A stretch of 30,315 bases of DNA from a virus, in the IMG/VR virus record IMGVR_UViG_3300005519_000309, positions 1-30,315 of that record; one strand, written 5' to 3'. The notes under the pieces were generated by a model that worked only from the letters and a program-made list of their open reading frames with translations, searched no databases and was not told the origin of the DNA. This document shows, piece after piece, positions 1 through 30,315 of this stretch. Positions within the stretch are counted from its first letter, which is position 1; every line of letters starts with the position of its first letter. The translations under genes were made by a program, and so were the position numbers.

Positions 1-573
1 CATTTTCTTGACCTCTTCGACCGGCACGCTCTCGCCGTCCTTGGGCGCAGGGATCGCAGCGACAGCCTTGGCGACCTCATCCGTCACCATGGGCCCCAAC
101 TCTGCTGCCGTCACACTCCTGCCGGGCTCGCCATCCTTGGGACGCGGAATCGCAGAGAGCGATTTCTCGACCTCTTCCTCCACCATTCGCCGCACTTCCT
201 CCGCTGGAAAGGTGCTTTCCGCCTTCGGCGCAGCAATCAGAGCAATGGCTTTCGCGACGACATCAGAGACCAGCGGCTCCAGGTCACCCACCGTCACGCT
301 TGCACCGTCCGCCCCATCCTTTGCGGGAGGGAGTGCAGCTACAGCATCGGCCACCATCCGCTCTACTTCGTCCACTGGGAAGTCTTTGCCGTCTTTGGCG
401 GGCGGCAGCGCATCGACGGCCTTCTTGACGGTCTGCTCGATATGGGGCGCCAGCGACTCCGGCACGCCCTTGATCACCGAATCGATGTCATCCAGCCGTC
501 TTGCCAATGGCGCCACCGCAGCTTTCACGGACTGGATCACGATGTCGGCCAAGGCTTTCAGATCGGCTCGCAT
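1..573 (-). CDS. KDG-repeat protein downstream of portal (partial, C-terminus missing)
   Basis: Open for 191 codons from an ATG at 571-573 to the window edge, overlapping the portal stop by 16 bases, so it is translated with portal. Residues 1-50 are charged and helical. From about residue 52 the chain is made of alternating modules. Short modules have PPAKDG followed by a FPVDEVERMV-like helix. Long modules have PKDG followed by (R)SVTxxELxPMV and a VAKA helix. The order is short, long, short, long, short, with KDG at residues 60, 85, 146 and 175; the third unit has lost it (APKAE). KDG-type repeats with helical linkers occur in phage virion proteins, so an elongated head-associated or fibre-like role is an inference. 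I do not recognise the family. The facing plus-strand frame is a shadow. Confidence 0.75.
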   Translation of the reverse strand, partial: MRADLKALADIVIQSVKAAVAPLARRLDDIDSVIKGVPESLAPHIEQTVKKAVDALPPAKDGKDFPVDEVERMVADAVAALPPAKDGADGASVTVGDLEPLVSDVVAKAIALIAAPKAESTFPAEEVRRMVEEEVEKSLSAIPRPKDGEPGRSVTAAELGPMVTDEVAKAVAAIPAPKDGESVPVEEVKKM

Positions 574-1964
574 GCCAGCTCCTTTGCGATGTAGTCGGCC
601 AGCTCGCGCTGCTCTTCGTCCGTGATGTCGCCATCGTCCGCGGGAGGCTGTGACTCAGGTTCAGCAGGTGCGGCAACCGGTGCTGGAGGCGCTGGCGGTG
701 CGATCTTGTTCAGCCGGACCTGGTCCAGCGGGAAGTCCTGCTGTTGCATGTAGACCGTATCGCCTCCGGTCAACGGGGGCAGGTTGAACCCACGGCGCCC
801 CTCGTTCGGCGTCTTCAGGCCCCCGCCCACCAGCTTCACGGCTACATCGGCTTGCGTCGCCGGATCCATACGCAGCAGGTTGTCCAGATCAAGCTCCGTG
901 CGGTACTTGTCAGGCAAGCTCAGACCGTCATCCAGCGCAGCCTCCATCTCCTCGATCAGCGAGTGGAGCGCGTCGTTGAAGTAGATCTGGTTCAGGTCGC
1001 CGACCTTCTGGCCCGTCGGTAGCTGTCCGCCGACTTTGAACAGCGGGACGTGGAAGACCTGCGCCACCATCTCGGCTGTCAGGCCCAGTTGTTCTTTCAT
1101 CTGCGCGTCCACCGCAGTCATGCGGATAGCTTCGTAGCGCAGGCCATCGCCGACCACTGCGACCTTGCCGGCGTTCGGCCCCGTGAAGTTGTTGTTCCAG
1201 TACTCCTTCAGTTCCTTCGCCGTCGGGTCGGAGATCGCGCCAGGCGCAACCAATAGGCCGCTGGGCTTCGCTCCCTGCTTGAAGAAGCGCTGTGAATCTC
1301 GCAGCATTTCCAGGCCACTCGACGCCGGCAGCATGGCCGCATAGAGCGGACCCACACCTACCAGCGGGTGGAAAAGGCAGTTCATCCTGTCGTGGATGAT
1401 TTCGGAGGCAGGCACATAGATAGTCGCCTCCTGCAGGCCGGAGAGGTTGTCCTTGGCCAACTGGTAGAAGATCGACCCGTCCGGCGAGATCATCGGCATC
1501 ACCAGGGCTGGATCGAGGATGTAGAGCGCGACCACGATGCCGCGGCCATCCCGAACCTTCAGCACGTAGGAGTTGCCCCAGATGAGCTTTGAGATGACCC
1601 ACCACTGCTTGAACTGGATCTGGTTCTGATAGTGGTTCGGCCGGCGCAAGACGGGCGAGTATGCGGCGCTGGTCGTCTCGGTCCAGATGCCGTTTTCGCC
1701 CCGCTCCATTAGGCGTGTGCATAGCTTGCCAATGTCGTTCGAGATCACCGTCGCGCACGAGAACACAGCCGGGAAGGACAGCACAGTCTCCGGCCGGACG
1801 TTGATGTCCAGCTGGAAGTACCCCGGTGGTTGTGCCGGGGTGATGTCATGCCAGACACCGCCCGAATTCAGCGACACCAAGCCGCCGGGCTGCACCGTGC
1901 GCGGAGCAATGATGCTGGCCGCCTTGGTACGCGCGCTGTTCACGAGGCGCGACAGTGCGCTCAT
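558..1964 (-). CDS. Phage portal protein, HK97 family
   Basis: 468 aa. It forms the dodecameric ring at the capsid vertex through which DNA is packaged and to which the tail joins. The family is recognised by the PETVLSFPAVFSCATVIS-type helix near residue 60, the RPNHYQ..IQFKQWW segment with GNSYVLKVRD, the SGLEMLRDSQRFFKQGA segment and the VPLFKVG / NQIYFNDALHSLIEEME stretch. The C-terminal 60 residues are rich in Pro and Ala and probably disordered. The start ATG (1962-1964) overlaps the stop of the upstream 78-aa gene as ATGA. Portal follows the capsid gene here instead of preceding protease and capsid as in HK97. Confidence 0.95.
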   Translation of the reverse strand: MSALSRLVNSARTKAASIIAPRTVQPGGLVSLNSGGVWHDITPAQPPGYFQLDINVRPETVLSFPAVFSCATVISNDIGKLCTRLMERGENGIWTETTSAAYSPVLRRPNHYQNQIQFKQWWVISKLIWGNSYVLKVRDGRGIVVALYILDPALVMPMISPDGSIFYQLAKDNLSGLQEATIYVPASEIIHDRMNCLFHPLVGVGPLYAAMLPASSGLEMLRDSQRFFKQGAKPSGLLVAPGAISDPTAKELKEYWNNNFTGPNAGKVAVVGDGLRYEAIRMTAVDAQMKEQLGLTAEMVAQVFHVPLFKVGGQLPTGQKVGDLNQIYFNDALHSLIEEMEAALDDGLSLPDKYRTELDLDNLLRMDPATQADVAVKLVGGGLKTPNEGRRGFNLPPLTGGDTVYMQQQDFPLDQVRLNKIAPPAPPAPVAAPAEPESQPPADDGDITDEEQRELADYIAKELACEPI

Positions 1965-2197
1965 TCCTTGCTGCTCGCCTTTTTCGATGCAGCCCTGCCA
2001 GACGGCTTCTTCACCTCAGGCGTCTCCTTCGTCACCTCGGGTTTAGCCTCAGCGGTCTGGTACGTATCGGCGGGAGCGGCGCGGCGAATCGCGCACAGTG
2101 CACGGGCCTCGGCGCTCGAAGCAGTGAACGGATCACCCGCCTGCAGGGCTCGACCCGCATAGGTGAATGGCTTGAGGGCAATGAGGCTCTTGGACAT
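1961..2197 (-). CDS. Small basic phage protein between capsid and portal
   Basis: 78 aa; not recognised by sequence. The N-terminal half (YAGRALQAGDPFTASSAEARALCAIRRA) resembles short phage head proteins with an FxxGDxFxASxxxA pattern. The C-terminal half is Lys, Ala and Ser rich (KKPSGR, SKKASSKE) and probably disordered. A strong AAGGAG-type ribosome site precedes the ATG, and its stop overlaps the portal start (ATGA). A structural or assembly role is inferred from position only. Confidence 0.8.
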   Translation of the reverse strand: MSKSLIALKPFTYAGRALQAGDPFTASSAEARALCAIRRAAPADTYQTAEAKPEVTKETPEVKKPSGRAASKKASSKE

Positions 2198-2217
2198 GTC
2201 GGCTCCTTAAGGAATTG

Positions 2218-2239
2218 GCCGAGCCCCGAAGGGCCCGGC
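2218..2239 (-). other. Stable UUCG-loop hairpin in the capsid-portal spacer
   Basis: On the minus strand nine bases GCCGGGCCC pair with GGGCTCGGC (one G-U) around a TTCG tetraloop. It lies between the capsid stop and the ribosome site of the 78-aa gene. There is no T-run, so it is not a standard intrinsic terminator. It may protect the 3' end of capsid mRNA or lower downstream expression. Confidence 0.6.
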
Positions 2240-2248
2240 TGGTCACGA

Positions 2249-3646
2249 TCAGGGCGTGACGGGAGCGCCGTAGTCGGCACCGGTCACGAAGGCCACAGCA
2301 GAGGCCCGGCGCTTCGCGAAGTTGATCGACCGCACCACCTTGATCGCGGTCGATTCGGTCTGGAACATGGAAGTCATGTTCGCGGAGGCTGCCGTCGGTG
2401 TGTCGGTTGCGCCAGTGGGTGCCGTGTCCTGCTCGATCATGGCCTCGCGGCTGATCGAGACCTCGATGCCCGAGTCGCCGATGCGGTAGATGTCGCTGGG
2501 CTTCAGCAGGATCAGTTGACCCGAGCCGACGTTGTCACCGGTGACCACCGGATCACCCAGCAGCGTGCCGCCGTTCGCGGTGATGCCCGGGAACTCGGTC
2601 TGCCCCAGGGCATTGGTCATGAGCTGAATCGCTTTGCCGAGCGACGGCGTGGTCACCAGCTGCAGGCCGTTGGCGTTCTTTGCTGCGATGAAGGGGGCAT
2701 ACAGCGCCTTGATGTCCGAGCGCAGGCCCTCGCCGTCCGTCCCCGCCGAGGGGATGCCCGTCAGCCCGTTCAGGATGCCGGCCGGCGACACACCAGCCAC
2801 CGCTGCTGCTGCCGAGATGAACGTCGTGTCCACACGCTGGGCACTGGCTTCAGCGAGTGCGTCACGCACCAGCTGCTCGGCTGCCGGACTCGAATCGCGC
2901 AGCAGTTCGTTTGAGACCACTGCCAGGGCGGCGACCTTCAGCGGGGTCAGGTTGACCGCGGAGAAATCGGCGGTGGTCGCCGGGATGGCCTTCGACTGGC
3001 CCACCCAGTAGGCAGTCGCGGCGCCATCCTGGCCCTTGATCTGCACGTTGGCCGGCACCTGGCGCAGCGGCAGCTTGTCGTAGACCGTCATCGAGTACAG
3101 GAACTCGATGAAGTCGCCGTTGTACTGCTGGTTGATCGCAACGAGTTCGGAGCCCCACTCTCCCGAACCCGAGCCGCCGCCGGGCACGGCAGCCTTCATC
3201 ACGTTGATGAGCGTCGGGTTGGTCTTGCCCCAGCGCTGCTCCGCGATCTGGATGGCAGTCGCTTCACCATCGCTCAGACGTGCGAGCGCCTTGGCGATGA
3301 CCATGCGGGTGTAGTTCTGGCCCTTGAACTTCTCGTCCGCGTCCTTCTTCATGTGGATAGCGGGGGCGCCGCCGGTGGCCAGAGCACCGCGAGCGCCAGT
3401 CGCCGCCGCCGGATTGCCGCCTGCGGCGGGGGTTGATTTCTCGACCTGCAGCGCTTCGAGCTGGCGCAGGTCGGCCAGTTCGGCGTCGATCTGGGCGATG
3501 TCCTCGGTGAGATTCTTGAACGTCTCGCGCTCGGTCTCGTCCTTCGTGCGGCCTTCGTCCAGAGCCTTCTTCTGCACGCCCTCCAGTTCGAGGGCCTTCT
3601 GGGTGCGCGTCTCCATGAGGCGCTTGATCTGTTCTTGCAGGTTCAT
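2249..3646 (-). CDS. Major capsid protein, HK97 fold
   Basis: 465 aa. Residues 1-75 form a charged coiled coil (the delta/scaffold domain removed by the protease in HK97-type phages). A linker rich in Ala and Gly follows to about residue 100, then the capsid domain. Family signs are the SGEWGSELVAINQQYNGDFIEFLYS segment, PLRQVPANVQ, YWVGQSKAIPATTADF (the PxS/xADF segment typical of the family), VVSNELLRDSSP and the C-terminal NFAKRRASAVAFVTGADYGAPV. The protease gene lies directly upstream with about 10 bases between stop and start, as expected for a co-expressed protease and shell protein. Confidence 0.96.
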   Translation of the reverse strand: MNLQEQIKRLMETRTQKALELEGVQKKALDEGRTKDETERETFKNLTEDIAQIDAELADLRQLEALQVEKSTPAAGGNPAAATGARGALATGGAPAIHMKKDADEKFKGQNYTRMVIAKALARLSDGEATAIQIAEQRWGKTNPTLINVMKAAVPGGGSGSGEWGSELVAINQQYNGDFIEFLYSMTVYDKLPLRQVPANVQIKGQDGAATAYWVGQSKAIPATTADFSAVNLTPLKVAALAVVSNELLRDSSPAAEQLVRDALAEASAQRVDTTFISAAAAVAGVSPAGILNGLTGIPSAGTDGEGLRSDIKALYAPFIAAKNANGLQLVTTPSLGKAIQLMTNALGQTEFPGITANGGTLLGDPVVTGDNVGSGQLILLKPSDIYRIGDSGIEVSISREAMIEQDTAPTGATDTPTAASANMTSMFQTESTAIKVVRSINFAKRRASAVAFVTGADYGAPVTP

Positions 3647-3655
3647 GATGTTCTT

Positions 3656-4243
3656 TCAGGGATTGAGGTAGACGACGCCCTTTCGGGCTTGCGGATTTCC
3701 CGAGACGCCGGGGGCGAGCAGGCGAACAACCCGGTCCTGCTGCTTGCCAGACGCGGCTAGCAGGGCCCGATCGATCGACTTGATCGCAGTCAGGGAGGCT
3801 TCGGCGTTGGCCGGCACGGTGACGGCCGACAGCTCGAACCAGAGCCATTTCGTGTAACGAAGGCCGAACGAGCCCTTGATCTGCGCGGCCTCGATGGGCT
3901 TGAAGCCGATGGACAGGCCGCGCACGAGCTTCGCCTTCAACATCTGCCAGGCGGTGTTCAGGCGCTCTTTCAGTGGGCCGTCCTCGGCGATCGTGGCGAC
4001 CTCACCCTCGACCTCGATGCCCTTCGCAGTGACCTTTGCGCCAGTGATCCAGCCGATCGGATCGCTGCTGTCGTGCATCCATAGGAATGGAATCGGCAGC
4101 TTGAACTGCGCGCCCTCTGGCTCCATCACATCGCCCACGCGGTCGGCGGTCGGCGTGGAGGCGATGCCCTTGAACGTGCGGCGTCCGTCGCCGCTATCGT
4201 CGCCAAGCGCCTTGATCTCCAAGGTGGAATAAGCACGGTCCAT
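3656..4243 (-). CDS. Prohead maturation protease, HK97 family
   Basis: 195 aa from the ATG at 4241-4243. A longer in-frame extension exists to 4444, but it overlaps terminase coding sequence, so I reject it. It is a serine protease that cleaves the capsid delta domain before packaging. Visible features are RTFKGIASTPTADRVGDVMEP, the PIPFLWMHD segment carrying the conserved histidine (WMHD), and KLVRGLSIGFKP with the conserved serine (GLSIGF), followed by FELSAVTVPANAEA. A terminator-like hairpin lies just upstream of the start. Confidence 0.94.
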   Translation of the reverse strand: MDRAYSTLEIKALGDDSGDGRRTFKGIASTPTADRVGDVMEPEGAQFKLPIPFLWMHDSSDPIGWITGAKVTAKGIEVEGEVATIAEDGPLKERLNTAWQMLKAKLVRGLSIGFKPIEAAQIKGSFGLRYTKWLWFELSAVTVPANAEASLTAIKSIDRALLAASGKQQDRVVRLLAPGVSGNPQARKGVVYLNP

Positions 4244-4256
4244 GCGTGGCTCCAAT

Positions 4257-4281
4257 GAAAAAGGCCCGCACTGGGCGGGCC
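4257..4281 (-). terminator. Rho-independent terminator between terminase and protease
   Basis: On the minus strand a perfect 7-bp stem (GGCCCGC / GCGGGCC, 5-base loop) is followed by five T. It sits between the large-terminase stop and the protease start, so readthrough or a second promoter is needed for capsid expression. Its stem resembles that of the hairpin at 7275-7300. Confidence 0.8.
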
Positions 4282-4305
4282 TCGGTGGTGATTCGATTCC
4301 GTTCG

Positions 4306-6150
4306 TCAGCCGATGACGAACATCTGGTACTTGGGCGCCTGCACTGTTTCTCCAGCGTGCGCCGCTCCGATGGCCATCGCTAGTGCGACGGCCGCGTCGA
4401 TCTTGTTGATGGAGCGCTTCTTCGCGATCCAGTGATTGCCCCATTTGTCCTCTTCGATGACCGCAGACATCATTGCGGACACCAGCACCGGGTTCTTCCG
4501 CAGCCGGATGCGGTTTTCAAGCAGGGCCTCTTCGAGCAGCCTCACCGATCCAGGCATCCACAAGCCCTCGGCCTTTGCCTTCTTCGCCTCCGCCGCCTTG
4601 ATCATCCCTTCGGTTGGCTCGCCCTTCTTCGTGCCGCCTTGCGGGTGGGCGACGAATTCGACGCTCAGGCCGATGTCATCGACCTCCTCCTCGAATTTCC
4701 GGAAGGCGTAGCGGTCGTAAGCCACCAGCTTCACGTCGTACTGCTTGGCATCGTCCGCCAAAGCCTGCGCAACGTGACGGAAGCTGATGCTCTCGCCAGC
4801 CGGCGCGTGGATGAAGCCCTTGTCTCTCCAGACGCTGTACGGCAGCTTGTCACGCAGCTCGCGCGCCAGCAACGTGTCACCGGGCGTCCAGGCCTCGATC
4901 CAGGCGTCGAACGTCGGCTTGTTATCTGCCGTCGTTCCCGTGCGCACCACCGAAGCCTTGGCGGTAATGTCCCGGAACTGGGAGAGGTCCAGGCCGATGA
5001 ACACCTCTTCGCCTGCATGCTCGACCACTGGATCGAACTCGACCAGCGCCGGCTCCAGCGTGGTCCGCGTCATCCACGCCGTCTCGGCGTCCGTCCAGAC
5101 GCAGAAATGCAGCCGCAGGATGCCGTTCAGCTGACCAGGAATCGCTTTCGCCGTGGCCACCACGTCCGCCAGGTACTGCTCGGTGATCGTCACGCCCAGC
5201 AGCGGGTTCACCTTCGGCCAGCAGTTCGGATCTCGCAGCGGGTCGTCGCCCTCGTCCAGCGCGCAGACGTAGCTGAAGGTCGTGTCGTCAATCACGTCGC
5301 CCACGAACGTCGGATCATTCACCGCCTCGGTGTGTCCCGCAGCCACCTTGACCGCGTGCTCATGCTCCTCCCAGGCGACCGAGTTTCGATCACTGCCGCT
5401 GTTCGTGATCATGAACAGCAGCGGCTGCCGGCGGAATTTGAAGCCCCGCTCCAGCATCTCGATGCTCTTGCGGTCCGGCAGTTCGTGCACCTCATCGCCC
5501 AGGACGAAGTGAGGACGCGGGCCCGAACCAGTCTTTCCCGTGTCGCGCGACACCGGCCGGAAGAAGCTCCCGCTGCGGTGGTGCGCGATGTTGTACTCGC
5601 GCCCCTCGCCACCAGAGAACTCGAGTCTCCTCTTCAGACCCGGCGAAGCCTTCACCATCTTCACGGCGTCGGCGAACAAGATGCCGGCCTGCTCCTTCTT
5701 CGCCGCAGCAGCGTAAACCTGCGCGCCGGCCTCCCCGTCGGCGACCAGGCCATACAACCCAATGCCGCCAGCCAGCGGGCTTTTCCCGTTCCCCTTGCCC
5801 TGCTCGATGAAGGAGCGGCGAAACCGCCGCGTACCGTCAGCACGCTTCCAGCCGAACAGCGAGCCCACGATGAAGGCCTGACTCGGGTGCAGTTGGAACG
5901 CCTTCCCCTCGAACTGCCCCTCGGACAGCTTCAACACCTTCTCGAAGAACCTGAACGCCTTCTCCGCAGCCTCATGGTCGAAGTACAGCCCGCGGTCCGG
6001 GCCCTTCTTCAGATCCTCCAAGTGCCGCCTGCAGCTGTTGCGGACATGCGGGCCCGCAACGATCTTGCCGGCTACGACTGCGTCGGCGTAGGCCCTGACC
6101 CGATCAGTTGAAGAACTCGTCGGCGGGGTCTTCGTCTTCGTCGTCGCCAT
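4306..6150 (-). CDS. Terminase large subunit
   Basis: 614 aa. ATPase motor and nuclease that packages DNA. The N-terminal ATPase has a Walker A variant EQGKGNGKS (Lys about 123) after an LHPSQAFIVGSLFGW adenine-binding-like segment, and Walker B as HFVLGDEVHEL. The C-terminal nuclease begins near FIGLDLSQFRDITA and includes VAYDRYAFRKF. The KGNGKS loop and length fit the phage terminase_1 (HK97-like) group. The ATG at 6148-6150 lies inside the small-subunit gene (47-base overlap). Confidence 0.95.
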   Translation of the reverse strand: MATTKTKTPPTSSSTDRVRAYADAVVAGKIVAGPHVRNSCRRHLEDLKKGPDRGLYFDHEAAEKAFRFFEKVLKLSEGQFEGKAFQLHPSQAFIVGSLFGWKRADGTRRFRRSFIEQGKGNGKSPLAGGIGLYGLVADGEAGAQVYAAAAKKEQAGILFADAVKMVKASPGLKRRLEFSGGEGREYNIAHHRSGSFFRPVSRDTGKTGSGPRPHFVLGDEVHELPDRKSIEMLERGFKFRRQPLLFMITNSGSDRNSVAWEEHEHAVKVAAGHTEAVNDPTFVGDVIDDTTFSYVCALDEGDDPLRDPNCWPKVNPLLGVTITEQYLADVVATAKAIPGQLNGILRLHFCVWTDAETAWMTRTTLEPALVEFDPVVEHAGEEVFIGLDLSQFRDITAKASVVRTGTTADNKPTFDAWIEAWTPGDTLLARELRDKLPYSVWRDKGFIHAPAGESISFRHVAQALADDAKQYDVKLVAYDRYAFRKFEEEVDDIGLSVEFVAHPQGGTKKGEPTEGMIKAAEAKKAKAEGLWMPGSVRLLEEALLENRIRLRKNPVLVSAMMSAVIEEDKWGNHWIAKKRSINKIDAAVALAMAIGAAHAGETVQAPKYQMFVIG

Positions 6151-6481
6151 GATTCACTTTGGTCTCATCGACGGGTGTGGCTCCCAGCTTCGACAGGATC
6201 GAACTCAGGGCCTGGGTGGCACTGACACCGAACTCCTTTTCGTCCAGCTTTGCAGTCCAGTAGCACGCCAGGCGCAACAGGGTGCGATGGCTGCTCGTCA
6301 GCCACGGCAACTCGGCACGAAACTCCGTCCATACCTTCTTTTCCTTGTCGGACATGCCAACGTAGGGGTCGCCAACTGCGCGTGGCTTCTTCGGGCCCTT
6401 CCGGTCTCGGAACCGCTCAGGATGGATGATTTCCGCGCCAGCCGCCTTTGCCTTCGCCAGCGGCGTTCTTGCACGGGGCAT
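6104..6481 (-). CDS. Terminase small subunit (probable)
   Basis: 125 aa. It would bind the packaging site and hand DNA to the large subunit. Position directly upstream of and overlapping the large subunit gene is the main evidence. The sequence supports it: a basic N-terminus, then MSDKEKKVWTEFRAELPWLTSSHRTLLRLACYWTAKLDE, a pattern common in P27-type small terminases, and an acidic C-terminus (DDEDEDPADEFF). Confidence 0.85.
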   Translation of the reverse strand: MPRARTPLAKAKAAGAEIIHPERFRDRKGPKKPRAVGDPYVGMSDKEKKVWTEFRAELPWLTSSHRTLLRLACYWTAKLDEKEFGVSATQALSSILSKLGATPVDETKVNHGDDEDEDPADEFFN

Positions 6482-6642
6482 CAGGGTCGTCCTTCAAATT
6501 GGAGATGTGAAAAGAGAGGGATGCGCCGGGTTTCCAAGGAGTCCCACCTCGAAAAATTCGCCTCCCCCCCGGGAGTGGCCTTAAAAATCCAGCCGCAATT
6601 TCGCAACAGTGGGCGAAAAGAGACATGCACGAGGGCACCCGC
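6482..6642. other. Probable cos region between HNH and small terminase genes
   Basis: A 161-base gap without an ORF. In HK97-type cos phages the HNH protein gene ends the genome and the small terminase begins it, with cos between, and this gap holds exactly that place. It contains a run of C then G with inverted arms CTCCC (6562-6566) and GGGAG (6571-6575), and a hyphenated palindrome CGAA-AAA-TTCG at 6550-6560. The exact nick positions cannot be read from sequence alone. Confidence 0.5.
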
Positions 6643-6954
6643 TCACATCCCTTCCGGCCATCCGTCCTCGGTGATCCGCACCTTCGGGGCATGGCCGAGG
6701 TCCTTGGCCGTCTTCATGTCATGGCAGCTGCCTGGGCCACAGCAGAGCACCTGGCAGTTCTCCTCGGTGTCTGGGCCGCCCTTGAAGATCGGGTTCTTGT
6801 GGTCGAGCTGGAATCCACGTCCGGGTAGTGCGTTGAACTCGCATAGCTTGCGGCACTTGGCGCAACGAGGGTCCTTGCTCCATACCTTCAGGCGCCTTGC
6901 CTGCAGTGCGCGGCCACGGATGCGGCCGTCGTTGTTGTCGAACTTCGCAGTCAC
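6643..6954 (-). CDS. HNH endonuclease of the packaging cluster
   Basis: 103 aa from a GTG at 6952-6954 that overlaps the upstream stop as GTGA. A longer frame to 7185 runs over the neighbouring gene and is rejected. Motifs: CAKC zinc pair (residues 31-34), QLDHKNP with the catalytic His (49-55), NCQVLC and a third Cys/His cluster (CCGPGSCHDMK). HNH proteins next to terminase genes (HK97 gp74 type) are needed for cos cleavage and head morphogenesis in related phages. Confidence 0.92.
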   Translation of the reverse strand: MTAKFDNNDGRIRGRALQARRLKVWSKDPRCAKCRKLCEFNALPGRGFQLDHKNPIFKGGPDTEENCQVLCCGPGSCHDMKTAKDLGHAPKVRITEDGWPEGM

Positions 6955-7262
6955 GCCGGATTGAGCCGGGCCAGCGCCAGGACTTCGAGATCGGAAAGCC
7001 CATGGGCCGCATCGCTGCGACTCGCGCGGTAGGCCTCGACCTGTGCCTGTTCCCCTGGCGTCAGCCTGATCGACTTGGACCGCAGATCCTGCTGCTGAGC
7101 GAGCCACGCATCGGCCGCCTGCTGGGCAGAAGCCACTTCGCCGACAGTGCTCTCGACCTTCACAAGCTCGGGCAACCGGGCCCACAGCGCGCGCTGCCCG
7201 CAGAACACCACGAAGGTCAGCGCCAGGTCGATTACGGCCAAGACGAGCAGGGCGATGAACAT
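6951..7262 (-). CDS. Small membrane-anchored phage protein
   Basis: 103 aa from the ATG at 7260-7262, which has GAGG five bases upstream. A GTG two codons earlier (7268) is also possible. Residues 1-22 are one transmembrane helix (FIALLVLAVIDLALTFVVF), followed by a charged helical cytoplasmic or periplasmic part with LRSKSIRLTPGEQAQVEAYRA. One N-terminal helix plus a helical domain is the layout of inner-membrane spanins (Rz). However, no endolysin, holin or nested outer-spanin is visible, so that is only a possibility. It is the first gene of the late minus-strand block and couples to the HNH gene. Confidence 0.75.
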   Translation of the reverse strand: MFIALLVLAVIDLALTFVVFCGQRALWARLPELVKVESTVGEVASAQQAADAWLAQQQDLRSKSIRLTPGEQAQVEAYRASRSDAAHGLSDLEVLALARLNPA

Positions 7263-7274
7263 GGGCACCTCAGG

Positions 7275-7300
7275 AAAAAGAAGGCCCGCGCGAGGCGGGC
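7275..7300 (-). terminator. Terminator-like hairpin ahead of the late head operon
   Basis: On the minus strand the stem GCCCGC/GCGGGC (5-base loop) is followed by TTCTTTTT. It lies a few bases upstream of the first late gene. If the late transcript starts further upstream it must read through this site, as a Q-type antiterminator would allow. Confidence 0.65.
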
Positions 7301-7360
7301 AGGGATCAAGGTCAGTTCCCCAGCCTGGGCTTCGCGCGGTGGCAACCCCTGCTGAGTTCA

Positions 7361-7380
7361 GGTTAAGTTAATACTTAACC
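7361..7380. promoter_or_regulatory. Perfect AT-rich palindrome, candidate operator
   Basis: Arms GGTTAAGT and ACTTAACC are perfect 8-base inverted repeats around TAAT. It ends eight bases before the ATG of the plus-strand gene at 7389 and lies about 100 bases upstream of the late operon on the other strand. Both arms include TTAA steps that could overlap a -10 element in either direction. Confidence 0.5.
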
Positions 7381-7388
7381 ACTACTTC

Positions 7389-7796
7389 ATGCAGAATGAC
7401 CAACACGAAATGCATGCCATGCCACAAAACTTCCTGCTCCAACTCGCGCGCTGCAGACTTCCACTCAAGGTGAGCGATCCCAAAGAGCTACGGATGGTCT
7501 GCGTTCTTACGTCCACAAGCTTGATCGAAGCGGAAAGCTGGCCAAGGCTGAGCATGACGGAACGCTTCAGGCCGGTGAAGTACGCATGGGTCGAGCGAAT
7601 CACCGATGAAGGCCTTGCGGAAATCGCGAGCATTCAATCGCGGCCCATCGATCAGGCGGATACTGCATTCGAGGAGACGTGGGCACGGCCTGCAACTGCG
7701 GTAACGCCTATTCGGGTGTCGCATCCAGTCGGGCCGGTTATTCCAGAAATAGCGCGAGTGCCACGCACTTCTTGGATCGCGAGTGTGCTTAGCTAG
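7389..7796 (+). CDS. Orphan plus-strand protein between early and late operons
   Basis: 135 aa; not recognised. It lies opposite to all neighbouring phage genes between the Q-like gene and the late operon. The middle reads as a plausible folded protein (LRMVCVLTSTSLIEAESWPRL, RPVKYAWVERITDEGLAEIASI), the last resembling the end of a winged-helix unit (xxITDEGLxxIA). The C-terminus is Pro-rich. No ribosome site precedes the ATG. The palindrome eight bases upstream could hold the promoter, giving a nearly leaderless message. The opposite strand is open too (7488-8033) but gives a low-complexity Arg/Pro translation, so I prefer this strand. Confidence 0.5.
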   Translation: MQNDQHEMHAMPQNFLLQLARCRLPLKVSDPKELRMVCVLTSTSLIEAESWPRLSMTERFRPVKYAWVERITDEGLAEIASIQSRPIDQADTAFEETWARPATAVTPIRVSHPVGPVIPEIARVPRTSWIASVLS

Positions 7797-7859
7797 TCGG
7801 CCCCAACGCAAAGGGACCGCAGCGAATGACGGGCCATCCCCGGAACGAGTTGCAGGCGC

Positions 7860-7891
7860 AAAAAAACCCGCCGAGCTCGTGCGAGGCGGGT
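7860..7891 (-). terminator. Strong terminator of the early/replication operon
   Basis: On the minus strand a 7-bp stem ACCCGCC/GGCGGGT with a 12-base loop is followed by seven T. It lies about 120 bases after the stop of the last early gene and would end the cII-to-Q-like transcript. Confidence 0.85.
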
Positions 7892-8013
7892 CATCAACCT
7901 GAAGAGAAAGCTCCGCCATCAAGGGATGAGCTGCTCTTATTGTTCCCGGCTCACCCGGGATTTGTACAGGCGACGCCATTTTAGATGAGAACCTGCGTTG
8001 GGGTAAAGATTTT

Positions 8014-8556
8014 TTACCTTGCCGCTTTTGCAACGGCGATCTTCAGGTCCAGATAGCCTGCGATCTGCTTCATCGCTTCAGGCCCCGCCATGGCCTGATG
8101 CCTCTCCATGTGGGCGACCAGCCAGTCGGCGACCTCCGCGTGCTCCTTGAAGATCCTGCTCAGCGAGGTTCGACCAGTGCCCTTGCAGGGCTTGCATTTC
8201 ACGCCCAGCGTCGTGCTACCCGGGATCACCGTCGCACCGTGCCCGCCGCAGCGCTCGCAGGTTGGATTCCGGTGCCACGCGACACAGCCCTGAGCCAGGT
8301 CGTAGGCCTGAACGCGGTTGAGCTTCACCTTCATCGCCCTCGCCTGCCGCCATGCGTCGTCGGCCAGGATCTCGACCAGTTCTCGCGCCGCGGTGCTATC
8401 CCCCAGGAACAGCCGCTGCAGTGCCACGGCCAACGGGAACTCCCTGCCGGCGAGCCCCATCGCGCCCAGTACGTCCGAGTCGGACCGCGTCGTGCGCTCG
8501 TTGATCTCCAGGTTCGACGAGCGAACCGCGCTGGCGTAGCGCTCGATCACCTTCAT
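8014..8556 (-). CDS. Zinc-finger protein, candidate late antiterminator (Q-like)
   Basis: 180 aa. A DnaJ-like zinc finger lies at residues 100-128: CERCGGHG, then 17 residues, then CKPCKGTGR. A helix-rich N-terminus and C-terminus flank it, with an HTH-like helix pair before the finger (VKLNRVQAYDLAQGCVAW). Some lambdoid Q antiterminators carry such a finger, and this is the last gene of the early operon just upstream of the late block, the Q position. A terminator follows downstream. The start overlaps the preceding stop (ATGA). An alternative is another phage DNA-binding regulator; sequence similarity to Q could not be tested. Confidence 0.65.
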   Translation of the reverse strand: MKVIERYASAVRSSNLEINERTTRSDSDVLGAMGLAGREFPLAVALQRLFLGDSTAARELVEILADDAWRQARAMKVKLNRVQAYDLAQGCVAWHRNPTCERCGGHGATVIPGSTTLGVKCKPCKGTGRTSLSRIFKEHAEVADWLVAHMERHQAMAGPEAMKQIAGYLDLKIAVAKAAR

Positions 8557-8804
8557 GCGCGGCCCTTCAGGCTGTCGCCAATCCGAGCCGCAAGGTTGCG
8601 CCGGCTTCCGTCCACCGAAGGACGGCCAGTGGCATCCTCCAGGCGCCGAAGCATTTCCTTGAATTCGGCATCGCTCACGCCGCGGCGTTTCAGTAGCTGG
8701 GCGAAAGCCGCGATCACTTCAGCCGTCGCCGCGCGGTGTGCGTTCATGGTGTCGGCGAAGAAATCTGACGCCTTCAGGTACTGCTCGAATTCCTTCATGC
8801 TCAT
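8553..8804 (-). CDS. Small helical phage protein in the replication operon
   Basis: 83 aa; not recognised. Almost entirely helical and charged (FEQYLKASDFFADTMNAHRAA, LLKRRGVSDAEFKEMLRRLED). The ATG at 8802-8804 overlaps the primase-helicase stop (ATGA) and has a strong AGGAGG site, so it is well translated. Its stop overlaps the Q-like start in the same way. A much longer open frame through it runs antisense-like across the helicase gene and is an artefact. Confidence 0.8.
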   Translation of the reverse strand: MSMKEFEQYLKASDFFADTMNAHRAATAEVIAAFAQLLKRRGVSDAEFKEMLRRLEDATGRPSVDGSRRNLAARIGDSLKGRA

Positions 8805-10624
8805 TGGGGAACCTCCTGATCTTGGATTGAGAACTCGACGAAGCGCAGCGGGTAGCGCCGTTGGCTGGTGCGGTACTGCATCGAGGGCTTGTCGAACCAG
8901 AGGACCTGCGTGTAGTCCTGCACACCGTCCTCGCGCTGCTTCTTCAGGATCAGCTTCGCGTCGATGTCCGACTGCATGGCTTCCCACGCGGCCACGGCCT
9001 CGGGGTCGTTGGGGTTGGCGGGAGCCTCGTCCTTCTGTGCCCGCCAGATCGAGAACACGTTGTCCGCGCCGTTGACGATGCCGCCGGCACCGGCGACCTC
9101 CATCTTTCCGGGGGCCTCGGCCTCGTCGCGCAGCTTGCGCGGGTGGGCCACCAAGTGGACGTGCACGTTGTGCGTCTTCTTGAACGACACCAACTTCTGC
9201 ACCGCCTCGTTCTGCTTTGTGATCGAGCCAGGCCCGTCCTGGGGTACGTCGATCATCATCAGGCTGTCGATGACGAAGTGCCGCACGCCGTATCGCCGCG
9301 CCGCATACGCGAATACTTCCAGCAGGCGGTCCAGTTTGGCGACGCCCACCAGGTCGAAGATCCAGAGCTTCTCTCGCAGCCAGGCACCAACCGCCTGGAT
9401 GTATTCCCGTGTGGGTCGGTCCAGTCCCGTGGCCTGCTTGTGAATGCGCCTCAGGTGGCGCACAGCACCCATTTCGCCCGAAAAGATCACGACGCGCTCG
9501 CCTTGCAACATCAAGCCGAGCAGGATCTGATCGAGCATCAGGCTCTTGCCGTGCCCGTTGATGCCGGTCCAGCAGGTGTACTCGGCCATGCGGAAGCGAA
9601 ACCACTCCAGCTCCTTGTCGATGTACAGCGCTGGCGCGACAGGTGTTCCCGGCGGCGGATAGAACAGCTCGATGACCGCCTGCGTGTATTCGTCGGCATT
9701 GCGCAGTTCGTCGGGATCGAGCGGACGAGCATCTTCCATTGCCTGCTGGAAATCGACGGCCTCGGCTCCGTCCTGCAGCCACTGGTTGGCGTCCTTGGCG
9801 CCGAGCCGGACACGCCGGCACCGCTCGATGCCCAGGCGGTTGATGACCTCGGCCGCGCCTTTGTCGCCGGGCTCGTCGTTGTCGAAGCAGATCAGGATGT
9901 CGTCGAAGCGCTCCAGCTTCTCCCAGTCCACCTCGATCCACTGGTGATTCCCCGCGCCCTGGTTGACCGACAACGCCGGCACGCGCATCTGATGCAGCGT
10001 CATCGCATCGATCTCGCCCTCGGTGATCGTGACGGTGCGCGCCTTCGGGTCGATCAGGTGCCAGCCGAACAGGCACGGCGCGGCGTCTTTCTCCTGCCGC
10101 ATGTCCTTCTTTTCGTCCGGATTGCGGTACTTGACGTTCACCAGCACGCCAGCCTCGTCGATGAAGGGAAACACTGCGTAGGTCTTGCCGTGCTGCAGCT
10201 GCTCGGCGATCCGGAAGGCCTTGATCGTGTCGTCGGTCAGACCGCGGCCGGTCAGCCACTCGTGAACGCGCCCTTTCGCGGATTGGCACTTCGGTTTCTC
10301 CGGCCGGCGGTAGGCTTTCTCCGGCGGCTTCACCAGGTCATCGCGGATGCAGAAGTGGCGCTTGATGTCCTTCAAGGCCTCGACCATCGACAAGCCACGG
10401 CATGCCATCCAAAGGTCGATCAGGTCCCCACCTTCCCCGCTCGCGAAGTCCTTCCACACCCCGGCCTTGTGCCCGCGGATGGACACCGAAAGGCTGTCTC
10501 CGGGCTCGCCGCTCGTGTTCCCGGCCTTCCACTCGGAGCCTCGCTGCTTGCCCTGCGGCAGCAGCATGCGCGCGACCTCGGCAGCCTGGCTGGCCAGCAT
10601 GTGCTTCAGCTCGATGACGTTCAA
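8801..10624 (-). CDS. Primase-helicase (Toprim plus DnaB-type RecA fold)
   Basis: 607 aa, close to the size of T7 gp4-like and Twinkle proteins. The N-terminal 90 residues look like a CHC2 primase domain (WKDFASGEGGDLIDLWMACRG) but lack its zinc cysteines. The Toprim domain shows ITEGEIDAMTL (Glu about 202) and ICFDNDEPGDKG (Asp 248/250). The helicase domain has Walker A GINGHGKS (Lys about 360), IFSGEMG, FVIDSLMM and HLVAHPRK. It unwinds and primes the phage fork. The start is a TTG (10622-10624) overlapping the initiator stop as TTGA with GAGGTG just upstream. Confidence 0.94.
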   Translation of the reverse strand: MNVIELKHMLASQAAEVARMLLPQGKQRGSEWKAGNTSGEPGDSLSVSIRGHKAGVWKDFASGEGGDLIDLWMACRGLSMVEALKDIKRHFCIRDDLVKPPEKAYRRPEKPKCQSAKGRVHEWLTGRGLTDDTIKAFRIAEQLQHGKTYAVFPFIDEAGVLVNVKYRNPDEKKDMRQEKDAAPCLFGWHLIDPKARTVTITEGEIDAMTLHQMRVPALSVNQGAGNHQWIEVDWEKLERFDDILICFDNDEPGDKGAAEVINRLGIERCRRVRLGAKDANQWLQDGAEAVDFQQAMEDARPLDPDELRNADEYTQAVIELFYPPPGTPVAPALYIDKELEWFRFRMAEYTCWTGINGHGKSLMLDQILLGLMLQGERVVIFSGEMGAVRHLRRIHKQATGLDRPTREYIQAVGAWLREKLWIFDLVGVAKLDRLLEVFAYAARRYGVRHFVIDSLMMIDVPQDGPGSITKQNEAVQKLVSFKKTHNVHVHLVAHPRKLRDEAEAPGKMEVAGAGGIVNGADNVFSIWRAQKDEAPANPNDPEAVAAWEAMQSDIDAKLILKKQREDGVQDYTQVLWFDKPSMQYRTSQRRYPLRFVEFSIQDQEVPQ

Positions 10625-11529
10625 GCAGCCACCTCATCGGGAATCCGCTTGCCGTCACGAAAGTCGCGGTAGTTGCCGATGTGGCAGCGGGCGTTCGCCG
10701 CTTCACCCGGATGCTCGAAGCCGGCTGCCTGCCACCACTGCCGGCCGTCGTCAGTGACCGGCGCAGCCCTGGCCTTCGCGCCCGGAATCTCGTCCTCCCA
10801 TCGGCCTTGGTTGAGCCACGTCGAGGCATGCGGAATGAACCGTCCGTTCTCTCGGGTGTCGAGGTGCGGCTTCTGTGCCGCAAGCGCCCCGAGGATCGTG
10901 GCCTGCAAAGCCGCATCAGGCCTCAGCGTGATCCACGCCTTCGACGCCGCCTTCTTGCCCGCCTTGCGAGGGTACGCCGCGTAAAACGCCTCGAACCCTG
11001 CCAGCACGACGTCGAGGTCAACCGAAGGTTTGCGGGCACGCTGCCCCCCTTGGGGGGTAAGGGGGGTATTTCCGGAATCAGGATTCAGGAATCGGGAATC
11101 AGGAATCAGCCCGATTGCCACGGTGTCGCCACCATCGGTGCACGGTGCTTGCACAGTGCTCGCATCGTGCGAGTCTTGTTCATCGACTATTTCAGCAGCC
11201 TCTTCGCCCGGTCCTGGAATGCTGCTTGCCTTCTCGTCCCTGTGGGGGTTCTGGTGCTTCTCGAAATTCACCACCTGCAGGTATCGCTTGTCACCGTGCT
11301 GATACCGTTCCACCACCCCGATCTGCGCGAGTTCATCCAGGAGCGCATCGCAGTCCAGGTTGTCTGCTGGGAAGAGCTCCATCTTGATTTGCTTGGGGCG
11401 GTCTTCGAGTCGCCCCTTGCGGTCAGCAATCGTCCACAGCCCGATGAAGAGCAGTCGAGCCTCGTAAGGGAGTTCCACCAGGTCCGCGTTGCGAAAGAAG
11501 CCGGGTTTGATGTTTCGTGCGCGGGCCAT
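10621..11529 (-). CDS. Phage replication initiator / helicase-loader type protein
   Basis: 302 aa. The N-terminal winged-helix-like domain reads NIKPGFFRNADLVELPYEARLLFIGLWTIADRKGRL, typical of phage replisome organisers, and ends in QVVNFEKHQNPH. A low-complexity linker (about 95-165) contains the iteron-like DNA repeats. The C-terminal domain (FYAAYPRKAGKKAASKAW..L, FIPHASTWLNQGRWEDE) is the DnaT/helicase-loader-like module seen in these proteins. It would bind the origin and recruit the downstream helicase. The ATG overlaps the upstream stop as TAATG. Confidence 0.88.
   Translation of the reverse strand: MARARNIKPGFFRNADLVELPYEARLLFIGLWTIADRKGRLEDRPKQIKMELFPADNLDCDALLDELAQIGVVERYQHGDKRYLQVVNFEKHQNPHRDEKASSIPGPGEEAAEIVDEQDSHDASTVQAPCTDGGDTVAIGLIPDSRFLNPDSGNTPLTPQGGQRARKPSVDLDVVLAGFEAFYAAYPRKAGKKAASKAWITLRPDAALQATILGALAAQKPHLDTRENGRFIPHASTWLNQGRWEDEIPGAKARAAPVTDDGRQWWQAAGFEHPGEAANARCHIGNYRDFRDGKRIPDEVAA
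11041..11108. repeat. Iteron-like tandem 7-mers and C6/G6 tract inside the initiator gene, candidate ori
   Basis: Five consecutive 7-base units with consensus GGAATCA run from 11074 to 11108 (units 2 and 3 differ by one base each). Just before them are C6-TT-G6 (11044-11057) and a second G6 (11061-11066). The repeats fall in the disordered linker of the initiator, as lambda ori iterons fall inside gene O. Seven is not a multiple of three, so protein repetition does not explain the unit. Confidence 0.55.
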
Positions 11530-11654
11530 TACTGTGATCTCCAGGCTCTGCCCTCATGGGCCATGCACCACATCGCACTCGACCAGGAGCGATGGACGCG
11601 GAGGTAGTAGAGGAAATGCGCGACGTAGATCACGCGATTGATCGGGCCGCGCAT
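11529..11654 (-). CDS. 41-aa Trp-rich small phage protein
   Basis: Starts at the ATG 11652-11654, overlapping the cII stop (TGATG), and stops as TAATG on the initiator start, so it is locked into the operon by coupling at both ends. The product is RVIYVAHFLYYLRVHRSWSS followed by AMWCMAHEGRAWRSQ: a short aromatic, amphipathic helix with three Trp. Small proteins with a FLYYLRxxHSW-like core are seen at this place in other prophages. Function unknown. Confidence 0.7.
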   Translation of the reverse strand: MRGPINRVIYVAHFLYYLRVHRSWSSAMWCMAHEGRAWRSQ

Positions 11655-11953
11655 CAGTCCCACTCCAGGGTGCGAACCGTCTGCACGGCGCTCAGGTGCT
11701 GCTTGGCCATGAGCAGCAGCGCGTCCACATAGTCGGGTGGGAAGCACCGCATATCCTGTGCGACGACTCTCAGGCCTGCATGAGCCATCACCAGCGCTAG
11801 CTTGTCCAAGTGATCGCTGAGCAGCCTGGAGACCGTGGACTCGCTCACCCCCATGGCCGCGGCAATGGCGGTCTGGGAGGCGTCGCGCTGAGTCGCCTTG
11901 AGGATGCTCGACACGATCTTCCGAGCGCGGTCTTCCGGCGGCTCGACGGTCAC
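11654..11953 (-). CDS. cII: CII-like transcriptional activator
   Basis: 99 aa, about the length of lambda CII (97). Residues 25-50 form a helix-turn-helix (QTAIAAAMGVSESTVSRLLSD), followed by the family's LALVMAHAGLRVVAQDM segment, which parallels the SxLLAVLxxGVVDDD part of lambda CII. It would activate promoters for repressor synthesis and lysogeny. The start is GTG (11951-11953) with AAGGAG seven bases upstream; an upstream open frame to 12127 crosses the repeat array and is not used. It opens the early operon and lies next to TTGC-N6-TTGC sites. Confidence 0.85.
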   Translation of the reverse strand: MTVEPPEDRARKIVSSILKATQRDASQTAIAAAMGVSESTVSRLLSDHLDKLALVMAHAGLRVVAQDMRCFPPDYVDALLLMAKQHLSAVQTVRTLEWD

Positions 11954-11954
11954 G

Positions 11955-12055
11955 TTGCAGCTCCTTGCAACGACGTGCGCCAGGTTGCACCTCCATGCGG
12001 CCGCTTGCGGCGCGTGCAAGAGCGTGCTGCAGGTCTTGCTGGTGCTTGCAGGCGA
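11955..12055 (+). repeat. About 10-bp-phased array of TTGC-type motifs (candidate CII sites / pRE-like promoter)
   Basis: TTGC or one-base variants start at 11955, 11965, 11975 (GTGC), 11985, 11995 (ATGC), 12005, 12014 (GTGC), 12024 (GTGC), 12036 and 12046: nine intervals, seven of them about 10 bases (six exactly 10, one 9) and two of 10 and 12 around 12014-12036. Pairs 11955/11965 and 12036/12046 are perfect TTGC-N6-TTGC, the direct repeat bound by lambda CII. They lie on the plus strand, pointing toward the repressor and antisense to cro, immediately upstream of the cII start. No good -10 hexamer follows. Confidence 0.65.
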
Positions 12056-12076
12056 GCGCGCCCAGACTGCCGAGTC

Positions 12077-12304
12077 ATGAAAACACCCCATGCCCTGCCA
12101 GCCGCCCACGACCCGGACCTCATCCACAACAGCACGCGCACAACGCTGAGCACCAATGCCGATCCGAACGGACGAGCCCCGGCGCGAGTGATGCTGCGCA
12201 CCAGCAGGTTGGTGATTCGGTGGTTGGACGGTGACGTGGACGTGCGGTTTGCCGCACAGGATGTCGATGTCACCCGTTCATCCGGCCCGCGGAGGGTCAA
12301 GTGA
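12077..12304 (+). CDS. Small protein antisense to the cro-cII spacer
   Basis: 75 aa; not recognised. It fills the space between the TTGC array and the end of cro, on the repressor strand. The second half reads as ordinary globular sequence (RVMLRTSRLVIRWLDGDVDVRFAAQDVDV). It starts 28 bases after the last TTGC repeat, so it would be the first gene of a CII-activated transcript. The ribosome site is weak (GCCGAG). The frame is open further upstream, but that part overlaps cII and looks like a shadow. The minus strand is also open here and could be the real reading. Confidence 0.4.
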   Translation: MKTPHALPAAHDPDLIHNSTRTTLSTNADPNGRAPARVMLRTSRLVIRWLDGDVDVRFAAQDVDVTRSSGPRRVK

Positions 12305-12316
12305 TGAGCGCGCACG

Positions 12317-12544
12317 TTATTCCTCTGCCAAGCTCGCAGCCAGCGCAGCCTCGGCTGCAGCCACCTGGGCTGCTATCTGGCGCTTTCGACGCGCATACGC
12401 CCCCTCAACGCGATCAGCGATACGGCGTGGAAGCTCGTCAGGCCACTTGTGGACCGCGGCGTATGACACCCCGAGGGTCTTCGCCGCAGCAGACACAGTG
12501 CCGCCCAAAAGTTCGATGGCGAGATGCTTCTTCATGGTCCGCAT
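12317..12544 (-). CDS. cro: Cro-like repressor
   Basis: 75 aa, the size of Cro proteins. The N-terminal helix-turn-helix is AIELLGGTVSAAAKTLGVSYAAVHKWPDELP with the AVxxW recognition helix, then RIADRVEGAYARRKR and an Ala-rich C-terminal helix, as in the P22 Cro/YdaS group. It is divergent from the XRE repressor with a 71-base operator region between. The first ATG (12542-12544) and a second at codon 4 are both possible; neither has a strong ribosome site. Confidence 0.85.
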   Translation of the reverse strand: MRTMKKHLAIELLGGTVSAAAKTLGVSYAAVHKWPDELPRRIADRVEGAYARRKRQIAAQVAAAEAALAASLAEE

Positions 12545-12585
12545 TTAATCATGAGCCAATTTTGCTTTCAACAATTATTTCCACA

Positions 12586-12613
12586 GTTATCCGGCGGTCT
12601 GGCACAATATCAA
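12586..12613 (-). promoter_or_regulatory. Early promoter (pR-like) in the cro-repressor operator region
   Basis: On the minus strand TTGATA (12608-12613) and GATAAC (12586-12591) are spaced 16 bases, about 40 bases upstream of the cro start. A 10-base palindrome AACCATGGTT (12612-12621) overlaps the -35 and the repressor start codon. The 71-base spacer also has AT-rich stretches around 12560-12580. No clear set of three operator copies is visible. The plus-strand repressor promoter is not resolved (a CAATAT at 12605-12610 could be its -10). Confidence 0.45.
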
Positions 12614-12615
12614 CC

Positions 12616-12978
12616 ATGGTTAATGCACTCACCTACAGCGACCGGCTCCGGCTGGCCCTCTCCGAGCGAAAGATGTCGCCAAGCGCCCTTGCGGCAGCTC
12701 TGGGAATCTCCGCAGCGGCTGTCAGCAAAGTGATGCTGGGCAGCAGCAAGACGCTGAGCGTCGAGAACCACATACGGGCGTCTCGAGTTCTCGGGATCAG
12801 CCCCGAGTGGCTGGTGGAGGGAGATGGGGAGATGGAGCCCGGCACCGCCCCGATTCCCGCCCAATCGGTAGCCAATGCTGAAGAAGCGGAGTTGGTCCAG
12901 ATCTACCGGTCGCTGGGCGAGGCTCAGCAGGCAGCGATGCTCGCAATGGCACGCGGCCTTAAGAGCGCGAAGCGGTAG
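12616..12978 (+). CDS. XRE-family repressor 1 (CI-like, no peptidase domain)
   Basis: 120 aa from the ATG at 12616. The upstream extension to 12301 crosses cro antisense and is not used. Residues 7-65 form a HTH_3 domain (LRLALSERKMSPSALAAALGISAAAVSKVMLGSSKTLSVENHIRASRVLGISPEWLVEGDG). A short helical tail (EEAELVQIYRSLGEAQQAAMLAMARGL) probably dimerises. The S24/LexA-like self-cleavage domain is absent, so SOS cleavage of this protein is unlikely. It faces cro across the operator region and is the best candidate prophage repressor. Confidence 0.85.
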   Translation: MVNALTYSDRLRLALSERKMSPSALAAALGISAAAVSKVMLGSSKTLSVENHIRASRVLGISPEWLVEGDGEMEPGTAPIPAQSVANAEEAELVQIYRSLGEAQQAAMLAMARGLKSAKR

Positions 12979-12983
12979 CGGCC

Positions 12984-13403
12984 ATGTCCATTGGCAGTCG
13001 CATCCGAGAGCAAAGATGCGAGATTGGTTGGAGCCAGGTTCAGCTGGCAGACGAGGCCGGTGTAACGCAGAGCGCCATCGGAAACATCGAGTCTGGCCTG
13101 AGGCAGCGCCCGCGGGAACTCGTGTCCATCGCCAAGGCGTTGCGTGTCTCCCCGGAGTGGTTGGAGACTGGAAAGGGGCCGAAGACCGAACGACCGCCGC
13201 TCCAGTTCGTCGGAGCTGATGCCGAGCCTTCAGTGCGAGCGCTGGTGGAGTACTTGGCCGAGATCGCCGCTCAGCAGCGTCCAACTCTTCGAAAGAATTT
13301 GGCCAACCTGCTGGTCGATCTGGTCGAGCATCCGGAGGACACGACGTTCATCGAGCAGACCATCGCGGACATCGAGCGGTTCTTCCCGCCTCAAGCGAAA
13401 TAG
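12984..13403 (+). CDS. XRE-family repressor 2 in tandem
   Basis: 139 aa. The HTH_3 domain occupies residues 3-62 (IREQRCEIGWSQVQLADEAGVTQSAIGNIESGLRQRP, VSPEWLETGKGP). The C-terminal half is helical (VRALVEYLAEIAAQQRPTLRKNLANLLVDL). It lies five bases after repressor 1, so both are one operon. Again no peptidase domain. The two share the LGISPEWLxEG / LRVSPEWLETG end of the domain, so they may be ancient paralogues or form heterodimers. Confidence 0.88.
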   Translation: MSIGSRIREQRCEIGWSQVQLADEAGVTQSAIGNIESGLRQRPRELVSIAKALRVSPEWLETGKGPKTERPPLQFVGADAEPSVRALVEYLAEIAAQQRPTLRKNLANLLVDLVEHPEDTTFIEQTIADIERFFPPQAK

Positions 13404-13429
13404 CAGGGTTCTCGCTCAGTCGGACGCTG

Positions 13430-13446
13430 TAACTAAAAGTTATAGT
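13430..13446 (+). promoter_or_regulatory. Palindrome and -10 element ahead of the first moron gene
   Basis: TAACT-AAA-AGTTA is a perfect inverted repeat (13430-13442), and TATAGT (13441-13446) is one base from a consensus -10 hexamer. The gene's ATG is at 13470 behind GAGGAG. No good -35 is visible. This suggests an independent promoter, possibly expressed in the lysogen and controlled at the palindrome. Confidence 0.5.
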
Positions 13447-13469
13447 GGGCGAAACTTAGAGGAGAAAAT

Positions 13470-13865
13470 ATGTTCGGGGGGATGAAAATCACCGGCGGAA
13501 GCTTTGGCACGGACGGATACGCCTACGTCAAGGGAGATGCCTTCGACATTCGGAGCTCGCGCAAACAGCTTTACCCGCTCACATCGATTGCACGGGTCGA
13601 TGCTCGCACCGAATCTCAGAAGAACTTCGGTTGCTTCTCGTTCGTACTCGGCGCGGTGATCTTTGGCTTCATTTTGAACGCGGTGATTCCGGGGATTGGC
13701 TTCATCATCGGCATCGTTGTCGCAGCAGCACTGTCGTTCTACACCACAAAAAAGCAGATCGTAGAAGTCAGTTTCTCCGATGGGATGCGGGTCGTTGTCC
13801 AGTGCTCAAATGGTCAGGTTCGCAAGCTTGTGAGCTTACCTATGACACAGTCGATCAGTCGCTAG
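13470..13865 (+). CDS. Two-helix membrane protein with PH-like flanks (moron)
   Basis: 131 aa with a strong GAGGAG ribosome site. The first 45 residues look like beta strands (YAYVKGDAFDIRSSRKQLYPLTSIARVDA). Residues 52-90 are two adjacent transmembrane helices (FSFVLGAVIFGFILNAVIPGI / GFIIGIVVAAALSFY), and the rest is a second beta part (IVEVSFSDGMRVVVQCS). Short proteins of this layout (PH-like strands around paired helices) are common uncharacterised membrane proteins in mobile elements. A role in superinfection exclusion is inferred only from its place directly after the repressors with its own promoter. Confidence 0.75.
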   Translation: MFGGMKITGGSFGTDGYAYVKGDAFDIRSSRKQLYPLTSIARVDARTESQKNFGCFSFVLGAVIFGFILNAVIPGIGFIIGIVVAAALSFYTTKKQIVEVSFSDGMRVVVQCSNGQVRKLVSLPMTQSISR

Positions 13866-13967
13866 ACTGACTCGGTCCAAACACCGCGAGATCGTTGGCA
13901 GACACCCAAGACGCCGGAGCAATAGCGAAATGACCTGTCACCTTGCCTCTATGCGTTGCTGAAACCA

Positions 13968-14429
13968 ATGGCGTTTCGTATTCATACTCGCACGCAAGCT
14001 GAGGCGCTCATGGCTCAGCCCAAGACCTTTGTGCCTCCCATTTATTGGCAAATGCGACCGAATCACGCTGGTCACAAGGTCCTTGTAGCACCCCTCATAG
14101 ACGCATCGTCAGGCATCACCATTCCTGGACTGATCATGCGACTAGAGGTCAAGTCTCCTGTCGTGGTTGATGCTTGCTTGATGCAGTACTCGCTGATGCT
14201 CCAAACCAGCCACACAGCGCCCCGGGTGTACCAGTTGGAAATATGCCCTGCGCAGAAAAGAAGTCACATGGATGCTACTCAGACTCTTTATGGACCCCAT
14301 GAACACATCGGGGACCAAACTTTTGGCGTAAAGCATGCGGGGATAGACTGCTCAAACTGGGCCTACGGATTGAACTGGTTCTTGCAACGCTGCAAAATCA
14401 CTCCTGGCTGTCCGGTTCCCGCTCCATGA
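13968..14429 (+). CDS. Uncharacterised protein A of a coupled pair
   Basis: 153 aa from the ATG at 13968 (a TTG at 13956 is also in frame). Not firmly recognised. It has beta-rich sequence (GHKVLVAPLIDASSGITIPGLIMRLEVKSP, HTAPRVYQLEICPAQKRSHMDATQTLYGPHEH). This kind of partner is found next to DUF1828-type genes; similarity to DUF6978 is possible but not certain. It has no signal peptide or transmembrane helix. Its stop overlaps the next start as ATGA, so the two proteins are made together. There is no clear ribosome site. Confidence 0.75.
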   Translation: MAFRIHTRTQAEALMAQPKTFVPPIYWQMRPNHAGHKVLVAPLIDASSGITIPGLIMRLEVKSPVVVDACLMQYSLMLQTSHTAPRVYQLEICPAQKRSHMDATQTLYGPHEHIGDQTFGVKHAGIDCSNWAYGLNWFLQRCKITPGCPVPAP

Positions 14430-15169
14430 TCAACTGCACTTGGGCACACACACTGTCGCGCTACGATTGTCGTGAGGTCAACGACCTTCACGGTGGAGCT
14501 GCGCTTGAAATTGCAACGCCCTTCAGCTTGATAGACGGATCTCCGATCGTGATTTATATCCTGCAGGAGAGTCAGCAACTCCGGATATCGGACAACGGTG
14601 ACACCATCATGCACCTAAGCGGGATGGGCTTGGACATCGAACACGGCGCACGTCTGAACAAGCTACGCGAGGTCGTAGCGTGGTTTGGCCTCACGCTCTC
14701 GAAGTCCGGGGACTTCTGCGCCCTTGTACCTCCAGACCGCGCACCATTTGCCTTTGCGCAAGCGGTTAGCGGCTTACTCGCCGTTTCTCAGTGGGCCAAC
14801 GCTCAGTTGCACGAGAAGACCCCGATACACGATTTGGCTGCTGAAGCCGAGCCATTCATCGTCGCCCGGAACCCTTTGGCATATTTTCAGCGACATCCAC
14901 AGGTCTCGGGGGCGTCTGGTTCGATGCATGAGTTTGCATTCAGACATGGCAATGACCTCATCGATGTCATCCCCCCCAAGGCAACCAGTTGCGGCTCGGC
15001 GCTAAGGAAGGCAGGGGATGTTCAGAACGGCCCGGCCGGAATGGACCTCCACCCCCTAGTTGTGGTGGACGATCGTAAGGACCCTGAACGCGCGCGCCAC
15101 GAAATCGGAATATTAGGTGCATTCACTCGTGCGATGCCTATGACCCGCTTGATGCAGCCATTGCACTGA
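14426..15169 (+). CDS. DUF1828-like protein B of a coupled pair
   Basis: 247 aa. The N-terminal half (residues 25-110) has the DUF1828 pattern: ALEIATPFSLIDGSPIVIYI, then LRISDNGDTIMHLSG, then KLREVVAWFGLTLS and FAFAQAVSGLLAVSQW. The C-terminal half ends in HPLVVVDDRKDPERARHEIGILGAF, like the DUF1829 segment that often follows it. Biochemical function is unknown. Coupling to protein A, small cytoplasmic products and location in a phage accessory region fit a two-component immunity or toxin-antitoxin-like unit; this is inference. Confidence 0.78.
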   Translation: MINCTWAHTLSRYDCREVNDLHGGAALEIATPFSLIDGSPIVIYILQESQQLRISDNGDTIMHLSGMGLDIEHGARLNKLREVVAWFGLTLSKSGDFCALVPPDRAPFAFAQAVSGLLAVSQWANAQLHEKTPIHDLAAEAEPFIVARNPLAYFQRHPQVSGASGSMHEFAFRHGNDLIDVIPPKATSCGSALRKAGDVQNGPAGMDLHPLVVVDDRKDPERARHEIGILGAFTRAMPMTRLMQPLH

Positions 15170-15401
15170 TTCGCCAAACTTTCCTGCACAGCCTGCCGCA
15201 CGCTTTGCGGTGCACCGGTCTTTAGACGCTCATGAACGGTGAAACCGCGCTTTTCGCCGCGAACAGAATCGGCGCGCAAAACGAGGTGATGAGGACGTTT
15301 TGCCCGCCGGGGTCCGGACCTACCAGGGATGACAAGCCCCGGGGACAGTACGCTTCCAGACGCGGTGCGACCAATGTTCGGACGACAGCGAGAGCGAACG
15401 G

Positions 15402-16175
15402 CTACCACCGCCCATCCAACACGATTCTCGACACCTCCATCCGCTGCAGCCGCGGCCAAAGATCAAACTCCATCGCGACGTAGTCGGCGCATTTGCGGAG
15501 CAGCGCTTCACCGCTCGTGCTGTACAGGTCAGCGCACACCGTCAGTTCGATCGGAGCAACGAAGTCTCGGGGCCACCTCGTTGTGGCGTGAACATGATCC
15601 ATGTGCTGCCTCACGGCATGCGCGACGGCGATCGCAGAAAGCTCGCCCCAGGCACGCCGACGAAACTCCGGCGCGATCCATGCCTGGTCGAGTTCCAGCT
15701 CCAACTCGACCTCGTCTTCTAGATCGAATGCATCGACAGCCCACTTCAGGCTGAAGGACACGAAGCCCACCGCGTTGATACCGGTGCGCTCCGTGACGAC
15801 GGCCAGGAGATCAGTGGTGAGGTAGGCACGGGCGGCGGAGCGACCGGAGCGCAGTTCATACCCATCCTCCGAGTACAGGCCGAGACTCGTTCCGAGCGCT
15901 CGAAGATTTGCCTCTCGCAGCGGCGCTCCACTCAGCGGGCTGATCCCCTCCTCCGTCTTGTACGTCTCGTCCGCGGCATGCAGCTTGCGCAGTTGCTGGG
16001 CCCAACTTCGCATCTGCGCGCAGTGTCGGGTGACGATGTAGACGATCCCCTGGGCGTCCTCTGGCATGTCCTCCTCGTCCCAGGCGACGCGTGAAAACGC
16101 ATCAGGGTAGACCGGTTCGACCGGCTTGAGCAGCCGCAGGAACAGAGGGTGGCGACGGCCGCGAGGTTCAGGCAT
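15402..16175 (-). CDS. Hypothetical protein with GNAT-like segment
   Basis: 257 aa; not recognised with confidence. The central part reads like an acyl-CoA N-acyltransferase core: GFVSFSLKWAVD, a strand ELELELDQAWIAPEFRRRAWGELSAIAVAHAVRQHMD (cf. the V..ehRgrGiG helix), then VHATTRWP. The Gly positions of the acetyl-CoA loop are incomplete (RRRAWGE). The N-terminus mentions IVYIVTRHCAQ. The gene stands alone on the minus strand, with a small hairpin (GCGCT/AGCGC, 16176-16190) overlapping its leader. Confidence 0.6.
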   Translation of the reverse strand: MPEPRGRRHPLFLRLLKPVEPVYPDAFSRVAWDEEDMPEDAQGIVYIVTRHCAQMRSWAQQLRKLHAADETYKTEEGISPLSGAPLREANLRALGTSLGLYSEDGYELRSGRSAARAYLTTDLLAVVTERTGINAVGFVSFSLKWAVDAFDLEDEVELELELDQAWIAPEFRRRAWGELSAIAVAHAVRQHMDHVHATTRWPRDFVAPIELTVCADLYSTSGEALLRKCADYVAMEFDLWPRLQRMEVSRIVLDGRW

Positions 16176-16252
16176 GCGCTTTTCTAGCGCGCTTCCTCGG
16201 AAAGCTTGAACACGGGCTTTTCGGTCGTGATCGCCGCCCGTTGCTCATCGAC

Positions 16253-17341
16253 TCAGCACAGCATTCCTTGGCAGTTGTAGGTTCTCATGAAGATCATGTA
16301 GCTCTGACTCCCCTCGGTGAAGATGCCATATGGTGTCCTACCCACCGCGCCCTCCCGATTAAGGAAGGCCAGCCAGTCTTCGGCCGAAGCCTCTGCAGGA
16401 GGCATATCTGCTATATAGAAACTGAAAGCCGTCGGTTGTGATTCGTCCCGCACAAATAAGCTCACATCCTTGTAGTTGATAAGGCTGTGAAGCGCATAAC
16501 GTCCCCCGGTGGCGCCCTCCTCGTTTGCCATCGTCACGAACTCCCGAGTGCTGGGCGCCGTCGGTCTGTACAGAAATGTGCAGCGAGCGCTAGTAGGAAC
16601 TTCACGTCCCAAGACAATTCCTATCGCTTCCGAGGTCAGCTCTACCTTGCAAAACCCCTGTTGCCCCATTTTGTTTAAGGCTGCAAGGCTACTGGCCTCT
16701 GTTTCTCCGGCCCCTTCAACGCGCTGGTATTCATATGTCGAAGTTTGGCCAACTGCCTTCTTTAAGATTACGAGGGCTGCAAGAGGAAATCCCTTGTCGT
16801 CGCGCTCCACTCGCCATGCCTCGGTCAAGTAGCCCTCTGCACCGATAGCTTGAAAGCCTGCAAGACTGTAGGCTTCGATCAAGGGATGAAGTCGATGCAC
16901 GTATTCAACCGCATCGCTTCTCCTCTGGTAGACCGCCTTGTTACCGCCGTGGCTGTTGGATAGGGGGTCGAATAGATAGCCTGCCATCTCCGCGCTATTC
17001 AGTTCTGCCCAGAAGGCATCTCGATCCGAAAGATCGGCGGTGCCTAGTTTGTATGAATAAGTTGGACTTTTAGGCGGTCGATTCAGCATGCGCTCCTTGA
17101 TCGCTGCGACGCCCTCAGGTCCTTGCGCACGCAACACATCGATCGGACCGCCTTGGTCGGCCGGTGCCGCAGTCGCCAGAGTTAGCTCTTCTGCTTTTGC
17201 AAGCTTGACCTGAGCAGCCGCATCGACCTGCGATGCCGATGAGGATTGCCCTGTCGGCACAGTGCCGGATCCGCCGCCACCGCCCCCTCCGCAAGCGCCC
17301 AAGGCCAAGCCCAGCGCAATCGCCCCCATCCATCGATTCAT
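16253..17341 (-). CDS. Secreted lipoprotein of unknown function
   Basis: 362 aa from the ATG at 17339-17341. The upstream frame to 17671 is rejected because it lacks a signal and overlaps the divergent gene. The N-terminus MNRWMGAIALGLALGAC is a lipoprotein signal with lipobox LGAC (Cys 17), followed by a Gly7 run and a Ser/Ala linker. The body has two similar halves of about 110 residues built around ...YSYKLGTADLSDRDAFWAELNSAEMAGY and ...FVTMANEEGATGGRYALHSLINY, both with an AL..L.. / Y..aG motif, suggesting internal duplication. It is likely anchored to the outer membrane. Confidence 0.75.
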   Translation of the reverse strand: MNRWMGAIALGLALGACGGGGGGGSGTVPTGQSSSASQVDAAAQVKLAKAEELTLATAAPADQGGPIDVLRAQGPEGVAAIKERMLNRPPKSPTYSYKLGTADLSDRDAFWAELNSAEMAGYLFDPLSNSHGGNKAVYQRRSDAVEYVHRLHPLIEAYSLAGFQAIGAEGYLTEAWRVERDDKGFPLAALVILKKAVGQTSTYEYQRVEGAGETEASSLAALNKMGQQGFCKVELTSEAIGIVLGREVPTSARCTFLYRPTAPSTREFVTMANEEGATGGRYALHSLINYKDVSLFVRDESQPTAFSFYIADMPPAEASAEDWLAFLNREGAVGRTPYGIFTEGSQSYMIFMRTYNCQGMLC

Positions 17342-17546
17342 CTCGACCCTCGTGTATTGATTATTCGCCCTCGACTCAGGGTCAAGGGTCGCGCCGCACC
17401 AGCTTGCGACATTTTTGTGTCTGCACGACGAAAGCCGGAGATCGTAGGGAATTTCTGCGCCCGCGCATATCCCCCTCTGCCCTCCCCGCGATTTCAGTCC
17501 GCTTCGTTCGATATGCTCTCGCCCTATTACATGAGGAGCCAGAGGA

Positions 17547-18035
17547 ATGAGCCCGCAACTTTCGAAATCACAAAAGCGAGCAGCAGGAACGCGAAGCGTC
17601 ATAGCCCGCATCGCTGTAGTAGCAGCGTTGGCATCAGCGAGTTGCATCGCATCGGCGCAGATACCCAACATCCTTCAAGCAGGTCAGATGGCAGAAAGCT
17701 GCTCGCTGATGCTCAAGGGCACCGGGGGCTCGGACCGACATGCCGATTGCGCGACCCGCATTGCTGCCTTCATGGCTGGCTGGCGGGCAGGCGTTCAACG
17801 AGGATTGGTGCACTCCACGGTCAAGATGCGCCCCAAGAATGGCGCGATAAACAAAGAGGAGGTAGTCGAAGTCCTGCGCTCGCTGGTCTATCCATCCACC
17901 TGTTTGGGCGACAGAGACCTGGACTCAATAATCAGGGGATTTATCGACTACGTTGCCGCCGTGCCTTCACGGTCGAAGGAAATCTACGGGGATGTGCTGG
18001 CTGACTACTTCCTCGATGAACTCTGCGAGCACTGA
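17547..18035 (+). CDS. Rap1a/Tai-like periplasmic immunity-type protein
   Basis: 162 aa. A signal peptide occupies about residues 1-38 (IARIAVVAALASASCIASAQ). The mature part has the Rap1a/Tai pattern: MAESCSLML, a second Cys (HADCATR), FMAGWRAGVQRGL, a third Cys (PSTCLGD), then LDSIIRGFIDYVAAVPSRSKEIYGDVLADYFLDELC with the fourth. In the founding members these proteins neutralise type VI secretion peptidoglycan amidases; family members also occur without an effector, as here. Divergent from the lipoprotein; GAGGAG lies 8 bases before the ATG. Confidence 0.75.
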   Translation: MSPQLSKSQKRAAGTRSVIARIAVVAALASASCIASAQIPNILQAGQMAESCSLMLKGTGGSDRHADCATRIAAFMAGWRAGVQRGLVHSTVKMRPKNGAINKEEVVEVLRSLVYPSTCLGDRDLDSIIRGFIDYVAAVPSRSKEIYGDVLADYFLDELCEH

Positions 18036-18041
18036 TGGACT

Positions 18042-18257
18042 ACCTCGCCGGCCTTCGATATCAAGGCTTTTCACCAGGCAGACGATTAGCCCGACTCCGA
18101 TGGCCGCGTGGAGTTCAATGCCGACCTATTCCGTGGAACAACCAACGAGCTGACGGTTCAGGTCTATGCCGTCGATCAAGAAGAGCTTGATCGCGAGGTC
18201 ATGCCTGTGCTTGAGGCCGTGCTATGCAGGCCGATGAGATGGCCGCCGTCTGCCCCA
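18042..18257 (+). pseudogene. Possible coding relic between the Rap1a-like and OmpA-like genes
   Basis: The frame continues after the Rap1a-like stop and reads as plausible protein, interrupted by TAG at 18087: SPAFDIKAFHQADD, stop, PDSDGRVEFNADLFRG then TNELTVQVYAVDQEELDREVMP. No start codon or ribosome site. It shares one reading frame with the genes on either side, so this segment may be a decayed third gene or an ancient fused part. Confidence 0.3.
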
Positions 18258-18305
18258 CAACCAATGCAATACTTTCCAAGGGTCCTCACCTTGATCCGAG
18301 CTTCT

Positions 18306-18818
18306 ATGTTGACCCGTAAGCATTGCACGCACTGGGCCGTGGTTGGATTCCTGCTGACATATCAGCTGACAAGCTCATCCACATCGGTCTACGAAGACGC
18401 CACCTTTCAATTCGATTTCGAACAGAACGCTGTTGCCCTCACTGCAGAGTCTCGAGGCCGACTAGGGGCTGCCGTCGATCTGGCTCGCTCTTGGTGTGGC
18501 TTTCAAGTTGCCTTCGTAACTGGGCACGCTGATCCATCCGAAGGGAAATCGCCACATTCGCTGCTTGAGCTATCAAAGAAGCGCTCTGCCTATGTTCAAC
18601 AATTACTGCTTCAACTTGGCGTCCCAGCAAGTCGCATATTCGGCGAAGGAAAAGGAGCGACGCAATCCGATGCCGTGCAACTGCGTGACGGACCAGCGGC
18701 AGATCGCTCGGCATGGGCAGGACGTGTGGACGTCTATATGAGAGCCGAGGGCCGCGGCGGCCCGGACCGCTACCGCGATGGCAAGGATGGCTGCCGCAAT
18801 GGGTGGGCAAGCCCCTAG
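18306..18818 (+). CDS. OmpA-like C-terminal domain protein
   Basis: 170 aa from the ATG at 18306. The longer frame begins at 18108 but has no start signal. A possible signal peptide is AVVGFLLTYQLTSSS after MLTRKHCTHW. The domain shows FQFDFEQNAVALTAESRGRL (strand-helix start), QVAFVTGHADPSEG, LLELSKKRSAYVQQLLLQLGVPASRIFGEGKGAT and RVDVYM, which is the peptidoglycan-binding OmpA fold with the Asp and Arg contacts apparently retained. It would tether to the cell wall. It follows the Rap1a-like gene on the same strand; the tail is Gly/Arg rich. Confidence 0.7.
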   Translation: MLTRKHCTHWAVVGFLLTYQLTSSSTSVYEDATFQFDFEQNAVALTAESRGRLGAAVDLARSWCGFQVAFVTGHADPSEGKSPHSLLELSKKRSAYVQQLLLQLGVPASRIFGEGKGATQSDAVQLRDGPAADRSAWAGRVDVYMRAEGRGGPDRYRDGKDGCRNGWASP

Positions 18819-18934
18819 TCGCAAACGAAATAGACCGCTCGTCACGCAAAGGCGCTCACTTCACTCCTGCGAGCCCCTTCATGTCGTTCAACCGCGCCTC
18901 GGAGAACCGCCCTGGGAGCCGATGTCCTGCGGCG

Positions 18935-18951
18935 GGGGATTTTGAGTCCCC
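18935..18951 (-). other. tRNA-Leu(CAA)-like anticodon arm fragment
   Basis: On the minus strand a 5-bp stem GGGGA/TCCCC closes a 7-base loop CTCAAAA with CAA in the anticodon place, followed by CGCCGC as at the start of a leucine variable arm. No other tRNA arms follow. It may be a relic of an att core from a different element, or chance. Confidence 0.3.
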
Positions 18952-19027
18952 TGTTCTTTAGGCCGCGGCTCGATCCCTATCGCGACAAATGCGAAATCCG
19001 GCTAGGCTACCTCCACTGGAGGCGGAA

Positions 19028-19330
19028 ATGCTGGAACTGCTCGATACGGGTCGGATTGCGCACAAGCTTGGAAAATGGCGCTGGACCGCCTATTTCGCTA
19101 CTGGACTATGCCTGTTCTTCTTCGGCTGGGGCATCGCCGAGCTGCCAATGGTCCCCAGCCTCATGAGCCCGGCCACTGCCACTGATTCATCTTTCGCGTT
19201 CTGGACGTTTGCTTCCTTCTCGCTGGCGTCACTGCTCTTGATCCTCTACAGCTTCTGGCTCTGCTACACCGACGAGATGCATGGCGCCTATATCGAGATC
19301 GCCGAGCGCTATCGCACTCACGGCTGGTAG
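19028..19330 (+). CDS. Small two-helix membrane protein
   Basis: 100 aa from the ATG at 19028, chosen because GGAGG lies five bases upstream; the longer frame from 18989 lacks one. Helix 1 is about residues 19-40 (AYFATGLCLFFFGWGIAELPM) and helix 2 about residues 56-80 (FWTFASFSLASLLLILYSFWLCY), with a charged C-terminus (EIAERYRTHGW). A weak terminator-like hairpin with AGCCC/GGGCTTTTT arms follows (about 19334-19371). Function unknown; it could be part of exclusion together with the NTPase downstream. Confidence 0.7.
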   Translation: MLELLDTGRIAHKLGKWRWTAYFATGLCLFFFGWGIAELPMVPSLMSPATATDSSFAFWTFASFSLASLLLILYSFWLCYTDEMHGAYIEIAERYRTHGW

Positions 19331-19500
19331 AGAGCCCTACCCTTCGAATCGAGCTCCCATGGTGCGGGCTTTTTCATACTTGGTAGTCGAACTCCACTTG
19401 AAGGCTATGCGTGAAGAGGATTTCAAGCCCCTCCTTCACGTTTCCTCACCAATAGAGCTACCGCCGGCTACGAACATCACGATCAACCTGGAGCCCATAA

Positions 19501-20871
19501 ATGGCGAGCACTGCAGAGCCGCAATCCCCCGACCATCTCAATAGAGGAGCCTTCCTGGCTGCAATGGAGAGCAACATCGAGGTGCTCGCAAAGGTGCCGT
19601 CAGATCGCTTGGCTACCCCGAGGGTCATCGCGGTTGATGCTCAATGGGGCGACGGAAAGACTTGGATCGCAACCGAATTAGCACGGCGACTTCGCGGGCC
19701 CGACGGAACCCGACCAGTGGTCTCCATCGATGTCTTTCGGTATGACCACCATGATGACCCGTTCGCGGTGATTGCGGCAGCGATCTATGAAGCACTCAAG
19801 CCAACCTCAGCCGTAAAGAAAAAATTCCTGGAAGCGGCGGGAGCGGTGCTCAAGAGCGCAGCTCCGGTCGCGGCCAAGGCGGGAATTACCCTTGGCGCCC
19901 GAGCCATCGGACTCTCCGCGGACGACACCGATGAGTTGACCAAAGGCGCTGTAGGTGCGCTCAAAGACAGCGCAGGGTCGTTCTCGGAAAAAGCAGTCGA
20001 GAAGCTCTTCGACTCCTACTCCGCCACCGAGCGCATTCAGAAAAATTTCATGCAGATGCTAAGCGAGTTGACCAACAAGCTGGACCAACCGTTGGTAGTG
20101 CTTGTGGACGAACTCGACCGATGCCGCCCTTCATTCGCGCTTGAGGTACTTGAACGAATCAAACACCTTTTCGGTGCAGAGAACGTCGTCTTCGTTCTCT
20201 TTTGGAATTCCCGCTCCATTCACGAGTCAATTCGTCATACCTATGGCCCGGGAACTGACGCTACCAACTACCTGGCCAAGTTTGTTGCATTCAGTATTCC
20301 ACTGGAGCTAGAAACACCTAGAGGAACCACCATTGGGCGAAGGTTCATGACTTTCATACGCGCGATGGGGGAACTCCACTTTAAAAGCAAGGTGATGAGT
20401 CACGACTTTTGTGATGCCATGATCGAGGCGAGCGGCATACTTAATCCCAGCCTTCGGCAAATTCAACAAACCATCCAGCTCACTGAGCAACTCAAAGTCT
20501 TAGAAACTCAAGGCGAACCGTGGCCCACTGTATCGGCGTATCTTTTGCTCCTTAGAACGATGGATCGAGAACGTTTTGATCGAATTATTTCGCTTGACCC
20601 TCAGTCGGCACGGATCGAGGCTGCCATGATAGCCAATGCATTCAAGAGCGCCCCGAGGCAGGATTTGAGCCAACTTCACGTAATCTTCACCTACATCGCC
20701 GACCGGGAGCGATTAGATGAGCTGGCAAAGGCCATTCGAACGAGAACGTGCGATGCAGGCACACTTACCGACGAAGACCGGCACCTACTGAGCGACACAG
20801 ATATGGGCAAATCGATCCCCCTGTTTCAGCAGCACGGGAAAAGCATTTTCGAACCATTAACTTCTAGCTAG
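19501..20871 (+). CDS. KAP-family P-loop NTPase
   Basis: 456 aa. Walker A is AQWGDGKT (Lys 53), matching the KAP (E)WGxGKT consensus; Walker B is VVLVDELDRCRP (Asp 203), the KAP hallmark DELDRC; then VFVLFWNSRSIHESI and YLAKFVAFSIPL. Most family members carry transmembrane helices between the Walker motifs; here that insert (about 105-165) is Ala/Gly rich but not clearly membrane-spanning. GGAG lies seven bases before the ATG. Family members act in phage exclusion and other defence contexts. It is convergent with an HNH gene 30 bases away. Confidence 0.88.
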   Translation: MASTAEPQSPDHLNRGAFLAAMESNIEVLAKVPSDRLATPRVIAVDAQWGDGKTWIATELARRLRGPDGTRPVVSIDVFRYDHHDDPFAVIAAAIYEALKPTSAVKKKFLEAAGAVLKSAAPVAAKAGITLGARAIGLSADDTDELTKGAVGALKDSAGSFSEKAVEKLFDSYSATERIQKNFMQMLSELTNKLDQPLVVLVDELDRCRPSFALEVLERIKHLFGAENVVFVLFWNSRSIHESIRHTYGPGTDATNYLAKFVAFSIPLELETPRGTTIGRRFMTFIRAMGELHFKSKVMSHDFCDAMIEASGILNPSLRQIQQTIQLTEQLKVLETQGEPWPTVSAYLLLLRTMDRERFDRIISLDPQSARIEAAMIANAFKSAPRQDLSQLHVIFTYIADRERLDELAKAIRTRTCDAGTLTDEDRHLLSDTDMGKSIPLFQQHGKSIFEPLTSS

Positions 20872-20901
20872 AAATCAATTCGAGCCATAGCAAAGAGGTA
20901 C

Positions 20902-21783
20902 TCAGGCATTTTTTCTTCGCGCCACCTCTGAGAGGCGTGCAGCATTGAGATTTTTCTCGCGATTGCTATTGATCCATTTGAACGGGGACTTCTTTTGCTC
21001 TCCCTTAAAGCGTTCGGCAAGCCGGTCATCCATTGCTTCCAGCCGCCCAGGTACTTGACTGAAGATCGAAACGAAGCCGAACACCTCGCCAAATGCCACT
21101 TGGAGCACGTGAAGTTCCCTAGACTCATCGACGGAATAGAGATAGTCGAACTGGTCTTTGAGATCACGACCCGATCGTGCGACAGGCGCGCTCATCGCAG
21201 CCAATCCGGCCAATGCGTCTAGCAAGACTATTCGTCCATGTTCTAGGCGCTGAGCGTTCGTGAACCATTGAAACTGAATACCGCCATCGGCTGCGAATGG
21301 CGCTCCCATCTTCATGTAGAAGATCGCCTTAGTGAGCTTGGCTGCGAAGATCTCAACACAGCGATGCATCTCTTCTGGAACATCGACGATTCCGAGCTGC
21401 TGATACGTCTGCCCTGGCTGAGGACGGATACCAAGACGCCGCGCATCGGCCCGAGCTTCGGTCGCCTTCTTCGAAAACATCTTTGCGAGAACGCCCGGAA
21501 ATTGGCGATCGATTTGGTACATGAGACCCTTCCCTCTCTCAAGGACGTGCGGGTCCCTTCCGCCTAGGTGAGCAAGAAAAGCCACCATCAGATCCTCGTT
21601 GGAACTGCCTCCGTTGCATTTGAGACAAGCGGCGAACTCGAAACCTTCCGGCCACGCTCTCTCACGAAACATCGACCGCGGTGGACAATGCTCTATCGTC
21701 GTTGCAGCCGTTTGCCCGCCGCAAAAAATGCACATCGGGCAAGCAGCCAACAAAGCAGCACGACGTGATCTTGATTGCCCCAT
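20902..21783 (-). CDS. HNH-like zinc-binding nuclease-type protein
   Basis: 293 aa. CIFCGG (Cys 18, 21), then TTIEHCPPRSMF (Glu31-His32), then AACLKCNGGSSNEDLMVAFLAHL (Cys 53, 56 and Asn 57) form the zinc-stabilised HNH layout seen in defence-associated proteins. The remaining 230 residues are of unknown type (YQQLGIVDVPEEM, IFAAKLTKAIFYM, LLYSVDESRELHVLQVAFGEVFGFVSIFSQV) and may sense or bind a partner. A good GGAGGG site precedes the ATG. The genes converge, so they are not co-transcribed. Confidence 0.78.
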   Translation of the reverse strand: MGQSRSRRAALLAACPMCIFCGGQTAATTIEHCPPRSMFRERAWPEGFEFAACLKCNGGSSNEDLMVAFLAHLGGRDPHVLERGKGLMYQIDRQFPGVLAKMFSKKATEARADARRLGIRPQPGQTYQQLGIVDVPEEMHRCVEIFAAKLTKAIFYMKMGAPFAADGGIQFQWFTNAQRLEHGRIVLLDALAGLAAMSAPVARSGRDLKDQFDYLYSVDESRELHVLQVAFGEVFGFVSIFSQVPGRLEAMDDRLAERFKGEQKKSPFKWINSNREKNLNAARLSEVARRKNA

Positions 21784-21815
21784 CGAAACCCTCCATCCGG
21801 TCGCTCCGATAGTCG

Positions 21816-21833
21816 CAGAAAGCCCCCTTTCTG
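21816..21833. promoter_or_regulatory. Perfect 7-bp-arm palindrome between divergent genes
   Basis: CAGAAAG-CCCC-CTTTCTG is a perfect inverted repeat in the spacer between the HNH gene (minus) and the 222-aa gene (plus). Operator-like location; it could equally be a stable hairpin. Confidence 0.4.
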
Positions 21834-21945
21834 TCGTGTTGATGGCAATATCACGGGTGTGATTGCCGCGCCCGATGTCCGGGAAAACCGCTTGCCTTGG
21901 CGGGCTTAGCTGCCAGTTTTGCAGGAATTTCGCCTGAGTAGGGAA

Positions 21946-22614
21946 ATGACGAACAGAAACAAGCTGCTTGCGCTAGCGCTGATGGCAAAAACCCCAGCAC
22001 AGACAACAACGTTGAACGCGTTGAGCCTCGGGGGGTTATCCGAAGCAGAAATGCGAATCGCAATGGTGATCTTCGAAGAAACTGAAAGGCAGCGCGAAAG
22101 CAAACGTGCGACTGGCGGAAGGCTACCAGCGGGGCTCTTGGGGGACTCAATGGACTACGTGGACACCCTCCCCTGGGACGATCTACTGCTCAGCCCCGAC
22201 GTGGTTCGGAAGTGCACAGAACGTCTGAAGATCACGCCGATCGAGCTGCTTAACGTGGCCATCAGCAAATGCCACCCAAGCAATTGGCAGGCCCTCTTCT
22301 GGATGCGCGAATGGTTCGATCAGATTCACCGCAACGCAGTTGAAGACATCGCGGAAGCTCGCAAAGAATTCGAAGATCTTCATGCGACAAAGCAGATTGA
22401 GGAGAACCGCGCCAAAGCGAAGGCAATGGCGGACGCCCGCCATAACAAGCCTGGCGGCGCTCGTGAAAAGCGAGCGGCAATTCGCGCAATCTGGGCGTCG
22501 GGCAAGTACAGCAGCCGCACTGTTTGCGCCGAGCAGGAATGCGGTGCGTTGGGGATGTCCTATGACACCGCCCGCAGGGCCCTAAGAAACACGCCGCACC
22601 CTGTGAAGGGATAG
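21946..22614 (+). CDS. Hypothetical phage protein with C-terminal HTH-like region
   Basis: 222 aa from the ATG at 21946 (the TTG at 21919 is less likely). Not recognised by name. Residues 15-50 are helical with LSEAEMRIAMVIFEETERQRESK; the middle is charged (FDQIHRNAVEDIAEARKEFEDL); the end reads REKRAAIRAIWASGKYSSRTVCAEQECGALGMSYDTARRALRNTP, which looks like a DNA-binding helix pair preceded by an HNKPGG basic patch. Similar tails occur in prophage proteins near AlpA or integrase genes, from memory. A regulatory role is likely but unproven. Confidence 0.7.
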   Translation: MTNRNKLLALALMAKTPAQTTTLNALSLGGLSEAEMRIAMVIFEETERQRESKRATGGRLPAGLLGDSMDYVDTLPWDDLLLSPDVVRKCTERLKITPIELLNVAISKCHPSNWQALFWMREWFDQIHRNAVEDIAEARKEFEDLHATKQIEENRAKAKAMADARHNKPGGAREKRAAIRAIWASGKYSSRTVCAEQECGALGMSYDTARRALRNTPHPVKG

Positions 22615-22747
22615 CCGCTGCACCGCACTGGCTAGCCGCTCCTATGGACAGCCTGGCCGATGCTATGCACAAGGCATTGGCGGAGCGGCTCCATTTCGCG
22701 ACATTCAACCCACGCCCATTTCCGGCGAGTTCATCAGGGGGTTTTGA

Positions 22748-22913
22748 ATGACACACCGAACTGCACAGGTCGCAGAGACCGTCAAGCGAGAGATCGGACA
22801 AGCCTCGCTAGCCCCCATACCGCAGCACATCGGGTGCATCGCAGGTTGTCGAAGAAATCGACCACAAGGACATCGACACATTCAAGGTCTTCAACAAAGG
22901 GATCTGTCGTTGA
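22748..22913 (+). pseudogene. Frameshifted small phage gene
   Basis: From the ATG at 22748 the reading MTHRTAQVAETVKREIGQA looks genuine; about 100 bases on, a different frame reads SQVVEEIDHKDIDTFKVFN then KGICR, stop at 22911. The two frames differ by one base, so a single small gene has probably lost frame near 22810-22840. It could equally be two unrelated short frames. Confidence 0.35.
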
Positions 22914-23011
22914 CGCAAATGGCTCTCCCCAAACGCCGCCCTCTCGATCCAGGGCTCGCAGATCTATGCACTTGCCGGCTTTTCCCGTTTATTGCACTGG
23001 AAGATCACCGT

Positions 23012-23032
23012 TTATTCACAGACTTATCCACA
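23012..23032 (+). promoter_or_regulatory. Two tandem DnaA boxes
   Basis: TTATTCACA (23012-23020) and TTATCCACA (23024-23032) both match the 9-base DnaA box consensus TTATNCACA, the second being the E. coli R1 box. They are direct repeats 12 bases apart start to start. They could belong to a decayed second replication origin or regulate transcription. The flanking DNA is not strongly AT-rich. Confidence 0.55.
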
Positions 23033-23118
23033 CGCGCTAAAGATCGAGCGCGTTAGCATCTCTCCAACCCATTTGGACTACTGGTTGCCTAAACAGCATA
23101 CCCGTCGCCCAAAAGGCA

Positions 23119-23149
23119 AGGGCCGCGAGCGGTTTGCGCAAGCGGCCCT
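23119..23149. other. GC-rich hairpin before the AlpA gene
   Basis: AGGGCCGC and GCGGCCCT are perfect 8-base arms with a 15-base loop, extended by CAAG/CTTG with a small bulge. On the minus strand it is followed by CTTGCCTTTT, so it may end transcription coming from the Arc-type gene on the minus strand. No U-run on the plus strand. Confidence 0.4.
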
Positions 23150-23247
23150 CTTGAGCACCGAACCCGAAGGAACTGGCACCCGTCTGGCAGGACAGGAAAA
23201 GTTTAACCGGGTCCGGGAAATTTTGGCCGCTTAACTTGAAAGCACCT

Positions 23248-23445
23248 ATGCCCCGTGACATCGAATCCATGCCGGTAGCCGACAGGCTGCTGCGCCTCCC
23301 TGAAGTCCTCACCAAAGTACCGGTCGGCCGAGCTTCCTGGTGGAAGGGCGTCAAGGATGGCCGCTACCCTGCTGCCATCAAGCTCGGGCCGCGCACGAGC
23401 GCTTGGCGCGCCTCCGACATCGACAAGCTGATCGCGTCCCTCTAG
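23248..23445 (+). CDS. AlpA-type DNA-binding regulator
   Basis: 65 aa from the ATG at 23248 (the TTG at 23236 is less likely). Reads LLRLPEVLTKVPVGRASWWKGVKDGRYPAAIKLGPRTSAWRASDIDKLI, the AlpA pattern: LL.l.eV......s...W...v..G.fP..vklG.r...W...ei..wi. AlpA proteins are MerR-like winged helices that control excision or lysis genes. Its place next to the Arc-type and antirepressor genes suggests prophage control. Confidence 0.85.
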   Translation: MPRDIESMPVADRLLRLPEVLTKVPVGRASWWKGVKDGRYPAAIKLGPRTSAWRASDIDKLIASL

Positions 23446-23455
23446 GCGAGGACAA

Positions 23456-23560
23456 ATGAACACGATCATGGCGGGACACCGTCGGCGGAGCGCTGCGCGC
23501 CGCGGATTCACCGTTTGGCTTTCCTTCATTCTTCAGACGAAGAGCATGGGCAGCGTTTGA
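23456..23560 (+). CDS. 34-aa small ORF
   Basis: Follows the AlpA gene by ten bases, with GAGG four bases before the ATG. The product begins with a basic stretch (GHRRRSAARRG) and has a short hydrophobic segment (FTVWLSFIL). Not recognised; kept for its good ribosome site. Confidence 0.3.
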   Translation: MNTIMAGHRRRSAARRGFTVWLSFILQTKSMGSV

Positions 23561-23574
23561 ACGTCGCGAGATCA

Positions 23575-24078
23575 TCAGTCCAGCAACCCCGGCTTCTTCT
23601 TGAGTCGGTCCGCGACCTGCTCTGGAGTATTCGTGCTCTTGTCTTCTCGGGACAGCAATTCGTTCGATTCCCCAAGTTTCACCAATTCTGCAGCAGCATC
23701 CACGGCACTAGCGTAGTTGCTCGAATGAACAGCGTGCCCGATCGCGCCGATCAATTCCATCATGCGCTGCCCCTCGGCACCCTTCTTCGGCACCATTTCG
23801 GAGACTGTTTTCAGGTAGTACCCCAGCATCCCATTCACCTTAGTGAGGGCGTCGATGGTCGAGGAGAACATCTTGGCATGCTGCTCACGACCTTGACGCA
23901 GTTCGCGAAGCTCATGTTCAAGGGACTGAACACGGTCCCGAAGCGACTGCGTCTCTTGCAGAGCCCCAACGATCTCTGCGTTCAGGCTTCGCTTCGAGGC
24001 TTCCGCCAAGTCTTCGTAGTGCGACCGCATCTCAAGTGGCATTCGCAGGGGGTAGGGAGGCTGCTGTTTCGGTTCCAT
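23575..24078 (-). CDS. Arc-type ribbon-helix-helix repressor, divergent from Ant
   Basis: 167 aa. Residues 8-42 form an Arc-type ribbon-helix-helix (YPLRMPLEMRSHYEDLAEASKRSLNAEIVGALQET; strand PLRMP, then helices). Residues 45-75 form a coiled coil (LRDRVQSLEHELRELRQGREQH). The rest is unknown, helical and probably oligomeric. In P22 the mnt gene lies divergent from arc-ant and represses ant; this gene has the same relation to the genes at 24161 and 24335. GAGGG lies just upstream of the ATG, and the AAGAATC repeats fill the divergent spacer. Confidence 0.82.
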   Translation of the reverse strand: MEPKQQPPYPLRMPLEMRSHYEDLAEASKRSLNAEIVGALQETQSLRDRVQSLEHELRELRQGREQHAKMFSSTIDALTKVNGMLGYYLKTVSEMVPKKGAEGQRMMELIGAIGHAVHSSNYASAVDAAAELVKLGESNELLSREDKSTNTPEQVADRLKKKPGLLD

Positions 24079-24090
24079 CCCTCGATCATC

Positions 24091-24152
24091 GATTCTTTTT
24101 GATCCTTCGCAAAAGAATCTAGTTGACTCTATTGAAAGAATCTTTAAGAATC
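24091..24152. promoter_or_regulatory. Repeat-rich divergent operator of the Arc/Ant module
   Basis: AAGAATC occurs three times on the plus strand (24113-24119, 24136-24142, 24146-24152) and once inverted (24091-24097); the first two form GATTCTTTT-N11-AAAAGAATC. A plus-strand promoter TTGACT (24123-24128) with AAGAAT 17 bases on overlaps two copies. Ribbon-helix-helix dimers bind short direct or inverted repeats, so both encoded Arc-type proteins may compete here. Confidence 0.65.
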
Positions 24153-24160
24153 AGGTCGCC

Positions 24161-24319
24161 ATGAATCCATCAACACTCCAAAAGCCTCCCACGCCAGTGC
24201 GCTTGCCCGATGACTTAAAGGCTGCGCTTGCGATTGAGGCGCGGAAAAACGACCGCAGCCTGAATGGCGAGATCGTCAACCGCTTGCGCTCGACCTTTAA
24301 AGGCGCAGGCTCCCTTTAA
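24161..24319 (+). CDS. Small Arc/Mnt-type ribbon-helix-helix protein
   Basis: 52 aa, the size of Arc (53) and smaller than Mnt (82). Sequence: PPTPVRLPDDLKAALAIEARKNDRSLNGEIVNRLRSTFKG, the ribbon (PVRLP), helix A (DLKAALAIEARKN) and helix B (SLNGEIVNRLRSTF). It lies 15 bases upstream of the antirepressor and in P22 terms is the arc of arc-ant. Too short for a usual ORF cut-off. Weak ribosome site (CAGG). Confidence 0.82.
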   Translation: MNPSTLQKPPTPVRLPDDLKAALAIEARKNDRSLNGEIVNRLRSTFKGAGSL

Positions 24320-24334
24320 CAGCAAGTCGAAAGG

Positions 24335-25111
24335 ATGGCGGTGAGCAACATAGCCCCCTACAGTTTTGAAGGCACAAAGGTCCGGGCGCTTGAGATCGAT
24401 GGCGAGCCCTACTTTGTAGGCAAGGATGTGGCTGAGGCACTCGGCTACGCCCGTCCAAACGATGCGATTCAGCAGCACTGCAAGGGAGCGGTGAAGCGCC
24501 GCCCCCTTCAGACCGTCGGCGGCGTCCAGGAAATGCGCGTGCTGTCTGAGCCCGACGTCTTGCGTCTGATCGTGAACAGCAATCTGCCCGCGGCTGAGCG
24601 TTTCGAGCGCTGGGTATTCGAGGAGGTGCTGCCCTCGATCCGCAAGACGGGCAGCTACTCGACATCGAAGGTCGCGCCCTCGCCCGTCCGGCTGGCCTAT
24701 GACGCGGCCAAGGCCTTCCCGCCGCTGTTCCGCGTGGCCCGCTTGCTCGGCTGCGACAAGAACGCCGCCGCCATCGCCGCGAACCAAGCGGTCATGGGCC
24801 TGACCCAGGTGAACCTGATGCAGAGCCTCGGGCACACGCACCTGGAGGCCGAGAACCAGGAAGGCCGCTACTACACGCCCACCGAGATCGGCCGTGAGAT
24901 CGGCACCAGCGCGCGAGGCGTCAACCTGCTCCTGGCTGAAGCGGGCATGCAGTTCAAACGCGGCGACGTGTGGGAAGTGACCGAGGCCGGCAAGGCGTTC
25001 GCCAAGTTCTACGACACCGGCAAGAGGCACGGCTCTGGCGTCCCGATCATGCAGATCAAGTGGTCGATGACCGTGCTGCCGCTGCTCGGCCCCGAGAAGG
25101 AGGCCGCATGA
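24335..25111 (+). CDS. ant: BRO-N-type antirepressor (Ant)
   Basis: 258 aa. Residues 5-110 are a BRO-N domain: YSFEGTKVRALEIDGEPYFVGKDVAEALGYARPNDAIQQHCKGAVKRRPLQTVGG, then EMRVLSEPDVLRLIVNSNLPAAERFERWVFEEVLPSIRKTGSY. The C-terminal domain (YYTPTEIGREIGTSARGVNLLLAEAGMQFKRGDVWEVTEAGKAFAKF) is the phage antirepressor C-terminal helix-turn-helix-like domain. In P22 Ant inactivates the main repressor, so this provides a second route to induction. A GTG at 24341 has a better ribosome site (AAAGGA) than the ATG. Confidence 0.9.
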   Translation: MAVSNIAPYSFEGTKVRALEIDGEPYFVGKDVAEALGYARPNDAIQQHCKGAVKRRPLQTVGGVQEMRVLSEPDVLRLIVNSNLPAAERFERWVFEEVLPSIRKTGSYSTSKVAPSPVRLAYDAAKAFPPLFRVARLLGCDKNAAAIAANQAVMGLTQVNLMQSLGHTHLEAENQEGRYYTPTEIGREIGTSARGVNLLLAEAGMQFKRGDVWEVTEAGKAFAKFYDTGKRHGSGVPIMQIKWSMTVLPLLGPEKEAA

Positions 25112-25273
25112 AAAATTGAGCCGGATAGCTCGCGCAACCTTACGGAAACGCGATCCGACCTATAGGCTATTCCTCACCAACATAGATGGCGTCGCCCCGA
25201 AAGGCGACGGCCGAGTGATTGAGCCCACTCGACCGTCTATGAAACACCACCCCGTCAAAGGATAGGACTTCAC

Positions 25274-25753
25274 ATGACGAATGATGCCACGCTCGCGCCG
25301 GCAGGCGCAACCGAGCCTCCACGGCCCCCGAGGGCACCTGCCCCGCTCCACTTGGTGGCAGCGCCTTCGAGCGCCCCCGAACAATTGGTCCACCTGCTCG
25401 ACCAAGCGGCCTCCGTCGCGGCACTGCTGACGCACAACTTCGGCGGCGACGGCTCGTTCGACGAGCCGAGCGATGCTCCCGGCCTCGCCGGCATGGTGGA
25501 CTGCGTTACCAGTCTCCTCACCGCCGCCAATGCACGAGCTGCTGAACTGGGAGCGACGGAAGCCGTCCAAAAGGCGATCCTGCACGCCAGCTCGATTGCC
25601 GAACACATTTCGGCCAGTTCTCGTGACGAGCTGTACGGCGGCCAGCGTGGCTTCCGCCTGGGTGACCAGTTTTTGTCGATGTGCTACTGGACAGTGGAGC
25701 AGCACGCTCAGCGCGCCATCGACGACCTGAACGCCAGCGGGGTGCGAGCATGA
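25274..25753 (+). CDS. Uncharacterised cassette protein 1
   Basis: 159 aa; not recognised. N-terminal 35 residues are Pro/Ala rich (RPPRAPAPLH), the rest is helical with two short helices (LVHLLDQAASVAALLTHNF, LAGMVDCVTSLLTAANARAAEL). No membrane or signal sequence. AAAGGATAGG lies upstream of the ATG. Heads a run of four genes that overlap by four bases and end at the integrase side; shares the LDQAASVAALLTHNFGG / LLDEANSLMDFAD style with cassette protein 2, as in paralogous helical proteins. Confidence 0.65.
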   Translation: MTNDATLAPAGATEPPRPPRAPAPLHLVAAPSSAPEQLVHLLDQAASVAALLTHNFGGDGSFDEPSDAPGLAGMVDCVTSLLTAANARAAELGATEAVQKAILHASSIAEHISASSRDELYGGQRGFRLGDQFLSMCYWTVEQHAQRAIDDLNASGVRA

Positions 25754-26559
25754 ACGCCGTACTCGAAAGGCCCCGCGCCAAGGCCAAGCCGAAAGCCGAG
25801 AAGAGCGCGCTGCAGGCCCGGCTGGAAAAGATCTTCAACAACCTCAAGCTAGGACAGGAGAAGCTGCAGCTTGCCCACCAGTCTGTCGGACTGACGGACC
25901 CGGGCGAAGCGGCCGAGGTGCTTCTGCGAGCCGTCATTGAAGACATGCTGCCGCCGGCCATCGCGCCGATGTACCACCAGCCCCTCACCCGGGCTGATGC
26001 CGATGAAGCCTATACCGGCATGTTCACGTCGCTCGCCGCGATCGACGGCGTGATCGCCCTGTCGCTCGGGCACGTGATCGAATCCACGTTGCGCGATGCC
26101 TGGGTGCTGCTCGATGAGGCGAACAGCCTGATGGACTTCGCCGACATGAAGGATGCGTTTCCCGAGGCCTCCCAGCAGCCGCGGACCGAGGCCACCTCCG
26201 CCACTTCACGCGAGCCTGCTGCGGCGTCGTTCGAAGCCCTCGACATCGAGGAGGGGCCGTACTTCATGGTCAGCGAAGTCATCGGGATCATCGAGTCTCG
26301 ACTCTCAGACATCGGAACCGACCTACTCCACGGCGCCAAGACCTGCGCAGAGAAGGCCAAGGAGGTCCTGAGTGCTGGCGTGAAGGCCCGTGATGTCCAG
26401 ATGTGCGAAGCCGCCTCCGCTCCCCTGGCCGTGGCTACAGCAGTGCTGGAGGCCTCGCTTGAAGCGGATGACGACGTGGCGCTGTGGGGGGCGTTGCGCC
26501 TTCTCAAGCTCGCCCACGACACCCTCGATGAAGCGGTGGCGCAGGGGGTGGCGGCATGA
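25750..26559 (+). CDS. Uncharacterised cassette protein 2
   Basis: 269 aa from the ATG 25750-25752, which overlaps the previous stop as ATGA. N-terminus Lys/Ala rich (RPRAKAKPKAEKSALQARLEKIFNNLK). Two repeated helical segments: FTSLAAIDGVIALSLGHVIESTLRDAWVLLDEANSLMDF and LEADDDVALWGALRLLKLAHDTLDEAVAQG. These resemble short helical bundles with DEA/DEA ends. Possible DNA- or nucleoid-interacting helper, unproven. The frame extends 23 codons upstream but without a start signal. Confidence 0.65.
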   Translation: MNAVLERPRAKAKPKAEKSALQARLEKIFNNLKLGQEKLQLAHQSVGLTDPGEAAEVLLRAVIEDMLPPAIAPMYHQPLTRADADEAYTGMFTSLAAIDGVIALSLGHVIESTLRDAWVLLDEANSLMDFADMKDAFPEASQQPRTEATSATSREPAAASFEALDIEEGPYFMVSEVIGIIESRLSDIGTDLLHGAKTCAEKAKEVLSAGVKARDVQMCEAASAPLAVATAVLEASLEADDDVALWGALRLLKLAHDTLDEAVAQGVAA

Positions 26560-26945
26560 CGAAGCAGGTGCATGCCCCGGGTGTGCTGGTCAGCCAAGAG
26601 CTTGACGCGGACTGCTTCACCGGCACTGCCGAGGACCTTGTCGCCGCCGGCCTCGTGCGAATGGAGCAGTTGCCCGGACAACCAGGCAACGGCACTACGA
26701 CGATGTCGTTCCGGGCGGATGGCACCCGCGTCCGCAAGGGAACGCCGGGCGCGTGCCGAGCGGTTGGCTATCTGAGGATCCGCAAGGTGAGCCGCCTGCT
26801 GATCTGCGTGGAGCGTGGTGTCGGTGATGAAGAGCATCGCCGTCGTCGGCAGGCTTGGTTCGAAGCACTCCACCGCGAGCGCGAGGAACAGCGTGAACTC
26901 GCCCGCTCGTGGCCCTTCTCCATCGTCTGCGGGAGGCCGGTATGA
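26556..26945 (+). CDS. Uncharacterised cassette protein 3
   Basis: 129 aa; not recognised. Begins by ATGA overlap with protein 2. Contains a small beta-like core (LVSQELDADCFTGTAEDLVAAGLVRMEQLPG, TTTMSFRADGTRVRKG) followed by a long basic helix (EEHRRRRQAWFEALHREREEQRELARSWPF). Could bind nucleic acid by the basic helix. Ends by ATGA on the next start. Confidence 0.6.
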   Translation: MTKQVHAPGVLVSQELDADCFTGTAEDLVAAGLVRMEQLPGQPGNGTTTMSFRADGTRVRKGTPGACRAVGYLRIRKVSRLLICVERGVGDEEHRRRRQAWFEALHREREEQRELARSWPFSIVCGRPV

Positions 26946-27160
26946 GCACGACGACCACACGGAAGCCTACCCTCCGCCTGGTGTCCAAGCCGGCGATCAA
27001 GATCGACGCCGACATGGTCGCCTACAACGTGATGGAGCACATCGACACGCACTTTCCGGCCATCTGGAGTGCGTGCCCCGTTAGCGCACGTGCGAGCATC
27101 CGCAACGCCGTCGTGAAGGCTGTGGTCGCAGAGGCCTCTCGAAGTGGAGCGTCCGCGTGA
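26942..27160 (+). CDS. Uncharacterised cassette protein 4
   Basis: 72 aa from the ATG 26942. Reads RKPTLRLVSKPAIKIDADMVAYNVMEHIDTHFPAIWSACPVSARASIRNAVVKAVVAEA: a short basic N-terminus then two helices. Not recognised. Coupled to the previous gene (ATGA) and to the following one (GTGA). Confidence 0.65.
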   Translation: MSTTTTRKPTLRLVSKPAIKIDADMVAYNVMEHIDTHFPAIWSACPVSARASIRNAVVKAVVAEASRSGASA

Positions 27161-27372
27161 CTGCAGCGGACTTCTTCCTGACAGACCCTGAACTTGCGAA
27201 GCTCACCGGCTTCAAGATCAAGTCGAAGCAGATCGAATGGCTTCGTGACCAGGGCCTGCCATTCCGCGTGAGCGCCACCGGCCATCCGGTCGTCACCCGC
27301 TCTGCCGTCGAAGGCCGAGCAGACGAAACTCCAGACGACGACGGGTGGACACCCGGACTGATTGGAGCTTGA
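27157..27372 (+). CDS. DUF4224 excisionase-like protein
   Basis: 71 aa with a GTG start overlapping the previous stop (GTGA). The sequence FFLTDPELAKLTGFKIKSKQIEWLRDQGLPFRVSATGHPVVTRSAVE matches DUF4224 (FLtdeEl.elTG.k..s.Qi.wLr..Gip......Gr.vv.r.aVe). Such proteins sit next to phage integrases and are predicted to act as excisionases or integrase regulators. The integrase follows after two bases. Confidence 0.88.
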   Translation: MTAADFFLTDPELAKLTGFKIKSKQIEWLRDQGLPFRVSATGHPVVTRSAVEGRADETPDDDGWTPGLIGA

Positions 27373-27374
27373 GC

Positions 27375-28505
27375 ATGGGTCGTAAGCCATCGCGGTGGGC
27401 GAACCTGCCGCGGGGGATGCGCGCGCGTCCGCGCGGCAACCTCATCCACTACTACCTCGACACCGGCGGCAAGCCACGAAAGGAAATCCCGCTGGGGTCG
27501 GACTACGCCCTCGCGGTGAAGCGCTGGAGCGAGTTGGCCTCCAAGCCGAAGCCCGCCTATGCGCCGCCCGTCGCCGAGGGCACGCTCGCGGCCGTGGCGA
27601 AGGCCTACCGGCGCGACATCCTGCCGACCAAGGCCCCGAGAACCCGCCGTGACAACGAGAAGGAACTGGAGTGGATCCTGAAGTTCTTCAACACTCCGCC
27701 GGCACCGCTCGACAAGATCGAGCCAAAGCACATCAACCAGTACCTGCACTGGCGCGTGAAGGAGGCCGTGAAGATCGCCGAAGCCCAGAACGCCGAGCGC
27801 GTGAAGAACGGCCGGAAGATCGTGCCGATCCCGGCGAAGTGGGGCCAGGTGCGCGCCAACCGCGAGAAGGCGCTGATCTCGCACATATGGAACTACGCGC
27901 GGGCCAACGGCTTCACGAAGCTGTCGAATCCGTGCGCCGGCATCAAGGGGTTCCGCGAGACGGCCCGGGACGCCTACGTCGATGACGACATGCTCAACCG
28001 GGTGCTGGAGCACTCATGCGAGCCCCTGCGCTTCGCCCTGCGCCTGGCACACATCACCGGCCAGCGGCCGGCAGACGTGCTCGGCATGAGCGAGGACCAC
28101 ATCCGCGGCGAGTACCTGCGGGTGCGCCAGGGCAAGACTCAGGCGAAGCTGCGGATCGTGGTGGAGAACGCGCTGGAAGAACTTATCGAGGAGATTCGCG
28201 TGTTCAAGGCGGCCAGGCCTAAGCAGGCGGCCCCGCTACTGGTGAACGAGCGGGGCGCTCCGATGACGGCGGCGATGCTGCGCAAGCGCTTCGACAAGGC
28301 CAGGAAAAGCGCGGGCATCGACATCACCACGTTCCAGTTTCGCGACCTTCGTGCGAAGGCAGCCACGGATACCGACGAGTCGGCCGGCATCAAGGATGCG
28401 CAGACCCTGCTGGGCCACTCGACCGAGGCGATGACTTCAAAGTACATCCGCCATAAAGTCGGCAAGAAGGTGCGGATCGCAGCCCCCAAGAAGGAACCCA
28501 AATAG
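27375..28505 (+). CDS. int: Tyrosine integrase, tRNA-Lys site
   Basis: 376 aa. The N-terminal arm-binding and core-binding parts (YYLDTGGKPRKEIPLGSDY; the HINQYLHWRVKEAVKIAEAQNAERV helix) precede a catalytic domain with Arg 231 (HITGQRPADVL), Lys 254 (RQGKTQAK), box II FRDLRAKAATD, LGHST (His 348) and Tyr 357 (SKYIRH). Box II has Arg 323 where the classical HxxR begins, so the usual His is replaced. The gene runs toward the att site 120 bases on. GGAG lies about eight bases before the ATG. Confidence 0.96.
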   Translation: MGRKPSRWANLPRGMRARPRGNLIHYYLDTGGKPRKEIPLGSDYALAVKRWSELASKPKPAYAPPVAEGTLAAVAKAYRRDILPTKAPRTRRDNEKELEWILKFFNTPPAPLDKIEPKHINQYLHWRVKEAVKIAEAQNAERVKNGRKIVPIPAKWGQVRANREKALISHIWNYARANGFTKLSNPCAGIKGFRETARDAYVDDDMLNRVLEHSCEPLRFALRLAHITGQRPADVLGMSEDHIRGEYLRVRQGKTQAKLRIVVENALEELIEEIRVFKAARPKQAAPLLVNERGAPMTAAMLRKRFDKARKSAGIDITTFQFRDLRAKAATDTDESAGIKDAQTLLGHSTEAMTSKYIRHKVGKKVRIAAPKKEPK

Positions 28506-28513
28506 CCGCGGGA

Positions 28514-28589
28514 TTTGTTCCGCAATTTCCAAGACACCCGCATGGATGCTGGGTTTCAAGACCCCTCATTTTTGCGGTTGCGGAACAAA
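28514..28589. repeat. Long-spaced inverted repeat beside the att site
   Basis: TTTGTTCCGCAA (28514-28525) and TTGCGGAACAAA (28578-28589) are perfect 12-base inverted repeats separated by 52 bases, between the int stop and the tRNA fragment. This is the size and place expected of integrase arm-type sites in attP. It could also form a large stem-loop. Confidence 0.55.
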
Positions 28590-28628
28590 ATCTGAAGGTA
28601 AGTTGTTGATTTTTCTCAGGTTTCCCTT

Positions 28629-28676
28629 GGACTCTTAATCCGTAGGTCGAGTGTTCGAGTCACTCAGGGCCCACCA
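28629..28676 (+). other. att site: 3' fragment of tRNA-Lys(CTT)
   Basis: Contains part of the anticodon stem GGA, loop CTCTTAA (anticodon CTT, 28634-28636), TCCGT, variable AGGTC, T-arm GAGTG-TTCGAGT-CACTC, acceptor AGGGCCC, A and CCA. The sequence upstream lacks D-arm and acceptor 5' strand, so the gene is interrupted here. Integration apparently crossed over in the anticodon region; the intact tRNA must lie at the far end of the prophage. Immediately after the CCA comes the tRNA's terminator. Confidence 0.88.
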
Positions 28677-28684
28677 CCAACACC

Positions 28685-28713
28685 AAAAATAGCGCGGTCT
28701 CCGCGCTATTTTT
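28685..28713 (+). terminator. Terminator of the tRNA-Lys gene
   Basis: A 13-bp perfect stem (AAAAATAGCGCGG / CCGCGCTATTTTT) with a 3-base loop ends in seven T. It begins 8 bases after the tRNA CCA. It would work in both directions and marks the native downstream side of the tRNA. Confidence 0.9.
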
Positions 28714-28720
28714 TTGTCGA

Positions 28721-28752
28721 AGCCTCCTCCGATCATTCCGAGGAGGCTTTTT
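28721..28752 (+). terminator. Second terminator behind the tRNA terminator
   Basis: Stem AGCCTCCTC (28721-28729) and GAGGAGGCT (28740-28748) with a 10-base loop is followed by five T on the plus strand. It backs up the first and isolates the minus-strand gene at 28803. Confidence 0.8.
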
Positions 28753-28802
28753 CTTTGCCCGGCCGACATGCGGCTGGGTCACGAGCAAGACCCGGGCGCG
28801 CT

Positions 28803-29219
28803 TTACTGATGACGCACGATCCACTCGTCGACGCAACGCTCCAGCAGATCCCCTCTCTCCACGACTTCGGCGGCCAAGTATTGGCGCGCGTGCGCCTGTG
28901 CCAGTTCACTCGACAGGAACCATTGCTCGCGGTCGGGGTTTCCCTGCCGCGGGGGCGCTCCCCAGGCAGCTGTGCCCAGGTAGGCCTCTGTGACCGGCAG
29001 GCGCCCGTCGGTCCTGCCGAGTTCCGAGAGCGCATCGCTCACGACGCCAAGGACGATGCGCACCTGCACCACGTCCTCGTCCGCCTCGATCGACGCGCCA
29101 AGCCCGCCCTCCTGATGCACCTGCCACAGCTGCGCTGCCGAAGCATTGCGCACCCAGCTCTCCAACGCTCGCTTCAAGCTTTCGAGAATGATTTCTTTGT
29201 TCATGAGGAAATATTTCAC
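28803..29219 (-). CDS. Hypothetical chromosomal protein
   Basis: 138 aa from the GTG 29217-29219, chosen because GGAG lies six bases upstream; an internal ATG at 29204 lacks one. The sequence is helical with a short central beta part (ASIEADEDVVQVRIVLGVVSDAL, GTAAWGAPPRQGNP). No signal or membrane segment. Not recognised. First chromosomal gene beyond the prophage. Confidence 0.72.
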   Translation of the reverse strand: MKYFLMNKEIILESLKRALESWVRNASAAQLWQVHQEGGLGASIEADEDVVQVRIVLGVVSDALSELGRTDGRLPVTEAYLGTAAWGAPPRQGNPDREQWFLSSELAQAHARQYLAAEVVERGDLLERCVDEWIVRHQ

Positions 29220-29359
29220 GATTTACTCCATCAGCTACATACCGCTTGCCCCGGAGTTACAAGTGGCCTCCATGCGACGTGGCATCTTGCTCCTGCTGTC
29301 ACGCATCGAACAAGAAAGACCCAGGGATAGCAACTTCGAAGCCGTCAAGGCTCGTTCGG

Positions 29360-29382
29360 CCCGCTCATGCGGGTATTTTTTT
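29360..29382 (+). terminator. Plus-strand terminator without an upstream plus-strand gene
   Basis: CCCGC-TCAT-GCGGG followed by TATTTTTTT. The gene upstream is on the minus strand and reads away, so this ends a transcript starting in 29220-29355 that has no ORF. See findings. Confidence 0.7.
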
Positions 29383-29477
29383 GCGCGATCTACGCCGGCT
29401 TCGACTCGCGCCGTCCAACGCCGACGAATGTGCCCGGCTCGGAGCCATGCTTTCGGGCGTAAGCTATATTGCCTCCC

Positions 29478-29654
29478 ATGGAAAAGGCGTCCGACATAGG
29501 CAAACCCACCGTCCCCATCGACCTGATCGGGCCGGACCACTGGCCCCGTTCGAAGCGCGGCTCCAATCGAACGACACGAGTCGTCCTGGCGATCGTCGGT
29601 GGCCTGGCTGCCGCTGGGGTGATCGCCTATCGATTCTTCGGCATCGGGCGCTGA
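29478..29654 (+). CDS. Small single-pass membrane protein
   Basis: 58 aa from the ATG at 29478; a TTG at 29469 is also in frame. N-terminus Pro/Asp-Ile-Gly rich (KASDIGKPTVPIDLIGPDHWPRSKRG), then one transmembrane helix VVLAIVGGLAAAGVIAYRFFG ending at the stop. No ribosome site; TATATT (29465-29470) lies so close upstream that the message may be leaderless. Chromosomal side. Not recognised. Confidence 0.6.
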   Translation: MEKASDIGKPTVPIDLIGPDHWPRSKRGSNRTTRVVLAIVGGLAAAGVIAYRFFGIGR

Positions 29655-29680
29655 CCAGCGATCTTTCGCACGAACAAGAA

Positions 29681-29713
29681 AAGCCCGCCGTCCGAAGGAC
29701 AGCGGGCTTTTTT
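29681..29713. terminator. Bidirectional terminator
   Basis: AAGCCCGC (29681-29688) and GCGGGCTT (29702-29709) with an inner TCC/GGA pair; six T on the plus strand and a TTTTCTT-type tail on the minus strand. It serves the convergent 58-aa gene and the HNH gene. Confidence 0.85.
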
Positions 29714-29751
29714 CATGGGCGCGAGCCAGGAAGACCGTCATTGCTCCGCCT

Positions 29752-30315
29752 CTATTGCAGCCGCGAGCCCTTTGGCAACCGCTTCGCCAGCCACTCGTGC
29801 ACGTCCGCGCGGATGTTGCGGCCTTCCAGCAGGAAGTTCTCGTAGCGGCTCGGCACATACGGCAGGTAGACCAGAGGCATGCCTGCTTCCTCCGGCGTGC
29901 GCGCAGCCTTGCGGTTGTTGCAGACCGCGCATGCGCTCACGAGGTTGGTCCAGGTCCACGGACCTCCGCGCGATTCGGGCAGTACGTGCTCGCACTGCAG
30001 GTCGCGCTCGTGGAAGACGCCTGCGCAGTAGGCACAGGTGTAGCGGTCGCGACGCAGCAGCTTGCTCTTGGTGACGCTCGGAATCACTTCGAAGAGGTTG
30101 ATCTTCGATGCGCCGCGCAGCGCAATGATCGGCGCGACCTCGATGCGCGACTGCACGCCGCGCGCCACGTTGAATCCACCGCGCAGCGTGGCCAGCGGCT
30201 GGTCGCCGTCTTCCCAGGCGACCGAGCCGGTCGCGTAGTGCAACACCGCCTGCTCCAGCGAGATCCAGGCTTGCGGCGTGCCCTGAATATCGAGTTGCAG
30301 GACGTGAGGGTGCAT
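29752..30315 (-). CDS. Chromosomal HNH endonuclease family protein
   Basis: 187 aa; the ATG lies on the last three bases of the window. HNH core: RDRYTCAYCAGVF, CEHVLPESRGG, TWTNLVSACAVCNNRKAARTPEEAGMPL. N-terminal 85 residues (WISLEQAVLHYATGSVAWEDG) are the usual companion of this widespread single-copy chromosomal family, whose substrate is not known. It belongs to the host, not to the prophage. Upstream control lies outside the window. Confidence 0.85.
   Translation of the reverse strand: MHPHVLQLDIQGTPQAWISLEQAVLHYATGSVAWEDGDQPLATLRGGFNVARGVQSRIEVAPIIALRGASKINLFEVIPSVTKSKLLRRDRYTCAYCAGVFHERDLQCEHVLPESRGGPWTWTNLVSACAVCNNRKAARTPEEAGMPLVYLPYVPSRYENFLLEGRNIRADVHEWLAKRLPKGSRLQ

Follow-up and report, generated by a model that had tools for sequence, protein, structure and literature searches.

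Why does the DNA analyzed here (the window: the whole stretch of 30,315 nucleotides of viral record IMGVR_UViG_3300005519_000309) place ten CII-type half-sites beside one cII gene, when in lambda one site serves each CII promoter and the choice between lysis and lysogeny classically takes the dose of CII as its input? A preliminary description, made from the letters of the window, took them for an amplified copy of pRE, standing in the place homologous to the lambda site and reading antisense to cro into cI. The sequence provides the array, the conservation of its phase, the CII homology, the promoter geometry and the coding character of a neighboring small gene, orfX, and from these a somewhat different answer emerges that we consider probable: the gap between cII and orfX would be a CII-responsive control region, in which the last pair of half-sites activates a pRE-like promoter and the sites upstream of it load several CII tetramers. 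The genes concerned are the following.

10,621 to 11,529, minus strand: replication initiator gene (family searches)
11,654 to 11,953, minus strand: cII, 99 amino acids, GTG start, CII-like activator (PHROG, Pfam and PDB profile)
12,077 to 12,304, plus strand: orfX, 75 amino acids, an unannotated small conserved protein (conserved frame in relatives)
12,317 to 12,544, minus strand: cro-like gene, P22_Cro (Pfam)
12,619 to 12,978, plus strand: helix-turn-helix (HTH) repressor gene, reachable by the pRE-like transcript (family searches; no plus-strand terminator-like site between)

The cro-like, cII and replication initiator genes all lie on the minus strand in a CII-type gene order (primase/helicase is on the minus strand as well), and cII and orfX diverge from each other across 123 bases. 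Its HTH homology makes the product of 11,654-11,953 a genuine CII relative, and the name cII given to the gene in the preliminary description is upheld by PHROG 725 (E 2.6e-19), by Pfam Phage_CII (PF05269; 21.5 bits against a cut-off of 21.3) and by PDB profiles, in which chains of lambda CII are the best matches (E 1e-4). The nearest named relative is the CII of phage D3 (41% identical), and the structural model (mean pLDDT 69) has lambda CII as its top fold matches (1zs4, 1xwr, 8igr), at E about 0.01 or weaker. The gene is preceded by a minus-strand ribosome-binding site, AAGGAG at 11,961-11,966, seven bases upstream of the GTG. HTH repressor-type genes on the plus strand start at 12,619 and 12,984; these two consecutive short genes (12,619-13,403; 119 and 139 amino acids), neither with a peptidase domain match, occupy a place in which a single cI was to be expected. 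Within the replication initiator gene, the segment 11,040-11,164 carries a G-run and the repeats GAATCAGGATTCAGGAATCGGGAATCAGGAATCAG (11,070-11,110), followed by GTGC/CAC in 11-base steps, and looks like a replication origin of the lambda-O type.

The array itself occupies one line of the feature list.

11,955 to 12,049, plus strand: ten helically phased nTGC half-sites (motif positions, Markov controls, relatives)

Its half-sites start at 11,955, 11,965, 11,975, 11,985, 11,995, 12,005, 12,014, 12,024, 12,036 and 12,046, giving intervals of 10, 10, 10, 10, 10, 9, 10, 12 and 10, so that seven of the nine (not six, as first counted) are exactly 10 bases and the others 9 and 12; the two perfect TTGC-N6-TTGC pairs reported earlier are indeed present, at 11,955-11,968 and 12,036-12,049. 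Nowhere else in the window are TTGC and TGC so densely clustered. Six TGC follow one another at a step of exactly 10, where 500 copies of the window from a third-order Markov model reach at most 4, and ten form a chain at steps of 9-12, where 300 Markov copies reach at most 6 and the opposite strand 3; the TTGC-N6-TTGC pair pattern, of which the window has four matches against 1.5 expected, is not significant alone. The array is real and far beyond chance, and the phasing by about one helical turn that had been noticed earlier withstood these controls. Tandem Repeats Finder reported no repeat unit within it, so it is a phased motif and not a duplicated sequence.

Scanning viral and genome collections yielded about twenty relatives with a CII 77-100% identical to that of the window, Variovorax sp. 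KBW07 among them, and the carriers of the array form a group of Variovorax-type (Burkholderiales) prophages. Their cII-orfX intergenic regions align almost without gaps, and when conservation was scored over 19 distinct sequences, anchored on the -10 box described below, the half-site columns averaged 1.48 bits of information and the spacers 0.94 bits; conservation oscillates with a 10-base period, and no cyclic shift of the half-site pattern beats the true phase. Since half-site columns are so much more conserved than spacers, the phase is under selection, and this persistence of phase despite spacer divergence is the strongest evidence that the array has a function. Phase conservation was a check that the preliminary description had proposed, and its outcome is favorable: nearly all relatives share the spacing series read from the promoter (10, 12, 10, 9, 10, 10, 10, 10, 10), unchanged or displaced by one, and the span of the ten half-sites is held at 91 bases. 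Conservation at the cII end may be due in part to the cII ribosome site. One relative (L152) has a partly decayed array, and another with a more distant CII (L176) has a slightly different spacing series and several TTCC half-sites; alongside the latter its CII recognition helix reads GMPESTLSR versus GVSESTVSR, a single case suggestive of co-change between helix and half-site. A wider search for arrays around other cII genes, in which an HMM of the window's CII family was run on 209 viral loci listed from two pattern scans, recognized the window-family CII in two of the loci listed (L245, L299), and another CII case in a third, L068.

How such an array could act on transcription depends on the pair nearest to orfX.

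12,036 to 12,049, plus strand: TTGC-N6-TTGC, putative activating CII site with pRE geometry (-35 region 12,040-12,045, 17-base spacer)
12,063 to 12,068, plus strand: -10 box CAGACT, 13 bases after the 12,036-12,049 pair
12,074 to 12,076, plus strand: predicted transcription start (from -10 spacing and the lambda pRE layout), 0-3 bases before the orfX ATG

This is the only pair of the array laid out like the lambda/D3 pRE site, the other eight half-sites lying upstream and reaching the cII ribosome site. The full pattern (TTGC-N6-TTGC, N13, then a -10 whose second base is A and sixth base T) has a single match in the window, at 12,036, against an expectation of 0.11, and in lambda pRE the distance between CII site and -10 is likewise N13. 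Among relatives TCTTGCTGG at this pair is nearly invariant, the second half-site is mostly TTCC, AGACT of the -10 box is invariant in all that bear the array, and in all of these the orfX ATG stands exactly 8 bases past AGACT. CAGACT resembles the -10 consensus only weakly, and a general promoter scan found nothing. Candidates for int- or Q-type CII promoters were sought in the window and rejected, the TTGC-N6-TTGC at 19,561 (minus) and 21,702 (plus) having no -10 at the right distance.

The pair lies 83-96 bases upstream of the cII start, outside the 5' part of the gene, whereas D3 and other distant relatives (L018, L019, L021) have a single pair inside cII, at about codons 9-14; the window family has lost this intragenic pair, and its array is wholly upstream of cII. 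It follows that the site would be pRE-like in its working and lies in a non-homologous place, and the homologous position originally assigned to the array must be given up. The idea of an amplified pRE element survives for one pair, with its exact geometry and conserved -10, but the remainder lies upstream of the promoter. Orientation confirms that the motif is on the repressor-directed strand and fits a transcript crossing cro antisense toward the repressor gene, with no plus-strand terminator-like site from 11,500 to 13,500; what the earlier reading of this transcript missed is that orfX would come first.

The orfX frame (75-91 amino acids) is conserved across array-bearing relatives, with dN/dS of about 0.1-0.3 among the nearer ones, and it has no evident ribosome site. 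With the ATG 8 bases after the -10, the predicted mRNA would be leaderless or nearly so, and we infer a leader of zero to about three bases, assuming a normal distance from -10 to start. The protein matched no known family in the family libraries and nothing in the phage record collection; its model (mean pLDDT 82) shows a beta sheet of three strands, for which a fold search returned no convincing structural match. In two relatives (L010 and L008) orfX passes into unrelated sequence after about 50 and about 31 codons, respectively, suggesting recombination junctions inside the gene. More distant relatives of orfX are found in unrelated prophages of the Burkholderiales, both in genomes of the Comamonas family and in viral contigs. 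There it stands head to head with CII, the start codons nearly coincident (L185), with CII of the CP76 type (PF06892; by Pfam in L192, L194 and L198, by eye in L193, L197 and L210) or, in L186, L191, L195, L196 and L199, with other small genes. Around position 3,959 of L185, a promoter-like layout, TTGC-N6-TTTC-N13-GACGAT, is seen inside cII (minus), with orfX on the plus strand. PF06892 is a Pfam family unrelated to PF05269, and the company of unrelated lysogeny activators suggests a role for orfX in lysogeny establishment.

The eight half-sites upstream of the promoter, many of which are NTGC and thus looser than canonical TTGC, make up, on one reading, a further four pairs of CII size at a pitch of 19-22 bases.

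12,014 to 12,027, plus strand: candidate CII site B, GTGC-N6-GTGC (proposed pairing)
11,995 to 12,008, plus strand: candidate CII site C, ATGC-N6-TTGC (proposed pairing)
11,975 to 11,988, plus strand: candidate CII site D, GTGC-N6-TTGC (proposed pairing)
11,955 to 11,968, plus strand: candidate CII site E, TTGC-N6-TTGC (proposed pairing), overlapping the cII ribosome-binding site

From the 12,036 pair upstream, the pairs are 22, 19, 20 and 20 bases apart, start to start. In the window and in most relatives the two intervals other than 10 (12 and 9) separate proposed pairs, which would be the case if a pair required exactly 10 bases and neighboring tetramers tolerated slack; in three relatives (L014, L016, L151) the 9-base interval is displaced one step and now falls inside a proposed pair, which makes the split into five tetramer sites uncertain. 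From this arrangement we infer CII binding, its cooperativity, the start site and read-through. An early transcript running from cro to cII would yield CII, which on the 12,036-12,049 pair around the -35 would recruit RNA polymerase to 12,063-12,068, as lambda CII does at pRE, and the transcript would begin at about 12,075, two bases or so ahead of the orfX ATG. Its orfX message would be read leaderless or nearly so, and it would first cover orfX, then run antisense to cro and then enter the HTH repressor gene at 12,619. Upstream, the eight half-sites would make about four CII-sized sites at roughly a two-turn pitch on one face of the DNA, where several tetramers would most likely sit side by side and make activation steeper with CII dose; the loaded array might also hinder opposing transcription of cII. 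The fullest form of this proposal, five tandem CII sites on one DNA face, at and upstream of the pRE-type promoter, as a multi-tetramer dose sensor firing a leaderless orfX that encodes a new beta-sheet lysogeny-establishment factor, one that stands head to head with CII-type regulators of unrelated families in Burkholderiales prophages, we put forward tentatively and with some doubt.

Could the upstream half-sites serve a different end? They might bind CII mainly to repress or pause transcription of cII, a negative feedback in which 12,036-12,049 alone activates; the array does reach the cII ribosome site and crosses the path of the cro-cII transcript, and the geometry lets only one pair touch the promoter, but the one-way orientation of the motif equally fits aid to activation toward orfX, and we regard this reading as unlikely, if worth keeping in view. 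Binding of the upstream array by another protein, of phage or host, with CII using the last pair only, would suit the looser NTGC half-sites; it is a good deal harder to square with upstream half-sites that share the motif, strand and 10-base step of the CII pair and are contiguous with it, in an array seen, among the loci scanned, only in phages with the window's CII subfamily, and we hold it quite improbable.

Two further explanations remain. If cII is transcribed from a promoter upstream of cro, the array lies in the cII leader RNA, where GCA repeats might fold or bind a protein, but the consensus fold obtained is a weak one (-5.5 kcal/mol, covariation term -0.07) and the spacing of the pattern is that of a DNA turn, leaving this very improbable. 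Scarcely credible is a neutral remnant of slippage or coding: TGC is frequent in GC-rich DNA and several relatives have one open frame upstream of cII, but there is no tandem unit, the frame is closed in relatives such as L016 and L148 (open frames of only 103 and 110 amino acids), and a phase kept while spacers diverge, with its rhythm of conservation, contradicts neutrality. A protein-coding origin of the array was rejected, since L016 and its relatives do not preserve the frame that runs through it. The CII-responsive control region remains our preferred reading.

CII and pRE are classical, and as far as the records and literature searched show, neither a phased multi-site operator of this kind nor a leaderless orfX has been described: a literature search for CII arrays or for a leaderless gene driven by pRE brought up nothing relevant, and the window DNA is absent from the phage and plasmid record collections searched. 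An array of ten half-sites with conserved phase would allow a direct test of whether stacked CII sites make the response to multiplicity of infection or to CII dose sharper, and orfX represents an unannotated protein family, first on the predicted establishment transcript and placed beside CII-type regulators of two unrelated families.

The likeness to lambda pRE extends to a CII-family activator, TTGC-N6-TTGC around the -35, a 17-base spacer, a non-consensus -10 and a direction antisense to cro, toward the repressor. However, the one lambda site lies within the first part of cII, whereas the window has ten half-sites, intergenic and upstream of cII, and its promoter leads straight into a small conserved gene. 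The canonical TTGCN6TTGC flanks the -35 at lambda pRE, pI and paQ (PMC4651098). Pseudomonas phage D3, with an annotated CII site and a pE, has the identical TTGC-N6-TTGC-N13-(-10) spacing, but its site is intragenic and has one pair only. More than one TTGC-N6-TTGC at one place is also on record for Salmonella phage epsilon34, for which two sites were reported upstream of gtrA (PMC2629481); these are two predicted sites compared with a ten-step array, and the target gene is another. Finally, L068, a phage contig, has a CII-like gene (PHROG 725, E 1.7e-8; about 1,565-1,855, minus strand) whose first codons are overlaid by four TTGC set exactly 10 bases apart, and differs in that the sites lie inside the gene, the steps are four and no orfX is seen; it is possibly an independent multiplication, another multi-site pRE.
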